This document shows positions 1-64,000 of a stretch of 64,000 nt of DNA, piece by piece. A model generated the notes under the pieces. It did no database searches, was not told the DNA's origin, and saw nothing but the letters and a program-made list of their open reading frames with translations. Numbering within the stretch: position 1 is the stretch's first letter; each line of letters begins with the position of its first letter. The position numbers and the translations under genes are program-made. Where the stretch lies: positions 1,426,001 through 1,490,000 of the forward strand of contig NZ_CP123872.1 in assembly GCF_031598375.1 (NCBI RefSeq), given 5' to 3'. This stretch comes from Temperatibacter marinus. Lineage in GTDB: Bacteria; Pseudomonadota; Alphaproteobacteria; Sphingomonadales; Kordiimonadaceae.

Positions 1-1
1 C

Positions 2-361
2 GCTGCGATGACAGGGATGATTAGAGATCTGAAAGCCAACAAAGGGGAGATGGCAAAAGCTGCAGCACTCGGCTTCTCCACGGCAACGGACCTTGCGGAT
101 TGGTGCGTGCGAGAATTGAATATGCCTTTCAGAAATGCTCACCATGTCACAGGAGCGATTGTCGCTTTAGCAGAAAAACAGAATAAAGAATTAAAAGACT
201 TATCCCTAGAAGAGATGCAATCAGTTGAACCGGAAATTCATACAGGTATATTTGATGTACTTTCCATTGAAGCGTCGGTTGGATCGCGGCAGGCTTTTGG
301 CGGGACTTCCCCGCAAAATGTGAAGGCCGCAGTTGCTTATGCACGAAATCACCTGTTATAA
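2..361 (+). CDS. argH: argininosuccinate lyase, C-terminal part (cut by window edge)
   Basis: Last step of arginine synthesis: cleaves argininosuccinate to arginine and fumarate in the cytosol. Only about the last 120 residues are present; the family is usually about 460 aa, so the N-terminal catalytic part lies outside the window. The visible part matches the ArgH C-terminal helical domain, including [20 protein letters not shown], the RNAHHVTG stretch and the RQAFGGTSP segment near the end. It is followed at close spacing by a small lipoprotein gene and lysA, a common alphaproteobacterial order that suggests one transcript. The ATG at 8 is internal to the gene and is not the real start. Confidence 0.93.
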
Positions 362-405
362 CGAATTTGGATAAGATCATTAATGGATCACTAAAGGATT
401 AATCA

Positions 406-522
406 ATGAAGAAAATGTTGACTCTCTCTTGTGTTGTTTTGCTTGCTTTAACTGTGGTGGCTTGTGGCAAGAAAGGCGATTTAGAGGCACCAGAGAGAAC
501 ATCGTCTTTTTCACAAGAATAA
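406..522 (+). CDS. lptM: small LptM-type lipoprotein
   Basis: A 38-residue lipoprotein precursor. Residues 1-19 form a basic start (MKKM) and a hydrophobic segment. A lipobox-like VVAC ends at Cys20, followed by GKKGDLEAP. This Cys-Gly-x-Lys-Gly-(Asp/Pro)-Leu pattern is the hallmark of the LptM/YifL family, which helps the outer-membrane LPS translocon LptDE mature by promoting its disulfide bonds. That role is known in E. coli and is inferred here. The gene sits 44 bp after argH and 12 bp before lysA, the place where alphaproteobacteria usually carry this tiny gene. Its small size means automated annotation often misses it. Confidence 0.85.
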   Translation: MKKMLTLSCVVLLALTVVACGKKGDLEAPERTSSFSQE

Positions 523-534
523 AAGTATCGCCCT

Positions 535-1809
535 ATGGATTATTTCTTTCACAAAGACGGCAGCATGTTTGCCGAAGATGTTGACTTGCACGAAATTGCG
601 CGCGAGGTTGGCACACCTTTTTACGTGTATAGTCAATCGACCCTTGAACGTCATTTACGCGTTTTTGACGATGCAATGACAGGACTAGATCGATTGATTT
701 GTTTTGCTGTCAAAGCCAATAGCAATGTGGCTGTCTTAAAACTATTGGCTAAGCAAGGGGCAGGGGCAGATGTTGTCTCTGGAGGTGAGCTAAAACGAGC
801 TCTCAAAGCGGGTATACCTGGAGAGCGGATCGTTTTTTCTGGGGTCGGTAAAAAGCCTTATGAAATGGATGCTGCCCTGAAAGTTGGTATCAAACAATTT
901 AACGTGGAAAGCGAACCAGAGCTTGAGGTATTGAATGCGCGAGCGATTAAATTAGGAAAAGTCGCTCCTGTAGCCCTCAGAATTAATCCCGATGTTGACG
1001 CCAAAACCCACGAAAAAATTTCCACAGGCAAAGCAGAGAACAAGTTTGGAATTTCTTGGCTAAAGGCCAGGGATGTCTATGAAAAAATGAAAGAGATGGA
1101 TGGCATTGCCCCTGTTGGTGTTGACGTTCATATTGGGTCACAATTGACAGATTTAGAGCCCTTCCGTTTGGCCTTTACAAAAGTGATAGAAATGGTCAAA
1201 GACTTACGGGAAGCCGGTCATGATATCACTCAGATCGATCTGGGGGGAGGATTGGGGATCCCTTATGGCGATTCAGCCGAAGCGCCTCCGCTCCCGAGTG
1301 TCTACGGGCAGATGGTTCAAGATGTCGTCAAAGAGATGATGGCAGAAGTTGATTTGGAGTTTATTTTTGAGCCGGGCCGACTGATAGCCGGAAACGCAGG
1401 GATTATGGTGAGCGAGGTCATTTATGTCAAAGAAGGTGACGGCCGTAAGTTTGTCATTCTTGATGCAGCGATGAACGACCTTGCACGCCCTGCAATGTAT
1501 GATGCCTACCATAATATTGATCCCGTGAATTTGTCTGAGGAAGCGGAAGAAGAGCTTGTTGATTTTGTGGGTCCTGTTTGTGAATCTGGGGACACATTTG
1601 CAAAAGGCCGTCTTATTCAACCCTTAGAAGCGGGTGACTTAGTTGCTATAAAATCTGCAGGTGCTTACGGTGCCGTAATGTCGAATAGTTATAACACTAG
1701 GGCATTGGTACCTGAGGTTCTGGTGAGAGGGGATCAATTCTCAATCATCCGCCACAGGATAGAAGTTGATGAGCTGATTGGACAAGATCAAATCCCAAAT
1801 TGGGTTTGA
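535..1809 (+). CDS. lysA: diaminopimelate decarboxylase
   Basis: PLP enzyme that decarboxylates meso-diaminopimelate to L-lysine, the last step of lysine synthesis. It has 424 aa, the normal length. The N-terminal alanine-racemase-type barrel carries the PLP lysine at about residue 60 in FAVKAN. A glycine-rich phosphate-binding loop (DLGGGLGIPYG) and the EPGR motif follow. The C-terminal beta domain holds the CESGD motif, which contributes to the partner subunit's active site. The start gives MDYFFHKDG...EDVDLHEIAREVGTPFYVYS, which matches alphaproteobacterial LysA N-termini. It probably forms one operon with argH and the lipoprotein gene. Confidence 0.96.
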   Translation: MDYFFHKDGSMFAEDVDLHEIAREVGTPFYVYSQSTLERHLRVFDDAMTGLDRLICFAVKANSNVAVLKLLAKQGAGADVVSGGELKRALKAGIPGERIVFSGVGKKPYEMDAALKVGIKQFNVESEPELEVLNARAIKLGKVAPVALRINPDVDAKTHEKISTGKAENKFGISWLKARDVYEKMKEMDGIAPVGVDVHIGSQLTDLEPFRLAFTKVIEMVKDLREAGHDITQIDLGGGLGIPYGDSAEAPPLPSVYGQMVQDVVKEMMAEVDLEFIFEPGRLIAGNAGIMVSEVIYVKEGDGRKFVILDAAMNDLARPAMYDAYHNIDPVNLSEEAEEELVDFVGPVCESGDTFAKGRLIQPLEAGDLVAIKSAGAYGAVMSNSYNTRALVPEVLVRGDQFSIIRHRIEVDELIGQDQIPNWV

Positions 1810-1894
1810 TACCTTCCTTTGTAAGAGAAAAGATTGCATGAAGGGTTAATATCTGATTAAATTTTCGAATGAAAAACATTGAGGATAACCGTTC

Positions 1895-3058
1895 GTGATT
1901 GAACAAAATGCAAACTATGTCAGCATGGCAATCATTTTGCTTATTTTAGCAGGCTGCACTTATATTAGCGAACGGGAAAAGGCAAAATTTGGCACCCTCA
2001 GATTATTGCGCATAACCTATGTTCTGATGGCGATAGGGTGGCTAATTTCCCTTCGATTATCCAGCGATGGCATTTTCATCGCCTCAACTGTTTTAGGGGC
2101 TTTATTTGTCCCCTATTTTGCAGCCTATCCCTTTTTAAGATCTGGCAAACCAGTGCCTTTAATCTTTGTTTTACTCATCTTTACCCTGTCGACAGTTTCC
2201 TACAGTTTGATTATCCTGAATAGTCTACCTATGAATTATTTTTATTGGACCTCTGCTTTCTATGTGACGGTTGGCCTAGGTTTTGGCCTTTATTATACGC
2301 TGCAGAGTTCAATGGGGGAATTAAAAGCACATGCAGCCTTAATTACCATGCTTCTCCTAACAATTTTGATTGTGGATGCACGAGCAATTATCCACTACAT
2401 CGCGGAACGAGGGTTTACAGAATATAAACCTGCTTATGACTATATTTGGGGGCCTGTATATGTGGGGTTAGCCTTGAGTGTTTTAGGTGGTTTCCTAGAA
2501 GAGTCGATTAAAACCAATAGACGCTTGATGACAGTAGATAAAGTGACAGGCTTGTTGAATCGCGAAGGCTTTGCTGCGAAAATTCAAAAGGACATTCAAG
2601 GTATTCAAGTCAATGGTATGTCGGTTATCCGCCTTCAAATTGGAAATTATCACCGCCTTGCAGATAAGGTAGGCTATTTCCCCATCAACAAAGAGTTACG
2701 TCTTTTCAAGAATAATTTAAAAGTGTCTATGCCCCATAATGCGATAATGGCGCGCTTGGGGGGCGGTGACTTTATTGTCTTATTGCCCAACATTGATCTC
2801 TATTTTTCTAAGCCTGCAACAGATGAATTTCTTCGGCTGATGAAGAGGGCGCAAAAAGACACTGGCGGTGCTTTACAATCAGATGATGACATCGCCTTTG
2901 CCGAAAACAACACCATAGAGCCTCCCTATGTGATTGGCGGTATAACACTTTGCAATAATGCAGAGGAGATTGACGCTGCTGTTGTTCGTGCGGAAGGCTA
3001 CCTGGAAGAGGCAAAACTAACAGGTAGCAATCTTATTTTAACCGACAAAATGATATAA
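1895..3058 (+). CDS. membrane protein with degenerate GGDEF domain
   Basis: 387 aa with a GTG start preceded by a GAGGATAA ribosome-binding site. Residues 1 to about 205 contain roughly seven hydrophobic segments. A GGDEF-type domain follows from about residue 215, beginning with VDKVTGLLNREGF, the usual D-x-L-T-G-L-x-N-R entry. The signature loop reads RLGGGDFIVLLP instead of RLGGDEFxxLLP, so the catalytic GG(D/E)EF is altered to GGGDF. The central metal-binding aspartate region (normally D-x-D/N-x-F-K) reads RLQIGNYHRL. I infer that it does not make cyclic di-GMP and may serve as a sensor or nucleotide-binding protein. It lies 85 bp after lysA and converges with the GST gene. Confidence 0.75.
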   Translation: MIEQNANYVSMAIILLILAGCTYISEREKAKFGTLRLLRITYVLMAIGWLISLRLSSDGIFIASTVLGALFVPYFAAYPFLRSGKPVPLIFVLLIFTLSTVSYSLIILNSLPMNYFYWTSAFYVTVGLGFGLYYTLQSSMGELKAHAALITMLLLTILIVDARAIIHYIAERGFTEYKPAYDYIWGPVYVGLALSVLGGFLEESIKTNRRLMTVDKVTGLLNREGFAAKIQKDIQGIQVNGMSVIRLQIGNYHRLADKVGYFPINKELRLFKNNLKVSMPHNAIMARLGGGDFIVLLPNIDLYFSKPATDEFLRLMKRAQKDTGGALQSDDDIAFAENNTIEPPYVIGGITLCNNAEEIDAAVVRAEGYLEEAKLTGSNLILTDKMI

Positions 3059-3086
3059 TCAGATCAGACTTTAGTCTTTGGTGTTT

Positions 3087-3962
3087 CTAATCTTGAACAG
3101 CTTTGTCTTGTGTTTTCAAAGAAAAATCGCTTGCATTATGGCGTTCAAGGAGCTGCTCGCTTGGATCTCCCCATGCACGATTGACCATCCGACCACGTTT
3201 TACGGCCGGGCGGTTTCCGATCTGCTCGCTCCATCGTTTCACATGGGTATATTCGTGTACTGAGAGAAATTCTGCAGCCTCATAGAGGCCTCCATCCACA
3301 AGAACGCCGTACCAAGGCCAGATCGCCATGTCGGCAATAGAATAGTCTTCGCCTGCGATATAGCTGTTGTTAGCCAACTGTTTATCAAGAACGTCTAACT
3401 GGCGTTTTACTTCCATAGAAAAGCGATTAATCGGATATTCAAATTTTTCTGGCGCGTAGGCATAAAAATGACCAAACCCGCCACCCAAATAAGGAGCGCT
3501 GCCCATTTGCCACATGACCCAATTTATTGTTTCAGCACGCTTTTCTGAATCTTTAGGTAAAAATTCACCAAACTTTTCAGCAAGATATAGCAGGATTGAA
3601 GCACTCTCAAAAACCCGTACAGGTCCTTTCTGTGAAACACTATGATCCATTAAGGCAGGAATTTTGGAATTCGGGTTTGCAGCCACAAACCCACTGCCAA
3701 ATTGATCGCCCTCACCAATATTTACTATCCATGCGTCATAGTCTGCGCTTGAATGACCTTTCTCTAAGAGTTCTTCAAGCATGACAGTCACTTTCACACC
3801 ATTAGGCGTGGCGAGCGAGTAGAGCTGCAAGGGATGTTTGCCAATGGGTAAATCTTTTTCGTGGGTTGATCCCGAGATGGGACGATTAATATTTGCAAAC
3901 TTTCCGCCGCTTTCGCTGTCCCATGTCCAAACGCTAGGGGGTGTATAGGGGGTATCACTCAT
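3087..3962 (-). CDS. yghU: glutathione S-transferase, YghU/Nu class
   Basis: Cytosolic GST-fold protein of 291 aa. After an N-terminal extension (PYTPPSVWTWD, GGKFANINRP) the thioredoxin-like domain contains KHPLQLYSLATPNGVKV, highly characteristic of E. coli YghU/YfcG-type Nu-class enzymes. These act as glutathione-dependent disulfide-bond reductases or peroxidases and use Thr-Pro-Asn at the active site. The C-terminal helical domain follows from about residue 150. I place the start at MSDTPYTPP rather than seven codons upstream because homologues begin there. It is convergent with the GGDEF gene (28 bp apart) and has no obvious operon partner. Confidence 0.88.
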   Translation of the reverse strand: MSDTPYTPPSVWTWDSESGGKFANINRPISGSTHEKDLPIGKHPLQLYSLATPNGVKVTVMLEELLEKGHSSADYDAWIVNIGEGDQFGSGFVAANPNSKIPALMDHSVSQKGPVRVFESASILLYLAEKFGEFLPKDSEKRAETINWVMWQMGSAPYLGGGFGHFYAYAPEKFEYPINRFSMEVKRQLDVLDKQLANNSYIAGEDYSIADMAIWPWYGVLVDGGLYEAAEFLSVHEYTHVKRWSEQIGNRPAVKRGRMVNRAWGDPSEQLLERHNASDFSLKTQDKAVQD

Positions 3963-4097
3963 TCTACTTCTCCACATTATCATTCATTTCATAAAGTAAG
4001 GTCTGAGCGTGCGTATGCAAGCCCCAAAGTTATCAACAAACTGTGAGCAACCGTATTTTTACCATAGGGATGGGGGGCGGAGAAGGACTGTTGTTTT

Positions 4098-5468
4098 TTA
4101 CCAATCCCACTCATCTTCTTCAGAAGTCTCAGAATCCATGACCAATTGGCCAATGAGATCATACTCTTGGGCTTCGGTAATCAGACAGAAAACCATGTCA
4201 CCAACAGAAAGGAAGCTGCCGTCAGGAATGATAACATTTCCATCAATTTCAGGGGCGTCAGCATAAGTGCGGCCGATAGCGCCATCTTCGGTAACTTCAT
4301 CAATGATGACCGCCATTTCTAAGCCAATACGATCTTGTAATTTCTCGCGGCTGATTTCCTGGGCCACAGCCATAAAGCGATTCCATCGTTCTTCTTTTAT
4401 GTCTTCTGGCACTTGATCAGGGAGCTCGTTGGCTGTAGCGCCTTCAACTGGCTCATATTTAAAGCAGCCCACATGATCGAGGCGTGCTTCCTTCAACCAG
4501 TCTAAGAGATACTGGAAATCTTCTTCGGTTTCCCCAGGGAAGCCCACAATAAAAGTTGACCGTATTACGAGTTCTGGTACTTGTTCCCGCCATTTGTGGA
4601 TCCGGGACAAGACTTTCTGTTCATTTGCTGGTCGGCGCATAGACTTGAGCACTTTGGGACTGGCATGCTGAAAGGGAATATCCAAATAGGGCAATATCTT
4701 CCCTTCGGCCATCAAAGGAATGACCTCATCCACATGAGGGTAAGGATAGACATAATGCAGCCTAACCCAGACACCGAGTTCTCCAAGTGCCGCTGCAAGA
4801 GCGGTCATATGGGCGCGCACTGTTCGGGTGCCGCCTTCTTTATAAGTCCAGGTTTCTTCTGCATGCTTCAGGTCGATGCCGTATGCGCTGGTATCCTGAG
4901 AGATGATCAGTAATTCCTGACATCCTGCTTCGACCAGCTTCTCAGCTTCGCGCAAAACGGCCCGGACAGGCCGACTTTTATGCTTCCCGCGAAAGCTTGG
5001 AATGATGCAGAATTTACAACTGTGATTACATCCTTCAGAAATTTTCACATAGCTGAAATGTCTGGGGGTTAGACGGACCCCTTGCGGCGGCACAAGGTCC
5101 ATATAGGGGTCGTGTGGGCGCGGCGCTGCTTCATGAACTTGATTGACCACCGTTTCATATTGATGGGGCCCAGAAATGGCCAAGACATCAGGGGCGACTT
5201 CGCGGATGGCATCTTCTTCCACACCGAGACAGCCTGTGACAATCACGCGGCCATTTTCAGTCATGGCTTCTTTAATCGCAGATAAGCTTTCTTCCTTAGC
5301 GCTATCAATAAAGCCGCAAGTATTCACAACCACAACATCTGCACCGTTGTAATCAGCAGCAATTTCATAGCCCTCGCTTCTGAGTTTCGTCAAAATGCGT
5401 TCACTATCCACAAGCGCTTTAGGGCACCCAAGGCTTACAAAGCCAACTTTCGATGTTTGATGTGTCAT
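4098..5468 (-). CDS. rimO: ribosomal protein S12 methylthiotransferase
   Basis: Radical-SAM enzyme that attaches a methylthio group to an aspartate of ribosomal protein S12. It has 456 aa. The N-terminal MTTase domain carries the three cysteines of the auxiliary iron-sulfur cluster (Cys15 in LGCPKA, Cys51 in NTCGF, Cys80 in GCLG). The radical-SAM CxxxCxxC motif is Cys147/Cys151/Cys154 in [11 protein letters not shown]-terminal TRAM-like domain ends the protein. CPKALVDSE and [17 protein letters not shown] separate RimO from its tRNA-modifying relative MiaB. An AGGTGA ribosome-binding site precedes the ATG. It is monocistronic as far as the sequence shows. Confidence 0.95.
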
Positions 5469-5819
5469 ATGTCATCACCTGTAAAATCACGTTGGGCGGG
5501 ATATAGCGGATATTGGCCCAAAAAGAAAGCTTTGTATGATGCTGTTGCCCTGTGTGCATTATATTATGTTCACCGCCTGCTCTGGGAATGACAATGGCCT
5601 AAAAATAGAGAAAGGCTGAAAAGTAACAGCGAAAAATGTAAAACCTACTCAAGTGAATGAACATTTCTGATCTATAGAGAACTATAACCACATTGGCAGA
5701 GCAAGGAGGAACCTGATCCCCTTTGTAGTTTTGTTTTTTTTCAACTATAGCAATATGGAACAAGTAATTGTTGTCTCATGCTTTTATAAGAAGTGTGCCT
5801 GAGATGAAAAGGGATGTTT
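5469..5819. other. gene-free interval between rimO and the AraC-type gene
   Basis: About 350 bp upstream of two divergent genes. It must hold the promoters of rimO (minus) and the AraC-type regulator (plus), but I see no hexamer pair convincing enough to mark. An AGGAGG-like stretch near 5704 is not followed by a usable open frame. Just before the regulator start at 5820 there is AAAAGGG, which fits a ribosome-binding site. The region is AT-rich, with an oligo-T run near 5735. Confidence 0.5.
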
Positions 5820-6686
5820 ATGAACTGGGTGAGAAAGCAACAATATCAACAACGAATGAACAGGGTGGTGGCTTATATAGAGCGTAATCTTGACAGCTCG
5901 TTTGTCCTTGAGGATCTTTGTACCGTTGCGAACTTCTCCAAATATCACTTTCATCGGCAGTTTTCTGACTATGCCGGAATGACAGTATTTAGATTGATCT
6001 CTAGGAAGCGAATGAAACGAGCGGCTTATCAACTTTTATTTCGAAAGCATCTGCCTATTACAGTTATTGCCTTTGACGCGGGTTTTGGAAGTGTTGAGGC
6101 TTTTTCAAAAGCATTTAAGCGCGAAATCGGCATGTCCCCATCCCTGTTCAGAAAAGATAAAAGTCAGGTGGCAAACCTTGATCAACTCCAGCCTTATCTT
6201 CAAGAAAGTGAGACAGAAATGAATGTTGAAATAGTCGATTTCCCAGAAATGAGGTTGGCAGTATTAGAGCATAAAGGGCCTCCAAAGATGGTGATGAATT
6301 CGGTTCAGAGATTTATCGAGTGGCGCAAGGGTAACCACCTACCACCAAGTAAAAGTAGAACCTTCAATTTGATGTATGATGATCCTGAGATTACAACACC
6401 AGAGAAGTACCGCATGGATATTTGTGCAGAATTAACAGGCATTCTAAAGCCAAATGACCACGGGATTGTAGAAAAGAAAATCCCTGCTTGCCAGTGTGCG
6501 CGACTTAGACATGTAGGTCCGTGGGAGAGTTTAGATGAAAGTGTTCGATACTTGTTTAGAGAATGGCTTCCAAAGCACAACAAGGATCTCATGGATTTTC
6601 CACTTTTTTTAGAAAGGGTAAATCTTTATCCTGAAGCACCCCAAAATGAATTGATTACAGATATATACTTGCCTCTTAAATCCTGA
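5820..6686 (+). CDS. AraC-family regulator with GyrI-like effector domain
   Basis: 288 aa. Residues 1 to about 105 form two AraC-type helix-turn-helix units: the first is LEDLCTVANFSKYHFHRQF and the second contains ITVIAFDAGFGSVEAFSKAFKREIGMSP. A linker leads to a GyrI-like (SOUL/BmrR-type) domain from about residue 130, starting MNVEIVDFPEMRLAVLEHKGPP, which in relatives binds hydrophobic small molecules. This HTH-first layout is that of Rob/SbmC-like regulators. The target is unknown and there is no adjacent efflux gene; the neighbours are rimO (divergent) and the MerR-methyltransferase gene 188 bp downstream. I prefer the ATG at 5820, six bases after AAAAGGG, over the ATG at 5814, which abuts it. 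Confidence 0.85.
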   Translation: MNWVRKQQYQQRMNRVVAYIERNLDSSFVLEDLCTVANFSKYHFHRQFSDYAGMTVFRLISRKRMKRAAYQLLFRKHLPITVIAFDAGFGSVEAFSKAFKREIGMSPSLFRKDKSQVANLDQLQPYLQESETEMNVEIVDFPEMRLAVLEHKGPPKMVMNSVQRFIEWRKGNHLPPSKSRTFNLMYDDPEITTPEKYRMDICAELTGILKPNDHGIVEKKIPACQCARLRHVGPWESLDESVRYLFREWLPKHNKDLMDFPLFLERVNLYPEAPQNELITDIYLPLKS

Positions 6687-6874
6687 TGGTTTTAGCCAGA
6701 TCCTAACCAGCTCTCCTTTCCGCTCTTGCTTCACAAGATTCTGAAAAGCATGCATTGCCCTTCAGGCATTGGGTTCTATCCTTTTCCATGCTGAACGTTA
6801 TCTGATAAAAGAAACTTGACCTGTCTATAGCTTTATAGTGTAGGCATTTATCAGCAGAGGAGAACATAGGCCTT

Positions 6875-8047
6875 ATGTATCAAATATCTGATTTAGCGAC
6901 GGCAGTAGGATTGTCCCGAACGGCTTTACTTTATTATGAGAAGATCGGTCTTCTTTCCTCTGCGCGGCTTGATAATGGATATCGAGTTTACGGAGAGAAA
7001 GAAGTCCAGCGGGTTCGATTGCTACAGCAACTTCAGGCAGGTGGTCTGACATTAAAAGAGTGCAAACTTTGTTTGGATGCTAAAATTGATAAAGATCTTT
7101 TGGAAAAACGTCTCAAGCTGTTGGACGAGGAAATTGAGCATAAACAACGCTCGCGCAGTTTACTGGCAGCCCTGTTAGGGCAGGGTGATTTGAGTGCTTG
7201 GCATGAAAGCTTAGATCAAGTGGCTCCAGACGCTCATTTAGATTGGTTAATGAAGCAAGGTTTTAGTGAAAAAGAAGCCTTGCAATTGAAATGGTTGTCA
7301 AAAGATATGAATGAACATGATGCTTATATGAAAGATTTTATGATGGTTTATGGACCGCTGGAGAGGTGGGCCCCAGGCAGCGAGGCAGATACCAGTATGG
7401 CGCTTTCCAAGGTGAGGCCAGCACCGAAAGCCATCTTGGAAATTGGCTGCGGAAAGGGACTGTCGACCACAGTTCTAGCCGCAGAAAGTCAAGCAGAAAT
7501 TACGGCTGTAGATAATGAGCAAGAGGCGCTGAATGCGTTGAAAGCGCGTATGGAAAAGTTTGGATATGGTCACCGTTTAAAGACTCTCTGTGCCAGTATG
7601 ACAGAGTTGCCTGTAGATCAGCACGCTTATGATCTTATTTGGTCAGAGGGAAGTGCCTATATTATGGGGGTGGAAAAGGCTTTATCTGTTTGGAAGCCTT
7701 TCCTGAAGGATCAAGGATATCTTATGCTTAGTGATCTGGTGTGGAAAACTGCATCCCCCAGCGAACCGACAGTTGAATTTTGGCAAAAAGACTACCCTGA
7801 TATCCAGCAAATTGAAACCCGCCTTCATCAGATTGAAAAAGCAGGGTTTCACTGTATAGATCATTTTCCGCAGAGCCATGATGCTTGGCTCAATTATTAT
7901 GCACCTCTGCAAAAACGGTTGACCGACCTTGCGCCAGACATGCCGAATTCTGTGGCTTTAAAAGACATACAACTCGAAGTCCGTCTGTGTATGAAATATG
8001 AGTCAGAATTTGGCTATCACATGTTTCTTCTGCAGAAAACCGCCTAG
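6875..8047 (+). CDS. MerR-type HTH fused to SAM-dependent methyltransferase
   Basis: 390 aa in two parts. Residues 1-110 form a MerR-type winged helix (YQISDLATAVGLSRTALLYYEKIGLL, then the wing with NGYRVYGEKEVQRVRLLQQL) and its dimerising helix. From about residue 190 there is a class I methyltransferase fold with motif I ILEIGCGKGLST, an acidic strand-2 end (ITAVDNE) and a C-terminal sheet. No metal-binding cysteine pattern of the MerR/CueR type is present: the pair in KECKLCLD lies in the helix, not at the family's usual metal site. The substrate is unknown. Such fusions exist in databases and may methylate, and sense, a small molecule. A short gap and possible readthrough link it to the RidA-like gene. 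Confidence 0.82.
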   Translation: MYQISDLATAVGLSRTALLYYEKIGLLSSARLDNGYRVYGEKEVQRVRLLQQLQAGGLTLKECKLCLDAKIDKDLLEKRLKLLDEEIEHKQRSRSLLAALLGQGDLSAWHESLDQVAPDAHLDWLMKQGFSEKEALQLKWLSKDMNEHDAYMKDFMMVYGPLERWAPGSEADTSMALSKVRPAPKAILEIGCGKGLSTTVLAAESQAEITAVDNEQEALNALKARMEKFGYGHRLKTLCASMTELPVDQHAYDLIWSEGSAYIMGVEKALSVWKPFLKDQGYLMLSDLVWKTASPSEPTVEFWQKDYPDIQQIETRLHQIEKAGFHCIDHFPQSHDAWLNYYAPLQKRLTDLAPDMPNSVALKDIQLEVRLCMKYESEFGYHMFLLQKTA

Positions 8048-8119
8048 GCTTTTCAACGAGGAGGTTGCCTACAACAGAAGAGATGATATGCTGCTTGCAT
8101 TCATTTTATGGAGGCTCTT

Positions 8120-8659
8120 ATGAAATTTGTCATAGTCATTATATTCCTGACGATCAGTTCAGTCACGGCCCAGTCTGCAGAGAGCAAGAAGATTGAGAGT
8201 CTCTCGCCAGAAGAACGGATAGAACAAGCAGGCTTTATACTGCCAAAAGCTTCAACGCCTGTGGCTAATTATGTCACGTGGCGACGGTCAGGCTCCACCC
8301 TTTATCTTTCAGGCCATGTGGACTGTTACAAAGAGAAGCGTTTATACGGTAAAGTTGGCGCGGATCTCACTGTTGAGCAGGGTTATGACAGTGCACAGCG
8401 TATTGGTTTATGTATGCTGGCTACCATCAAGACAGCCGTGGGCGAGCTCTCACAAGTGAACCAGGTTTTAAAGATTACCGGCATGGTGAATTCAGCACCT
8501 GATTTTGGCGGGCAACCGCAAGTGATTAATGGATTTTCTGATTTGTTCGTTACTGCTTTTGGTGCAGCAGGAAAAGGCGCTCGTGCCGCCGTTGGAATGG
8601 GTAGTCTGCCTGCCAAACTTGCCGTTGAAATTAGCGCAATTGTTGAATTAAAAGAGTAA
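8120..8659 (+). CDS. exported RidA/YjgF-family protein
   Basis: 179 aa. Residues 1-19 form a signal peptide (MKFVIVIIFLTISSVTAQSA), so the product should be periplasmic. The rest is a RidA-like domain (LSPEERIEQAGFILPKASTPVANYVTWR at the start; GARAAVGMGSLPAKLAVEISAIVEL at the end). Cytosolic RidA hydrolyses reactive enamines and imines and uses a conserved arginine, seen here in GKGARAAVG. The divergent subgroup of about 150 aa without a defined substrate (YjgF/chorismate-mutase-like) fits better. The start was set at 8120 because GGAGG lies just upstream; the ATG at 8108 overlaps that site. GNAT follows 14 bp later, so the two are probably co-transcribed. Confidence 0.83.
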   Translation: MKFVIVIIFLTISSVTAQSAESKKIESLSPEERIEQAGFILPKASTPVANYVTWRRSGSTLYLSGHVDCYKEKRLYGKVGADLTVEQGYDSAQRIGLCMLATIKTAVGELSQVNQVLKITGMVNSAPDFGGQPQVINGFSDLFVTAFGAAGKGARAAVGMGSLPAKLAVEISAIVELKE

Positions 8660-8673
8660 GAACTGGCTGAACA

Positions 8674-9159
8674 ATGACCATTGAAATACGCATTCTAGAC
8701 TATAAAAATAGCGATGAGACACAGCATTTGATTGATCTGCTGGATCATTATGCCAGAGATGAGATGGGAGGCGGTGTCCCTCTTTCTGAAAAAGTTAGAA
8801 AGAATTTAGCAAGTGAGCTTTCTGCATTACCCCATGCTTTTAGTATCATCGCTTATGTGGATGATAAACCAGCAGGCCTTGCCAACTGCTTTGAGGTCTT
8901 TTCCACCTTTCAATGTAAGCCAATCATCAATATCCATGATGTCATTGTGAAAGCCGACTTTAGGGGCTTAAAACTTAGTACAAAAATACTTGAAAAAGTT
9001 CAGTCTATCGCTGTTAAGCGAGGGTGCTGTAAAATCACCCTTGAAGTCCTTGAAGGCAATTATATTGCTCAGAATGCTTACAAGAAATTTGGGTTTAGTG
9101 GATATGAACTCGATCCCAAAGTTGGTCGGGCTCTTTTTTGGGAAAAAGCCCTCCCTTAA
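8674..9159 (+). CDS. GNAT-family N-acetyltransferase
   Basis: 161 aa, one GNAT domain. Recognisable elements are the N-terminal strand/helix (IEIRILDYKNSDETQHLIDLLDHYARDEMGGG), the central strand IINIHDVIVKADFRGLKLSTKILEKV, which is the acetyl-CoA binding loop (R-G-x-K-L-S in place of the usual R/Q-x-x-G-x-G/A), and the final NYIAQNAYKKFGFSGYEL, the typical GNAT end motif. The substrate is not predictable. It starts 14 bp after the exported RidA-like gene and ends 9 bp before the convergent peptidase gene. Confidence 0.85.
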   Translation: MTIEIRILDYKNSDETQHLIDLLDHYARDEMGGGVPLSEKVRKNLASELSALPHAFSIIAYVDDKPAGLANCFEVFSTFQCKPIINIHDVIVKADFRGLKLSTKILEKVQSIAVKRGCCKITLEVLEGNYIAQNAYKKFGFSGYELDPKVGRALFWEKALP

Positions 9160-9168
9160 ATTAGGCTG

Positions 9169-10464
9169 CTAGTCAGATGGGATTAAAATTATGTCTTGTT
9201 GAGGCGGAATAAGATATTCTGCGCCCTTCTCTTTGATGACGACCATTTCCTCCACAGAAATTGTTTTATATGTCCCATCTTTGCGTTTCCAGCTATGAAA
9301 ACCATCAAAGGCGAAGACCATCCCAACTTTTAATTTTTTATGTGCGGCAGGGCGGACACTTTTCGTGCGGGACCCGCCTAGATTAGGTCCTGTATCGTGC
9401 GCGACATAACCCACGGGATGACCGGTAGACCAGGGGACATAGCCAGAGCCAGCTTTTTTCATCATGACAGATTGAGCTGCATCGACTTCAATACCCTTCA
9501 CGCCTGGTTTCATCGCTTTGAAGGCAGCAAACCCTCCATTCCTGCCGCTTTCCCATGCATATTGGATATGATTTGGTGCTTTCGTTTCTCCCGGTTGAAG
9601 GACATAGGCAAACCTTTGGATGTCAGTGACCCAACGATCATGCACCCGAATGCCAAAATCTGTTTGGATTACATCGCCTGGCATGATGACTTTATTTGTT
9701 GAGTGCGAATGCCCCCGGTCTGGACCAGAGTTTACATTAGGATTTTGATCCGGGGCCCATGCGTCAGTTACGCCCAATTCTCGCATGCGCTTCTTTAAAA
9801 AGGCAGCCACATCAGCATCGGTCGTCTTGCCAGGGATGACATGCTTGTAGGCTTCAATTTGCAGAGCTGCTGTCAGAACGGCTGCTTTTCGCATAATTTC
9901 GACTTCTGCAGGTAATTTTATAGAAAGCCATTCATAGACAACCTGTTCAGAAGAAACCAGACGGCCTTTAAAGTCAGTCCCAAGATAGCCTTCTAACGTT
10001 TTGCGTTGTGTATAACTCAGTCCATCTGCCTGGGCGTTTGTATCAGAGGAATTAATTGCAAGAGTTTTAAAACCTTTTTCCTTAATAAAGGTAGCAGCTT
10101 CAGCCATTGTTGATTTCGATCTATCAACAGAAATAACAGTATCGTGGATATCCAATTCATCTAGGGCTGTGGATTCACTTGAAGGCGAAAAAGCTAAAGA
10201 GTGAAAACCAGTTTTGTCATGATAAAAAAGGAAGGATGCTGTTCCACCAGCATTTTCGCAGCCCACATGGTCCGCTAGAGGGTCATTATTATTTTCACGA
10301 CAAATGACAAGCCACGCATCGACACCGGTAGTTTTTAAAGCAGCAGGCAAGAGTGTTTTAATGCGCTCAATTCTGATGGCAGGCCACGGTGAGGGGTCTT
10401 GTGCAAGGACACTTATCAGGGGGTTTATGAGTAAAATAAGGAACAGAATAAGTGATTTATGCAT
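9169..10464 (-). CDS. exported M24-family (Xaa-Pro peptidase-like) protein
   Basis: 431 aa. A signal peptide (MHKSLILFLILLINPLISVLAQ) suggests a periplasmic product. Residues 25-165 resemble the creatinase N-terminal domain; the C-terminal half is the pita-bread M24 fold. Likely metal ligands are the two Asp in QTDFG...VTDIQRF, the His in STGHPVGY and a Glu in SVEEMVVI. The fourth expected ligand (Glu in the usual MVxxxEPG strand) is Asp here, in GMVFAFDGFHSW. The start was set at 10464 because AAGGA sits seven bases upstream of that ATG; the ATG at 10479 has no such site. It probably removes N-terminal residues preceding proline, but the substrate is uncertain. Confidence 0.82.
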   Translation of the reverse strand: MHKSLILFLILLINPLISVLAQDPSPWPAIRIERIKTLLPAALKTTGVDAWLVICRENNNDPLADHVGCENAGGTASFLFYHDKTGFHSLAFSPSSESTALDELDIHDTVISVDRSKSTMAEAATFIKEKGFKTLAINSSDTNAQADGLSYTQRKTLEGYLGTDFKGRLVSSEQVVYEWLSIKLPAEVEIMRKAAVLTAALQIEAYKHVIPGKTTDADVAAFLKKRMRELGVTDAWAPDQNPNVNSGPDRGHSHSTNKVIMPGDVIQTDFGIRVHDRWVTDIQRFAYVLQPGETKAPNHIQYAWESGRNGGFAAFKAMKPGVKGIEVDAAQSVMMKKAGSGYVPWSTGHPVGYVAHDTGPNLGGSRTKSVRPAAHKKLKVGMVFAFDGFHSWKRKDGTYKTISVEEMVVIKEKGAEYLIPPQQDIILIPSD

Positions 10465-10497
10465 GAAAAGGTCCTTCATTGAGAATTTCCTGAAATC

Positions 10498-10526
10498 ATA
10501 AAGAAAAGGCTGGAGAAATCCAGCCT
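10498..10526 (-). terminator. intrinsic terminator after pgk
   Basis: On the minus strand, AGGCTGG - ATTTCT - CCAGCCT forms a perfect 7-bp stem followed by TTTCTTT. It lies between the end of pgk and the start of the M24 peptidase gene, so it should separate them. Confidence 0.8.
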
Positions 10527-10559
10527 AATCCGTCAATCTGGTCCTTCTCTTTGCAGAGG

Positions 10560-11723
10560 CTATCCTAAAGCTTTTACACCTGGCAGGTCTTTGCCTTCCA
10601 TCCATTCAAGGAAAGCTCCTCCTGCAGTAGAAATATGGGTCATTTGATCTTTCACGCCAGCATGGGCCATAGCCGCGACGGTGTCACCGCCTCCCGCAAC
10701 AGACAGAAGGTCACCTGCTTCAGTGGCGGCGCCTGCGGCTTTTGCTAACGCCACTGTCGCCCTGTCAAAGGGTTCCATCTCGAAAGCGCCCATGGGACCA
10801 TTCCAGAGCAGAGTGTTGCTCTCAGCTATAACCTTTGTCAGGACCTCTACGGTTTCAATGCCAGCATCTAGAATCATTTCCCCGTCATCGACATCTGTAT
10901 TAGGGATGGTGCGATTGTCGGCATGAGCTTTGAATTCATGCGCGACGACAACATCATTGGGTAAATGAATTTTACAGCCTTTGTCTCTGGCCTTTGAAAG
11001 AATGAGTTGTGCTGTTTCAGCCAAATCATTTTCGCACAGGCTTGCACCCACTTCTATTCCTTGGGCAAAGAGGAATGTATTGGCCATGCCGCCACCGATG
11101 ATCAAGTGATCCACTTTTTCAACGAGATTTTCAAGGACGGCTAGTTTGCTGGATACTTTCGCGCCGCCGACAACAGCACAGACTGGTTTTTTCGGTGCGC
11201 CAAGTGCGTTTACGAGAGCGGTCAGTTCTCGTTCCATGGTTTTTCCCGCAGCAGAAGGTAACAGCTGAGCAATTGCCTCGGTAGAGGCATGAGCGCGGTG
11301 TGAGCAGGAGAAGGCATCGTTAATGTAAACATCGCCCAGAGCCGCAAATTGAGCAGCAAGGCCGGGATCATTCTTTTCTTCACCCGGATGGAAGCGCGTA
11401 TTCTCTATGAGAATAACATCCGTATCTGGCAGGGCATCAGATAGGGTTGCAAAGCCGACAGGGGTTTCAAGAACTTCTGAGAGCGCAGGTATGACCTGCT
11501 TAAGGCTCATATCTTCAATCACTTGGCCTTTTGGGCGACCGAAGTGGGCGAGCAGGACGCAGCGCCCGCCAGAAGCCTTCACAGCATCAACTGTTGGCTT
11601 TACCGCGAAAAGACGGGTTTTGTCCGAGACTTGGCCGTTTTGCATAGGGACGTTAATATCAACACGGATAACAGCTGTCTTACCGGCTAGGGAGCCGAAA
11701 TCTTCAATCGTTTTAAAACTCAT
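10560..11723 (-). CDS. pgk: phosphoglycerate kinase
   Basis: Glycolytic and gluconeogenic enzyme that interconverts 1,3-bisphosphoglycerate plus ADP and 3-phosphoglycerate plus ATP. It has 387 aa. The N-terminal domain carries the substrate loop [14 protein letters not shown] and the HFGRPKG segment. The C-terminal nucleotide domain contains [16 protein letters not shown] and the terminal [13 protein letters not shown]. It starts only 10 bp after the stop of the chemoreceptor gene and its AAGGA site is near that stop, so co-transcription with that gene is likely. tkt and gap lie further upstream on the same strand. A terminator follows. Confidence 0.96.
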
Positions 11724-11733
11724 CCTATTTTCC

Positions 11734-13056
11734 TTAGAATTTACTGATAATTTGGTCGAGAAGGATCATGACTTGCTTGGATGCATCGTCGGCTTTTTGA
11801 ATAGCAGCTATAGCGGCACTTATATCACCGCTGGCATAGGCTTTTGACGCCTCAATACCGGCTTGGTGCACTTGCTTGTGTGGGGCTTCGAGCTGACGCC
11901 ATTCCGGCAAGCTTGTGAGAGCTGGATTTGTCTGGGTGTCATACCATTTTCCGAGGCGACACTGATGATGATCAGAAAGTTCATTGGCCTTCAATACGAT
12001 TGAGCCAGCAAGCATTTGAGAAAGCTTGCGCATCCAGATCATATGGTCAGATTTTGCAGCATAGAGTGTGGCTGAGAGGCCACTTTTTTCAACGAAATAA
12101 TTAATACTCTCGGCAATGGGTGTTTCTGTTTCATTCAGCTGATCGATCACTTGTTTTATGCTGTCACTATTTTGCTGACTGCGTTCTACAATAATGGCAG
12201 CACCATTCGAAACTTCTGACGTAGCAGAGACTTGTTGTTCAAGAATGGTATTGATCTCAGACATATGAGCATTCACACTATCAACTTGCCTCGAAATGCC
12301 ATGCATTTCTGCAGTAGATTGTTCGATAACAGTCCGACCTTCTGACACTTTTGTTTCACCGTCTTCCATGGTGCCTACAATGGCTGACATCTCTGTACGG
12401 AGGGCTTCAATTCGGCTGCGAATTGTATCGGTGGCTGATGCTGTTTGATTAGCCAAGTTTTTTACTTCACTGGCAACGACAGCAAATCCCTTTCCTGCAT
12501 CCCCTGCTCGTGCTGCTTCTATGGTGGCATTCAAGGCAAGAAGATTTGTTTGCTTGGCAATATCTTCGATGTCTTTGACGATTTTACCGATTTCTTCAGA
12601 AGTTTTCGACAGTTCTGTCACACGCTCACCCGCTGTGTGCACAGCACCAGCAATCTCTTCCATACTTTTCTGAGCATTATCAGCAGCAATGATACCTGTA
12701 GCTGCGCTTGTAGCAACTTGATCTACCTCCATCGAGGCTTGCTCTGCGCTGCTTGAGATTGACTTGACAGAGGAAGACAATTCTTCAATTGCAGAGGCAA
12801 TCGACTGAGACTGACCATTCACATCTGTAATATACCGGCTCATCCGAGCAATGGATGCCATCCCCTTATTGGCGATTATTGAATAGTCTACAGTGCGCTT
12901 TAAATTTTCTTCAGATCGACTGACACTTTTATCGGCAAGAATATTTACTTTAGCAAGAAGGGGCGAGTCCCCACTACAGTCCCCTTCAGAAGCCGTGAAG
13001 TTTCCATTGATGAGGTTGTCTAGGGCCGCTTCAACTTTCGCGAGGTCTTCGGTCAT
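11734..13056 (-). CDS. soluble methyl-accepting chemotaxis protein with C-terminal CZB domain
   Basis: 440 aa without a transmembrane segment, so a cytosolic receptor. Residues about 60-310 are the coiled-coil signalling domain with the conserved hairpin tip ([31 protein letters not shown]). From about residue 330 comes a chemoreceptor zinc-binding (CZB) domain: His338 (SDHMIWM), Cys366 in QCRLGKWYD, and His393 with His397 in PHKQVH match its three-His/one-Cys zinc site. Relatives such as TlpD sense zinc or hypochlorous acid and oxidative stress; that role is inferred here. It lies between gap and pgk, and no che genes occur in the window. A hairpin separates it from gap. Confidence 0.9.
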
Positions 13057-13142
13057 GAGCTTACTCCTCTGTAATTATAACTTTATGGTCTTAATTTCAG
13101 GTCATAATTTCAGGCCTTTATTTGGTAGGGCTCTGAAATGAA

Positions 13143-13174
13143 TATGGCCGCCCAAAGGTGATGAGGCGGCCATA
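13143..13174 (-). terminator. hairpin after gap
   Basis: On the minus strand a perfect 10-bp stem (TATGGCCGCC with its complement) encloses a 12-nt loop and is followed by ATTCATTTC, a weak U-tract. It sits 28 bp after gap and 87 bp before the chemoreceptor start, so it may reduce readthrough from gap into the downstream gene. Confidence 0.6.
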
Positions 13175-13201
13175 AGAAAGTCTTGAATATAGAAAATTCA
13201 C

Positions 13202-14209
13202 TTAGCCAAGTTTTGCCATCAAGACCGCTGTATCTGACATACGGTTTGAGAAGCCCCACTCGTTATCATACCATGATAGTACGCGAACAAAGTTGCCTTC
13301 CATGACTTTGGTTTGGCTTGCATCGAAGCTTGAGCTGTGAGGATCATGGTTGAAGTCAATTGATACACATGGCATCTCTTCATACCCGAGAACGCCCTTA
13401 AGATTACCTTCAGCCGCTTCTTTAATCGCACTGTTGATTTCTTCCGCTGTCACATCACGCTTTGCTACAAACTTCAGATCAATCATAGAAACATTTGGTG
13501 TTGGAACGCGGATCGCTGATCCGTCCAATTTTCCTGCAAGTTCTGGAAGAACAAGGCCAACAGCTTTCGCAGCCCCAGTAGACGTAGGAATCATGCTCAG
13601 TGCTGCTGCGCGAGCACGGCGCGGATCTGAATGTAGGGTATCTAACACAGGTTGATCCCCTGTATAAGCATGCACAGTTGTCATATACCCATGTTCGATG
13701 CCGCACAGATCGTTCAGAACTTTTGCAACAGGGGATAGGCAGTTTGTCGTACAAGAAGCATTGGAGACAATTGTGTCAGAGGCTTTTAACGTATCATGGT
13801 TCACCCCGTAAACGATTGTCGCGTCAGCATTGGTGCCTGGGGCAGAAATAAGAACTTTTTTTGCACCTGCAGTAATGTGCTTTTCAGCCGCTTCACGTTT
13901 AGTAAAAATACCCGTACATTCCATAGCGACATCAACATTCTCAACACCCCAAGGTAGCTCTTCTGGGTTGCGAATGGCTGTCACGCGAATGCGGTCGCCG
14001 TTCACGACAATGGCATCGCCGTCTACTGTCACTGTGCCAGGGAAACGACCATGAACACTGTCACGGCTTAAAAGATATGCATTCATATCTACATCGCCCA
14101 AGTCGTTAATTGCGACTACTTTGATATCTGTGCGACCACTTTCGTAGATTGCACGAAGAACATTACGGCCAATTCGGCCAAAACCATTAATGGATACACG
14201 AACAGTCAT
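13202..14209 (-). CDS. gap: type I glyceraldehyde-3-phosphate dehydrogenase
   Basis: NAD(P)-dependent oxidation of glyceraldehyde 3-phosphate to 1,3-bisphosphoglycerate. It has 335 aa, the usual length. The N-terminal Rossmann domain begins [18 protein letters not shown]. The catalytic cysteine is Cys153 in [12 protein letters not shown], followed by the HAYTGDQ loop and the C-terminal [13 protein letters not shown]. It lies 96 bp after tkt on the same strand, a carbon-metabolism block (tkt, gap, pgk) common in alphaproteobacteria. It is followed by a hairpin and then the chemoreceptor gene. Confidence 0.97.
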
Positions 14210-14305
14210 CGTTCACTCCAATTCATATATGTTAAATTTGTGGGACCTTATTAATACTATGGCTTATCTTTTACCTCCGGACAAACCATAATAATTAATT
14301 CTTTC

Positions 14306-16306
14306 TTAAAGCTTTTCTTTCACGGCTGCAACTAATGCATCGCTCGTTATGCCAAAATATTTATACAAATCACTCGCAGGGGCAGAAGCGCCAAAGCTGT
14401 CTAAGCCTATGTTTATACCGTCAAGGCCTGTATATTTACACCATCCATAAGTGCTGGCGGCTTCAATAGACGCTTTCACAGTACCTTCAGGAAGAACAGA
14501 GGCTCTATATTCAGCGGACTGACGATCAAAGAGATCAGTGCTGGGCATTGAAACAACGCGTGTTGGTGTGCCTTCAGCTTCTAGAGCTTGTTGGGCAGCC
14601 GCTGCAATTTCAACCTCTGTGCCAGAGGCCATAATGACAACTTTTGGGTTGCCGCTTGAAGCTTCGTGTAAGATATAGCCACCTTTTCCGCAGAGGTTTT
14701 CAGTGTTGTGCGTCGTTCTTTGCTGAATTACGCCTTGCCGCGATAGTGAGAGAATTGACGGTGTTTCAGTTGCATGAAGCGCAAGCTGCCAACATTCAGC
14801 TGTTTCTATGGCATCACAGGGTCTGAAAACATTCACATTTGGCATTGCACGAAGGCTGGCTAAATGTTCAACCGGTTGGTGAGTTGGACCATCTTCCCCG
14901 AGACCAATGCTATCGTGAGTCATCACGTAAATAGCTTGTTGTTTCATTAAGGCTGCAAGACGGATAGCAGGACGCGCATAGTCTGTGAAAACCATGAAAG
15001 TTCCACCATATGGCTTGAACCCCCCGTGAAGTGCTAGACCATTCATTGCGGCGCACATGCCAAATTCTCGAATTCCATAATACATATATGACCCTGAGAA
15101 ATCATCAGCTGTTACAGCTTTCATACCACTAGTGAGGGTCAAGTTTGATCCTGTAAGATCGGCAGACCCACCAACGGTTTCTGTGAGTTCTGCATTTACA
15201 ACCTCAAGGGCCATCTGAGACGCTTTCCTAGTTGCTACTTTCACAGGTTCAGCTGCAATTTTCGCTTTATAAGCGCCCATTGCGTCATCGAATGTCGCTG
15301 TAAGATCTCCAGAGAGTCTGCGGTCGTAGTCAGCTTTAACATCGCTTGAGAGCGCATTATATTTTTCTTTCCAAGCCGCAGAAAGTGTCGCGCCATTTTG
15401 GCCAGCTTCTCTCCATGCCTCTTGAACATCGTCTGGAATTACAAAAGGCTCAGCTTCCCAACCTAAGGCTTCTCTGGTGAGGGCAATCTCTTCCTCTCCT
15501 AAAGGTGCTCCGTGTGTTGAGGATGTCCCTTGTTTATTTGGTGCGCCGTATCCAATGGTTGTTTTACAGGCGATTAGGCTTGGTTGGTCTGCTTCCTTTG
15601 CCAATTTTATGGCAACTTCGATGGCTTCAGGGTCATGACCATCAATGGCTTGAACATGCCACCCAGCAGCCTCAAATCGACCGCGCATGTCTTCTGATGT
15701 TGTCATGCCTGTATCACCGTCAATACAGATACTGTTGTCATCCCAAAGAAGAACCATTTTTGACAATTTAAGGTGACCGGCCATAGAGATGGCTTCTTGT
15801 GATACACCTTCCATTAAACAACCATCGCCCGCAATAATATAGGTATGGTGATCTGAGATATCAGAACCAGTTCGTGCAGCTTCTAGACGTTCACCGAGCG
15901 CCATTCCTACTGATGTTGCCAGTCCTTGGCCTAGGGGGCCTGTTGTCATTTCTATGCCTGGCGCTTCGCCGAATTCTGGGTGGCCAGCTGTTGGGCTATG
16001 CAATTGACGAAAGTTTTTAATGTCTTCCATTGTCATGCCATCATAACCCGTTAAATGGAGTAAGCTATAAATCAACATAGAACCGTGCCCTGCGCTTAGC
16101 ACGAATCTATCGCGGTTTGGCCATTCAGGCCATTGTGGATCAAAACGCATGAATTTAGAAAAAAGAACTGTAGCAACATCAGCCATGCCCATGGGCATAC
16201 CAGGGTGACCAGAGTTGGATTTTTGGATGGCATCCATGCTTAAAGCTCGGATTGCGTTGGCCATTTTATTGTGCATTTCATTTTCAAGAAGTTCTGTATC
16301 AGACAT
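14306..16306 (-). CDS. tkt: transketolase
   Basis: Thiamine-diphosphate enzyme of the pentose phosphate pathway that transfers two-carbon units between sugar phosphates. It has 666 aa, the standard length. The N-terminal domain has the ThDP signature (SAGHGSMLIYSLLHLTGY) and the metal-binding GDGCLMEGVSQEA. The middle pyrimidine-binding domain has REFGMCAAMNG and HDSIGLGEDGPTHQPVEHLA. The C-terminal transketolase domain is complete. It is the first gene of the minus-strand carbon block and is divergent from zauP across 246 bp. Confidence 0.97.
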   Translation of the reverse strand: MSDTELLENEMHNKMANAIRALSMDAIQKSNSGHPGMPMGMADVATVLFSKFMRFDPQWPEWPNRDRFVLSAGHGSMLIYSLLHLTGYDGMTMEDIKNFRQLHSPTAGHPEFGEAPGIEMTTGPLGQGLATSVGMALGERLEAARTGSDISDHHTYIIAGDGCLMEGVSQEAISMAGHLKLSKMVLLWDDNSICIDGDTGMTTSEDMRGRFEAAGWHVQAIDGHDPEAIEVAIKLAKEADQPSLIACKTTIGYGAPNKQGTSSTHGAPLGEEEIALTREALGWEAEPFVIPDDVQEAWREAGQNGATLSAAWKEKYNALSSDVKADYDRRLSGDLTATFDDAMGAYKAKIAAEPVKVATRKASQMALEVVNAELTETVGGSADLTGSNLTLTSGMKAVTADDFSGSYMYYGIREFGMCAAMNGLALHGGFKPYGGTFMVFTDYARPAIRLAALMKQQAIYVMTHDSIGLGEDGPTHQPVEHLASLRAMPNVNVFRPCDAIETAECWQLALHATETPSILSLSRQGVIQQRTTHNTENLCGKGGYILHEASSGNPKVVIMASGTEVEIAAAAQQALEAEGTPTRVVSMPSTDLFDRQSAEYRASVLPEGTVKASIEAASTYGWCKYTGLDGINIGLDSFGASAPASDLYKYFGITSDALVAAVKEKL

Positions 16307-16468
16307 AATGATTCCATCGATAAAAAAGTTAAGCAGCAGCCTTCTATTTCAGGACCAGCATAGAAGACGAAATTTTTCGACAAAATGGCCTTTTGCGTTG
16401 AAAAGGTCAAGAATATAGGTGCGAAGAGAGCATATTTATGTCATTTTTCTTGGATTAGTGAATGATAA

Positions 16469-16498
16469 TTGACCTGATCATAGAAAGTCCGTTAGTCT
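16469..16498 (+). promoter_or_regulatory. candidate promoter for zauP-zapA
   Basis: TTGACC at 16469-16474 and TAGTCT at 16493-16498, 18 bp apart, about 55 bp before the zauP start. The -35 is strong and the -10 moderate. Read from sequence only. Confidence 0.4.
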
Positions 16499-16552
16499 AG
16501 TCATTCGAACTTTGGAAAACGCAGCAATTTTGACCTGCCTTAGGAGAAGCTC

Positions 16553-16882
16553 ATGCCATCAGATTTTGGCGATTCGCTATCAAATGCTCAAGAGAGACTT
16601 GGCGAGGCCTTGACTGTCATGCGCCGTAAAATGGAGACGCAGCAGCATCAACTTAACGGCCTCACTGATGAGAATGCTCATTTGAGAAACCTTCTGGAAA
16701 CTCGGGTAGAACAGGTCAGTCCGTCGGATAATAGTGACCATGAGGCAGAGTTGGAGCGCCTCAATCAGGAAATTGCTGAACTGAGAGAGCAAAAACTCAC
16801 GATTAAAAAGCGGTTGGATAGTGCGATTTCTGGGATTGAAACAGCGCTTGAAGAAGAAGCAGCACGTCTTGCCGGTGAGTAA
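16553..16882 (+). CDS. zauP: ZauP-like coiled-coil protein upstream of zapA
   Basis: 109 aa, acidic and almost entirely helical. Heptad-like stretches (ERLGEALTVMRRKMETQQHQ, then HEAELERLNQEIAELREQK) predict a coiled coil; there is no signal peptide or membrane segment. Position and type match ZauP of Caulobacter, a coiled-coil partner of ZapA encoded in the same operon that helps focus the Z-ring; the family also resembles DUF4164. Sequence similarity among such coiled coils is weak, so the assignment rests mainly on position 30 bp before zapA. TAGGAG lies six bases upstream of the start. Confidence 0.7.
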   Translation: MPSDFGDSLSNAQERLGEALTVMRRKMETQQHQLNGLTDENAHLRNLLETRVEQVSPSDNSDHEAELERLNQEIAELREQKLTIKKRLDSAISGIETALEEEAARLAGE

Positions 16883-16912
16883 GAGGGTGAGTGATTTTAA
16901 GGGGAATGAACC

Positions 16913-17221
16913 ATGGCTCAAGTAACTGTATCCGTCAGTGATAGAAGCTACACACTTGCCTGTGCAAGTGGTGAGGAAGCTCGACTAAAAGAATTAGCAG
17001 ATTATGTCGATAGTAAAGTAGCCTATCTGAAAGAAAAATTAGGTCATTTGAGCGAAGGCCGCGCGCTTTTGATGGCAGCTATAATGATTACAGATGAGCT
17101 GCAAGACGTGAAAGCAGGGCATGGCGATACTATGCCGCTTTCTACCGGCTTATCTGAAGAAACAGTAGCCGGCTTGATGAATGATGTTGCTGCAGAGTTA
17201 GAGACAATAGCAGCCGAATAA
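16913..17221 (+). CDS. zapA: cell division protein ZapA
   Basis: Cytosolic FtsZ-associated protein that bundles FtsZ filaments at the division site. It has 102 aa. The N-terminal globular part (MAQVTVSVSDRSYTLACASGEEARLKELADYVDSKV) is characteristic of ZapA, followed by a helical segment (GRALLMAAIMITDELQDV) that builds the coiled-coil dimer. It follows zauP by 30 bp. A terminator comes directly after, then the exported Lys/Met-rich gene on the opposite strand and the 6S RNA. Confidence 0.9.
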   Translation: MAQVTVSVSDRSYTLACASGEEARLKELADYVDSKVAYLKEKLGHLSEGRALLMAAIMITDELQDVKAGHGDTMPLSTGLSEETVAGLMNDVAAELETIAAE

Positions 17222-17246
17222 AGCAAACCCGGCATTATAAATAAAC

Positions 17247-17280
17247 AAGGCCTGCCCCCAATAAGATGAGGGCAGGCCTT
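17247..17280 (+). terminator. terminator after zapA
   Basis: AAGGCCTGCCC - 12-nt loop - GGGCAGGCCTT: a perfect 11-bp stem ending in TT and followed by TATAG. The hairpin is strong although the U-tract is short. It lies between the convergent zapA and Lys/Met-rich genes and may serve both strands, since the other side reads CCTTGTTTATTT. Confidence 0.75.
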
Positions 17281-17305
17281 TATAGATTATAGTTGATGAA
17301 AAAGT

Positions 17306-17632
17306 TTATGTATCAGTTTTCTCTTTTGCTTTTTTCTTCATCTTCATTTTTTCTTTTTTCATTTTCTTGCTTTTTTCTTTCCACTTCATCTTCATTTCTT
17401 TCATGCATTTGCCTAAAGCTTCTTTTTCCGTCATGCCTTTGGCTTTGCACTTTTCTTTCCATTTCATTTTCATTTTTTTATATTTGGCATCCATTTTTTT
17501 CTTTTTATCGCCGTGATGGTCTACAGCAAGTGCACTTGGCTCAAGAGTGGATGGTGTGGAAAGGGCGGTCGCTGCGCTAACGCCTAATGTTGTGGATACT
17601 AAAAATGAAACGAGTACTGCTTTTCTAATCAT
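17306..17632 (-). CDS. exported Lys/Met-rich low-complexity protein
   Basis: 108 aa. A signal peptide (MIRKAVLVSFLVSTTLGVSAATA) precedes a very basic mature part dominated by Lys and Met. An imperfect repeat is visible: KKMKMKWKEKCKAKGM and, about 25 residues later, KEMKMKWKEKSKKMKK. There is a short His-Asp segment (DHHGDKKKK) near the mature N-terminus and only two Cys, both in the middle. I do not recognise the family. The composition would suit binding of an acidic polymer or a soft metal such as copper, but nothing shows this. The start at 17632 has GGGAGA six bases upstream; the ATG at 17638 overlaps that site. Confidence 0.65.
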   Translation of the reverse strand: MIRKAVLVSFLVSTTLGVSAATALSTPSTLEPSALAVDHHGDKKKKMDAKYKKMKMKWKEKCKAKGMTEKEALGKCMKEMKMKWKEKSKKMKKEKMKMKKKAKEKTDT

Positions 17633-17789
17633 GGTCATTCTCCCTTATACCATAAAGTCGTGATGCCCCCATCAGGTTTTGGTACTCCTTACGTGGGATA
17701 ACTTTCAGATACCCACCTCAAAAAGTAAAGCATATAATGAAATTTAAACTAAAGTGTATTGAATGCTGAGTAGATTGCAAAGCTCATCC

Positions 17790-17818
17790 TTGCAATGCGG
17801 CACATATTTGATTATATG
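17790..17818 (+). promoter_or_regulatory. promoter of 6S RNA
   Basis: TTGCAA (17790-17795), 17-bp spacer, TATATG (17813-17818). The predicted start, about seven bases on, falls at the 5' end of the 6S RNA terminal stem. Confidence 0.6.
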
Positions 17819-17823
17819 AGCAA

Positions 17824-17990
17824 CGCGGGTTCTGAGCTGTGCGCAGTAGGTACGCAATACTTCCCGGGGCTATAATCACCTCCAGGGAGCTGTCCCTGAC
17901 TTAGACCGTGGTCTTCGATATACGGCGCCCACCTGTTTTTTACAGGTTCCGGAGAATATAAACGCTGACACGGCAGACTTGGTTCCCGCA
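17824..17990 (+). ncRNA. ssrS: 6S RNA
   Basis: About 165 nt between zapA and the 5-formyl-THF cyclo-ligase gene, the conserved site of 6S RNA in proteobacteria. The ends pair (GCGGG at 17825 with CCCGC at 17985; GCTGTG with CACGGC), giving a closing stem. The middle contains a GC-rich inner helix and a wide internal bubble flanked by the segments around CTTCCCGGGGC and TACGGCGCCCACCTG, as in alphaproteobacterial 6S RNAs. 6S RNA mimics an open promoter and holds sigma70-RNA polymerase in stationary phase. The downstream ygfA-type gene is often co-transcribed with it. Exact ends are estimated from the stem. Confidence 0.82.
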
Positions 17991-18009
17991 CCTTTCAAAA
18001 GGATTAACT

Positions 18010-18576
18010 GTGACCTCAAAAAAATCTCAATTACGCGCCCACGCAAAGCATATTCGCTCTGGCCTCAAAGAAATGGGGGGACTTGATGCGATTGAACAGG
18101 CAACCTTTCATGCAAAGCAACTTTTGAAGGGCATTGATTCCGCTGTTACTGTCGGCCTTTATCATCCAATAGGCGATGAGATGGAAACGCGTTACCTTGC
18201 ACAGAGTTTACAGACCATGGGCCGTCAAACTGCATTGCCCTGTGTTAAAGATAAGCATGCAGCGCTGATATTTCGCCTTTGGGAAAGCGGGGATCCTCTT
18301 GTTAAGGGGGCCTATGGCACCCGGGAACCAGAACCTGAAGCGCCGGAGATTGTGCCAGGTGTAGTGTTATGTCCCCTTCTTGCCTATGATAAGAATTGTT
18401 ACCGCCTTGGCTACGGCGGCGGATTTTATGATAGAACGCTGATGAAATATCCCGTGATGAAAGCTTTTGGCCTTGCCTACGGTGGACAAATCGTCGACAA
18501 TCTAATAGTAGAAGATCATGATGTACCTATGCACGGGATCATTACAGAGAGCGGGTTGATTTTACCGCAAAAATAA
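18010..18576 (+). CDS. fau: 5-formyltetrahydrofolate cyclo-ligase
   Basis: ATP-dependent conversion of 5-formyl-THF to 5,10-methenyl-THF in folate metabolism. It has 188 aa. The N-terminal basic helix (KKSQLRAHAKHIR) and VGLYHPIGDEMETRYL come first. The conserved GYGGGFYDRTL nucleotide-binding motif is at about residue 135, and the C-terminal HDVPMHGIITESGLI follows. It begins with GTG about 20 bp after the end of the 6S RNA, the linkage seen across proteobacteria, and may be processed from the same transcript. ymdB-like follows 59 bp later. Confidence 0.93.
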   Translation: MTSKKSQLRAHAKHIRSGLKEMGGLDAIEQATFHAKQLLKGIDSAVTVGLYHPIGDEMETRYLAQSLQTMGRQTALPCVKDKHAALIFRLWESGDPLVKGAYGTREPEPEAPEIVPGVVLCPLLAYDKNCYRLGYGGGFYDRTLMKYPVMKAFGLAYGGQIVDNLIVEDHDVPMHGIITESGLILPQK

Positions 18577-18635
18577 CATCCTGCTTACAGGGCCAATGCC
18601 TAATGAATGGCACTAGGTGGAAAGTTTAATGAATT

Positions 18636-19448
18636 ATGCGAATTTTATTTCTTGGTGATCTCATGGGGCGCAGTGGTCGTGATGCAGCGATAGCAAAATT
18701 ACCAGATCTGAAACGCCAACTGAAACTTGATTTTATTATTGTGAATGCAGAAAATGCGGCTTCTGGATTTGGAATGACCAGCAAGATATGCAATCAGGTC
18801 TTTGACACGGGCGCTCATGTGATTACCGGTGGAAATCATAGTTTTGACCAAAAAGAAGTCTTGAGTATTCTTGATAGCGATAAACGCATCCTAAGGCCTG
18901 CAAATTATCCTCAACAAACACCGGGGCGTGGGTATCATGTTTACGAAGTCGCCATGCGTAAAATCTTAGTTATTAATTTGATGGGACGTGTTTTTATGCA
19001 TCCAGTTCTTGATTGTCCTTTCGAGACCGTGGATACCATTCTTTCTAAATATCGTCTGGGAAAAACTGTGGACGCGATTGTTGTCGATTTCCATGGTGAA
19101 GCGACCTCTGAAAAAATGGCGATGGGTCACTATCTTGATGGCCGCGTTTCCATGGTGGTGGGAACACATAGTCATGTGCCCACAGCCGATACGATGATTT
19201 TAAACAAAGGGACCGCTTATCAAACGGATGCAGGCATGTGCGGGGATTATGATAGTGTTATTGGCATGACGAAAGAAGAGCCAGTTAGCCGGTTCGTGAC
19301 CAAAATGAATAGGGAGCGCTTTAGCCCTGCTCAAGGTGAAGCAACCCTATGCGGCACCTATGTGGAGCTTGATCGCAAAGGAATTGCTCACCGCATTGAA
19401 CCGGTTCGCATTGGCCCGCGATTATTACCCCATATCCCAAAAGTCTAA
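18636..19448 (+). CDS. YmdB-type metallophosphoesterase (TIGR00282)
   Basis: 270 aa, cytosolic calcineurin-like phosphoesterase. Metal-site motifs are FLGDLMGRSGRDA at the N-terminus, VNAENAASGFGMT, TGGNHSFDQKEV, DFHGEATSEKMAMG and GTHSHVPTADTMIL. The family (Bacillus YmdB) hydrolyses 2',3'-cyclic nucleotides, including cAMP, in vitro and affects motility and biofilm decisions. The cellular role in alphaproteobacteria is unclear. Its position after the 5-FCL gene is conserved in the class. Confidence 0.88.
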   Translation: MRILFLGDLMGRSGRDAAIAKLPDLKRQLKLDFIIVNAENAASGFGMTSKICNQVFDTGAHVITGGNHSFDQKEVLSILDSDKRILRPANYPQQTPGRGYHVYEVAMRKILVINLMGRVFMHPVLDCPFETVDTILSKYRLGKTVDAIVVDFHGEATSEKMAMGHYLDGRVSMVVGTHSHVPTADTMILNKGTAYQTDAGMCGDYDSVIGMTKEEPVSRFVTKMNRERFSPAQGEATLCGTYVELDRKGIAHRIEPVRIGPRLLPHIPKV

Positions 19449-19455
19449 GACTACA

Positions 19456-20832
19456 TCATCTCAAGTCTAGCAGGTGTGACCAGCTGTCCGCAACATCTTG
19501 CCACTGACAGTCAGTTTGTCCTATGGACCAGCGGATGACAGATTTCTTGTTGATAACTGAACGTGTGAGGTATGTATATCCCGCATCATTGACCGCTTGC
19601 AGCAAGGCATCAGTTTTCTCACAGCCGTCTTTATGCTTGAAGGTGAATAGGGAGAACCTTGGTTCCGTCACAATCTCAAAGTCGGGATGATCTGATACGA
19701 GAGCGGCTAGCTTTTCTGTCCAAAGAATATGGTTTCTAATTCTTTCTTGGATTGCATCCACGCCTTGACCTCTGAGGACAAACCACACTTTAAGGGCCCT
19801 CATTCGCCTGCCTAATTGAATTCCCCAATCGCGGTAGTCGGTCACACCCTCATTGGATTTGAGATATTCAGGCAGTATGGTTAAGGTTTGGATCAAGCGG
19901 TCTTTATCTTTCACAAAATGGGCTGAGCAATCAAACTGTATACCCATCCATTTGTGGGGGTTGAAAACATAGCTGTCAGCAAGGTCAATACCATCCATAA
20001 AGGCATGAAATTCCGGACAGACCATCGCACTTCCTGCCCATGCTGCATCCACATGCAGGTAAATGTCATGGGCTTTGGCAATTTCACCAATGCGACGCAG
20101 TGGATCAATTGCTCCCATTCCGGTAGCCCCTATACAGGCAATGATTCCGGCCGGGATGTGCCCAGCAGCTAGATCCCGCTCAATGGCAGTTTCTAAGGCG
20201 ATATGATCCATACTGTGATCACGACGTGTGGCTACAAAGTGAATATTACTACTTCCGAGTCCCGCCATCTTCATGGCTTTTTCAATGCTGGAATGGGCCT
20301 CGTGGGTAACATAATATTTCAATTTTTTTTCACTGTAGAGGCCCTGAGTATTACTTCTGTCATCAGTGGCTTTCTCTCGGGCGCAAAGGAGTGCACAAAA
20401 AGTTGCGCTGCTTGCCGTGTCTTGAATAACGCCGGACCAATCTTTGGGGATCGCAATTAGCTGACCTAGCCACTGCATCATTTTTTCCTCAAGCTCTGTC
20501 GCAGCAGGTGATGTTTCCCATAGCATGCCGTTGACACCCACTGCAGAAATAAGCATTTCAGCAAGCTGACTCTCTGGCGTTGAATTGGAAGGGAAATAGG
20601 CAAAGAAACGAGGGTGCTGCCAGTGGGTTATGCCCGGCATGATGATAGACTTAAAGTCTTCAAAAATAGTCTCGAAATTTTCTGCTTGTTGAGGGGCTTC
20701 ATCTTCAATTTGAGCCGCGATGTCCCCAGGCTCACACTGTGATCGAACAGGATAGTCACGAACATTTTCCATATAGTCCGCTACCCAATCCACAAGCTCA
20801 TGGGCATGTTTTCGAAAGTTATTTGTCTTCAT
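19456..20832 (-). CDS. PLP-dependent (aromatic amino acid type) decarboxylase
   Basis: 458 aa, group II decarboxylase. The PLP lysine is Lys294 in NPHKWMG. Other cofactor contacts are His180 in THEAHSS and Asp262 in HVDAAWAGS. The N-terminal helix (FRKHAHELVDWVADYMENV), the HPRFFAYFPSNST segment and LWETSPAATELE are typical of aromatic-L-amino-acid and tyrosine decarboxylases, so tyrosine, tryptophan or DOPA is the likely substrate class. The C-terminal 80 residues form the small domain. No transporter or amine oxidase is adjacent. It faces the ymdB-like gene with a 7-bp gap and lies 48 bp after the hybrid kinase on the same strand. Confidence 0.87.
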   Translation of the reverse strand: MKTNNFRKHAHELVDWVADYMENVRDYPVRSQCEPGDIAAQIEDEAPQQAENFETIFEDFKSIIMPGITHWQHPRFFAYFPSNSTPESQLAEMLISAVGVNGMLWETSPAATELEEKMMQWLGQLIAIPKDWSGVIQDTASSATFCALLCAREKATDDRSNTQGLYSEKKLKYYVTHEAHSSIEKAMKMAGLGSSNIHFVATRRDHSMDHIALETAIERDLAAGHIPAGIIACIGATGMGAIDPLRRIGEIAKAHDIYLHVDAAWAGSAMVCPEFHAFMDGIDLADSYVFNPHKWMGIQFDCSAHFVKDKDRLIQTLTILPEYLKSNEGVTDYRDWGIQLGRRMRALKVWFVLRGQGVDAIQERIRNHILWTEKLAALVSDHPDFEIVTEPRFSLFTFKHKDGCEKTDALLQAVNDAGYTYLTRSVINKKSVIRWSIGQTDCQWQDVADSWSHLLDLR

Positions 20833-20880
20833 AGTGGTCTCATTTTTGAAAAGAAAAAGGCGATAAAATTCAAATAAAGG

Positions 20881-22797
20881 TTACAGATTAGTATATTTCC
20901 CGAAGGCAAAATACAATTTATCCACATCGATTGGCTTACTAATGTAATCAGTTAAACCGGCGGCTATATATTCTTCGCGGTCGCCTTTGATGGCGTTCGC
21001 AGTCAGTGCGATAATGGGCAGTGTATCATAGGCGGGGCACTCAGTACGCAAGACTTGTTGAGTCTCGACACCATTCAGGCCAGGCATGTTGATATCCATG
21101 AGTACAAGATCTGGGACAACAGAGTCCTCAGCCTTTGCATAATCAATGATGTCTTCACCGCATTCAAAAAGCAGCGCTTTGGCACCCCATTTCTCGATAA
21201 ATTGAGTGACCAGCATTCTGTTAATCGCATTGTCGTCTACAGCGGCAATGACTAAACTTTTTTGACTAGGGCCTGGATCAAACGCTGGGGTCGTCGCTAG
21301 TTTTTGGTGTTGTTTTGCAATGGCAGCATCGAAAGTTAAAGTAAAAGCGGACCCCTCTCCAAGAGAGGAAGTGACACTTAAATGCCCCTCAATTATTTCT
21401 GCGATCTGTGCACAAATGGCAAGACCAAGGCCTGTGCCTTGAGCATAGATTTGCGATGTATCATGGACCCGTTCAAACCGATTGAATAAACGCGCTTGCC
21501 CTTCTGAAGAAATCCCAACGCCTGTATCTATAATCTCGATTTTATACTCTGCTTTGCCATTTTCGTCCGGGGTCGCATCCATAATGATACGCACGCTGCC
21601 TTTGTCTGTGAATTTGATCGCGTTGCCGACGAGATTCACGATGCATTGGCGAAGTAATTTTTGATCATGGTTTATAAAAGAGTGCTGCTCAGGGAGCAAA
21701 TTAGATACAACTTTTACTGACTTGCTTAAGGTCTGAGGTTCTAAGGCAGCTTGAATATCTTGAACCAGTTTGTTGAGGTCAAAGCTGGCTTTGCTCACTT
21801 CAACTTGTCCAGCTTCAAGGCGAGAGAAGTCTAGTAAGTCATTGATAAGTTCAAGGAGTGTATGAGCAGAAAGGTTAGCGGTTTTAATATAATGCTCAAT
21901 ACTGGGGTCTTTATTCTCTTCTTCAAGTAAATCAAGAAATCCAATAATGCCTGTAAGGGGGGTGCGAAACTCGTGGCTCATATTGGTCAAAAATTCTGAT
22001 TTTGCAGCACTGGCAGATTCCGCAGTGGTCTTTGCGTCTTCCAAGGCTTTTGCTTGTGACGATAATTCTGCTGTCATGCTATTGAAGCTGCGACTGAGCG
22101 ACGCAAATTCATCGCGGCCTTTTATAGGGACCTGGACATTCTTAATTCCTTGTTGAAGCTCTTTTGTTGCATTCATCAAAGGGATAAATTGGACATTAAA
22201 CTTTTTGCGGATTAACCAATTGGCAGCGACACTGAAAAAGACCAAGGCTCCAAAAATAAGCATGGCCGGGAAGAGAGCAAGACGGACAATATTCACCTGT
22301 AAACTTGAATAATCTTTGACAACAAGCAAAGTATACAGCTCTCTCTGGTCCGCAGAGTTAATGATCAACCCTGCATATCCAAGGGCTGCTTGGCGTGTCT
22401 GACTAAGTTCGACGATTGAATCGCCGGTCTTCATGACGGATGTGATAATTTCTGGAGAAAAGTCATAGTCGATTTCCGAAATATTCTTACCTTCAAAAAT
22501 GCCTCGATGAGAGAAGAGAATTGTGTTGGAGTCGTCGAGTAAGAATACAGCTTTCATTTTAGGATCAAGCTGAGTGTAGAAAATGTCTTGGCGTACCATC
22601 AGTTCATCTCGACCCAAAATAGCATTAATCCGCCCTTGCAGAAGACTGAGATGATTTTCAAACTCACTTTTCGCGAATTCATTACTAGAGGAGTGAATTG
22701 AAGGGAGGAGAAAAACTAAGAAAAATAGGACCAATACAATGGAGATTTCCATAATAATCAGAGGGAAGAGGTTTCTAAAGGCAATATTTTTAAACAT
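20881..22797 (-). CDS. hybrid sensor histidine kinase (periplasmic sensor, HAMP, HisKA, HATPase, REC)
   Basis: 638 aa. One transmembrane segment at about 12-33, a periplasmic region of about 135 residues (FAKSEF to VVKDYSS; PDC/Cache-like by length and pattern), a second segment at about 172-193, and HAMP to about 245. HisKA has His275 in MSHEFRTPL. The ATPase domain has N, G1 and G2 boxes (NLVGNAIKFTDKG, DTGVGISSEG, GTGLGLAIC). The C-terminal receiver has Asp568 in LVLMDINMPG. Its start overlaps the stop of the upstream solute-binding lipoprotein by one base (TAATG), which implies translational coupling and a shared signal path. No output regulator is adjacent. Confidence 0.9.
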   Translation of the reverse strand: MFKNIAFRNLFPLIIMEISIVLVLFFLVFLLPSIHSSSNEFAKSEFENHLSLLQGRINAILGRDELMVRQDIFYTQLDPKMKAVFLLDDSNTILFSHRGIFEGKNISEIDYDFSPEIITSVMKTGDSIVELSQTRQAALGYAGLIINSADQRELYTLLVVKDYSSLQVNIVRLALFPAMLIFGALVFFSVAANWLIRKKFNVQFIPLMNATKELQQGIKNVQVPIKGRDEFASLSRSFNSMTAELSSQAKALEDAKTTAESASAAKSEFLTNMSHEFRTPLTGIIGFLDLLEEENKDPSIEHYIKTANLSAHTLLELINDLLDFSRLEAGQVEVSKASFDLNKLVQDIQAALEPQTLSKSVKVVSNLLPEQHSFINHDQKLLRQCIVNLVGNAIKFTDKGSVRIIMDATPDENGKAEYKIEIIDTGVGISSEGQARLFNRFERVHDTSQIYAQGTGLGLAICAQIAEIIEGHLSVTSSLGEGSAFTLTFDAAIAKQHQKLATTPAFDPGPSQKSLVIAAVDDNAINRMLVTQFIEKWGAKALLFECGEDIIDYAKAEDSVVPDLVLMDINMPGLNGVETQQVLRTECPAYDTLPIIALTANAIKGDREEYIAAGLTDYISKPIDVDKLYFAFGKYTNL

Positions 22798-23774
22798 TAT
22801 TGCCCTTCTCTTAGAATCGGTAGAACAAAATCATCAGCTATTTTTAAATGTGCGCCGACCACGGCTCTTTTATCTTCTGGCAATTGCGCCAACAGCAGTT
22901 GCTTAATTTTTGCGCCGTTATTTTTTAGATAGTCAATATTGTCTTTAATGGACATGAATTTAATATCTTTAACCTCAATTGCAAAATCATCGGGCTTAAT
23001 TAAGCTAGGTTTATAGGCTGACTCATTGCCCATCGCGTTCAAGTAATTTTGAGTTTGTATCCATCCCTTGATGAGGGCTCTTACTTTATCAGGGCGCGAA
23101 TTGAGCAGGTCTGTACGAACACAAAGGACATCGATGATTTCCCCCGGGATATTGCGGCTAGAAAATATGGGTACACCGCCGCCAGCAAGAGCTTTAAACC
23201 GTGAATCACCAAAGGTTACTATGGCATCTACCTCGCCATTTAGGAACATCTCAACATTATTTTGATAACTGCCGTAAACCGCTGTGACATCAGACTTACT
23301 GAGATTATGAATTGTCAAAGCCCGGGTTAAAAGATAATCAACTACAGCATTCCGAGACGTTGCGATCTTTTTCCCTTTTAAGTCAGCAACGCTTTTGATC
23401 GATGGATGCGCTATAAGGACATCGCCGCCGTTAGAGCTGTCCATGACAAGCACAACAGAAAGATTTATGCCTTGCATAGACCAAGCCGCAATTCTATTCA
23501 AAGAGGTCGCAATCCCGTCTAAGGATTTATTGCGCAAGGCTTGATATAAAGTGAGCGAAAAAGGTGTTTCAATGAGTTTAACATCGCTGGAGCGATAAAA
23601 TCTTAATTTTTCAGTTAGATAGAGATGTTCAAAACCAACCCATGTATTACTCCCTACAATCAAAGGGTTGAGAGGTTTACTTTCCAAACAGCCAGAGAGC
23701 AGAATGAAAAAAGGAAGCATGATGAAACATCGTAGCTTCATTCTTATAGCACTTAAAACTGCGTTTAAAGCCAT
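22797..23774 (-). CDS. NMT1/SsuA-type solute-binding lipoprotein coupled to the histidine kinase
   Basis: 325 aa. The N-terminal hydrophobic stretch ends in a lipobox (FFILLSGCLES), so the protein is probably a lipid-anchored periplasmic receptor. The body is a type 2 periplasmic binding fold of the NMT1/taurine-binding kind (NPLIVGSNTWVGFEHLYLTEKLRFY, VADLKGKKIATSRNAVVDYLL, FLNGEVDAIVTFGDS). No permease or ATPase gene is nearby, and it is coupled to the kinase gene by a one-base overlap. I infer a ligand-sensing rather than transport role. The start at 23774 has AGGA seven bases upstream; an internal ATG 11 codons on has none. Confidence 0.82.
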   Translation of the reverse strand: MALNAVLSAIRMKLRCFIMLPFFILLSGCLESKPLNPLIVGSNTWVGFEHLYLTEKLRFYRSSDVKLIETPFSLTLYQALRNKSLDGIATSLNRIAAWSMQGINLSVVLVMDSSNGGDVLIAHPSIKSVADLKGKKIATSRNAVVDYLLTRALTIHNLSKSDVTAVYGSYQNNVEMFLNGEVDAIVTFGDSRFKALAGGGVPIFSSRNIPGEIIDVLCVRTDLLNSRPDKVRALIKGWIQTQNYLNAMGNESAYKPSLIKPDDFAIEVKDIKFMSIKDNIDYLKNNGAKIKQLLLAQLPEDKRAVVGAHLKIADDFVLPILREGQ

Positions 23775-23893
23775 ACATCTATCCTGTTATCATTTGAATC
23801 TCATTTGAATCTCATTTGCAGGTAAATAGTTTACATATTTAGGGCAGGGGCGCAAAGTAAATTGGAAAGATATTGGTTTTTAACTGATTTTGG

Positions 23894-24508
23894 CTAGTCG
23901 CTAATGACGAATAGAGCCTGATGTGCTCCCCAATTTGCCCTACTGAGGGACTGATCGAGCTGATCGCCTTTTGCATCGAAGGGTACGAAGGCATCAAGGG
24001 TTAACCCTTCAGATTCTATAAGATCCAGCATGTCTTTGACAGTGCAAAAGTGGATATTAGGTGTATTATACCAAGTGTAATCAAGATGTCGGGTAACAGG
24101 CATTTTCCCATTCATCAATAGTTGCAGCCTTATTTTCCAGTGGCCAAAATTAGGGATGGTGACAATAGCTTTTTCACCGATCCGGAGCAGTTCTAGCAAC
24201 ACTTCCCGTGGCTGTCTAACTGCCTGCAAAGTTCTTGATAAAACGGCATAGTCAAAGCTTTTATCAGGATAGTCTTTGAGATCTACGTCGGCATCCCCTT
24301 GCACCACATAAAGTCCTTTTGACACGCATGTATTCACGCCAGCTTGCCCAAGTTCCATACCGCGACCATCAACCCTCTTGTTGTGAACAAGCCACTGGAG
24401 TAGGTCACCATTTGCGCAGCCGACTTCGAGAACCCTGCTCTCGGGAGCGATAAGGTTTGCGATTAGCTGTAAATCGGGTCTTAGGTCTTTGCTCTGACTA
24501 TCCGTCAT
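23894..24508 (-). CDS. metW: methionine biosynthesis protein MetW
   Basis: 204 aa, class I methyltransferase fold with motif [16 protein letters not shown] and the MetW signatures [22 protein letters not shown] and [19 protein letters not shown]. MetW works with MetX, and current data in other proteobacteria suggest it is needed for full homoserine acetyltransferase activity. It overlaps the end of metX by 11 bp, so the two are translated together. It is followed by a gap before the solute-binding protein gene. Confidence 0.93.
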
Positions 24509-25658
24509 CCCGTTGGTCCTTCATAAGCCTAGCCTCTGCTGATTGGATAAAGCCTGTCATCATCTTATCCATTTCAGGGATGTCGAGCAGAAAGCTATCA
24601 TGCCCTCTATCACTGGTGATGGAAGCATAAGAGACAGGCACACCAGCAGCGTTAAGGGCATGCGCGATGCGTTTGTTTTCTTCTGGCGGGTAGAGCCAAT
24701 CACTGGTGAAGGTAATCACAAGACAAGGCACGTCGGAAGCCTTTTTAAAGGCGTCCGCAAGTTTTCCCTCATAGCGGGCAGCAATATCAAAATAATCCAT
24801 GGCCCTTGTGATATATAAATAGCTGTTCGCATCGAAGCGATCCACAAAGCTACTGCCCTGATGTCTTAAGTAGCTTTCGATTTGAAAGTCCGCCTCAAAA
24901 CCGTACGTCGGCGCATCGCGGTCTTGCAGGTTACGTCCAAATTTATCCATCAAGCCGTCCTCGGATAAATAAGTAACATGGGCAGTCATTCTTGCTACTG
25001 ACAACCCTTTTCTTGGGAAAGTGTCATGCTCTTGATATTTGCCGTCGCGCCATTCTGGATCCGCCATCACGGCTTGTCGGCCAATTTCATGGAAAGCAAT
25101 ATTTTGTGCACTATGCTGAGCTGCGGTCGCTAGCAACATCATACTGCCAACCCGATCTGGATAATCCACAAGCCATTCAAGTGCCTGCATGCCGCCCATA
25201 GACCCCCCTATCACCATGAAGAGTTTTTGAATTCCAAGGGTGTCAGTCAGGCCAACTTGTACTTTGACCATGTCATTAATGGTAATAACAGGGAAATCAA
25301 TACCATATATTTGACCAGTTTCTGGGTTGATTTCTTTCGGTCCTGTTGTGCCAAGGCAACTGCCTAAGACATTTGAACAGATGACAAAATATTTGTTGGT
25401 ATCAATTAATTTGTTGGGGCCGATAATTCTTTCCCACCAGCCAGACTTTCCGGTGAGAGGGTGAGTACTAGCCACATATTGATCTCCAGTTAAAGCATGA
25501 CAAATCATGATGGCATTGCTTTTATCAGAGTTGAGTGTGCCGTATGTTTCATAGGCCACTTGCACAGGTGAAAGGGTCACCCCACTGTCTAAAATCAGGG
25601 GGGAGGTTTCAAAGAGCGTGGCAACTTGACTTGCTATTTTATGTGCTTGCTTGACCAT
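24498..25658 (-). CDS. metX: homoserine O-acetyltransferase
   Basis: Acetyl-CoA-dependent acylation of homoserine, the entry step to methionine. It has 386 aa from the chosen start ([11 protein letters not shown]). The alpha/beta-hydrolase fold carries [13 protein letters not shown], the nucleophile elbow [12 protein letters not shown], the Asp in FTSDWLYPP and the His in [10 protein letters not shown], completing the triad. An upstream extension of 45 codons is open but runs into the promoter region and hisC, and lacks family similarity, so it is excluded. It overlaps metW and is divergent from hisC. Confidence 0.94.
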
Positions 25659-25775
25659 AAATGATTTATACCTTTTGCTTTCCCTAACAAAATGGGGGGG
25701 CTGTGGCAATATTCCTTTGCTTTTGAAGGATGATTTTTCTATGTCTAAGGCAGGAAATAGAAAAGGATTATGACA

Positions 25776-26867
25776 ATGCAACCGAAAGCACACAGCTGGA
25801 TAGAAGGGTTAGCCCCTTATAAAGCTGGGAAAGCAAAAGTTGATGGGGTTGAAAACCCTGTTAAGCTGTCTGCCAATGAAAGCACCTATGGCCCCAGTCC
25901 AAAAGCCTTGGAAGCTTACCAAAAGGAAGCTGTGTCCTTGCATCGATATCCTGACCCGGCAAGCTCAGAATTGTCTTATGCCATTGCCCGGGTTCATAAT
26001 TTAGACGCGCGAAGAATATTGTGTGGGGCTGGCTCTGATGAAATTTTAACCCTTCTTATTCATAGTTTCGCAGGACCAGAAGATGAGATTATTCACAGTC
26101 AATATGGTTTTGCAGTTTATCCAATTCAGGCACAGGCTGTTGGGGCGCGCTCTATTGCTGTGCCCAATAAGGACTGGGCAGCAGATGTGGACGGCATTTT
26201 AGCTGCCGTTACAGCCCGTACAAAGCTTGTGTTCATCGATAATCCTAATAATCCAACGGGCGCTTATGTCCCATGGGCAGAGATTAAACGATTGCACGCA
26301 GGCCTGCCCGCTCATGTGATTTTAGTCCTTGATGCGGCTTACGGAGAGTGTGCAGATGCAGAGGATTATCAAGCAGGAGAGGCCTTGGTGGAAGCTTTTG
26401 ATAATGTGATTATGACACGCACTTTTTCTAAGCTATATGCTCTGGCTGCCCTCCGTGTTGGTTGGGCTTATGGGTCGGAAGCAATTTTGGACCCACTGCA
26501 TAGAGTAAGAATGCCTTTTAATGTGAATACAGCGGCTCAAGCAGCGGCTTTAGCAGCAGTCGATGATCAAGAGCACCTAAAGAAGGCTGTGTTTTATAAT
26601 AAAAAATGGCGTGAAATTCTCACAGCAGAGCTTGTGGCTATGGGATTAAATGTTGTCCCAAGCCAGACAAATTTTTTATTGGTTGAATTTCCTGAGGGGA
26701 CAGCTGAAAATGTCTACGAGTATTTGATGAAGAATGGCTATATTTTGAGGTATTTACCAGGACAAGGGCTGCCCAATCATATTCGATTGACAATTGGCAG
26801 CGAGCAAGAAAATAACAGTGTTATTGCTTTAATAAAAGAATGTATGAATGGGTCTGGTTATGAGTGA
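25776..26867 (+). CDS. hisC: histidinol-phosphate aminotransferase
   Basis: PLP aminotransferase making histidinol phosphate from imidazole-acetol phosphate. In alphaproteobacteria this locus's HisC may also serve aromatic amino acids. It has 363 aa. Motifs are [29 protein letters not shown], the Asp/Tyr pair in LDAAYGE, the PLP lysine in [19 protein letters not shown], and the C-terminal NHIRLTIG. I prefer the ATG at 25776, eight bases after AAGGA; the ATG at 25770 is only two bases from it. Its end overlaps the start of the prephenate dehydrogenase gene by 8 bp, so both are probably one operon. Confidence 0.94.
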
Positions 26868-27804
26868 AACCGCTATATTTGAAAAACTTGCCATCATAGG
26901 TGCAGGGATGATTGGCTCTTCTGTTGCACAAGCTGCACGGCTCACGGGGGCTGTGAACAGGATTGTCATGACGGACCGATGTGACTCAGTCCTAAGGGAA
27001 GCAAATGCATTGTCCTTGGCAGATGACTATACTCAGGATGCTGCAGAAGCCGTTGTTGGGGCTGATCTTGTGATGTTGGCTGTGCCTGTGGGGGCAATGG
27101 GAGTCGCTGCAGAGACTATTCTCCCCTTCATGCGTTCAGGGGCTATATTGAGTGACGTAGGGTCTGTTAAGGGCGATGTCCTTTCAACATTAGATCCGTT
27201 AGTCCCTGGAGATATACATTTGATTCCAGGTCACCCTGTCGCAGGAACTGAAAAGTCTGGCCCCTCAGCCGGAATTCAAGATTTATTTGATGGGCGTTGG
27301 TGTATTTTAACTCCCCCTCCTGGGGCAGATCAATCCGCTGTAGAGAAATTATCCGCCTTTTGGGAACGACTGGGGAGTAAGGTAGAAACGATGGATGCAG
27401 CGCACCATGATCGTGTTCTTGCCATAACCAGTCACCTGCCGCATTTAATCGCGTATAATATTGTCGGAACGGCAAGTGACCTAGAAGAGGTGACTCGCAG
27501 TGAAGTGATTAAATATTCTGCAGGCGGGTTCAGAGATTTTACAAGAATTGCAGCCAGTGATCCAGTGATGTGGCGAGATGTTTTCTTAACCAATAAAGAA
27601 GCTGTGTTAGAAATGCTGGGTCGCTTTACAGAAGATTTGACAGCCTTACAACGCGCCATTCGATGGGGCGAAGGCGAGAGCTTAGAAAAGTTATTTTCTC
27701 GCACTCGGGATATTCGAACACGTATTATTGATGCGGGGCAGGATGAAGATGTTGTCGACTTTGGACGTCATCACACTGACTCTGAAGGGAAAGAGATAGA
27801 ATAA
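26860..27804 (+). CDS. tyrA: prephenate/arogenate dehydrogenase
   Basis: NAD(P)-dependent oxidative decarboxylation of prephenate or arogenate in tyrosine synthesis. It has 314 aa. The Rossmann nucleotide-binding start is KLAIIGAGMIGSSVAQAARL. The substrate-site motifs are GHPVAGTEKSGP and HDRVLAITSHLPHLIAYNIV, containing the catalytic His. No chorismate mutase or ACT domain is fused, as in the TyrC/cyclohexadienyl type. The ATG at 26860 overlaps the hisC stop, an arrangement conserved in the class; the ATG four codons upstream is less likely. Confidence 0.92.
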   Translation: MSETAIFEKLAIIGAGMIGSSVAQAARLTGAVNRIVMTDRCDSVLREANALSLADDYTQDAAEAVVGADLVMLAVPVGAMGVAAETILPFMRSGAILSDVGSVKGDVLSTLDPLVPGDIHLIPGHPVAGTEKSGPSAGIQDLFDGRWCILTPPPGADQSAVEKLSAFWERLGSKVETMDAAHHDRVLAITSHLPHLIAYNIVGTASDLEEVTRSEVIKYSAGGFRDFTRIAASDPVMWRDVFLTNKEAVLEMLGRFTEDLTALQRAIRWGEGESLEKLFSRTRDIRTRIIDAGQDEDVVDFGRHHTDSEGKEIE

Positions 27805-27858
27805 CGTTTGTTTTCAATCTAGAAGGTGCTCGACGGATCATACAGTTTAAGTATTTTG

Positions 27859-28383
27859 CTAGATCTCATTACGGAGGCTTTCTGTTTGAGCTTGTAAAAC
27901 ATAGGATTTGGCAAGGTTTTTTGCCCCCAAATAGGCGAAATAAGCTGCACCAAAAAGCACACCCAATTCAAGCCAATTATAGGATCCTAAATATCCGACA
28001 GGCCAGATAACCGCAGAAATGAAGTTTTGAAATTGATCTATAAAAAAAGCGATAATACTGTGAATGCCAAAGTTTTTGAAATAGGCGATCATGCCATCAA
28101 GATCAGAGATGAATCCAAAAAACTGTGTCAGTTCGATTTGAGCAAATTTCATAAAAGCGACCGTGCCATAAAAACCACCACCAAATCCTAGCCATTTATC
28201 AATGACAGTATTTCCTGTTTGTCGCTCTTTCTTTGATCGTTTCTCTCCTGTTTCCTCATTTTTCTTTGAAGGACGTTGAATACGACCATTCACTTCTTCA
28301 ACCCCTTTTCTGTAAGCCCAGAAATGAAGCCCAAAACTTGTCAAAGCAACCAATATGGCAGTAGATATAATTTCCCAAACCAT
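27859..28383 (-). CDS. membrane protein of unknown function
   Basis: 174 aa. The N-terminal transmembrane segment (WEIISTAILVALTSFGLHFWAY) is followed by a very charged stretch (residues 33-60, many Lys, Arg, Glu) and at least two further hydrophobic segments (IIAFFIDQFQNFISAVIWPVGYL and LELGVLFGAAYFAYLGA). I do not recognise the family. Upstream on the coding strand lies a purine-rich GAGAAA triplet repeat in the ribosome-binding region. It is 45 bp after another membrane protein gene on the same strand, so the two may be co-transcribed. Confidence 0.6.
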   Translation of the reverse strand: MVWEIISTAILVALTSFGLHFWAYRKGVEEVNGRIQRPSKKNEETGEKRSKKERQTGNTVIDKWLGFGGGFYGTVAFMKFAQIELTQFFGFISDLDGMIAYFKNFGIHSIIAFFIDQFQNFISAVIWPVGYLGSYNWLELGVLFGAAYFAYLGAKNLAKSYVLQAQTESLRNEI

Positions 28384-28428
28384 GGATGATATCTTTCTCT
28401 TTCTCTTTCTCTAGGCCTCTTTCGGTTC

Positions 28429-28917
28429 CTAAGAGGATGCCCTCTGCCTCAGGATTTTCACTTGTAAGCCAAAGCCGATTAAATAAATAATAAGGAAAAG
28501 ACCATAGAAGCTTTTTAAGAGAGGATCCTCAATATCTGTAACGATGGGGCTTCCGACTGGTAGACGCATCAAGCCATCTGTAATTGCGGGAATCATGTGG
28601 AATAAGAGTGTCGCTGAATAGGCCATCGCCTGAAAATAGGGTGACAGTTTCCCAAGAAGTTGTGTCTTCTCGACGACAACGCCGCTGATAAGAGCCAGCA
28701 ATGTGAGAATGGCTAGAATATGAGCTGGTCCGAAAAACCCATGAGCAAAAATCATTAATGCTGTCGCAGCTGCATAGAGCGTGCAGGCTAAATAAATTTT
28801 GCCAGACTTAATTTCTAGTGAGATGAATTTATTTTTAGCAAGAGTAGAAATCCCCGCAAATATACCGATGATGGCAATGATTGTATGTGTCCACCCAAGA
28901 ATTGAAATTTCTGGCAT
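28429..28917 (-). CDS. small polytopic membrane protein
   Basis: 162 aa with about five hydrophobic segments: residues 10-25, 43-60, 65-82, 98-112 and 135-153. Histidines occur in or next to membrane segments (GWTHTIIAIIG, IFAHGFFGPAHIL, LLFHMIPAI), a pattern that can bind heme or metal and recalls DUF2306-type proteins, but I cannot assign it firmly. It probably forms a two-gene unit with the downstream membrane protein and is divergent from the DUF305-LVIVD gene about 210 bp away. Confidence 0.6.
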   Translation of the reverse strand: MPEISILGWTHTIIAIIGIFAGISTLAKNKFISLEIKSGKIYLACTLYAAATALMIFAHGFFGPAHILAILTLLALISGVVVEKTQLLGKLSPYFQAMAYSATLLFHMIPAITDGLMRLPVGSPIVTDIEDPLLKSFYGLFLIIYLIGFGLQVKILRQRASS

Positions 28918-29125
28918 CGTTTTCCCATTTCCTTCTGTTATTCCCTGAAGCTAGTTTAAGCAGCCTAGGAAGGCCTGTCTATGATTTAAAGTAGATTTTT
29001 ATCCATTTGGCTATAACGGAAAGATATCTCTCTGTCTTGATTTATAGTTGAGAGATTATTTGACACAAGGATAGAGAGAACTACTATTTGTGTGGGCGAT
29101 TTTATAGGGAAGAGGAAAATATACT

Positions 29126-31516
29126 ATGACTGTAAAAAAATATGTCAGATCATCAACCGTGTTAACCACTGTATTTATGACAGGACTGCTGTGGGGACAA
29201 ATGGGCCATGTAGCGGCTCAGGATGTGCCTCTCGTTCAACCTGGCAATGTAGGCGAAAAAGTAAAAATCATTAAACCAAAGAGCGCCATTGAGATAGCGG
29301 TCAATAGCTACACACCAGAAGATGTGTCCTTCATGCAAAATATGATCCCACATCATCATCAAGCTACCCTCATGTCTGCATTGGTTAAGGGCCGGACCAA
29401 TAGACAAGAGCTTCTTGATATTGCCGGTAAGATTGATGCCTCTCAAAAAGATGAAATCAGTTTTATGCTGGACTGGCTTAAAGCGCGCGGTGAACGTCAA
29501 CCTGATCCGGCAGCTCATTCGAAAATGGATATGTCTCATGTGATGGCTGGAATGGCCTCGCCAGCTCAAATGAAAAAACTCGCGAGCCTAGAAGGTGTTG
29601 CTTTTGATAAGTTGTTTCTTGAGTTAATGATTTTTCATCATGCAGGGGCCATTACGATGGTCAAGGATTTACTCTCCAAGCGCGGCTCAGCGTATGATCC
29701 AGTGCTCTATGAATTTGTCAGCGATGTTCAAACTGATCAACAGTCAGAGATTAGTCGGATGAATGTCTTGCTTGCCTCTCTGTCAAGCGATCCGCGGGTC
29801 GGTCTGAAGGCAGGCTTTTCTGATGCAGGAGAGGCTGCGCTGAATATGAAACTCTTGCGGAATTTACCGCGCCCTGCGGGCTTCTTTGATCCAGAAAATC
29901 CCCTGGGCTTAGCAGCGGAAACAGATAAAGAAAAAGATGGAAAGAAAGTGCGCGCTAAGCGGGGCGGACTGATGAGTTTCGCCAATACGGATATGGCATT
30001 CGATGGCGATAAATTGGTTGTAGGCAATTATCATGGGTTCAATACCTATAAGCTAGACGCGGCGGGCATGCCGGCCTTGATGGCTTCTGTGGTTTGTCCA
30101 GGTGGCCAGGGCGATGTATCTGTGATCGGCGATCTGCTCATTATGTCTGTTGAAGAAACCCGCGGTCGAACAGACTGTGGTATTCAAGGGATTAGTGAGG
30201 ATGTGAGTGCTGATAGATTCCGCGGCATTCGAATTTTTAATATCAGCGACTATCAACGGCCGGTTCAAGTGGGGCAAGTACAGACTTGCCGCGGTTCTCA
30301 TACCCATTCTATCGTTTCTGGAGATGGTAAAGAAGGCACTGTGGTTATCTATAATTCTGGGACTTCTAGCGTAAGGGATGAGAAAGAACTTGAGAGCTGT
30401 ATTGGAAACTTTACTGGGGACAAAAATACAGCGTTATTCCGTATCGATGTGATCGAAATTCCTGTTGATGACCCCTCAAAGGCCCGCATCGTAGATAGCC
30501 CTGCGGTTTTTGCAGATGAACAAACCGGCGCTCTCGCAGGCTTGTGGCGTGGTGGAAATCATGGGCCTAATACACAAAGAACTTATGTCACCAATCAATG
30601 TCACGACATCACAGTTTTCCCGAAGGCAAAACTGGCAGCTGGGGCTTGTTCTGGTAATGGGATCATCCTGGATATTAGTAACCCTTTAAAACCTAAACGT
30701 ATTGATGCAGTTGTGGATCCCGGTTTTGCTTATTGGCATTCAGCCACATTTAATAATGATGGAACGAAAGTTCTTTTCACCGACGAATGGGGCGGGGGAG
30801 GACGTCCGCGCTGTATGGCAGGGGATCCAAAAGGCTGGGGCGCGAATGCTATCTACGATATTGAGAACGGAAAACTTGAATTTAAAGGCAAGTATAAATT
30901 ACCTGCGCCGCAAACGAAAATGGAAAATTGTGTAGCGCATAATGGATCTATTGTACCTGTTCCTGGACGGGATATCTTTGTTCAGGCTTGGTATCAAGGG
31001 GGCATCTCTGTCATCGATTTCTCAGAGTCCACCGATCCAAAAGAAATTGCCTTCTTTGACCGTGGACCTCTTGATGAGAATGATTATGCCGTGGGCGGTT
31101 ACTGGTCCTCATATTGGTATAATGGTAAAGTTTACGGTACAGGCATATATCGAGGCCTCGACGTTTTCGAATTGATCGAGAGTGATGTGCTCACCGCTAA
31201 TGAGTTAGCAGCCGCCAAACTTGCTGATCAAGGTGAGAAGTTTAATCCACAACAACAATTTGAAGTCACCTGGCCGGATGCACCTGTTGTTGCCTTGGCG
31301 TATTTAGATCAGTTGGATCGAACGGGTGCCATTGCTCAAGGTTTATCGAAAGCCCTTCGTGAAGCTTTAACAGAGGCCCAGTCTGGAAAAGTTAATGCAA
31401 AGACGCTTAAACAGCTCGCGAAAAAGGTTAAAAAGAAGTCAGGCAAAGCAGCTGAGCAAAGACGCAAGAAGAAATTGGTTTCAACCATGAGAGCTATCGC
31501 TGCTGCAGCGCGTTAG
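29126..31516 (+). CDS. exported DUF305 - LVIVD-repeat protein
   Basis: 796 aa. A signal peptide ends at VAAQ (residue 32). Residues 60-260 are a DUF305-type four-helix region, with SFMQNMIPHHHQATLM (His76-78), a second element FLELMIFHHAGAITMV and a DQQSEISRMN tail; these His/Met-rich motifs suit metal binding. Residues about 285-700 resemble LVIVD-type beta-propeller repeats (RIFNISDYQRPVQVG, IILDISNPLKPKRI, GISVIDFSESTDPKEIAFF). The last 60 residues are a Lys/Ala-rich helix. Function is unknown. The DUF305 part suggests copper handling; the propeller suggests binding to a partner or the surface. A strong terminator follows, so it is monocistronic. Confidence 0.8.
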   Translation: MTVKKYVRSSTVLTTVFMTGLLWGQMGHVAAQDVPLVQPGNVGEKVKIIKPKSAIEIAVNSYTPEDVSFMQNMIPHHHQATLMSALVKGRTNRQELLDIAGKIDASQKDEISFMLDWLKARGERQPDPAAHSKMDMSHVMAGMASPAQMKKLASLEGVAFDKLFLELMIFHHAGAITMVKDLLSKRGSAYDPVLYEFVSDVQTDQQSEISRMNVLLASLSSDPRVGLKAGFSDAGEAALNMKLLRNLPRPAGFFDPENPLGLAAETDKEKDGKKVRAKRGGLMSFANTDMAFDGDKLVVGNYHGFNTYKLDAAGMPALMASVVCPGGQGDVSVIGDLLIMSVEETRGRTDCGIQGISEDVSADRFRGIRIFNISDYQRPVQVGQVQTCRGSHTHSIVSGDGKEGTVVIYNSGTSSVRDEKELESCIGNFTGDKNTALFRIDVIEIPVDDPSKARIVDSPAVFADEQTGALAGLWRGGNHGPNTQRTYVTNQCHDITVFPKAKLAAGACSGNGIILDISNPLKPKRIDAVVDPGFAYWHSATFNNDGTKVLFTDEWGGGGRPRCMAGDPKGWGANAIYDIENGKLEFKGKYKLPAPQTKMENCVAHNGSIVPVPGRDIFVQAWYQGGISVIDFSESTDPKEIAFFDRGPLDENDYAVGGYWSSYWYNGKVYGTGIYRGLDVFELIESDVLTANELAAAKLADQGEKFNPQQQFEVTWPDAPVVALAYLDQLDRTGAIAQGLSKALREALTEAQSGKVNAKTLKQLAKKVKKKSGKAAEQRRKKKLVSTMRAIAAAAR

Positions 31517-31540
31517 TATACTGCGTTTATAACGAGAGAA

Positions 31541-31569
31541 AAGGCCCCATATCTTTGGGGCCTTTTTTT
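31541..31569 (+). terminator. intrinsic terminator after the DUF305-LVIVD gene
   Basis: AAGGCCCC - ATATCTTT - GGGGCCTT with a perfect 8-bp stem and a following run of T. It lies 25 bp after the stop codon and also faces the convergent ggt gene. Confidence 0.88.
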
Positions 31570-31607
31570 GAGAATGAGACACAAAGATCGGCCTCACAAC
31601 TCTTGGG

Positions 31608-33443
31608 TTAGTATCCGATTGCGATACCATCTTTCCGCATTTCTGTGGCGCCATAATATACGCCTGTTACGGGGTCGCGCCATATGGCTTGATAACCGCC
31701 GAACATACCACTATTGCGGATCATGACCTTATGTCCCCTGCGTTGGAGTTCACGGACTACATCACCTGTAAAACCGCTCTCAAGATTGAGGATGCCCCCA
31801 TCCGTCATTCGTTTGTCCCAGATTGGAGATGTGGACCCAGCATGATTAAAACGGGCAGCATCACCGGCCTGTTGAAGTCCCATGCCGAAATCAACAATAT
31901 TCACAACAATTTGCGCATGTCCTTGTGGCTGCATCGCACCTCCCATCAGACCAAAAGCCATGAGAGGTTGGTCATTTTTCGTCATGAAGGCAGGAATGAT
32001 GGTATGGAAAGGACGCTTAAAGGGTGCATAGGCATTGGGATGATTGGCATCCAAACTAAACTGCGCGCCGCGGTCCTGAAACATAAAACCAAGGCCGTCC
32101 GGCACAAGACCAGAGCCCATACCGCGGTAATTACTTTGAATTAAGCTCACCATCATGCCGTTTTTATCTGCGACGGTCATATATATCGTGTCCCCTTCCA
32201 ACAGTTTAGCAGGGCCGTGATCTACCTTCGTCATCGCTGTATCCATCGCAATGTATTTTCTTCGCTCACTAGCATAATCTTTTGACAGTAAACCCTTGAG
32301 CGGGACATTATAAAAGTCAGGATCTGCATAAAACCGTGCCCGATCCTCAAAAGCTAATTTCTTGGCCTCAGCCATGACATGCAAATGATCGGCACTTCCA
32401 AATCCCATAGACTTTAGATCATAGGCTTCCAACACATTCAGCATTTGAAGGGCTGCAATCCCTTGCCCATTTGGTGGGAGTTCCCAAACATCATATCCTC
32501 TGTAATTCACTTTGGCCGGGGCAATCCAGTTGGCTGTATGGCTGGCGAAATCTTCTTTTCTAAGGGCGCCACCGATGCGCTTAAAATAGGCATCCATTGT
32601 GTCGGCAAGGGGGCCCTTATAAAAAGCGTCTGCGCCGCTTTTCGCAATCATCGTGAGTGTTCGTGCCAAATCTGGGTTTTTAAATATTTCCCCTTCTTTG
32701 TAAGCAAGGCCGCCTTTTGTATAAGTAGTAAGAAAATTCTCGATTTCCTCAATGCCTTCCTTTTCTTGGTTGGCAGGGAAAGCTTTTGCGCTGAGGTTTA
32801 GATAGTAGCCAATCACTTCGGTAACGGGAAATCCTTCAGTGGCATAAGTAATGGCGGGCTGGAGTGTCTCTGCCCAAGCCATTTTGCCAAATTTCTTGTG
32901 CATCAGGTCCCATCCACTCACTGCACCAGGAACAGTCACGGCTACGCTGCCCCAGTTCGGAATTTCTTTCACATCCCCAATTCTTGCTTTTAATTGCTCA
33001 AAGGTTTGGCCTTTTGGGGATCGACCTGAGGCGTTCACCCCGTATAATTTCTTTGTTTCTGGATCCCAGATTATAGCGAAAAGATCACCGCCTATGCCGT
33101 TACCCGTCGGTTCCATCAATCCAAGCGCTGCGTTGGCTGCAATGGCAGCGTCTACTGCATTGCCGCCCTTTTTTAGGATGTCTATCGCCACTTGTGAGGC
33201 TAGGGGATGGGATGTCGCCGCCATGCCGTTCATCCCAAGAACGCTTGACCGTGTTGCCCAAGGGGCAGCGTGGATCCGGTCCCCGCGCATGTCTTCGCGC
33301 ATTGTCACTGATTGGCCGTTCTGTCCTGCCATCACCCTCCGTGGATCTTCCGATTCTGATGAGTTTTCCTCGGATGACTTCTGATCTGCGCTACAGGCAA
33401 TGAGAAGCAAACCAAGAGATAGACTTAAGAGTATTTTTTTCAT
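31608..33443 (-). CDS. ggt: gamma-glutamyltransferase
   Basis: Ntn-hydrolase that cleaves gamma-glutamyl bonds, such as in glutathione, and self-processes at an internal Thr. It has 611 aa. A lipoprotein signal (LGLLLIACSAD) predicts a membrane-anchored, extracytoplasmic enzyme. The large-subunit part has GGNAVDAAIAANAALGLMEPTGNGIGGD and VTVPGAVSGWD. The processing Thr is in EGDTIYMTVADKNG, followed by MVSLIQSNYRGMGSG and the PFHTIIPAFM and LMGGAMQPQGHAQ segments of the small subunit. The motif form (GDT rather than QTTH) is that of the non-classical GGT branch. It is convergent with the DUF305-LVIVD gene. Confidence 0.92.
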   Translation of the reverse strand: MKKILLSLSLGLLLIACSADQKSSEENSSESEDPRRVMAGQNGQSVTMREDMRGDRIHAAPWATRSSVLGMNGMAATSHPLASQVAIDILKKGGNAVDAAIAANAALGLMEPTGNGIGGDLFAIIWDPETKKLYGVNASGRSPKGQTFEQLKARIGDVKEIPNWGSVAVTVPGAVSGWDLMHKKFGKMAWAETLQPAITYATEGFPVTEVIGYYLNLSAKAFPANQEKEGIEEIENFLTTYTKGGLAYKEGEIFKNPDLARTLTMIAKSGADAFYKGPLADTMDAYFKRIGGALRKEDFASHTANWIAPAKVNYRGYDVWELPPNGQGIAALQMLNVLEAYDLKSMGFGSADHLHVMAEAKKLAFEDRARFYADPDFYNVPLKGLLSKDYASERRKYIAMDTAMTKVDHGPAKLLEGDTIYMTVADKNGMMVSLIQSNYRGMGSGLVPDGLGFMFQDRGAQFSLDANHPNAYAPFKRPFHTIIPAFMTKNDQPLMAFGLMGGAMQPQGHAQIVVNIVDFGMGLQQAGDAARFNHAGSTSPIWDKRMTDGGILNLESGFTGDVVRELQRRGHKVMIRNSGMFGGYQAIWRDPVTGVYYGATEMRKDGIAIGY

Positions 33444-33706
33444 GAATTCCCCCTGTGAAAAGAAGTTTGAAAATATGATGTTTCCTAGAATATACGTCAG
33501 ACTGGTTAAAAGGCAAAATCAGTGTCTAGGATCCTCGTTTGGGTTCAATCTATAATCACTTTTAAGAGTAAAATAAATCTCATTAATTGTATTTTTATGT
33601 AAAATGAGATATATATGCCTCTTCTCAGTCTCCCACTCCCCTCTTTGAAATAGCTCTCTCCTCGCATGAGGTGAAAGGGGCCATTATTTTGCGTTAGGAA
33701 ATTTAT

Positions 33707-34249
33707 ATGAAAACATCTGTGAACTCATTCAATGGATTTTTACTCAGACCAATAGAGAAGCTTTTTCTCAGTATAAAGGGTGAAGATTTTATAAAAAACT
33801 GGGAAGGATTTGCGGCATTTCCTTATGAGGATATTGCAGGTCATTGTACAATTGGGTATGGAGAAAAACTCCATGATGGGCACTGTACTCTCAATGATAC
33901 CAAAGAATATTTAGATGGCATATCACAATCAAAAGCATCCAAAAGATTAGCAATGAGTGTCGGCCGCAGTGTAACAAGCGTTGGTAAGTGGTTAAAAGGG
34001 GCTTGGATCACTCAATCAATGTTTGATGCCCTCGTAAGCCTGACTTTTAATACAGGGGGAAATCAAGGGAATTGGCAAGTCTATAAACGAACTGCATCAG
34101 GTCAATATCGTGATGCTGCTTTTCAATTCCTAGACATTAACCTTGCATACAATCCAGCAACGAAAAAGAAAGAAGCAAGTGCCGGGCTAACAAAACGAAG
34201 AATAGCCGAGAAAGAAATGTATTTATATGCCTCATATTCAAAGCCATAG
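33707..34249 (+). CDS. phage-type lysozyme (GH24 endolysin family)
   Basis: 180 aa. From about residue 25 there is a GH24 muramidase domain with the catalytic E-8x-D-5x-T signature: Glu33 (NWEGF), Asp42 (YEDI) and Thr48 (HCTIGYG). It cleaves the MurNAc-GlcNAc bond. The 24-residue N-terminal extension has a modestly hydrophobic stretch but no clear signal peptide. No holin, spanin, tail or integrase gene is near, so this is an isolated gene, possibly a domesticated phage gene or a bacterial wall-remodelling enzyme. Its base composition looks more AT-rich than the neighbouring housekeeping genes. Confidence 0.85.
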   Translation: MKTSVNSFNGFLLRPIEKLFLSIKGEDFIKNWEGFAAFPYEDIAGHCTIGYGEKLHDGHCTLNDTKEYLDGISQSKASKRLAMSVGRSVTSVGKWLKGAWITQSMFDALVSLTFNTGGNQGNWQVYKRTASGQYRDAAFQFLDINLAYNPATKKKEASAGLTKRRIAEKEMYLYASYSKP

Positions 34250-34392
34250 AATTATTCCTTTGAGGCTCTGAGAATAAACTCAGGGCCATGATTGGCTTCC
34301 ACTAGACAGTCTCTTATCGACATGTCATGACTAAGAGAGATTATAAATTAATATTGTTTAATCAATACGCATATGACTTGTGAGGAGGAACT

Positions 34393-36024
34393 ATGAATAG
34401 TGTTGCAACAGAAAGAGTTTTATTGAAATTGAAGCGATTAGTTTTAGTCATGATTTTGGCTATGTTTGGACTATATAGTTTCCAAACTCATGCCAATGAC
34501 CTGTCCCTAACAGCAGCGACCATTAAAGAGCTTAATAAAGCGATGGATGAGGGAAAGCTTAGTTCTGAAAAGTTGGTAAAACTCTTTCAGGCGCGTATTG
34601 CTGCCTTTGATAAAAAAGGGCCTGCGATTAATGCTATTTTGACGCTGAATGAGAAAGCTCTGAGCCAAGCTATAGCCTTAGACGAGGAAAGACGCACCAA
34701 AGGTCGACGGTCTCCTTTACATGGCATCCCTATTCTTCTTAAAGACAATTTAGATACTTTTGACATGCCTACAACGGCGGGGTCTTTTCTTCTTGAAGGA
34801 TCCTATCCGCCTGATGATGCCTTTATTGTCAAAAAATTACGGGATGCAGGCGCTATTATTCTAGCGAAAGCTAATATGAGCGAATTGGCTTCAGGTGGCC
34901 CGATGAGTTCCTTAGGCGGATCAACCTATAACCCTCATGATATTAATCGATCTCCATCAGGGTCTTCCGGGGGATCTGGCGCCTCGGTCGCTGCGGCATT
35001 CGGCATGATGGCTCTTGGAACGGATACAGGCGGCTCGGTCCGCGGGCCATCCTCAGCGAATGGTATTGTTGGTTTAAAGACAACCCATGGTCTCTTAAGC
35101 CGTGACGGCGTTATTCCATTGGCTCTTTCTTTTGACACTGTAGGGCCAATGGCGCGGAGCGTCTATGATGTGGCCGTGTCTTTAGGTATTATGACGGGCG
35201 TTGATTCCGCTGATATCTCTACCGATAAAAGCAAAGATAAATTTCATACAGACTATACGCAATTTCTAGATGCCAATGCTCTAATAGGTGCAAAAATTGG
35301 TGTAGCACGTATATTTATGGGTAACGATTATGAGGTAGATTGGGTTATGGAATCCGCCTTGAAAAATATGAAAGATGCGGGCGCTGAGATTATCGATATT
35401 AAAATCCCCAGTTGGGTTATTGATGTTCGAGGGCGCCTCTATAGAGCAATACGATATCCAGAGTTTAAAGCGCAGATAAAAGAGTATCTTGCGACGACAG
35501 GGGAAGGATATCCGAAATCACTCGATGATCTCATTGCTCGACAAATGGGACTTATTTCCAGACGGGCAGACGGTGTGATTCCTAATCCGGGGCGCTGGGA
35601 ACTTATGCTTTATGAGAATAAGAGTACTGATTTAACGGGCTATGAATATAATTCAGTGCTCACTCATGGTCTGCCACTCATTCGGTCTGTTTTGGACGGG
35701 CTAATGAAAGAAAATGGTCTCGATGCCATTGTTTATCCTACCAGTACAACCAGACCTGCAAAAGTTGACATGGATCCAACCTCTAGCTCTGGTCCAGGAG
35801 GCGGTCCGTCGCCTGTATCACTAGCAAATTTATCTGGTTTTCCCGATTTAATCGTACCCGCGGGTTTTACAGGGCGGGGCTTGCCTGTTTCTATTTCTTT
35901 CCTTGGAACAGCATTCAGTGAACCTCGTTTGCTTGGATTAGGCTATGCTTTTGAGCAGAGGACGAAGGCACTGCGTCTTCCCGCTCATACGCCGGTTCTT
36001 GAAGGGGAAGTGATCACTAATTAA
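34393..36024 (+). CDS. exported amidase-signature enzyme
   Basis: 543 aa. A hydrophobic N-terminal segment (residues 13-34, ending FQTHAND) indicates export or anchoring. The amidase-signature Ser-cisSer-Lys triad is present: Lys117 in IPILLKDNLD, the serine of GSSGGSG (about 191-195), and nucleophile Ser215 in GTDTGGSVRGPSS. The family hydrolyses amides. Exported members of this size are related to AtzF-like and 6-aminohexanoate-type enzymes, but the substrate is not predictable. An AGGAGG site precedes the start. No obvious operon partner; the lysozyme gene is 143 bp upstream. Confidence 0.88.
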   Translation: MNSVATERVLLKLKRLVLVMILAMFGLYSFQTHANDLSLTAATIKELNKAMDEGKLSSEKLVKLFQARIAAFDKKGPAINAILTLNEKALSQAIALDEERRTKGRRSPLHGIPILLKDNLDTFDMPTTAGSFLLEGSYPPDDAFIVKKLRDAGAIILAKANMSELASGGPMSSLGGSTYNPHDINRSPSGSSGGSGASVAAAFGMMALGTDTGGSVRGPSSANGIVGLKTTHGLLSRDGVIPLALSFDTVGPMARSVYDVAVSLGIMTGVDSADISTDKSKDKFHTDYTQFLDANALIGAKIGVARIFMGNDYEVDWVMESALKNMKDAGAEIIDIKIPSWVIDVRGRLYRAIRYPEFKAQIKEYLATTGEGYPKSLDDLIARQMGLISRRADGVIPNPGRWELMLYENKSTDLTGYEYNSVLTHGLPLIRSVLDGLMKENGLDAIVYPTSTTRPAKVDMDPTSSSGPGGGPSPVSLANLSGFPDLIVPAGFTGRGLPVSISFLGTAFSEPRLLGLGYAFEQRTKALRLPAHTPVLEGEVITN

Positions 36025-36085
36025 GCCTGATGAGACGCGAAATAATACCTTAAGAAGTTAAGCTCATTGCATTTGAGGTGAATAC

Positions 36086-36892
36086 TCACTCTCTTGCAGT
36101 CGTTGCCAGTTTTTGTTTGTCCCTTAAGCCGTTCTCGAATTGTGCTGCTTTCCATAGTAAAATACCGGCAACAATATCAACGACAATATGTAAGATAATC
36201 ACTGGAATAAGACTATTGGTTACTAGGAATAGTATCGTAAAGACAATAGTAATAGGTATCGTGCGCATCATCCCCTTAAGGCCTTGATAACTATGGGATA
36301 TAACAAATATACTGCCGGCAATAATGGTCGCTGCCCAAATAGGCATATAAAGAGAGAGTGCAGTTATAGCAAAAGCCCTGAATATGATTTCTTCCGTGAT
36401 ACCTGCTGTAACGGCCACGGCTTGAAAATGCCAGTAGCCAGTTTTACTTACAAACCTTAGTGACTGAAAATCACCACTCGTTTCAAATTGCTTGAGCAAG
36501 TCGCGTTTGTTTTCTTGTGATTTGTCAACCTGAAATATTTGCCAAATCATATAGCCACAAAATATGGTGACGATTGCGAATGCCATCATCGATTCTGTAG
36601 TGCCATTAAGGGTAAATCCTAGCTGTTGAAGCCCTCTATCGCTTTGGAACCAAGCAATCAGCGCAATTGCACACAAAGACCAAAGTAAAATGATTGTCTG
36701 TCTTAGTTCCTTGATCTTTTCCTTTTCTGTTAGAGAATCCTTACCTTGACGTCGGTAACTAATATTCTGACACACAAAATATCCAAGAATAATAACAATC
36801 AATAAGCCGCCAAAGATTAATGCAAAGTCACCCTCAGAAGATGCAGAGATAAAATCCTTAGAAGTCGTGACTGTGATGAAGGGGGCTGTCAT
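36086..36892 (-). CDS. CPBP-family intramembrane protease-like protein
   Basis: 268 aa with about seven membrane segments. The CPBP (Abi/Rce1) motif 1 is GITEEIIFRAFAI (EExxxR), followed by a conserved His in SHSYQGLKGM and a distal His in IILHIVVDIV. The family contains glutamic intramembrane proteases and proteins of unknown activity, some tied to bacteriocin self-immunity. The start at 36892 has AAGGA eight bases upstream; the longer reading starting at 36946 would run through the palindrome. The divergent TetR regulator and the palindrome directly upstream suggest that this gene is its repressed target. Confidence 0.85.
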   Translation of the reverse strand: MTAPFITVTTSKDFISASSEGDFALIFGGLLIVIILGYFVCQNISYRRQGKDSLTEKEKIKELRQTIILLWSLCAIALIAWFQSDRGLQQLGFTLNGTTESMMAFAIVTIFCGYMIWQIFQVDKSQENKRDLLKQFETSGDFQSLRFVSKTGYWHFQAVAVTAGITEEIIFRAFAITALSLYMPIWAATIIAGSIFVISHSYQGLKGMMRTIPITIVFTILFLVTNSLIPVIILHIVVDIVAGILLWKAAQFENGLRDKQKLATTARE

Positions 36893-36907
36893 TATTTTAA
36901 TCCTTAT

Positions 36908-36931
36908 TGTGAATGTGAATTCACATTTACA
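36908..36931. promoter_or_regulatory. palindromic operator upstream of the CPBP gene
   Basis: TGTGAATGTGAA followed by TTCACATTTACA: a 24-bp inverted repeat matching at 11 of 12 positions, centred 27 bp upstream of the CPBP start and just ahead of its ribosome-binding site. Size and symmetry fit a TetR-family dimer operator. The TetR gene is divergent. Confidence 0.7.
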
Positions 36932-37038
36932 TAATGAAATATGCATCCTATGTCAAGAGCCAGAAATAAACAGATGAATTAGGGGGGAGATCCCTAGATC
37001 AGTATTACTCTCAAAAAGTATCGATTTATTTCTAAGTC

Positions 37039-37067
37039 TTGATTGAAAAGATATAAGACCCTATAAG
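37039..37067 (+). promoter_or_regulatory. promoter of the tetR gene
   Basis: TTGATT (37039-37044), 17-bp spacer, TATAAG (37062-37067), 30 bp before the tetR start codon. Confidence 0.6.
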
Positions 37068-37071
37068 CGAA

Positions 37072-37087
37072 TTAATATTCACATTAA
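37072..37087 (+). promoter_or_regulatory. second, shorter regulator-like site before tetR
   Basis: TTAATATTCACATTAA lies between the promoter and the ribosome-binding site of tetR. It contains TTCACATT, the same core as the right arm of the palindrome at 36908, and has short TTAAT/ATTAA symmetry. It may give autoregulation. Inferred from the shared core only. Confidence 0.4.
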
Positions 37088-37096
37088 GGGACTTTT

Positions 37097-37705
37097 ATGA
37101 CGAATGGTATAAAACCAGCCCAACAAAAGCGCAGCTTAGAAAAGCAAAAAAAAATCATTATTGCTTTAGAGACATTGCTGAAAGAAAAAGATTTTAGCCA
37201 AATTTCAGTCGCGGCTATTGCTGATAAAGCAGGTGTCGCAGTGGGCACCGTTTACAGACGCTTTGCAAATAAAGATGCTTTTTTACCTATTCTATTAGAA
37301 AGAATGAAGGAGAAAGCTAAAGAACAGCCTGTGGAATTGTCCGAAGTTTCAACCCTTGAGGACGCTATTACCCAATTGGTCTCGATTGCTCTGATGCAAT
37401 TGAAAGAGGACCGCAACCTCTTCAGGGCAATTTATTTAAATGTACGTCTAAACCCACATCTTATCGCGGATGATTGGGAAGAAATGGAAAAACAAGCCTT
37501 ATCTCAAGTTGAGAATCTATTAAGGCCTTTCATAACAGAAGATAAGCGAGTGCGCTTGGCGCCCTTTATCGCCTATGTCGCAGGTACAGTGTTTATAGAA
37601 AAAATTCTATTTAATGAAACGGCGCCGTACTGGGTACAAAAGTTAGATGAAAATGATATGGCCACTCATATAAAAACCATGCTTGTTGCTTTGCTACATT
37701 CTTAG
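37097..37705 (+). CDS. TetR/AcrR-family transcriptional regulator
   Basis: 202 aa. Residues about 15-62 form the TetR HTH domain (IIIALETLLKEKDFSQISVAAIADKAGVAVGTVYRRFANKDAFL). The rest is the helical ligand-binding and dimer domain, whose ligand is unknown. It is divergent from the CPBP gene across a 204-bp interval containing a 24-bp palindrome and a related half-site at its own leader, so it probably represses both. A good ribosome-binding site (AAGGGA) precedes the ATG. Confidence 0.9.
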   Translation: MTNGIKPAQQKRSLEKQKKIIIALETLLKEKDFSQISVAAIADKAGVAVGTVYRRFANKDAFLPILLERMKEKAKEQPVELSEVSTLEDAITQLVSIALMQLKEDRNLFRAIYLNVRLNPHLIADDWEEMEKQALSQVENLLRPFITEDKRVRLAPFIAYVAGTVFIEKILFNETAPYWVQKLDENDMATHIKTMLVALLHS

Positions 37706-37937
37706 AAAGAAATCTGAGAATCATATAGTATAACAGACACCTCAAACGCGGTTCAAAAAGCGAGGTTCTGAAGCGCCGTTAGGAGCTAGACAAAGAAGTC
37801 TTTCTGGGTTGGTTTTTAACTACCGCATACTGCTCTTTTAGTGACTAAGAAGTATAATTCTGAAAACCTTGAGTAGGACAAGCCCGAACCAAGACAAAAC
37901 GGATAATAGAATAGTTTCTAGAAACTTTACGAGAGAA

Positions 37938-38012
37938 TGGTGCCGCTAGAGAGAATTGAACTCTCGACCTCACCCTTACCAAGGGTGCGCTCTACCACTG
38001 AGCTATAGCGGC
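37938..38012 (-). tRNA. tRNA-Thr (anticodon GGT)
   Basis: On the minus strand a complete cloverleaf: acceptor GCCGCTA/TAGCGGC, D arm GCTC-AGTGGTA-GAGC, anticodon stem CACCC/GGGTG with loop TTGGTAA (anticodon GGT), T arm GAGAG-TTCAATT-CTCTC. Discriminator A and an encoded CCA follow. It reads ACC and ACT threonine codons. Neighbours are tetR and a small basic protein gene; no integrase is adjacent. Confidence 0.97.
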
Positions 38013-38053
38013 CTATATAGGCGGGGCGACTCTAGGGCCGTCCTATGCATGGG

Positions 38054-38082
38054 CTATTGCCACAGCTTGCGCTCTATTTCAA
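38054..38082 (-). promoter_or_regulatory. candidate promoter for tRNA-Thr
   Basis: On the minus strand TTGAAA, 17-bp spacer, CAATAG, about 40 bp upstream of the tRNA 5' end. The -10 is weak. Confidence 0.35.
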
Positions 38083-38206
38083 GGGGAAAGTCATGAAATT
38101 TATCCATAGAAAAATTTGACGGTACCAAAAATTCTGATACATAAGTTTCCAGAAGCATACCAGAAGTATACCGTAAGTATAAATGGCTTTAAAAGGACCC
38201 ACTCCC

Positions 38207-38353
38207 ATGGCAGAGCAAATAGGCGGCAGCAAAAAAGAGCAAAAGCAACGAGAAGCTGAGGAACGCCAAAAAAGACTTTCAGAAAACCTGCGCGCTAATC
38301 TTCGCCGTCGCAAAAGCCAGGCCCGAGTCAGAAAAGAAGATGACGCAGAGTAG
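38207..38353 (+). CDS. small conserved basic protein
   Basis: 48 aa, very charged. Its core LSENLRANLRRRKSQARVRK closely resembles a small uncharacterised protein that many alphaproteobacteria carry near murA (typical core LRANLRRRKAQ-AR). AAGGA lies nine bases before the ATG. There is no signal peptide or membrane segment, and it is predicted helical. The basic arginine cluster could bind RNA or a ribosomal site, but this is unknown. It stands alone between tRNA-Thr and the acyltransferase gene, with dcd and murA 1.4-2 kb on. It is below the size limit of many gene finders. Confidence 0.72.
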   Translation: MAEQIGGSKKEQKQREAEERQKRLSENLRANLRRRKSQARVRKEDDAE

Positions 38354-38378
38354 AACCTCTTATAAAGCCGACCCCCTT

Positions 38379-39671
38379 TTAGTCTGGGGGATTAGAATTT
38401 CTTGATTTGAGGAGAGAAGGGTATGCGCGCCCGTTCAGTATTCTTCCTATTCTTCCGTTCCTTACAAAAAGATCATAGCTGATAAAACAAATCCCGGTGG
38501 AGAGACTTAGGACTACCAGCGCTTTCACCTCTGCAATCATCTCCCACCCAAAGAGCACCTGAGCGATCAGCGTGATAACGGGCAGATGAATAATATAGGC
38601 CCAGAAAGACATATCGGTGAGATAGCGAGACACTGGACTAAAGGTTGAAAAATACCTGAGAGCCATCCCTATAAACCCGAAGATATAGAATAGAATTGAG
38701 AGACTGTTTGCAGCGACCAAGAGGGCATGCTTTATGGTATAGCCTTCAGACCCCACTGTTCCTAATTGGGTGAATACCACCAGTCCCACAATAAGAAACA
38801 CTGTCGCAAGTCCCATATTACGCCACGTGGGTTTTGAGAGTGACGCTAAGATGTCTCGGCAAAGGAAAAGCCACCAACCCAAAACGAAGTAGTAACTAAA
38901 ATATATCAATGAGAGAGGCGATGTCACAAGATTTGTATCAATGGAAACACGCCCTGAAGGATTGGAATAGGCAAAAATCATGGTTATGAGAGAAAAGAAG
39001 ATCATACCATGAATTGTTGGGAAAAAAGTTTTGAGCTTGTTAAGGAACTTTTCCTTTATGCGTGATGATATCTTTTGGATCAGCGGCATGAGAATAAGGG
39101 CAGCGCCAATATACAAAATTAAATAATAGAGAAACCAAAAATGCCATGTGGAGTGAAAGCCCTGATAGAGCGTTTCCACTTGATCTGGGTGCAAGCCCCA
39201 ATAGCCATGAAAACGATAGGTATCCCAGTACCGCTGAAGAAGCACAAGCAGTGCGGCGGCCAGCGGCCAGAAGAGCAAAAAGGGCCCTAAGAGACGTCTC
39301 ATGCGATTGCTGGCAAGCCCTTGACGCCCGAGTTTATAAAAAAGCAGAGCAGTGAAAAAACCAGAGAGGACAAAAAAGGTCGGCATACGGAACGTATTAA
39401 TGAAAATCATAATCAAGTCCATACTTATGGACGTGGATGGGTCGATATATTTAGAATTAAAGAAGGGCAGAGTAATATAATATTGGACTGTATGAATAAC
39501 CAGCCCAAGCATCATCATAAGACCTCTTAGAAAATCTAAGCCATGATAGCGTTTGGGTTCATGTGGTGAGGTCACAGGGGCACCTTTTAAAATATGAAAA
39601 TGTTTCATATTTATAGCAGTCTCGGCTGAAAATGAAATAAGAATCCTCCTGAGATGTGGGTTTTTCTCCAT
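38379..39671 (-). CDS. acyltransferase 3 / OpgC-like membrane protein
   Basis: 430 aa with about ten membrane segments, typical of the acyltransferase-3 (OafA/OpgC) family. The N-terminal motif YHGLDFLRGLMMMLGLVIHTVQYY contains the conserved Arg and His. The FWFLYYLILY and YIIHLPVI segments, the latter near the C-terminus, fit the glucan-succinylating OpgC subgroup. It would O-acylate a periplasmic or surface glycan; the target is unknown. AAGGTG precedes the start at 39671; an ATG 21 codons on (MKHFHILKG) is an alternative. The gene interrupts the otherwise plus-strand block that leads to dcd and murA. Confidence 0.83.
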   Translation of the reverse strand: MEKNPHLRRILISFSAETAINMKHFHILKGAPVTSPHEPKRYHGLDFLRGLMMMLGLVIHTVQYYITLPFFNSKYIDPSTSISMDLIMIFINTFRMPTFFVLSGFFTALLFYKLGRQGLASNRMRRLLGPFLLFWPLAAALLVLLQRYWDTYRFHGYWGLHPDQVETLYQGFHSTWHFWFLYYLILYIGAALILMPLIQKISSRIKEKFLNKLKTFFPTIHGMIFFSLITMIFAYSNPSGRVSIDTNLVTSPLSLIYFSYYFVLGWWLFLCRDILASLSKPTWRNMGLATVFLIVGLVVFTQLGTVGSEGYTIKHALLVAANSLSILFYIFGFIGMALRYFSTFSPVSRYLTDMSFWAYIIHLPVITLIAQVLFGWEMIAEVKALVVLSLSTGICFISYDLFVRNGRIGRILNGRAYPSLLKSRNSNPPD

Positions 39672-39749
39672 TTTGCACCTTGTAAGCTTCAGCGCTATAT
39701 CCTAGAAAGAATGACATAGATAATAGAGTTAACAGCAGGGAGAAGCTGC

Positions 39750-40301
39750 ATGGCCATTATGTCTGATAAGTGGATTATCGAACAAGCCAAAGAAAACGGC
39801 ATGATTGAACCTTTTATAGAAGGTCAAAATAGAGATGGAATCAGCTACGGTGTTTCAAGCTATGGCTATGATGCGCGAGTTGCCCCTGAATTTAAAATTT
39901 TTACCGATGTTGATAGTGTAATTGTCGATCCGAAAAATTTTAATGAGCAAAGTTTTGTGGACCGGACTGCTGATGAAATCATAATTCCCCCTAACAGTTT
40001 TGCACTGGCGCGAACTGTAGAATATTTCCGTATTCCTGAGGATGTCTTAGTGATTTGCCTTGGAAAGTCTACATATGCGCGCTGTGGCATCATCGTGAAT
40101 GTAACACCGCTTGAGCCTGGTTGGGAAGGACATGTGACTCTTGAGTTTTCAAATACAACACCTCTTCCTGCTAAAATTTATGCCAATGAAGGGGCGTGCC
40201 AATTCCTTTTCTTTAAAGGTAACGAGCCCTGCTTGACGCCCTACAATGCTCGGGCTGGTAAATATCAAGGCCAAACGGGCGTGACATTACCTCGTATGTA
40301 A
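39750..40301 (+). CDS. dcd: dCTP deaminase
   Basis: Converts dCTP to dUTP, supplying dUMP for thymidylate. It has 183 aa with family motifs [31 protein letters not shown], the [28 protein letters not shown] region carrying Ser and Arg of the active site, and the [25 protein letters not shown] region containing the catalytic Glu. The start MAIMSDKW equals the common MSIMSDKW N-terminus. murA follows 117 bp downstream, as in other alphaproteobacteria. Confidence 0.95.
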
Positions 40302-40418
40302 TGCTCTTTTCTTGAGGAGAATTATAGGCGGTGCTGAGATTTATCCTTGGCATCGCCTTATCTTTGCCCTACTCAAGAGATCATAATCTGGAAAAGAAAA
40401 GCAATAGGATAAATTTCC

Positions 40419-41699
40419 ATGGAAAAATTGGTCATAACAGGCGGTCAAAAACTGAATGGGTCTCTTCAAATAAGCGGCGCAAAAAATGCAGCGCTGCCTC
40501 TTATGTGTGCAAGCTTATTGACGGCAGAACCTCTAACGCTCTGTAATTTACCAAGGCTTGCTGATATCTCGACGCTCTCTGACCTGCTTAATCATATGGG
40601 CGTTGGTTTTGCCGTTGCAGGGGGAGCCAGCGGCGCGCGAATGGGCCGCAGAAAAACCTTAGATGGTTCTGATATTGTCACGACCACAGCACCCTATGAT
40701 ATGGTGCGTAAAATGCGGGCGTCTATTATCGTCTTGGGTCCTCTTGTCGCGCGATTTGGTCATGCGCGTGTCTCATTGCCTGGGGGCTGTGCCATAGGGA
40801 ATAGGCCCATTGATTTGCATTTGAAAGCTCTAGAGGCTATTGGCGCAACAATAGACCTGAATGAGGGCTACGTTGAAGCAACAGCCAAAGACGGATTGAC
40901 AGGTGGTCATTATGTCTTTCCCTTTGCAAGCGTCGGCGCTACAGAGAATGCAATGATGGCTGCGACCTTAGCCAAAGGCACTTCAATCTTGGAAAATGTT
41001 GCTAGAGAGCCAGAAATTATTGACCTGGCAAAATGCTTAAATGCGATGGGTGCTAAAATCTCAGGGGCAGGGACCTCGACCCTAACCATTCAGGGTGTAG
41101 ATCACTTAAAGGGGACAACCCATGACGTTATGCCTGACCGCGTAGAAGCCATTTCTTACGCTGTGGCCGCGATGATAACCGGGGGTGAAATTCTACTTGA
41201 AGGCGCGAAAGTTGAAGATATGGCCTCAGCCCTTAAAGCTTTAACTGAGGCTGGTGGCGAGATTAGTACTGAAGAGGCAGGCGTCAGGGTGATAGGGCCG
41301 GATGTGATCAAACCTATCAATCTTGTGACTATGCCCTACCCGGGATTTCCTACTGACATGCAGGCCCAATTAATGGCAATGCTAACTCTAGCGGATGGGA
41401 CGTCAATCATTGAGGAAACCATTTTTGAAAATAGATATATGCATGTACCTGAGCTCATACGTATGGGCGCTGATATTACAATTAAAGGCAACAGTGCGAC
41501 CATTAAAGGCGTCTCTACTTTAAAAGCAGCGCCAGTAATGGCAACGGACTTAAGAGCATCGATGAGTCTGGCTATTGCAGCATTAGCTGCGGAGGGTACG
41601 AGCGAGATAAATCGTTTATATCATCTCGACAGAGGGTATGAGCGTATGGAAGAAAAGCTTCAAGCCGTTGGGGCTCAGATTGAAAGAGTGCCAGCATAA
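40419..41699 (+). CDS. murA: UDP-N-acetylglucosamine 1-carboxyvinyltransferase
   Basis: First committed step of peptidoglycan precursor synthesis: transfers enolpyruvyl from PEP to UDP-GlcNAc. It has 426 aa. The [13 protein letters not shown] motif at residue 22 and the active-site Cys124 in [15 protein letters not shown] are intact, so the protein should be fosfomycin-sensitive. The inside-out alpha/beta barrel is complete to the C-terminal [14 protein letters not shown]. It heads a run of genes (DUF2948, hisG, hisD, UPF0262, phosphatase) with small gaps. Confidence 0.96.
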
Positions 41700-41783
41700 A
41701 TCGTTTCAACAGAAACACTTTCTTTTTTAAGTTGAACTGCGTAAAGTCGGGCGCGCTAAAGAGTGAGTCTAGAAAGTTTACCT

Positions 41784-42248
41784 ATGTCTGAACCATTAAA
41801 GTTAAAAGTAGAGACCCCCGAGGATCTGACCTTGTTGGCATCATTAGTACAGGATGCAGCGATTGTTGGTTCTGATATGCATTATGATCCAAAGGCGCAT
41901 CAATTTATTTTGATGGCCAACCGCTATTGCTGGGAAAAGAAAAGGCCTTGGTGGCAGCGAGGGCTTTTCGCGATAAAACATCCTGGTGAACGCCAACGGT
42001 GCGCCCTCCATTTTAACACAGTGATGGATGTGAAATATAAAAGTCAAACTGCGCTAGACAAGGATGCTGTCTTTTCTCTTTTGGATGTTAAAATATCTGA
42101 GGAGGATTCAGAAAAGCTTGAACTCATTTTTGCGGGCCATATGTCTATAGCTCTGAAGATTGAATGTGTTGAAATTTTTTTAACGGATCAAGGCGAGACA
42201 TTTGAAGCTCTTGCGAGGCCAGATCATACAAAAGACTATAGCGAGTAA
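41784..42248 (+). CDS. DUF2948 family protein
   Basis: 154 aa, cytosolic, no membrane segment. Motifs LKLKVETPEDLTLLASLVQDAAI and FNTVMDVKYKS with the terminal ECVEIFLTDQGETFEALARPDHT mark the alphaproteobacterial DUF2948 family, of unknown function, always found near murA and hisG. I prefer the ATG at 41784 over a GTG at 41763 because family members begin close to the LKL motif. It ends 5 bp before hisG. Confidence 0.85.
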   Translation: MSEPLKLKVETPEDLTLLASLVQDAAIVGSDMHYDPKAHQFILMANRYCWEKKRPWWQRGLFAIKHPGERQRCALHFNTVMDVKYKSQTALDKDAVFSLLDVKISEEDSEKLELIFAGHMSIALKIECVEIFLTDQGETFEALARPDHTKDYSE

Positions 42249-42253
42249 ATATC

Positions 42254-42949
42254 ATGGAATTAACTGCCCCTCTTGTCCTTGCCTTGCCAAAAGGACGGAT
42301 CCTAGACGAGGTTATGCCTCTTGTTCGCGCTGCGGGTATAGAACCTGAAGCGGCCTTTGATGACCCAAAGAGTCGCGCGTTAAAATTTGACACAAATATT
42401 CCAGGCCTCTCTATCATTCGGGTCAGGGCCTTTGACGCAGCAACCTTTGTGGCCTTTGGTGCTGCGCATCTTGGTGTGGTCGGCAATGATGTTTTGCGTG
42501 AATTTGACTATGACGATCTCTATTCCCCCCTTGATCTCGGCATTGGTTATTGCCGCTTGTCTGTTGCATTACCTAATGAGATGGCCCAAGAAATTAAAGC
42601 TGCAGGACGAACAGACTCTGATGGCTTGTCCCACGTCCGTGTCGCGACAAAATATCCAAATATCACCCGTCAGTTCTATGCAGAAAAAGGCGTTCAAGCT
42701 GAAGTCGTTAAATTAAATGGGGCCATGGAACTAGCACCAGCCCTTCAGTTGACTCCGCGCATTGTGGATTTAGTGTCAACAGGAGGTACGTTGAAAGCCA
42801 ATGGATTACAGGAGGTGGACACATTGATGGAAATTACATCACGCCTGGTTGTAAACAGATCGGCCTTTAAAATTCGTCCAAAAGAGCTGAGCTATTGGAC
42901 TGATAAATTCCGTGACGCGCTTGCGTCTCTATCGTCGAAGGGCGCGTAA
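42254..42949 (+). CDS. hisG: ATP phosphoribosyltransferase, short form
   Basis: First step of histidine synthesis: ATP plus PRPP to phosphoribosyl-ATP. It has 231 aa, so it is the short HisG_S type that lacks the C-terminal regulatory domain and needs HisZ for activity; hisZ is not in this window. Motifs are LVLALPKGRILDEVMPL and the PRPP loop DLVSTGGTLKANGL. One base separates its stop from hisD. An upstream DUF2948 gene is 5 bp away. Confidence 0.94.
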   Translation: MELTAPLVLALPKGRILDEVMPLVRAAGIEPEAAFDDPKSRALKFDTNIPGLSIIRVRAFDAATFVAFGAAHLGVVGNDVLREFDYDDLYSPLDLGIGYCRLSVALPNEMAQEIKAAGRTDSDGLSHVRVATKYPNITRQFYAEKGVQAEVVKLNGAMELAPALQLTPRIVDLVSTGGTLKANGLQEVDTLMEITSRLVVNRSAFKIRPKELSYWTDKFRDALASLSSKGA

Positions 42950-42950
42950 T

Positions 42951-44255
42951 ATGGTTTTAAGACTGTCGTCATCTCAGCCAGATTTTGAGCAGCAGTTTGC
43001 TGCTGTCCTGACCATGAAACGGGAAAGCGCCGAAGATGTTTCTGAGAGTGTTCACTCTATAGTGGAGGCTGTTAAAGACAAGGGTGATAAAGCCTTATAT
43101 GATTTTACTGCAAAATTTGACCGTTTCGATGTGGAGACCTACGGGTTACGTTTTTCTGAGAATGAAATAGAAACAGCCTACAACAGTTTGACTTCTGAAC
43201 TTTTGGCTGCCTTGAAAAAGGCAGCTGATCGTATTGCTAGTTTTCATCAAAATCAGATGCCTCATTCTTTGGACTACACAGATGATGATGGCGTAAGGTT
43301 AGGTCAGCAGTGGCGCCCTGTCTCTTCAGCGGGTCTTTATGTCCCAGGCGGTACTGCAAATTACCCATCATCTGTTTTGATGAATGCAATGCCAGCTAAG
43401 GTGGCTGGCGTTGAGAATTTGGTGATGGTTGTTCCCACGCCGGACGGCGTGGTTAATCCAGCTGTGATTGCAGCTGCAAAATTAGCAGGTATCCACGAAA
43501 TTTATAGAGTAGGTGGCGCTCAAGCTGTTGCAGCGCTTGCATACGGAACAGAGACCATTCCAAGTGTTGATAAAATTGTTGGACCCGGAAATGCTTTCGT
43601 TGCGGAAGCGAAACGGCAGGTATATGGTAAGGTTGGCATCGACGCTATTGCGGGGCCCTCCGAGATTTTAGTCGTAGCAGATAACACAAATGACCCACGC
43701 TGGATTGCCGCGGATTTACTGTCTCAAGCTGAACATGACCCCGTAGCGCAATCCATTCTTATTACCGATGACCCAGCTTTTGCACAAAGTGTGGAACTGG
43801 CGGTTCAAAATCATCTTAGAACTTTACCGCGGGCACAAATTGCCAGTGCGAGCTGGGAAAATTACGGGGTTATTATTGTTGTAGGGGATATCGACAATAG
43901 CTTACCTCTTGTGGATGCATTGGCCCCAGAACATTTAGAGCTCGCCATAGAGAATCCACATGAGTATCGCGAAAAGGTAACTCATGCTGGAGCTATCTTT
44001 GTTGGCCGCTACACACCTGAAGCGATTGGGGATTATGTGGCTGGACCAAACCATGTTTTACCGACTGCGCGCACAGCACGGTTTTCAAGCGGTCTGAGTG
44101 TATATGATTTCATGAAGCGCACAACCTTTGTTGAATGCACGCCAGAAAGTTTAGCTGCTATTGGCCCTGCTGCCATCACGTTGGCAGAAGAAGAAGGCTT
44201 GCAGGCTCACGGACTTTCTGTTTCTATAAGACTAGAAGATATAGATAAACAATAG
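42951..44255 (+). CDS. hisD: histidinol dehydrogenase
   Basis: NAD-dependent, zinc enzyme that oxidises histidinol to histidine in two steps. It has 434 aa from MVLRLSSSQPDF. Motifs are QQWRPVSSAGLYVPGG, VDKIVGPGNAFVAEAKR, the zinc-site Gln/His in LLSQAEHDPVAQS and the catalytic Glu/His pair in DALAPEHLELAIENP. The reading starting at 42912 overlaps hisG and lacks similarity, so the ATG one base after the hisG stop is chosen. UPF0262 follows 14 bp later. Confidence 0.95.
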   Translation: MVLRLSSSQPDFEQQFAAVLTMKRESAEDVSESVHSIVEAVKDKGDKALYDFTAKFDRFDVETYGLRFSENEIETAYNSLTSELLAALKKAADRIASFHQNQMPHSLDYTDDDGVRLGQQWRPVSSAGLYVPGGTANYPSSVLMNAMPAKVAGVENLVMVVPTPDGVVNPAVIAAAKLAGIHEIYRVGGAQAVAALAYGTETIPSVDKIVGPGNAFVAEAKRQVYGKVGIDAIAGPSEILVVADNTNDPRWIAADLLSQAEHDPVAQSILITDDPAFAQSVELAVQNHLRTLPRAQIASASWENYGVIIVVGDIDNSLPLVDALAPEHLELAIENPHEYREKVTHAGAIFVGRYTPEAIGDYVAGPNHVLPTARTARFSSGLSVYDFMKRTTFVECTPESLAAIGPAAITLAEEEGLQAHGLSVSIRLEDIDKQ

Positions 44256-44269
44256 GGTAAAGGCCTTCT

Positions 44270-44752
44270 GTGAGTAATTATCGTCTCAGTGATATTCAGC
44301 TTGATGAAAGCACCTTTATGCGTCGCTCCGCGGATGTCGACCATGAGCGACGTGTTGCAATTTTTGATCTGATTGAAGACAACTCTTTTGAAGTGATTAA
44401 AGCAACAGAGGCAGGATATCACGGGCCTTATAAATTGACCTTGGCGATTGAAGAAGGCCGGTTGGTTTTTGATTTAGTCACGAGTGAGGATCAAGCTGTG
44501 ATGGTTTTTAAACTGGCAATGAGTCCTTTCCGGCGCACAATTAGAGAGTATCTCTCTGTTTGTGATCGATATTATGAAGCGATTAAATCCTCTTCTCCCT
44601 CACAAATTGAAGCCATTGATATGGGCAGGCGGGGATTACATAATGACGGGAGCGCGCTTTTGAGAGAACGCTTGGAAGATAAAATTATTCTCGACCATCA
44701 AACCGCAAGACGGCTTTTCACATTGATTTGTGTTTTGCATATGAAGGGGTAA
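44270..44752 (+). CDS. UPF0262 family protein
   Basis: 160 aa, cytosolic. The GTG start gives MSNYRLSDIQLDESTFMRRSADVDHERRVAIFDLI, and the segments GPYKLTLAIEEGRLVFDL and MGRRGLHNDGSALLRERLEDKI are hallmarks of UPF0262, an alphaproteobacterial family of unknown function found after hisD. It contains no recognised catalytic motif. The phosphatase gene starts 7 bp after its stop. Confidence 0.9.
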   Translation: MSNYRLSDIQLDESTFMRRSADVDHERRVAIFDLIEDNSFEVIKATEAGYHGPYKLTLAIEEGRLVFDLVTSEDQAVMVFKLAMSPFRRTIREYLSVCDRYYEAIKSSSPSQIEAIDMGRRGLHNDGSALLRERLEDKIILDHQTARRLFTLICVLHMKG

Positions 44753-44759
44753 CTGAAGA

Positions 44760-45185
44760 ATGAGCAAAAACCCTCGCAGTGTTCTTTTCGTCTGTAATCA
44801 AAATAGCGTTCGCTCGCCGCTTGCTTATGCATTAGCAGATCAATATGCCAAGCGCCGCATTTATATTGATTCTGCGGGCCTTGTGACCCGTGAATTGGAT
44901 CCTTTTGTTGCTCAGGTTATGCATGAAATTGGCTATGATCTTACGGATCATAAGGCAAAAACTTTACAGGACCTGACGTTAGAGGATTTTGACTTGGTTA
45001 TATCTTTAACAAGCCAGTCTTATGATAGGCTGTTATCAAAGCTAGCTGATAGCGATACAGAGGTAGAGTTTTGGCCTACTGAGGATCCCTGCATGATGGA
45101 AGGGAATAGAAGCCAGATTATGGAAGTTTACCGAAAAGTAAGAGATGAGTTGAGTGCGCGGATTGAAAAAAGACTTTCTTTTTAA
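44760..45185 (+). CDS. low-molecular-weight phosphatase / arsenate-reductase-like protein
   Basis: 141 aa, LMW-PTP fold. The phosphate loop is Cys12-x5-Arg18 in FVCNQNSVRSPLAYALA. The DPC region near the C-terminus (WPTEDPCMMEGNR) contains the general-acid Asp of the family plus a cysteine. The NxNS variant loop is common to arsenate-reductase-like members next to hisD in alphaproteobacteria. The substrate is either phosphotyrosine or arsenate, and only one of the two resolving cysteines of arsenate reductases is seen. It is followed by a 170-bp gap and infA. Confidence 0.83.
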   Translation: MSKNPRSVLFVCNQNSVRSPLAYALADQYAKRRIYIDSAGLVTRELDPFVAQVMHEIGYDLTDHKAKTLQDLTLEDFDLVISLTSQSYDRLLSKLADSDTEVEFWPTEDPCMMEGNRSQIMEVYRKVRDELSARIEKRLSF

Positions 45186-45355
45186 TAGTACCTTCCATTC
45201 CTTCAACCTGAGCCCCCCATTTCAGCGAACCAATTGGAGCTAATCTAGAGCGATTCTTGTAGATATCTTGGCTATTTCTGTAAAAGCCTTGATTTTTCTG
45301 TGATTTTAACGCATGTAAAGCGCGATGCAATGAATCAGCCAACCTAGGAGTTATA

Positions 45356-45574
45356 ATGGCTAAAGAAGAAGTACTTGAAATGCGTGGGACGGTAACTGAG
45401 TTACTCCCAAATGCAATGTTCCGTGTAAAACTTGAAAATGACCATGAAATTCTAGGTCATACCGCTGGTAAAATGCGCAAAAATCGTATTCGTGTGTTGG
45501 CTGGTGATGAAGTTCTTGTGGAAATGACTCCCTATGACCTGACTAAAGGTCGTATTACCTACCGCTTTAAATAA
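45356..45574 (+). CDS. infA: translation initiation factor IF-1
   Basis: 72 aa, an OB-fold (S1-like) protein that occupies the ribosomal A site at initiation. [28 protein letters not shown] and [33 protein letters not shown] are essentially the textbook IF-1 sequence. A promoter probably lies in the 170-bp region upstream; I see no clear hexamers. maf follows 10 bp later. Confidence 0.97.
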
Positions 45575-45584
45575 GATTGACCTG

Positions 45585-46163
45585 ATGTCTGCTCCATTGG
45601 TCCTTGCCTCTGCCTCACCTCGCAGAAAAGACTTACTGGCCCAGATTGGGATCTACCCAGACATTATCGACCCTGCAGATATCGATGAAACAGAAAAGGC
45701 CGGTGAATTGCCGCGCCTTTATGCTGCGCGAATGGCCCGTGAAAAAGCTGAGGCAGTCTTACCTCAACATTCTGACGCCTATATCCTTGCAGCAGATACA
45801 GTTGTCGCTCAAGGTCGGCGCATTTTGCCGAAAGCAGAAGATGCTCGCACTGCAAAAATGTGTCTAGAGATCATGAGTGGCAGAAGTCATAAAGTTTTGA
45901 CAAGCCTCTCTTTGATTACTCCGTCCAAGCAACAGATTACAAAAACTGTGGTAACATCTGTTGCCTTTAAGCGGCTTTCAGTCTCTGAAATGAATAGATA
46001 TGTTGAAAGTGGTGAATGGGACGGAAAGGCAGGGGGATATGGTATTCAAGGGTCAGCAGAAGCTTTTGTTCGTCAGATCAAAGGCTCTTATTCAGCAGTA
46101 GTTGGGCTTCCCTTATTTGAAACGCGCAACCTTCTGGTTGGAACAGGATATATCCATGACTAA
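45585..46163 (+). CDS. maf: Maf-type nucleotide pyrophosphatase
   Basis: 192 aa. Maf house-cleaning pyrophosphatases hydrolyse dTTP/UTP or modified nucleotides. Motifs are the N-terminal phosphate loop LVLASASPRRKDLL, the ILAADTVV catalytic Asp motif, MSGRSHKVLTSL, and WDGKAGGYGIQGSAEAFVRQIKGSYSAVVGLP. It starts 10 bp after infA and its end overlaps the RNase E/G gene by 8 bp (ATGACTAA), so infA, maf and the RNase gene are probably co-translated. Confidence 0.93.
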   Translation: MSAPLVLASASPRRKDLLAQIGIYPDIIDPADIDETEKAGELPRLYAARMAREKAEAVLPQHSDAYILAADTVVAQGRRILPKAEDARTAKMCLEIMSGRSHKVLTSLSLITPSKQQITKTVVTSVAFKRLSVSEMNRYVESGEWDGKAGGYGIQGSAEAFVRQIKGSYSAVVGLPLFETRNLLVGTGYIHD

Positions 46164-47553
46164 ATTATCATATACTCTTGAGGCTGGCCTTGCAGAATGG
46201 CGTGCAAGCCACATCGATGAAGAGGGGTTTGCTGAGCGCGTAGATTTCTATGCGGAAACCGGTTTATCGGCTGTAGACGTTATCTATGCAGCGCGTGTTA
46301 AAGATGTGAATACTAGCCTTGATATGGCATTTTTTGATCTTGGAAATGGTCAGAGTGGTTGTATGAGCTTGCGCCGTGCCAAACAATTGGTGAAGGGCAA
46401 AGTTGCGAGTATTTCTGATTGTCTGAAAGAAGGGCAACTTATAACAGCACAGGGCATCACGGATGCTTCTTCAATAGACGGTAAGGCTATTAACCTATCT
46501 GCTAAGCCAAGATTGGTGGGTCGCTATGTGGTTTTGGAACTCGCAAAGCCGCGCCTCTTCTTTTCGAAAGATTTACCCCCTCGGTCTCTAAAAGCGCTGT
46601 CCCCTCTCTTAACTGATTTGGCGAATGACTATTCTATTATTGTTAGAACAGCAGCCATGGATATAGCGCCTGAATCTGTACTTGCTGAGGCTCAGTGGCT
46701 GGCTTCTGCCTTCTCAGAAATAGGGACAATGAAAAAGCCGGCCGTTCTATTTTCAATGAGTCCTCTTGAACAAGCTTTATTGCATGCGCCTGAGGATGAG
46801 AGGCCCATTTACATTGAAAATGGCTCTGTCTTGACTGAGGCTCTTGCTCTTTGCGAAAAGCGCTGGCCGGATATGTCTGGGCGCCTCATGAACTGGCAGG
46901 GTGATCAATCGATCGCTGAAGAATTTGGCATTGAAGAGGCCATTGAAGAAGCTCTTGAAGATCGGATCCAATTACCTTCAGGGGGCTGGATTACGATCGA
47001 GCATACAACAGCGTTGACAGTTATAGACGTGAATGTTGGGAGTGCGCTTCAAGGTCGTCCGGCTTCAGAGGCTTTGCTAACAGTGAATATGGAAGCAGCC
47101 TTAGCAAGCCTCTATCACATGAAGTTTCAGGATATTGGCGGCCTAATCGTTATTGATTTCGTCGACATGTCAGCGAAGGGCAGTGCTGCCCAGCTGATTA
47201 ATCTCATAGATGAAACCATGAAAAGTGATCCTGTCCCTATTAAACGATCAGGGTTGTCTCAGTTTGGTTTGATGGAATTTTCCCGGAAGCGAAAAGGCCT
47301 GAATTTGAAAGATCGTATGCTGCAAAAGCGTCAGGCTGTTTTGTCACCGCGTGCCCAGGCCATTCACTTAATTGAAGAGGCAGTGAAAGCCGGTCTTGGT
47401 AAAGAAGCTGGGGATATAATTTTGATGGTTCCCAATCAGACATTGAAATTTCTAGAGGATAATCCTTCTTTAACGAAGGCTTTAGCTGACAAATGTCACC
47501 GATCTGTTAAGTTGAAACAGAATGACAAGGCTTTTGTGAAAATTGGATCGTAG
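46156..47553 (+). CDS. ribonuclease E/G family protein, short form without zinc link
   Basis: 465 aa. A diverged S1-like RNA-binding stretch (YAARVKDVNTSLDMAFFDLGNGQSG) is followed by the RNase E/G core. The two catalytic metal-binding aspartates are conserved in ALTVIDVNVGS and GGLIVIDFVDMS, and RSGLSQFGLMEFSRKRKG matches the family. After that, the CPxC zinc-link motif of RNase E/G is missing, and there is no long acidic scaffold tail, so it is not the degradosome RNase E. Its role may be rRNA/mRNA processing. The start was taken at MTKLSYTLE, which overlaps maf by 8 bp. The zinc protein YacG follows 25 bp later. Confidence 0.85.
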   Translation: MTKLSYTLEAGLAEWRASHIDEEGFAERVDFYAETGLSAVDVIYAARVKDVNTSLDMAFFDLGNGQSGCMSLRRAKQLVKGKVASISDCLKEGQLITAQGITDASSIDGKAINLSAKPRLVGRYVVLELAKPRLFFSKDLPPRSLKALSPLLTDLANDYSIIVRTAAMDIAPESVLAEAQWLASAFSEIGTMKKPAVLFSMSPLEQALLHAPEDERPIYIENGSVLTEALALCEKRWPDMSGRLMNWQGDQSIAEEFGIEEAIEEALEDRIQLPSGGWITIEHTTALTVIDVNVGSALQGRPASEALLTVNMEAALASLYHMKFQDIGGLIVIDFVDMSAKGSAAQLINLIDETMKSDPVPIKRSGLSQFGLMEFSRKRKGLNLKDRMLQKRQAVLSPRAQAIHLIEEAVKAGLGKEAGDIILMVPNQTLKFLEDNPSLTKALADKCHRSVKLKQNDKAFVKIGS

Positions 47554-47578
47554 GAAATCACTATTAAGGATATAAGTC

Positions 47579-47788
47579 ATGGCACACTGTCCAACATGTA
47601 AGAAAGAGACGGTTCAAAAATATCGCCCCTTCTGTTCTAAGCGCTGTGCGGATATTGATTTGGGGCAATGGATGTCTGGCGGGTACGCTTTGCCCTCAGA
47701 AGAGCCTCTTGGAGAGCATGAAGTGGAGCAGGTTATTCAGCATGCTCAAGAAACGCTCATTAACGATGGGAATGATACCCTTCATTAG
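47579..47788 (+). CDS. yacG: DNA gyrase inhibitor YacG
   Basis: 69 aa zinc protein. The four zinc ligands are Cys4, Cys7, Cys19 and Cys23 in CPTC...RPFCSKRC, followed by [16 protein letters not shown]. In E. coli YacG binds GyrB and blocks DNA binding; otherwise the role is little known. It lies between the RNase E/G gene and the S1-type protein. This order is common in alphaproteobacteria. Confidence 0.92.
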
Positions 47789-47797
47789 AAAGGCCTT

Positions 47798-48637
47798 ATG
47801 ATGGCTGAAATCGGAAAAATTAATGCTCTGGAAATTGTCAAGCAAGTTGATTTTGGGCTCTACTTAGATGGAGGCGAAGAAGGGGAGATCCTTCTGCCGA
47901 AGCGCTATATCCCTGATGATTGGGAGATGAATGACATCATCGATGTGTTTATTTATCTGGATAGTGAAGATCGGATCATCGCGACTACAGAACTCCCATT
48001 TGCTGAGGTCGGTGATTGTGCAACCTTGCGAGCAACCAATACGACTAAATTTGGGACTTTTATGAATTGGGGTCTGATGAAGGATCTGTTCGTTCCTTTT
48101 AGTGAACAACGTATTCCTATGATAGCCGGTAAGGAATATACAGTTTACATATATATTGATAATTCAGGTCGTATCGCTGGGAGTAGCAAGTTAGAGCGCT
48201 ATCTTTACGCAGAGGATGACGATGATTTTGAGCCAGGTGAAGAGGTAGATCTTTTAGTCTCTGGGCAGAGTGACCTTGGGTATAAGGCTGTCATTAATGG
48301 AACACATGTTGGATTGATTCATAAAAGTGCGATCTTCCAACGAATTTCGCAAGGCGATCGTTTTAAGGGCTATGTTCAGGACATTAGACCTGACGGTAAA
48401 ATTAACCTGATGCTTAGAAAGCCAGGCCAGCATGAGCGAAAAGATTTAGCAGATATGATTCTTGATCATTTAGAATCGGCAGGTGGTATTTCAACGATTA
48501 CAGATAAATCTAGCCCAGAATTGATCAAAGATGTGTTCGGCACAAGTAAAAGTCACTTTAAACGGGCGATTGGCTTGTTGTATAAAGCAAAAAAGATTAA
48601 ATTAGAGCCTGGAAAAATCATCTTGAACGACGAATAA
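47798..48637 (+). CDS. CvfB/YitL-like S1 RNA-binding protein
   Basis: 279 aa. Three S1-like OB repeats (residues about 5-60, 65-130, 145-215) with VDFGLYLDGGEEGEILLPKRYIP in the first, NTTKFGTFMNWGLMKDLFVPFSEQ in the second and GYKAVINGTHVGLIHKSAIF in the third. A C-terminal winged-helix follows (FGTSKSHFKRAIGLLYKAKKIKL). This layout is that of CvfB/YitL, which bind RNA and affect virulence gene expression in staphylococci; here the function is unproven. Either of the two adjacent ATG codons could be used. Confidence 0.85.
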   Translation: MMAEIGKINALEIVKQVDFGLYLDGGEEGEILLPKRYIPDDWEMNDIIDVFIYLDSEDRIIATTELPFAEVGDCATLRATNTTKFGTFMNWGLMKDLFVPFSEQRIPMIAGKEYTVYIYIDNSGRIAGSSKLERYLYAEDDDDFEPGEEVDLLVSGQSDLGYKAVINGTHVGLIHKSAIFQRISQGDRFKGYVQDIRPDGKINLMLRKPGQHERKDLADMILDHLESAGGISTITDKSSPELIKDVFGTSKSHFKRAIGLLYKAKKIKLEPGKIILNDE

Positions 48638-48680
48638 TCTGAAAAAATTAAAAAAAATGACGACGGAGTTGATTCAGGGC

Positions 48681-48709
48681 TAGACAGGCTTAAGAATATT
48701 GCCTATAAG
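48681..48709 (+). promoter_or_regulatory. promoter of tRNA-Phe
   Basis: TAGACA (48681-48686), 17-bp spacer, TATAAG (48704-48709), then a GC-rich CCCCG discriminator as in stringently controlled tRNA promoters. A weaker overlapping set (TTGATT, 48669) is also present. Confidence 0.55.
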
Positions 48710-48749
48710 CCCCGTCAGCGCCTCAATGAGGCCCCCTATCATTACCCAT

Positions 48750-48824
48750 GCCCGGGTAGCTCAGGGGTAGAGCAGCGGATTGAAAATCCGCGTGTCGGTG
48801 GTTCAAATCCGCCCCCGGGCACCA
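48750..48824 (+). tRNA. tRNA-Phe (anticodon GAA)
   Basis: Complete cloverleaf: acceptor GCCCGGG/CCCGGGC, D arm GCTC-AGGGGTA-GAGC, anticodon stem GCGGA/TCCGC with loop TTGAAAA (GAA), T arm GGTGG-TTCAAAT-CCGCC. Encoded CCA. It reads TTC and TTT. A terminator follows directly. Confidence 0.98.
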
Positions 48825-48832
48825 TTAAAAAC

Positions 48833-48858
48833 GCCGTCCTTTAAGGGCGGCTTTTTTT
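48833..48858 (+). terminator. terminator after tRNA-Phe
   Basis: GCCGTCC - TTTAA - GGGCGGC with a seven-pair stem (one G-U) and a following run of seven T. It starts 9 bp after the tRNA. Confidence 0.85.
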
Positions 48859-49049
48859 ATGTTTCGATTATAGTATCTGCCCTTGCCGGTGCGGTGAAGG
48901 GATATGACATGGGTGGATATACCCCGAGGGTAAAGTCAACTGGGGCCTCCTCTCTTTAAGTGCTGTATTAGCCAGTATGTTGCCCGTTTCTTCCTTGCTG
49001 CAATTTCACGTAAAATAGTTATGGCATCAGTCGATGCTCTAATGACACA

Positions 49050-49655
49050 CTAATAGGTCTTACTTTGCGTGCTCAGCGAAATGAAAAAGCGAAGAAGTCG
49101 ATTTAAAAATAGATATCCGATCCCACTGAAGATGATCGCCGCGAGTGAAAAATAGGAAGCCAGAAATTGGGTGGCGTCTGGTTGTGCTGAGAAGGAAAAA
49201 GAGAGACTGCCGCTCTCATGCAACCAGATTCCAACGCCTGGATCAAAAAGATGAGCAATGGCCATTACGAAGAGCATGATGCAGGTGAAATATCCGAAAC
49301 CTAAAATACAGGTCCCAAGGATATGAACGAGACCTTTTGAGGCTGTCTTTTTAAGGCTGCTTATGACGGCAAAAGGGTTACCTTTGGTTAGACTTGAATG
49401 TAGAAGAAGATCCTCAACTAAAGGCGTGAGAGTGTCATCAAGAGAGCCCAGTCTTTCAATAGCATTTAAATATCTCTCTTCTTCAAGATCTGCAGGATCA
49501 TTTAAGGCGCTCTCGTAAAGATGGCTTAAGAGTTCCTGCGACACTTCTTCCTGCTCAGAGGGAGACAAGTCCTTGAGTTTATGATCTAGCTCTCGCTTGA
49601 AATTATCCCAAACCTTTTGAGCAAGCTTACTTTCTATTGGAAAATCTAACGTCAT
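49050..49655 (-). CDS. HAAS-domain membrane protein, partner of PadR
   Basis: 201 aa. Residues about 15-70 form a helical, acidic region (FKRELDHKLKDLSPSEQEEVSQELLSHLYE) typical of the HAAS/DUF1700 signalling domain. Three membrane segments follow (about 107-135, 164-177 and 180-193). The 4-bp overlap with the upstream padR gene (ATGA) and the PadR-HAAS pairing is a recurring bacterial module in which the membrane protein is thought to sense the envelope and act with PadR. The signal sensed is unknown. Confidence 0.75.
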   Translation of the reverse strand: MTLDFPIESKLAQKVWDNFKRELDHKLKDLSPSEQEEVSQELLSHLYESALNDPADLEEERYLNAIERLGSLDDTLTPLVEDLLLHSSLTKGNPFAVISSLKKTASKGLVHILGTCILGFGYFTCIMLFVMAIAHLFDPGVGIWLHESGSLSFSFSAQPDATQFLASYFSLAAIIFSGIGYLFLNRLLRFFISLSTQSKTY

Positions 49656-50002
49656 CCTGAATTCACCATCTTTAAAACTGAGCTGTGGGTTTCAGTCCAG
49701 TATGTCTTCATTTTTTCTAATGTCTCTCTGCCCATCGGTGTAATTTGATAATATTTCCGCGGGGGACCGCTTGCTTCTGTCTGCCATTCTGTTTCAACGA
49801 GCCCATCGCGTTTCAGCCTATTTAAGAGCGGATATAAAGTCCCCTCAGCCAAATTGATTGATGTCAGCTTTTTTATTTCGATTGCCATCTCGTATCCATA
49901 GAGAGGGTCATGCTGAAGTTTCATCAAAATAAGAAACTCGAGCAAGCCTTTTTTAAATTGGGGTATCCAGCGCTCGATCACTTGATCGGAAGTCGTTTCC
50001 AT
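49652..50002 (-). CDS. PadR-family transcriptional regulator
   Basis: 116 aa, a short PadR of the two-helix C-terminal type. The winged HTH spans KKGLLEFLILMKLQHDPLYGYEMAIEIKKL to NRLKRDGLVETEW. The start at METTSDQVIERW has GGAAG five bases upstream; a longer reading starting at 50059 has no ribosome-binding site. It is followed with a 4-bp overlap by the HAAS-domain gene and is divergent from the exported hydrolase. A 31-bp inverted repeat lies between them. Confidence 0.88.
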   Translation of the reverse strand: METTSDQVIERWIPQFKKGLLEFLILMKLQHDPLYGYEMAIEIKKLTSINLAEGTLYPLLNRLKRDGLVETEWQTEASGPPRKYYQITPMGRETLEKMKTYWTETHSSVLKMVNSG

Positions 50003-50089
50003 AGGGTCTTCCACGTCTTTGCAGGCTTCTTCTTTTAGAAGAAAAGATGAATAATTCATTACATGGTATTGCTATGTAGTCAAGCTTCA

Positions 50090-50120
50090 ACTATATACAT
50101 AGCATAACGATGTATATAGT
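50090..50120. promoter_or_regulatory. inverted repeat between padR and the hydrolase gene
   Basis: ACTATATACAT - AGCATAACG - ATGTATATAGT: perfect 11-bp arms around a 9-bp spacer. It lies about 90 bp upstream of padR and 34 bp upstream of the divergent hydrolase gene. PadR dimers bind inverted repeats of this size, so it is a likely operator for both genes. Confidence 0.7.
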
Positions 50121-50154
50121 ATAACCTAATCCATAAGACACAAGGGTAGAACCA

Positions 50155-51573
50155 ATGTTAAAACTACTTATAAAAAACCTTCTCATAGTATCTCTGATGC
50201 TCATGGCTTTAACTGGGATGGTTAAGGCAGGGGATAGCCTTGCCGCTTACAAAGGGGCTTGGTATGGGAAAATGCAAATTCCAAATGGCCCAGAATTAAG
50301 GATTGGTGTTGAGATATTTCAAAAGGCCGATCGAAGCTGGGGCGGTAATGTTGCAAGCTTAGATCAAGGAGCACGCTATATTCCGGTCAGTCATGTCACT
50401 TATGAATCTCGCGAAATAACGATTAAGCTTGCAGGGGTTCCGGTCTCGATAAAAGGGACAGGAAACGAAGACTATACAAAAATTACGGCAGAGTTCATTC
50501 AGGGCGGATCGGCCTTTGCGTTGACTTTGGATAAAGTAGAGGCTTTGCCCGATATCGAACGACCTCAAACACCCAAAAATCCTGTTTCATACACAGTACA
50601 GGAAGTCAGTATAGCGAATAAAAAGGACAATGTCTGGCTTGCTGGAACTTTGACACTCCCAGAAAAGAAAGGACCCTTTCCGGCTGTTCTTCTGATCCCT
50701 GGATCAGGCCCAAACCAGCGTGACTCGTATTTTAGCGGGCATCGAAGCTTCAAGGTCATAGCTGATTATTTATCTCTACAAGGCTTTGCCGTTCTGCGCA
50801 TGGATAAACGAGGGGTTTTTAAATCCACCGGCGACTTTAGAACGGCAGACATAGAGGATTTTGTTGCCGATGGTCAGGCTGCCCTCGACTATTTGAAAAC
50901 TCATCAGGATGTAAAGAAAGAGGCTCTGCATATCATTGGCCATAGTGAAGGCAGTTTGATCGCTGCAAAATTGGCCGCCACTTCAGGTCTTGTTTCCCTT
51001 GTCTCAATGGGCGGTCCGGGTATGTCGATATATGATATTTTAGTCCTACAAGATCAGACTGAACCCGCGGCTAAAGGGGCTCCAGCGCATGCACTTCCCT
51101 ATTTGAAGGCTTTTAGTGAGAAATTTTACGACCTTGTTCTGACGACTCAGTCAGAAGAAGAAAGATTGAAACTATTGCTTAATTTATACAATTCCCTTGA
51201 AGGGGAAGAAAAGGCGGTCATTAACACATGGGTTAAGAGAACAGGAACACTAAATCCACAAAACGCAGCGCAAGAGACTTTCCGAAATTTTCTAAAAGGA
51301 AACCCGTTGTTAGATTGGGCAAAAGTTAAAAAGCCTGTTTTGATCATGAACGGATCCAAAGATTCACAGGTTCCTGCTAAGGAGAATGTGGAAGGGATTT
51401 ATAAGGTGTTAGGCGGCGCAAAATACGGCGCTGTAAAGCGAATATTTCCAGACTTAAACCATATGTTCCAGACAGCAAAAACAGGCGATACCAATGAATA
51501 CGGCGAGATTGACGAAACCATTAGCCCTCAAGTATTGATTGCTCTGTCCAGCTGGCTAACTCACCATCAATAA
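50155..51573 (+). CDS. exported alpha/beta hydrolase
   Basis: 472 aa. A signal peptide (to about residue 25, VKAGD) is followed by a beta-rich N-terminal domain (residues 30-135, YKGAWYGKMQIPNG, LRIGVEIFQ). An alpha/beta-hydrolase domain follows with VLLIPGSGPNQRDS, the nucleophile Ser264 in IGHSEGSLIAAKLA, a probable acid in NGSKDSQVP and His in DLNHMFQTA. The layout resembles exported serine peptidases/esterases of the DUF3887 or S9-like hydrolase type; the substrate is unknown. Its promoter region contains the PadR-type inverted repeat, so it may be repressed by PadR. A terminator follows. Confidence 0.87.
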   Translation: MLKLLIKNLLIVSLMLMALTGMVKAGDSLAAYKGAWYGKMQIPNGPELRIGVEIFQKADRSWGGNVASLDQGARYIPVSHVTYESREITIKLAGVPVSIKGTGNEDYTKITAEFIQGGSAFALTLDKVEALPDIERPQTPKNPVSYTVQEVSIANKKDNVWLAGTLTLPEKKGPFPAVLLIPGSGPNQRDSYFSGHRSFKVIADYLSLQGFAVLRMDKRGVFKSTGDFRTADIEDFVADGQAALDYLKTHQDVKKEALHIIGHSEGSLIAAKLAATSGLVSLVSMGGPGMSIYDILVLQDQTEPAAKGAPAHALPYLKAFSEKFYDLVLTTQSEEERLKLLLNLYNSLEGEEKAVINTWVKRTGTLNPQNAAQETFRNFLKGNPLLDWAKVKKPVLIMNGSKDSQVPAKENVEGIYKVLGGAKYGAVKRIFPDLNHMFQTAKTGDTNEYGEIDETISPQVLIALSSWLTHHQ

Positions 51574-51631
51574 AGGCTGCTCTCGTCTTAATCTCTGAAT
51601 GAGTTGTCGACAAACACCGAATGTTATAAAG

Positions 51632-51660
51632 GAAAGCGACCAAAGTCAGTCGCTTTCTTT
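51632..51660 (+). terminator. terminator after the hydrolase gene
   Basis: GAAAGCGAC - CAAAGTCA - GTCGCTTTC with a perfect 9-bp stem followed by TTT. It lies 58 bp after the stop codon. Confidence 0.7.
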
Positions 51661-51790
51661 GAGTTTGCGTGAATATAGAATGTATTTAAGGGATACTCTT
51701 CACGGGCGGTGGAAAAGATGGCGGCGCTCTAAAATGGAAGCTTTAGGCGACACGTCTACGTCTGGTAAGCAGTAGTTTGCTCTGCGACGA

Positions 51791-52933
51791 TCAGGCTGTA
51801 TCATTAAAGTTAGATATCGCCCCAAAGAGGATTGTTAAAGCTTCCCTGTCTTCTAAGGAAATTTCAGGACGCCAAATTTCAAAAAGCAAAATTGTACGAT
51901 CAGCTGTGCCGCGATTCCATGCTTCATGCTCAATACTATCGTCAAAAAAGAACATTTTTCCAGTTTCCCAACTCCGGGTTTCAGCACCAACTCTTAGTGC
52001 ACAGCCTTCTGGAACAATCAGAGGCAAGTGACAGATCAAGCGTGTATTCAGCGCCCCGTGGTGGGGCTTAATATGCGTGTCAGGCTTTAGCCGTGAGAAG
52101 AGTGCCATCGGTGCACGGTCTGTGATTAAGGGCATGTCCACAGCTTCCAGCGCCTTCATCGCACTTGGTACTTTGTCTGCAAGAGCATCCTGTCTTTCGC
52201 CGCTTTTCCATAAATATCCAGCCCCCCAACTTGGATCGTCGAGGAGAGGGTTATTGGGTGAGGGACGTCCAGGTTGCCCTTGAACATAGGGCTCAAAGCT
52301 ATTTGCGTTTCCAATGATATCAGATAACTCATCAACGATGGCCTCCGTATAACTTTCTACTTCTTCTACCCAGTCAAATTCTTTGCGTTCAAACCAGGCT
52401 CTATGCGGAAGGCCAGGAAAGAAAAACATATTGGGTTGCTGAAGGAAAAGTTCGCTTTGGCCTGTTAAAAGAGTAAAGGCTTCCTGAACCTGGGGGCTTG
52501 TTTTTGCGAGGTCTATTCCTGATTTTGAGAGGTGATCCAAAACATGATTGCTGTAAACATCTTTGCCTTCTTTTAGATAGTCCTGTGCACGGCTTATCCA
52601 GTTGATAACAGCTTGAGGAGGATTAGGCATTTGAGCAACAGTACCAAGACCTAGCTGATAAAATGATTCTGCCGCGCGGCGGTCATCTTGTTTACGCTTG
52701 AGTTCAGCCAGTGCTGAGATGGCCCCGAGATCGCTCCTTTGCTCTTTTAAGCGGTGCATTAAAGCATCTTCTTCTTCGATATGATGGCCGCTACTATTAC
52801 ACAGTTTGGCTATAACCATCCAAGGAGGAGTTCCGCCAAATGCGGCAAGGTCCTTCGCAAGCGAAAGTGCTTCCCTTCCAGCTCCTTTGTTCAGACAATT
52901 TTGCAGTTCCTGTTGAATAGATTGGTGCGACAC
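51791..52933 (-). CDS. aspartyl/asparaginyl beta-hydroxylase family protein
   Basis: 380 aa. The N-terminal half is helical and TPR-like (LAAFGGTPPWMVIAKLC, EDALMHRLKEQ, ESFYQLGLGTVAQM). From about residue 190 comes the Asp/Asn beta-hydroxylase domain (PF05118): HIKPHHGALNTRLICHLPLIVPEG gives the first iron His and an Arg for oxoglutarate, and FFFDDSIEHEAWNRGTADRTILLFEIWRPE has the second His. It is a non-heme Fe(II)/2-oxoglutarate oxygenase of the BHD type; the protein or small-molecule target is unknown. The start is GTG at 52933 and the gene stands alone. Confidence 0.85.
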   Translation of the reverse strand: MSHQSIQQELQNCLNKGAGREALSLAKDLAAFGGTPPWMVIAKLCNSSGHHIEEEDALMHRLKEQRSDLGAISALAELKRKQDDRRAAESFYQLGLGTVAQMPNPPQAVINWISRAQDYLKEGKDVYSNHVLDHLSKSGIDLAKTSPQVQEAFTLLTGQSELFLQQPNMFFFPGLPHRAWFERKEFDWVEEVESYTEAIVDELSDIIGNANSFEPYVQGQPGRPSPNNPLLDDPSWGAGYLWKSGERQDALADKVPSAMKALEAVDMPLITDRAPMALFSRLKPDTHIKPHHGALNTRLICHLPLIVPEGCALRVGAETRSWETGKMFFFDDSIEHEAWNRGTADRTILLFEIWRPEISLEDREALTILFGAISNFNDTA

Positions 52934-53191
52934 AAAAATCTTCTTTCTCTTTTAACCTGTTTTATAGCCTGACAGGCATCATCAATGGACCAGCCAGTCT
53001 TAATCAACAGAACTGCGAGTGTCTAGTCTAAAGACTGCCCTAATGTCATGAGACGGGGAGGTGGCTGCTTAAAATGAGCTGGTTAGGCGGCAGCGGTACC
53101 CAAGCTGAAATACAGCATCAATTTTGGGGTGTTTTAGAGAGAATACATTGGTGATTTAGGAGGTTCCGAAGGGCGTTGTGGAAGATAGTAC

Positions 53192-53220
53192 TTGATTAAT
53201 CGTGCCTCAGAAGGCATATT
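53192..53220 (+). promoter_or_regulatory. promoter of the padR-membrane protein operon
   Basis: TTGATT (53192-53197), 17-bp spacer, CATATT (53215-53220), overlapping the palindrome at its right end. Confidence 0.55.
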
Positions 53221-53240
53221 TAGTACGAAACGTACTAAAT
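53218..53240. promoter_or_regulatory. perfect palindromic operator before padR
   Basis: ATTTAGTACG - AAA - CGTACTAAAT: perfect 10-bp arms with a 3-bp centre. It overlaps the -10 element and ends 12 bp before the padR start, so binding should block transcription. Autoregulation by PadR is the natural inference. Confidence 0.78.
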
Positions 53241-53252
53241 TGGAGTCAGGAA

Positions 53253-53804
53253 GTGAATGGACAGAAAATTTCAGATTTGGGGTATGGTATTCTGGGTCTG
53301 TTGGCGAATAATCCCATGTCTGGTTATGCGGTCAGGCAGCTATTCGCCACAACAGCGCTGAGTGTTTATTCCAGTAGTCCCGGTAGTATTTATCCGGCGT
53401 TAAATAAACTGCAACGCCTGGGCATGATCCATCAGGTGCCGCAACCTGATAGTGCTTCTAATAATAAGAAAATGTATGTTTTGACCGAAAAAGGAGAGCA
53501 GGCTCTCATGGATTGGTTTGCCTTTCCACAGCTTGAATCTCATGAAATTGGAAAATGTTTGCAAAGCCTCATGCTGAGATTTTCCATGATGGGACGCCAT
53601 GTCACTCAAGCTCATTTGAAGGATTTCTTAAAAAAGATGATTGATCATTTGACGCACTGGCATGGTTTTCTTGAAACAAGTCATCAGGCTATGGGACCTG
53701 AGGTTCATTTTACAGGCCGATATGCATTAAAAGCAGGCGTTATGCAAGCCGCCAGTGACTTGGAGTGGGCGCGATCAACGCTTGCCGATTTATACAAACA
53801 ATAA
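53253..53804 (+). CDS. PadR-family transcriptional regulator (long form)
   Basis: 183 aa from the chosen GTG (NGQKISDLGYGILGLLANNPMSGYAVRQLF). The winged HTH occupies about residues 5-85, with SIYPALNKLQRLGMI as recognition helix and wing. The C-terminal about 90 residues form the helical PadR C-terminal domain (Vir_act_alpha_C-like). I moved the start from 53202 to 53253 because the region between contains a promoter and a perfect palindrome, and GGAG lies 8 bases upstream of 53253. It is followed 16 bp later by a membrane-protein gene, so that is its probable target. Confidence 0.85.
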   Translation: MNGQKISDLGYGILGLLANNPMSGYAVRQLFATTALSVYSSSPGSIYPALNKLQRLGMIHQVPQPDSASNNKKMYVLTEKGEQALMDWFAFPQLESHEIGKCLQSLMLRFSMMGRHVTQAHLKDFLKKMIDHLTHWHGFLETSHQAMGPEVHFTGRYALKAGVMQAASDLEWARSTLADLYKQ

Positions 53805-53820
53805 GAAAAGGAAATTGAAA

Positions 53821-54771
53821 ATGACAGCAATAAAAATAGTAAAAATGTGTGGAGCCATCCTAGGGTTGACCGGTGTCCATATTATCGCCGTTAGTGTGAG
53901 TGGCTTGATCTTCGGGGTTGCTGATCCGTCGGCAGGCAGTGACGCCGCTTCGACGGACGCAGCAGACCAAGCCTCGGCAGTGGGTTTGTTGGCCCTGATG
54001 TGCCTGTTGAATGTCTTAATCTTGATTGGACTAGCAAAAGCTTCGATAGTACGGGGGCTAAAGCTGAGTGGGTGGCTCTTTATACTCTACTTTATGGTTG
54101 CGCCTGTTATGTCGCTCATGGAAGCCGTCTTTTTTGATATAGGCACTGATGCATCAACAGCTCTGACTCTGATATTGATGCAGGGGGTTAGCATTGCGGT
54201 TGTCGTTTCTTTTGTCCCCTTGTTAACCGGTCATCTCACTCATTCGGATGTTGATCCAAAGGCCTCGGTCCCACTTTATACAAGTACTCACTCTCTTTCT
54301 ATGAAGGGCAGACTCCAATATTTTATGATGGGGTCGATACTCTATCTGGTTATATACTGGATGTTTGGATATTATGTGGCGTGGCAAAGTCCAGAGGTGC
54401 GAGCCTTTTACGGTGCTGACAGTCTTCTGCCTTTCTTTGATCATCTGGAGATGACCTTGCGGGAAGGGCCTGGTCTTCTTGCTTTCCAATTGTTACGAGG
54501 ATTGGTTTGGATGGGCCTGGCTTTTTTGATTGTACGCAAGATAAATACACCGCGTCTTATGAGTTCTATCCTTGTGGGAGCAACGTTTGCGCTTTTGATG
54601 GGAACTGGCCTGATTATGCCAAACCCGTACATGCCTGAAGCAGTGAGAATGGTACATTTGGTAGAAGTTCTGAGCTCAAACTTCTTATACGGCTTCTTGG
54701 TCAGCTGGTTATGGCTTTCTAAAAGCGTGGTGAAAGAGGGCGCTACCCGGACTGAGGCTGTTTCCTCTTAA
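53821..54771 (+). CDS. polytopic membrane protein, PadR partner
   Basis: 316 aa with about seven to eight hydrophobic segments: 10-30, 55-75, 83-105, 115-135, 165-190, 220-245, 250-275 and 285-305. I see no enzymatic or transport motif and do not recognise the family. The start at 53821 has AAGGA eight bases upstream; the longer reading beginning at 53755 would overlap padR out of frame. It is translated from the padR operon (16-bp gap) and a long hairpin follows the stop, so the pair looks like a self-contained regulatory module. Confidence 0.75.
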   Translation: MTAIKIVKMCGAILGLTGVHIIAVSVSGLIFGVADPSAGSDAASTDAADQASAVGLLALMCLLNVLILIGLAKASIVRGLKLSGWLFILYFMVAPVMSLMEAVFFDIGTDASTALTLILMQGVSIAVVVSFVPLLTGHLTHSDVDPKASVPLYTSTHSLSMKGRLQYFMMGSILYLVIYWMFGYYVAWQSPEVRAFYGADSLLPFFDHLEMTLREGPGLLAFQLLRGLVWMGLAFLIVRKINTPRLMSSILVGATFALLMGTGLIMPNPYMPEAVRMVHLVEVLSSNFLYGFLVSWLWLSKSVVKEGATRTEAVSS

Positions 54772-54779
54772 AATCATCA

Positions 54780-54817
54780 GTAGGGGGTTAGAGAGGGGAA
54801 ACTCTCTAACTGCCTAC
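54780..54817 (+). terminator. long hairpin after the membrane protein gene
   Basis: Outer stem GTAGG/CCTAC and inner 9-bp stem GTTAGAGAG/CTCTCTAAC with a GGGAAA loop and a small internal loop. No T-run follows, so it may end transcription only partly or protect the 3' end. Confidence 0.45.
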
Positions 54818-54930
54818 GAGGGTTTAAAGCGTTGGACTTAAACACTCAATAGCTGTGAAGAAAAAGGGTCAATCTGGGAGAATTTAATTCCTATTGTTCC
54901 CAGAAGGCATTCGCTTTATGATAGGATATT

Positions 54931-55383
54931 ATGAATCTAGATATACAACTTAATCCAGATCTAGCAGATATCCAATCTGAAGACTTAAAGGATTTTTATG
55001 AAAGATGGCTTGCGTTGAAAGATCAGTGCGGCGGTTATCCTCAGCGTGCAAATCTAGATCCTAACCTTTTTATATCTCACTTGCCTTGGGTCGCCCTGAA
55101 TGCTTATGACCCTGAATTGGACCAATTCCGCGTCAGAATTTTTGGCACCGCTTATGTTGAAGCTGTGGGCAGGGATCCAACAGGGCAGATTGTTCAATCA
55201 CCAGGGTTGATCAAAAAGTTTAAAGAAGTTGTCAGAACTGGATCGCCCTATTTATCACTGCACAATCAGCTTGTATGGGCAGACCGTGAATTTCGCTATT
55301 ACAATGTACTCGGTGTTCCTTTCTTCACGGAAGACAAATGCGTCAGTCATATTTTCTTTCGGGTAGAATTTTCGGCGACATAA
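54931..55383 (+). CDS. PAS_5 domain protein
   Basis: 150 aa. The whole protein matches the PAS_5 pattern of alphaproteobacteria: FYERWLALKDQCGGYPQRANLDPNLFISHLPWVAL, VRIFGTAYVEAVGRDPTG and YYNVLGVPFFTEDK. There is no output domain. Such stand-alone PAS_5 proteins are thought to be small cytosolic sensors; the ligand is unknown. Its nearest neighbours on the opposite strand are DUF454 and two histidine kinases, which might use it, but no evidence shows that. Confidence 0.83.
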   Translation: MNLDIQLNPDLADIQSEDLKDFYERWLALKDQCGGYPQRANLDPNLFISHLPWVALNAYDPELDQFRVRIFGTAYVEAVGRDPTGQIVQSPGLIKKFKEVVRTGSPYLSLHNQLVWADREFRYYNVLGVPFFTEDKCVSHIFFRVEFSAT

Positions 55384-55405
55384 GTTTGAGCACTCATGAC
55401 GCAAC

Positions 55406-55774
55406 TTAGGCGTCATTTTTTGGCGGCGCATTTCTTGTTAAAATAAACAGAGATACGAGACTTAATGTCACTCCTTGTATGAGTAGGACATGAGAGGGTA
55501 CATCCAGAAGTATGCTGATGATGAAGGTTGCAAAAATGGCAATCATTGCAGAGACTTTGCCATATAAACTGATGCTTTTATTTTCTCTCCAGTTTTGAAT
55601 AATAGGCCCAAAAATTCTGTGGGCAAGCATCCAGTCATGTAATGGTTTTGAGGAACGGGCAAAGAGATAGGCGCTGAGGAGAAAAAAGGGCGTGGCAGGT
55701 AAGAGCGGTAAAAGAATGCCAGCTAAACCAAGGCCCAAAGAGAGCAATCCTAACGTGACAAAGAAAATTTTCAT
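55406..55774 (-). CDS. DUF454 (YbaN) family inner membrane protein
   Basis: 122 aa with three to four membrane segments. LLPLLPATPFFLLSAYLFARSSKPLHDWMLAHRIFGPIIQNWRE contains the PxTPF and SxxxHxWL-type motifs of DUF454/YbaN. Function unknown. It is the last gene on the minus strand after the two histidine kinases, with 49 bp to the nearer kinase, and may be part of their transcript. Confidence 0.87.
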   Translation of the reverse strand: MKIFFVTLGLLSLGLGLAGILLPLLPATPFFLLSAYLFARSSKPLHDWMLAHRIFGPIIQNWRENKSISLYGKVSAMIAIFATFIISILLDVPSHVLLIQGVTLSLVSLFILTRNAPPKNDA

Positions 55775-55823
55775 ACTTTTCCCTATACGCTGTTTTATGA
55801 TGTTTTGCTAGAGGTAGGTTTTC

Positions 55824-57560
55824 CTATAAACAAGCTAGGATATCGTCCATCGCTTGTTCCTTTTTGCTCGCCGGGGCAGAGGGAGCTAATTTGCTAGAAT
55901 TTTCAGAGAGGCTGTCTGTAGTTGGCTTGTTGAAAGATGCCTTTTCTTGATCAGTAAGATGGCGATAAATTTCCATTAAGAGATCTTGCATCACGATTGG
56001 TTTAGAGGCGTAGCCGGTTAACCCGTTCTTAAGGTAATATTCGCGGTCCCCAGCCATTGCATTGGCTGTCAGGGCTATGATAGGAATGTTTGCTGCTTTT
56101 TCATCAGGTGACTGGCGAAGTTTCTGTGTGGCCTCTAAACCATCCATTTCAGGCATCTGAATATCCATTAATATGAGATCGTAAACATTGCCCTGCTCAA
56201 GTTTCTCAAGGACTTCAAGGCCGTTACCAGCCAGATCAATTTCTCGAATGTGATTTTCTAAAATTTTGCAGATCACAGTCTGATTGACCAAATTATCCTC
56301 GGCAATTAAAAGTGAGATATCCATAAAGGCCGGTAGATTTTCTAAGTGGTCTTCCCCTTGTAGGGTGATAATTTTATCTTTCTCACTGAGTGTATAGGGA
56401 ATTTCAAAGCTAAACTCACTCCCTTGGCCTTCCTTGCTTTTGACATCAATGTGCCCGCCCATCAATTCTGTCAATTGATGGCAGATTGCCAGGCCCAGCC
56501 CTGTCCCGCCATATTGACGTGTGGTAGAGCTATCAGCTTGTGTAAATTTCTCAAAGAGCGACTCAAGTTTGTCTTTTGGGATTCCTATGCCCGTATCAGC
56601 GACAGAGAAAATAAGGTGACCGGCTTGGTTTCCAGCTCTTGCTTGAACAATATTAATTTTTATGGACCCGGAATGGGTAAATTTGCTGGCATTATTGATC
56701 AAATTTGTAAGCAATTGTCTGATGCGTGTCGGATCTGAGTGGATGAATTGTGGCACAGTCTGATCTATTGAAACTGAAAAATGCAGGCCCTTCATTTCGA
56801 TTTTAGGACGCCAGAGCGTTTCCACTTGAGTTAGCAAATGATGGAGGTCAAACCCAATTAGCTCTAAATCCAAATGGCCAGCTTCAATTTTTGAGAGGTC
56901 TAAAATGTCATTGAGAAGTTCAAGCAGCATAGCGCCTGAATCAGCAATTGTGAGGATATTTTCTCTGAGATGCTTCTCTATTTTTGAATTTAAGAGCATA
57001 GACGTCATCCCCAAGATGCCATTCAAAGGGGTGCGAAGTTCATGACTCATCGTTGCAAGAAATTCAGACTTAGCTCGATTGGCTTCATTGGCCAAGTCCC
57101 TAGCATGACCAATTTCTTCACTAATTCTTGCAAGCTCTGCACCCTGTGCTTCTAAAGCATCTTGTGTGAACTGAAGGTCAGATACATAATTTTTAAATTC
57201 ATCTAATTGGGTGTTGATAGACCTACAGTGAGCTTGGATTTTTTCAGCCGGTGTAAAGCATAAGATTGCCGTCTCCTCATTGCAAGAATAGGTTACAGAG
57301 ACAGCCACTGCCTGACCATCTCGCCTTTTCAGGGCTTCTTGGCCAATAGGGCCAAAGAGAGAAGGCAGATCATCAAAAGAGTGAAAGCCATTTTTTTTAA
57401 ACAAGAGGTTAGCGAGCGGGAGAGTCATCAAATACTCGACCTCTTCATAGCCCACTAAGTGACCCATAATTTGATTGGCATATAAAATTTGACCCGCAGT
57501 ATTTATTTGGAGAACTGCAGTCGGTATAAGGTCTAGAGAAAGAGGTGCATCAGCTGCCAT
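55824..57560 (-). CDS. hybrid histidine kinase, PAS-HisKA-HATPase-REC, cytosolic
   Basis: 578 aa without membrane segments. PAS at about residues 10-105 (PTAVLQINTAGQILYANQIMGHLVGY), coiled-coil linker, HisKA with His173 in MSHELRTPLNGILG, ATPase with NLINNASKFTHSG, DTGIGIPKDK and GGTGLGLAIC. The receiver has Asp466 in LILMDIQMPEMDG, and the C-terminal tail (DSLSENSSKLAPSAPASKK) is low complexity. The cytosolic PAS suggests an internal redox or ligand signal. It lies 116 bp after a second kinase on the same strand; the output partner is not in the window. Confidence 0.9.
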   Translation of the reverse strand: MAADAPLSLDLIPTAVLQINTAGQILYANQIMGHLVGYEEVEYLMTLPLANLLFKKNGFHSFDDLPSLFGPIGQEALKRRDGQAVAVSVTYSCNEETAILCFTPAEKIQAHCRSINTQLDEFKNYVSDLQFTQDALEAQGAELARISEEIGHARDLANEANRAKSEFLATMSHELRTPLNGILGMTSMLLNSKIEKHLRENILTIADSGAMLLELLNDILDLSKIEAGHLDLELIGFDLHHLLTQVETLWRPKIEMKGLHFSVSIDQTVPQFIHSDPTRIRQLLTNLINNASKFTHSGSIKINIVQARAGNQAGHLIFSVADTGIGIPKDKLESLFEKFTQADSSTTRQYGGTGLGLAICHQLTELMGGHIDVKSKEGQGSEFSFEIPYTLSEKDKIITLQGEDHLENLPAFMDISLLIAEDNLVNQTVICKILENHIREIDLAGNGLEVLEKLEQGNVYDLILMDIQMPEMDGLEATQKLRQSPDEKAANIPIIALTANAMAGDREYYLKNGLTGYASKPIVMQDLLMEIYRHLTDQEKASFNKPTTDSLSENSSKLAPSAPASKKEQAMDDILACL

Positions 57561-57676
57561 GTCCTCTGGTTCGCCTTCCTAATATTCCGCCCCCAAAGCG
57601 CATATTATGAGACCACATTCCACTAAGAAAATGTGCGTTTGTCAAATATTTTTTGCATAGACATTACAATGGGGTT

Positions 57677-58822
57677 TTAAAGAACTGAAGGGTTGTCTGA
57701 CCCGGGGTCCCAGTCATAAGGATCATAGGGCAAAGGGATGATGACGGTGGCCTTGGTTCCTACGCCTTCCTCGCTCTGCAAAATGAAGTCTCCATCAAGG
57801 AGTTGGGTGAATTTATTCACGATGGATAAGCCGAGTCCTGATCCTTCCTGTGTGCGCGAATAGCTGCGTTCTATCTGGGTGAAAGGCTCCATTATTGATT
57901 TCATTTTATCTGCAGGGATACCGTAGCCTTCGTCTTCAATGATCAGTTCTAGATGGTTGTTTTTCTGAGAAAGGGAGATGCTAATTCTACGGCCTTCTTC
58001 GCAGAATTTTATTGAGTTTGATATGAGGTTCAATCCAATCTGCTTCAGGACGCGGTAATCTGAAATGATCAGAAAACCCTCATTGGCCACATGAATGTCT
58101 AAATTTTTATTCTTGATATGGATATGCTGAAATTGGATCAAATCCTCAACAAGATCGGCCGTATCAAAGCGATTGTAATCAATAATGACTTTACCGGCTT
58201 CAATTTTAGAGAGATCCAGAATGTCATTGATGAGATCAAGAAGGTGTTGGCCGCTATGGAGGATATATTGTTGATATTCGTCCTGCTTATCTAAATTATC
58301 TCTGGCATAATCTGTTCGCAGCATTTCTGCAAAACCAATAACGGCATTGAGTGGGGTGCGTAACTCATGGCTCATGGTCGATAGGAATTGTGATTTGGCA
58401 TGATTAGCTTCTTCAGCCCTGACAGCGAGATGTTCGATTTCCTGTAATTTGTCGATGAGATCATTTTCAGCTGTCTTGCGGCGTTCTATTTCTTCACTGA
58501 GGTGTTTGATATCTGGCAACCATGTTGAAAGGCCGTAACCGATACTCAGAATGGCAGGCGCGTAAATGGCCACAAGCAGAATGTCATCAATGTTAAAGTG
58601 ACCAACAGCAAGATCATTGAGAAAGGCACCGTATGTGGTTTCTTCAGCAAAATCTAGAAACCCTCCTAAAGCTAGGTATATAGAACCGATTTGCATGAAG
58701 CCATAGCCTGAATTTTCTTTCAGATCTTTGGCTCCGTTTTGATGCAGCATGATAGGCACCATAAGAAGCGCGATAAAAAGATAAAAGCTTGGAGCTGTAA
58801 ATGTTTCAGATAGGAAAGCCAC
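57677..58822 (-). CDS. membrane histidine kinase without receiver
   Basis: 381 aa. Segments at about 12-28, 43-58 and 82-102 suggest a small membrane sensor with short loops (EETTYGAFLNDLAVGHFNIDD), recalling simple MASE-like modules. A coiled coil leads to HisKA with His152 in MSHELRTPLNAVIG. ATPase boxes are NLISNSIKFCEEG, DEGYGIPADK and GSGLGLSIV. There is no receiver domain, so it needs a separate response regulator, none of which is adjacent. It could phosphorylate or modulate the neighbouring hybrid kinase. Confidence 0.88.
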   Translation of the reverse strand: MAFLSETFTAPSFYLFIALLMVPIMLHQNGAKDLKENSGYGFMQIGSIYLALGGFLDFAEETTYGAFLNDLAVGHFNIDDILLVAIYAPAILSIGYGLSTWLPDIKHLSEEIERRKTAENDLIDKLQEIEHLAVRAEEANHAKSQFLSTMSHELRTPLNAVIGFAEMLRTDYARDNLDKQDEYQQYILHSGQHLLDLINDILDLSKIEAGKVIIDYNRFDTADLVEDLIQFQHIHIKNKNLDIHVANEGFLIISDYRVLKQIGLNLISNSIKFCEEGRRISISLSQKNNHLELIIEDEGYGIPADKMKSIMEPFTQIERSYSRTQEGSGLGLSIVNKFTQLLDGDFILQSEEGVGTKATVIIPLPYDPYDWDPGSDNPSVL

Positions 58823-59029
58823 GATGCCTCACATGTCTTTAATTCTAACTTTGTAAATCATGCCACAGCTGACTTGTAATCCCAACTTATTGCGCTTAAC
58901 TGGGCGCATTCTTAGCGAAATAGAAAGAGAGACAGCGAGCCAGAAGTAAAATTTATGGCCGTCTTCTTAAGGGGCTTTTCAAAGCAAAGGGAAATGTAGG
59001 GGCCGGATGATAATTATGAGCGCTGCCTA

Positions 59030-59058
59030 TTGCACAATTTAGATGGGGTTATTATAAA
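59030..59058 (+). promoter_or_regulatory. promoter of the sugar-catabolic operon
   Basis: TTGCAC (59030-59035), 17-bp spacer, TATAAA (59053-59058). The LacI-type palindrome follows about 30 bp past the predicted start. Confidence 0.55.
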
Positions 59059-59094
59059 GATGTTAAAAATATAATTAAGCTCTTTATTTCTAAA

Positions 59095-59110
59095 ATGAAA
59101 GCGCTATCAT
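59095..59110. promoter_or_regulatory. LacI/GalR-type operator
   Basis: ATGAAAGC-GCTATCAT, a 16-bp palindrome with one mismatched pair and the central CG of the family consensus TGxAAxCGxTTxCA. It lies between the promoter and the oxidoreductase gene, where a repressor would block elongation or initiation. No LacI-type gene is in the window. Confidence 0.6.
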
Positions 59111-59176
59111 GCAGGGTATGCCTACTTAGTAGGTGTTTTCAGAAAGTTTGAAGATTGGGAAAATCAGGAGGAAGTA

Positions 59177-60316
59177 TTGGCTTTAGGGGATAATAAAAAA
59201 GTACGCATGGGGATGGTTGGCGGCGGCCAAGGCGCCTTCATTGGTGAAGTGCATCGTTTAGCTGCGGCTCTTGATGGGAAAATTGATCTCGTTTGTGGCG
59301 CTTTTAGTCGGGATATGGAAAATACCAAAGCCACAGGTGCTCTTCTCAATATTGACGACAATAGACTGTATGCCAGCTTTGACGAGATGATGACGGCAGA
59401 GGCAGCGATGCCAGCTGAGGAGCGCATGGAATTTGTTGCAATCGTCACGCCCAATCATATGCATTTCCCAGTGGCAGCGGCAGCGCTTAAAGCGGGTTTT
59501 GCTGTTCTCTGTGATAAACCTGCGACCTTGACACTCGCAGAAGCAGAAGAATTGGAAGTTATTATTGACGAGACCCATGGACTGTTCGGTCTCACCCATA
59601 CATATCTGGGCTATCCTATGGTCTCACAAGCCAGAGATATGGTAGCAAAGGGTGAAATTGGGGCTGTTAGGAAAGTTTATGTTGAATATCATCAAGGATG
59701 GCTCGCTGGCGAGCAAGACAATAAGCAAGCGGCTTGGCGTACCAATCCAAAAACATCAGGCATCAGTGGCTGTATGGGCGATATTGGAACTCATGCACAT
59801 AACCTAGCAGAATATATTACAGATAGCCTTGTGGTCGAACTAGCCTCAGAGTTAACAGCTTTTGTGGCGGGCCGGCAATTGGACGATGACGGTGCTGCTT
59901 TGCTCAGATTTGATAATGGGTCTACGGGGGTATTATCTGCAAGCCAAGTTTGTGTAGGGGAAGAAAATGGCCTCAGTATACGTGTTTATGGCGACAAGGG
60001 TGGAATGCAGTGGAGACAGCAAGAACCTAATAGTCTCCGCGTGACAAGAATTGATGCGCCTGAACAGCTTTATCGGGCTGGAACAGATCATCTTACTGAC
60101 GCTGCCTCTAGACGTTGTAGAACGCCTGCAGGGCACCCTGAAGGCTATTTAGAAGCTTTTGCAAATCTTTACATTGATTTTGCTGCAGCGATTAAGGCAG
60201 GAGAAAAGAAAAAGGCTACAGGTGTCCCTGGCATCAAGGAAGGTGTGCGCGGTATGGCCTTTATCGAAGCAATTGTTGATAGTTCAAATAATAACAGTCG
60301 CTGGACAAAAATATAA
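59177..60316 (+). CDS. Gfo/Idh/MocA-family oxidoreductase
   Basis: 379 aa. A TTG start is set by AGGAGG five bases upstream. N-terminal NAD(P)-binding domain (VRMGMVGGGQGAFIGEVHR, then FVAIVTPNHMHFPVAAAAL and the CDKP motif of the family), and C-terminal alpha/beta domain (VRKVYVEYHQGW, the DIGTHAHNLAEY substrate-site His). It probably oxidises a sugar or polyol carbon (inositol-, glucoside- or uronate-type); the exact sugar cannot be read. It forms an operon with the isomerase 10 bp downstream, under the LacI-type palindrome. Confidence 0.9.
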   Translation: MALGDNKKVRMGMVGGGQGAFIGEVHRLAAALDGKIDLVCGAFSRDMENTKATGALLNIDDNRLYASFDEMMTAEAAMPAEERMEFVAIVTPNHMHFPVAAAALKAGFAVLCDKPATLTLAEAEELEVIIDETHGLFGLTHTYLGYPMVSQARDMVAKGEIGAVRKVYVEYHQGWLAGEQDNKQAAWRTNPKTSGISGCMGDIGTHAHNLAEYITDSLVVELASELTAFVAGRQLDDDGAALLRFDNGSTGVLSASQVCVGEENGLSIRVYGDKGGMQWRQQEPNSLRVTRIDAPEQLYRAGTDHLTDAASRRCRTPAGHPEGYLEAFANLYIDFAAAIKAGEKKKATGVPGIKEGVRGMAFIEAIVDSSNNNSRWTKI

Positions 60317-60326
60317 GGAGAAGGCA

Positions 60327-61379
60327 ATGACCAAAATAAAAGGACCTGCTTTATTCTTAGCTCAATTTATGAGCGATGAAGCTCCTTTCAATTCACTGAA
60401 GTCCATTTGCGAGTGGGCAGCGTCTCTTGGATATAAGGGCGTGCAAATTCCGACATGGGATGCACGGTGCATGGATTTGGAGCGTGCCGCCTCTGATCTC
60501 ACTTACTGTAAAGAAATCGAATCTATTGTTCATGGTGCAGGCTTAGAAATCACAGAACTTTCTACTCATCTGCAAGGTCAGCTTGTGGCAGTTCATCCTG
60601 CCTACGATGCGGCCTTTGATGGCTTTGCACCAGACCATCTGCACGGTGACCCAGATGCCCGCACGAAGTGGGCAGTTGATCAGATGATGCTTGCTGCAAA
60701 AGCAAGTAAGAATTTTGGGCTTACAAATCATGTGACTTTCTCAGGTGCGTTAATGTGGCATATGGTCTATCCGTGGCCGCAGCGTCCAGCAGGTCTTGTT
60801 GAGCAAGGCTTTGAAGAGCTCGCCAATCGATGGCTGCCTATTCTTGATGCCTTTGATGCGGTCAATGTGAATGTTTGCTATGAAATTCATCCCGGTGAAG
60901 ACCTTCATGACGGGGCTACGTTTGAATTGTTCTTAGACGCTGTTGATAATCACCCTCGGGCGAATATCCTTTATGATCCAAGCCACTTCTTATTACAGCA
61001 ATTGGATTATCTTGCTTTCATTGATCGTTATCACGAGCGGATAAAAATGTTCCACGTCAAGGATGCTGAATTTGTGCCTGATGCCAGAACAGGGGTCTAT
61101 GGGGGATATCAGTCATGGCAAGAACGCGCGGGCCGTTTTAGAAGTTTGGGGGACGGTCAAGTCGATTTCAAAGGTATTTTTACCCGTCTAGCAAAATATG
61201 GTTTTGAGGGCTGGGCTGTCGTTGAGTGGGAATGTTGCTTCAAGCACCCGGAAGATGGTGCGAAAGAAGGGGCTGTTTTTGTGAGCGATCATATGATCCG
61301 TATGACAGAAAAAGCATTTGATGATTTTGCTGGTGGCGAATTAGATCAGGAGCTCAACAAAAAAATATTAGGCCTGTAA
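60327..61379 (+). CDS. sugar phosphate isomerase/epimerase (AP-endonuclease-2 TIM barrel)
   Basis: 350 aa, TIM barrel. Motifs are GYKGVQIPTWDARCMDLERA, LEITELSTHLQGQLVAVHP, the metal-site Glu in NVCYEIHPGEDLHDG, Asp/His in ILYDPSHFLLQQLD, KMFHVKDAEFVP and the final VVEWECC. This is the IolE/IolI/epimerase-like family (PF01261), a two-electron isomerisation with Mn or Zn. The chosen ATG (60327) follows AGGAG; a longer reading beginning at 60159 would overlap the previous gene. It is co-transcribed with the oxidoreductase (10-bp gap); the pair looks like one sugar breakdown route. Confidence 0.88.
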   Translation: MTKIKGPALFLAQFMSDEAPFNSLKSICEWAASLGYKGVQIPTWDARCMDLERAASDLTYCKEIESIVHGAGLEITELSTHLQGQLVAVHPAYDAAFDGFAPDHLHGDPDARTKWAVDQMMLAAKASKNFGLTNHVTFSGALMWHMVYPWPQRPAGLVEQGFEELANRWLPILDAFDAVNVNVCYEIHPGEDLHDGATFELFLDAVDNHPRANILYDPSHFLLQQLDYLAFIDRYHERIKMFHVKDAEFVPDARTGVYGGYQSWQERAGRFRSLGDGQVDFKGIFTRLAKYGFEGWAVVEWECCFKHPEDGAKEGAVFVSDHMIRMTEKAFDDFAGGELDQELNKKILGL

Positions 61380-61464
61380 CCCTTGTAGACTCGTTTTGGT
61401 TTACCCTCAAAATGTCGAATATGGAGCAGGTCATAGGCGTTTTAGAAAAGAGAGGGACAGATTG

Positions 61465-62574
61465 ATGCTGAAAGTTTCTAATCACCTAAGACAGGTGACT
61501 TTTCTGTTAAGCTTGGCTTGTCTTTCTAGTGTCGTGGGGAATAGCAGTGAGTTTGGAGCCGAACAGCCTGCTCCTCTTTCACTCTTATTAAAAACTGATC
61601 TGTCGCTTCAAATATTGTCTGAGGTCTGTACAGGAAAGCCAATCGACGAATTTGAAATTAGACGCTCAAAGCCGATTTTGGCTATGCTCACTCATTTTAG
61701 TCAATTCCGCGATTATTTTACTATGGATACTTATATCTTAGCACGGAAACAGGCAGCAAATTGTGAAAAATCAAGCAGAAATATCTATCGTTTTAATGAG
61801 GTGATAGATCATAAAGATAGTCTTTTGGATCAATTGAGATCCATTAAAGAGAACCAGCAGAGTTTGTCGATTAATATGACAAATATAGTGTCTCCCTATA
61901 CTCCAGATGGCCTCTCTTATTCAGGAACAGCAACTGTCATGATTGGAACACCCTCTTGCGGGGGTTGGGCTAAGGGGCGAGATTTTTATTTGGATTTACC
62001 GTGTATCAAGGGAGATGAGCAAGGGATGCTCTATCTTATCGCTCACGAATCTTACCATGGCATACAGAATGAATTTTTTGCAGACCGTCCGAAGAAAGAT
62101 GGCCCCGCTAAATTACTGGATGCTATTGTTCGTGAGGGCAGTGCCACAGCTATCGCAGATTTTTCTACCTTACCTGCAGGCGGTTATTACACAGACCTCA
62201 GTCAACGTATTTTGCAAAAAAATAGCCGCCGGGTGCAGTCGAATTTCGACTTGTTAGATTTGGCCATACTCTATTTAACCCGTAAAAATCAGGCGGGAGC
62301 CTATGAGAAGGTCAATTCAATAGGCCTGTCGGGCAGCTTTGATAGTCCTTTTTATTCTGTTGGCGTAACAATATTTAAAGCGGTGGATCAAAAACTGCCC
62401 CGCGCGAAGCTTCTATGTATACTTCATAGCGACCCAGCGGCTATTTTCAGTCTTTACGCATCTTTCCAGAAGCAAGATGACACATTACCACAATTGGGGC
62501 CTGCGCTGCTTGGTTATCTGTCGACTAGACCGCTGAAAATGACAGCCTGTGAGACCATAGAAAGTGACCCTTAG
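61465..62574 (+). CDS. exported HExxH metalloprotease-like protein
   Basis: 369 aa. A signal peptide (HLRQVTFLLSLACLSSVVGNSS) suggests export. The zinc motif is His194-Glu195-x-x-His198 in IAHESYHGIQ, and a probable third ligand is Glu224 in IVREGSATAIADF, the spacing of gluzincins. Cys in SCGGW and LPCIKG could form a disulfide. It has no named family that I recognise, though HExxH...EG looks like the predicted peptidases of the DUF2268/DUF5700 type. The start at MLKVSN is chosen because it gives a clean signal peptide. It overlaps the convergent serine hydrolase by 4 bp. Confidence 0.65.
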   Translation: MLKVSNHLRQVTFLLSLACLSSVVGNSSEFGAEQPAPLSLLLKTDLSLQILSEVCTGKPIDEFEIRRSKPILAMLTHFSQFRDYFTMDTYILARKQAANCEKSSRNIYRFNEVIDHKDSLLDQLRSIKENQQSLSINMTNIVSPYTPDGLSYSGTATVMIGTPSCGGWAKGRDFYLDLPCIKGDEQGMLYLIAHESYHGIQNEFFADRPKKDGPAKLLDAIVREGSATAIADFSTLPAGGYYTDLSQRILQKNSRRVQSNFDLLDLAILYLTRKNQAGAYEKVNSIGLSGSFDSPFYSVGVTIFKAVDQKLPRAKLLCILHSDPAAIFSLYASFQKQDDTLPQLGPALLGYLSTRPLKMTACETIESDP

Positions 62575-63629
62575 GAGTCATGTGCTCCTCGGTGGAAAAT
62601 CTTTTTGAGCCGACTGAAAAGAATGTCACCTAGAAAAACTGTATCATCCCCGTTTGTGTTGATGAATTGTATCATGACCGTATCTGTTTCTTTGTCAAAG
62701 CGGGCAATGCTATAATATCCGAGAACCCAGCCTGTATGTTCATATTCATAAAGGGATGCATAAAGAGCTGTCTCTTCAGCCGAAAAAAATGTCCCTTCAT
62801 TAAGAGCGCGAAGAAATATGCCAACATCCTCAGCTGTCGCTACGAACCCTTGATCTAGGTGTTTGAAATCTTCTTCGTAGCCAACATAATAGCCGCTCAT
62901 AAGATCGTTATCGTTAACCTCATTGACGGAAAAATAGGTATTCTTTAATCCCAAGGGCGTTAGTATTTCACTCGTGATAAAGGCGTGATGACTATGTCCC
63001 AGAACATTAGACATTATGCGCGTCATTAGTAAATAATTGGTATTTGAATAGCTATAATCGGTACCGGGTTTGAAATTTCCAGGAAGGTCTAGAAATAACT
63101 TTGTAACCTCTTGATCTTTGCTGGCCCAATTAAAGTCTGGGTGATCTGTATAGTTTGGCAGACCGCTTCGATGTTGAACCATCATACGAAGGGTAATCTC
63201 ATCTGCATAGTCAATCCGTGGTGCCATTTCTGGTAAATAGTCCGCAAGTGTTTTGTCTAAATTCAGTTTGCCAGAGGCAGCAAGTTTGGTAAGGGCAGAT
63301 GCATTATATAGTTTTCCTATGCTCGCAATTTTGAAAAGTGCGTCAGGCCTCGCTGGAATTTTTTCGGCCCTATTATGCAAGCCGGCAGCATATTTTTCCG
63401 CGGCTTTATCCCCTTGTTGAACATAGAAGATTATACCTGCAACATTTTCTTGGGCTGCATCATCCAGTTCCTCTTGAATTGTATCGGGAAGAGGAGAGAG
63501 ATATTGAAGAGCAAATTCCCACGGCGCAAAAATGTAAATGCTGCCTATTGTTACGAAGGCTGCCGCTACTCTAAGCCAAAAAACCAATATTTTATTCTTT
63601 TTCATGCTCTGTTTCATCCTCTGGATCAT
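62571..63629 (-). CDS. serine hydrolase, beta-lactamase class C / PBP4-like
   Basis: 352 aa. An N-terminal membrane anchor or signal (ILVFWLRVAAAFVTIGSIYIF, residues about 13-35). The catalytic Ser and Lys are in SIGK, the Tyr-Ser-Asn in SYSNTNYLL, and the HTG motif in YEHTGWVLGYYS. Family members are D-Ala-D-Ala peptidases or esterases; a true beta-lactamase is unlikely because the best fit is the EstB/LmrB-like group. Which of three near in-frame ATGs is used is not clear; I kept the first. Convergent with the HExxH protein gene. Confidence 0.87.
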   Translation of the reverse strand: MIQRMKQSMKKNKILVFWLRVAAAFVTIGSIYIFAPWEFALQYLSPLPDTIQEELDDAAQENVAGIIFYVQQGDKAAEKYAAGLHNRAEKIPARPDALFKIASIGKLYNASALTKLAASGKLNLDKTLADYLPEMAPRIDYADEITLRMMVQHRSGLPNYTDHPDFNWASKDQEVTKLFLDLPGNFKPGTDYSYSNTNYLLMTRIMSNVLGHSHHAFITSEILTPLGLKNTYFSVNEVNDNDLMSGYYVGYEEDFKHLDQGFVATAEDVGIFLRALNEGTFFSAEETALYASLYEYEHTGWVLGYYSIARFDKETDTVMIQFINTNGDDTVFLGDILFSRLKKIFHRGAHDS

Positions 63630-63760
63630 CCTCTGTTGCCCGACACAGTAGACGATGTTGAGTTCGTCTGTAAAGTCAGTGGTTTAAGTCGCGATTTACT
63701 CACTGGCTTGACCAGCCGCCCTATACCCTGTTAGCTTGTTTTTCTGTAGGGGAGAGCAGT

Positions 63761-64000
63761 ATGACATCATCATCAATCAACATACCATTAACCATCATTA
63801 AAGCTTTTTCAATTTGGATCATATTCCAGATTGCATTTTATTGGGGCGGCGCAGTAGGGCCTCTCTTGCCACAGTCTATGAAAGCTATTGTTTTTGGGGG
63901 ATCCCTAAGTCTATTCGTCTATTTTTTGACAAAAGTTTATTTACGGACCGATACCCTTACCATGGGGGATCTTGGGATGACATTGTCGCCAGGCTCATGG
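63761..64000 (+). CDS. start of a membrane protein, cut by window end
   Basis: 80 codons visible, reading open to the last base. A ribosome-binding site (AGGGGAG) lies upstream of the ATG. The sequence has two membrane segments (IIKAFSIWIIFQIAFYW and KAIVFGGSLSLFVYFLTKVYL) and then TDTLTMGDLGMTLSPGSW. A D-L-G-x-T-x-x-P pattern after two membrane segments is common at the beginning of CPBP-family proteins, but this is too short to decide. Called only as a polytopic membrane protein. Confidence 0.55.
   Translation, partial: MTSSSINIPLTIIKAFSIWIIFQIAFYWGGAVGPLLPQSMKAIVFGGSLSLFVYFLTKVYLRTDTLTMGDLGMTLSPGSW

Follow-up and report, generated by a model that had tools for sequence, protein, structure and literature searches.

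CopM is a protein of 196 aa that contains two DUF305 domains, with no other part named, and it binds copper (PMC4335983). In Starkeya novella, the DUF305 gene Snov_0990 lies 12 bp from Snov_0991, which encodes a YVTN propeller. The Snov_0990 promoter is turned on by an RpoE1-type sigma factor and likely drives Snov_0991 too, a gene with high expression on tetrathionate (PMC6527743). In the copper cluster of M. xanthus, a gene for a DUF305 lipoprotein adjoins one for a PQQ_2-repeat lipoprotein (PMC3707914). A seven-bladed propeller that needs copper has been described in SELENBP1, a copper-dependent thiol oxidase in which His, Asp, and Glu residues of the cavity are held to bind the metal (PMC10362175).

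The gene studied here, from Temperatibacter marinus, joins a DUF305 domain and a predicted propeller in one frame. The window, i.e., the whole stretch of DNA that was analyzed, is 64,000 nucleotides long, and the positions of the features within it are listed in Table 1. The original prediction described a single 796-aa frame encoding an exported protein. The frame proved real, its product aligns nearly end to end with homologues, and export was rightly called; a Sec-type signal peptide (KK, a hydrophobic stretch, and VAAQ) is recognizable by eye. In the 3.18-Mb genome, this gene is the sole match to its own sequence and the sole DUF305 match. It is also isolated: the two closest upstream genes lie on the opposite strand, with an aminotransferase gene and a prephenate dehydrogenase gene past them, and the 3′ neighbor is a gamma-glutamyltranspeptidase gene, again on the opposite strand. 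No copper gene was found among the eight neighbors scanned. The promoter-like site in Table 1 comes from a scan of the region that returned 10 sites, against a mean of 4.9 in shuffled sequences.

Table 1. Features of the T. marinus fusion gene and its flanks (positions within the window)
Feature	Residues	Position	Strand	Basis
Promoter-like site, TTGACA-16-TACTAT		29060..29087	+	10/12 matches; suggestive only
Complete DUF305-propeller fusion gene	796 aa plus stop	29126..31516	+	ATG start; full-length homologues
Signal peptide, Sec-like, no lipobox	aa 1-32	29126..29221	+	By eye; pLDDT under 50 for aa 1-33
DUF305 domain, helical	aa 66-215	29321..29770	+	PF03713, E 2.2e-40; relatives with solved structures
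First HH motif	H76 H77	29351..29356	+	His in 94/94 DUF305 domains
Second HH motif	H171 H172	29636..29641	+	His in 94/94 DUF305 domains
Seven-bladed propeller (predicted)	aa 237-685	29834..31180	+	AlphaFold2 strand list; hhalign to choice-of-anchor-B
Candidate metal-site residues	D289, D330, H392, H394, H493, D494, H538, E554, H605, with Y623, W660	29990..31105	+	Each kept in 93-97 of 97 rows
C-terminal helical region, strongly Lys-rich here	aa 720-795	31283..31510	+	AlphaFold2 helices
Terminator-like hairpin, then T run		31541..31569	+	By eye; absent from the scan's list

The informative fact is that, in other phyla, separate genes lying side by side encode the two parts. Named genomes, scanned with a DUF305-containing query that biases the result toward fusions, gave 33 loci, 29 fused and 4 unfused; by their titles, the fused loci belong to Alphaproteobacteria and Gammaproteobacteria. 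Searches with a propeller-only profile sampled the phylum of T. marinus (397 genomes), that of a Nocardioides (198), and that of an Acidobacteria MAG (149), and strong propeller matches (400 bits or more) were present in 14, 13, and 20 of these genomes, respectively, with the center genomes included. The architecture had been predicted to be uncommon, and this was half right: its occurrence is patchy (a strong propeller relative in 14/397 genomes of the phylum), but the same order recurs in 29/33 named-genome loci. The DUF305-propeller fusion is thus a recurrent, unnamed family, and no single Pfam or NCBIfam model covers both halves of its 31 aligned members as one family.

Loci were taken with about 5 kb per side, contig permitting, and frames matching the propeller at 150 bits or more were counted. 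The 93 loci contain 96 such frames, and 43 of the frames are fused to DUF305. For 42 of the 53 unfused frames, a DUF305 domain lies no more than 3 kb away, located upstream on the same strand (25), upstream and divergent (11), downstream on the same strand (5), or downstream on the opposite strand (1). The other 11 have none in the examined stretch. The subset from the propeller-only searches (62 frames) comprises 13 fused, 38 linked, and 11 unlinked frames. Two further strong or middling matches fall outside the 96-frame count, one fused (L118 in genome G953) and one linked to a DUF305 domain 0.5 kb downstream (L101 in G776). As computed from the gene numbers in 20 surveyed genomes, the chance that a DUF305 gene lies 5 kb or less from any one gene is about 0.5% and at the highest 1.3%. 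The 11 unlinked propellers are confined to four genomes (three in G799, four in G823, three in G386, and one in G983), every one of which also holds a DUF305-linked propeller copy, and they indicate that the propeller is able to stand alone.

As a control, 20 further DUF305 loci were drawn from 14 of these genomes, with about 4 kb per side; 3 of the 20 are weak or partial DUF305 matches. None of their frames of at least 60 aa matched the propeller or the choice-of-anchor-B profile at E 1e-3. In a Pfam search of 104 of the 118 control neighbor frames, PD40, S9_N, and GSDH each appeared once among the families listed (25 of 67 and of 58). A general link between DUF305 and propellers is countered by these 20 places, where neither kind of propeller was matched, which indicates that the association is special to the T. 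marinus-type propeller.

When the neighbors of 50 unfused loci were clustered, the propeller was found at 50 and DUF305 at 33, and the next family reached 3; these gene calls are simple, largely nonoverlapping open frames, which short or overlapping genes can escape. No third partner, be it a copper pump, a sigma factor, or a cytochrome, recurred: the maximum was 3/50 at unfused loci and 5/39 at mostly fused ones. The widest extra groups at the latter included one of reverse-strand shadow frames and one of thioredoxin-reductase-like genes, by eye. These neighborhoods bear on the idea that the pair is a redox protein of sulfur stress, oxidizing sulfur compounds as the RpoE1-linked S. novella pair might. 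The 12-bp spacing of Snov_0990/0991, the RpoE1-type control, and the tetrathionate expression of Snov_0991 (PMC6527743) speak for it, as does the thiol oxidase activity attributed to SELENBP1 (PMC10362175). Since no gene family recurs near the unfused loci and the relation to SBP56 is limited to repeats, we consider this idea improbable.

The two partners also diverge together. Over 39 unfused pairs, the distances among propellers correlate with those among their DUF305 partners at r 0.88, a value reached in 0 of 1,000 permutations; the outcome was unchanged when shuffling was confined to the inside of two sets, and the acidobacterial set alone (19 pairs) gave 0.89. Shared descent alone would explain part of this correlation. 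A branch with an SH-aLRT of 99 in the propeller tree separates all 44 fused rows, together with L053, from the rest. In the DUF305 tree, 43 of the 44 fused domains group with the L053 partner (SH-aLRT 88), and L166 falls elsewhere; both are quick, midpoint-rooted trees in which many forks are weak and some branches long. L053 comes from a Halieaceae MAG and consists of two overlapping frames that look like a frameshift or a re-split. The simplest reading is a single fusion out of an older two-gene unit that later spread, with a second fusion or a swapped DUF305 as a possible alternative for L166.

Comparison at the level of sequence thus shows that the halves stay together in several phyla, either fused or as adjacent genes, and that they diverge in step. 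It could be argued that the protein is a mosaic, by chance or artifact, of functionally unlinked halves, because the DUF305 domain is widespread and accidental fusions are possible. Given that 85/96 propeller frames are fused or linked, that the distances co-vary, and that both halves have conserved residues, we regard such an explanation as highly improbable. Rather, DUF305 and propeller very probably work together, because other bacteria hold the same two parts as neighboring genes, and the partnership is well supported. As for what they do, we tentatively favor, at somewhat less than an even chance, an exported metalloprotein of two parts, with DUF305 binding copper and serving a propeller metal site.

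The first part of the protein was confirmed as DUF305 by Pfam, the match spanning profile positions 1 to 150 of 151 at 138.6 bits, against a gathering cut-off of 27. The two His-rich strings noticed in the original prediction were located, HHHQA at aa 76 and FHHAG at aa 170. All four residues H76, H77, H171, and H172 are His in 44/44 fused domains, 39/39 partner domains, and 11/11 other DUF305 domains. The HH motifs are therefore equally kept in propeller-less DUF305 genes and are no marker of the partnership. M73, M143, M168, M178, and M212 are Met in 44/44 fused proteins and in at least 38 of the 39 partners. Solved structures related to the T. marinus domain are 3bt5, 2qf9, and CopM (5fej). 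Scored against the CopM family model NF049983, the protein reached 56.6 bits, under the curated cut-off of 90.

Modeling of the protein with AlphaFold2 from 31 sequences gave a mean pLDDT of 79.9 and a pTM of 0.79, and modeling of aa 222 to 796 from 14 sequences gave 76.8 and 0.85, respectively. The first strands of the blades start near aa 287, 328, 395, 492, 537, 604, and 659, and we read the predicted strand order as seven four-stranded blades, with a strand at 241 to 247 closing the ring with blade 7. The prediction of an LVIVD-type propeller was borne out at the family level by this seven-blade strand pattern and by a match to TIGR04312 (choice-of-anchor B) at aa 513 to 678. The match scored 41.3 bits (40.8 in the genome search), below the cut-off of 100; ten loci of the DUF305-associated family likewise scored 29.5 to 46.8 bits against that cut-off. 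All 31 aligned members match the choice-of-anchor-B profile at E ≤ 0.01. In hhalign comparisons with choice-of-anchor B, the propeller gave 97.5% (E 7e-12, 145 columns), and a wider propeller alignment gave 98.1% over 320 columns. By these profile measures, the propeller shares ancestry with choice-of-anchor-B propellers. The LVIVD model itself, PF08309, did not match the T. marinus protein at E 1 but was matched by 9/31 members at E ≤ 0.01. The "many Asp-Ile-Ser-x-Pro turns" of the original prediction were overstated, as a loose pattern finds four, three of them counted as turns of the repeat type (aa 372, 516, and 631).

A presumed TDEWG/STEWG likeness to SBP56 had suggested kinship. SBP56/methanethiol oxidase (PF05694) was rejected as a relative, with no Pfam match at E 1 and an hhalign value of 7% over 79 columns.

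A sequence search of the PDB found no close relative of the propeller; the repeats of the Sphingobium TCM1 phosphotriesterase were matched weakly (E 0.02). The same enzyme (5hrm) was the top Foldseek match of both models, with E 1.8e-11 in the first search and 1.3e-12 with the propeller-only model. These matches raise the alternative of a metal-dependent hydrolase, in which a phosphotriesterase- or lactonase-like propeller would use Zn, Mn, or Ca and DUF305 would be a metal or stress accessory. Identity between 5hrm and the models is, however, 11 to 13% with TM-scores of 0.32 to 0.54, and the 50 entries shown by VIA-align are all WD40-type propellers with Z values of about 29 to 30 (for chain 3ow8, Z 30.3, rmsd 2.2, and 285 aligned), 5hrm being absent among them, an absence that by itself rules nothing out. 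We judge the hydrolase alternative to be rather unlikely.

Our favored reading, in which DUF305 serves a propeller metal site, calls for such a site. Conservation was counted over 97 propeller rows (fused, unfused, and distant), with a gap or X scored as a miss. H538, E554, and H605 are kept in all 97 rows, D289, D330, H392, and D494 in 96, H493 in 95, and H394 in 93, and the full nine-residue set is identical in 92/97. Between aa 283 and 700, columns conserved at 95% or more account for 5/7 His and 7/8 Cys, compared with 7/34 Asp, 3/19 Glu, 4/12 Gln, 4/26 Ser, 3/22 Thr, 2/18 Arg, 1/20 Lys, and 0/21 Asn. The eight propeller Cys, each kept in 85 to 97 of the 97 rows, may form disulfides. In the propeller fold, the first strand of a blade lines the channel mouth, and all candidate residues except E554 and Y623 stand at or just ahead of a first strand in the AlphaFold2 model. 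From the strand register we infer that the His/Asp/Glu set would meet at the channel mouth. Furthermore, hhalign aligns H538, E554, and H605 with a His, a Glu, and a His of choice-of-anchor B that are invariant there (12/12 rows).

For blades 1 to 4, stretches of the T. marinus type and of choice-of-anchor B can be paired by eye (NDIWG/NTDMAF, WRDIKV/QGDVSV, AHNIYI/HTHSIV, and YTHD/QCHDIT), a match to which the poor automatic alignment of these blades gives no detailed support. H394 is replaced in 3 of the 11 unlinked copies and in no linked or fused row, for a Fisher p of about 0.001 when entered with 84 linked or fused rows (the exact number is 85); this post hoc comparison is kept out of the evidence.

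The conserved set also bears on whether the protein does anything more than sequester copper, DUF305 buffering the metal outside the cell and the propeller being a reactionless scaffold or docking platform. Such a role is in line with CopM, which protects by binding copper and is partly extracellular (PMC4335983), with the side-by-side DUF305 and PQQ_2-repeat lipoprotein genes of the copper cluster of M. xanthus (PMC3707914), and with the reported occurrence of LVIVD repeats in cell-surface proteins (PMC2447325). Yet a scaffold would have no need of a His/Asp/Glu set identical in 92/97 rows, and a recurrent copper gene is absent beside the unit at the 50 unfused loci. Pure sequestration is therefore unlikely in our view, while deserving to be kept in mind.

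The C-terminal region was predicted to be a Lys/Ala-rich tail by which the protein may attach to a polymer. The tail is present, its final 75 aa containing 19 K+R and 5 D+E, but only the T. marinus protein is so strongly charged there. Among 29 tail-bearing proteins including that of T. marinus, which has the highest value, net charge over the 75 C-terminal residues ranges from −7 to +14 with a median of +3. AlphaFold2 folds the tail into helices at 720 to 733, 738 to 752, 758 to 767, and 775 to 795, and its pLDDT block means of 82 to 97 are confident. It is missing in 6/35 fused proteins (T. marinus included in the 35), and FIMAH (PF22888) is matched in 2/31 members at E ≤ 0.01. Polymer attachment by a cationic tail is thus unsupported, and the idea was rejected on the grounds of the charge values, the helical model, and the homologues that lack a tail.

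Export was screened in the surveyed proteins by a crude hydropathy rule, which found a signal-like hydrophobic stretch in 37/39 separate DUF305 proteins, 46/53 separate propellers, and 29/43 fused proteins. Lipobox-like strings occur in six separate DUF305 proteins, no separate propeller, and four fused proteins. Judged from their N termini, both halves appear to be exported, even as separate proteins.

A metal-binding role of the fused protein is plausible, and we infer the metal, direction, and substrate of the unit as follows. Both halves would act outside the cytoplasm on one metal, most likely copper. The DUF305 domain would capture the ion and pass it to the propeller site, or keep that site loaded, where a small molecule would undergo redox chemistry or hydrolysis. 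Fusion would make the metal delivery intramolecular. DUF305 could instead be a metal remover, as linkage is silent on direction. One observation runs counter to the copper reading: no gene family, and hence no copper gene, recurs beside the 50 unfused loci.

The component domains are already known. The literature surveyed, which included few subscription papers, does not name the fused or adjacent DUF305-propeller unit; it contained no paper pairing DUF305 with LVIVD and none on "choice-of-anchor B." Both halves come from families without a settled job, and their pairing is a first handle on each. Two separate problems thereby merge into a single question open to experiment: does DUF305 load metal into the propeller? 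If it does, the fused protein would be an enzyme carrying its own metallochaperone. A wider proposal, which we hold to be doubtful, is that this branch of propellers consists of exported, probably copper-dependent metalloenzymes with DUF305 as a dedicated metal loader, and that, by homology, the large choice-of-anchor-B/LVIVD superfamily, which has so far been characterized as surface repeat proteins, shares the channel-mouth site. A real channel-mouth site would make candidate metalloenzymes of this superfamily, whose members carry repeat or surface-protein annotations, and would give DUF305, which has been called a copper chaperone, a client.

Compared with known systems, the T. marinus protein resembles CopM (5fej/5ffa) in the shared domain, the HH motifs, the conserved Met, export, and a clear sequence match, but it continues into a propeller and scores below the CopM-model cut-off. 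Snov_0990/0991 are alike in that a DUF305 gene and a propeller gene stand side by side and likely share a promoter; there the genes are separate, the propeller is annotated as YVTN, and the likeness is one of annotation. In the curA cluster of M. xanthus, genes E and F also pair a DUF305 lipoprotein with an adjoining repeat lipoprotein, but the repeat family differs, both products are lipoproteins, and they lie amid copper genes. SELENBP1/SBP56 is a works-like comparison, i.e., seven blades with a cavity copper held by His/Asp/Glu, and is no relative by profile. The Sphingobium TCM1 phosphotriesterase (5hrm, 5ioj) has similar repeats and leads the Foldseek matches, but at such low identity and with no DUF305 match reported, the likeness is at the level of fold. 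Choice-of-anchor B has a homologous propeller with stretches that pair with it (YWHSATF/YVHSGWW, TDE/HDE, AHNGS/DHNGY, and YWSSYWY/VWGVYPY), and the T. marinus-type family is set apart from it by other conserved Cys, a fused or linked DUF305, and its own C-terminal helices.

The candidate metal site of the propeller was compared between genes that differ in their linkage to DUF305. H394, one of its nine conserved residues (window protein numbering), is substituted in 3 of the 11 unlinked propeller frames (L168, L175, and L206) and in none of the linked or fused rows, such that substitution is seen only where a nearby DUF305 gene is absent, in a comparison that is post hoc and based on small numbers.

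Two genomes of the actinobacterial set, G799 and G823, each carry six paralogous propellers (L168 to L177), and 7 of these 12 propellers have no DUF305 within the examined stretch, as if the family had expanded. Propeller doublets occur at L169 and L173, resembling the arrangement at L151 (G1052), where one DUF305 gene is followed by a tandem pair of propeller genes. Furthermore, a fused copy and a two-gene copy of the DUF305-propeller unit coexist in G063 (L187/L188) and in G613 (L189/L190).

Genes near the DUF305-propeller gene of the window
Feature	Position	Strand	Remark
Small protein, membrane-type by eye	27859-28383	minus	beside DUF305-propeller gene
Small protein, membrane-type by eye	28429-28917	minus	beside DUF305-propeller gene
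Phage-lysozyme-type gene	33707-34249		PF00959, E 1.3e-20

A Pfam scan of the two small proteins yielded no match at an E value of 1e-5. The phage-lysozyme-type gene is flanked by gamma-glutamyltranspeptidase and amidase genes. Three fused loci (L034, L040, and L041) share a neighboring protein that may be DUF1800-like.

When the 31 aligned members, among them the window protein, were searched with profiles, weak matches at E ≤ 0.01 were obtained to DUF4142 in 27 members (residues 134 to 200 of the window protein) and to Ferritin in 13. These sequence similarities hint that DUF305 is of ferritin-like origin.
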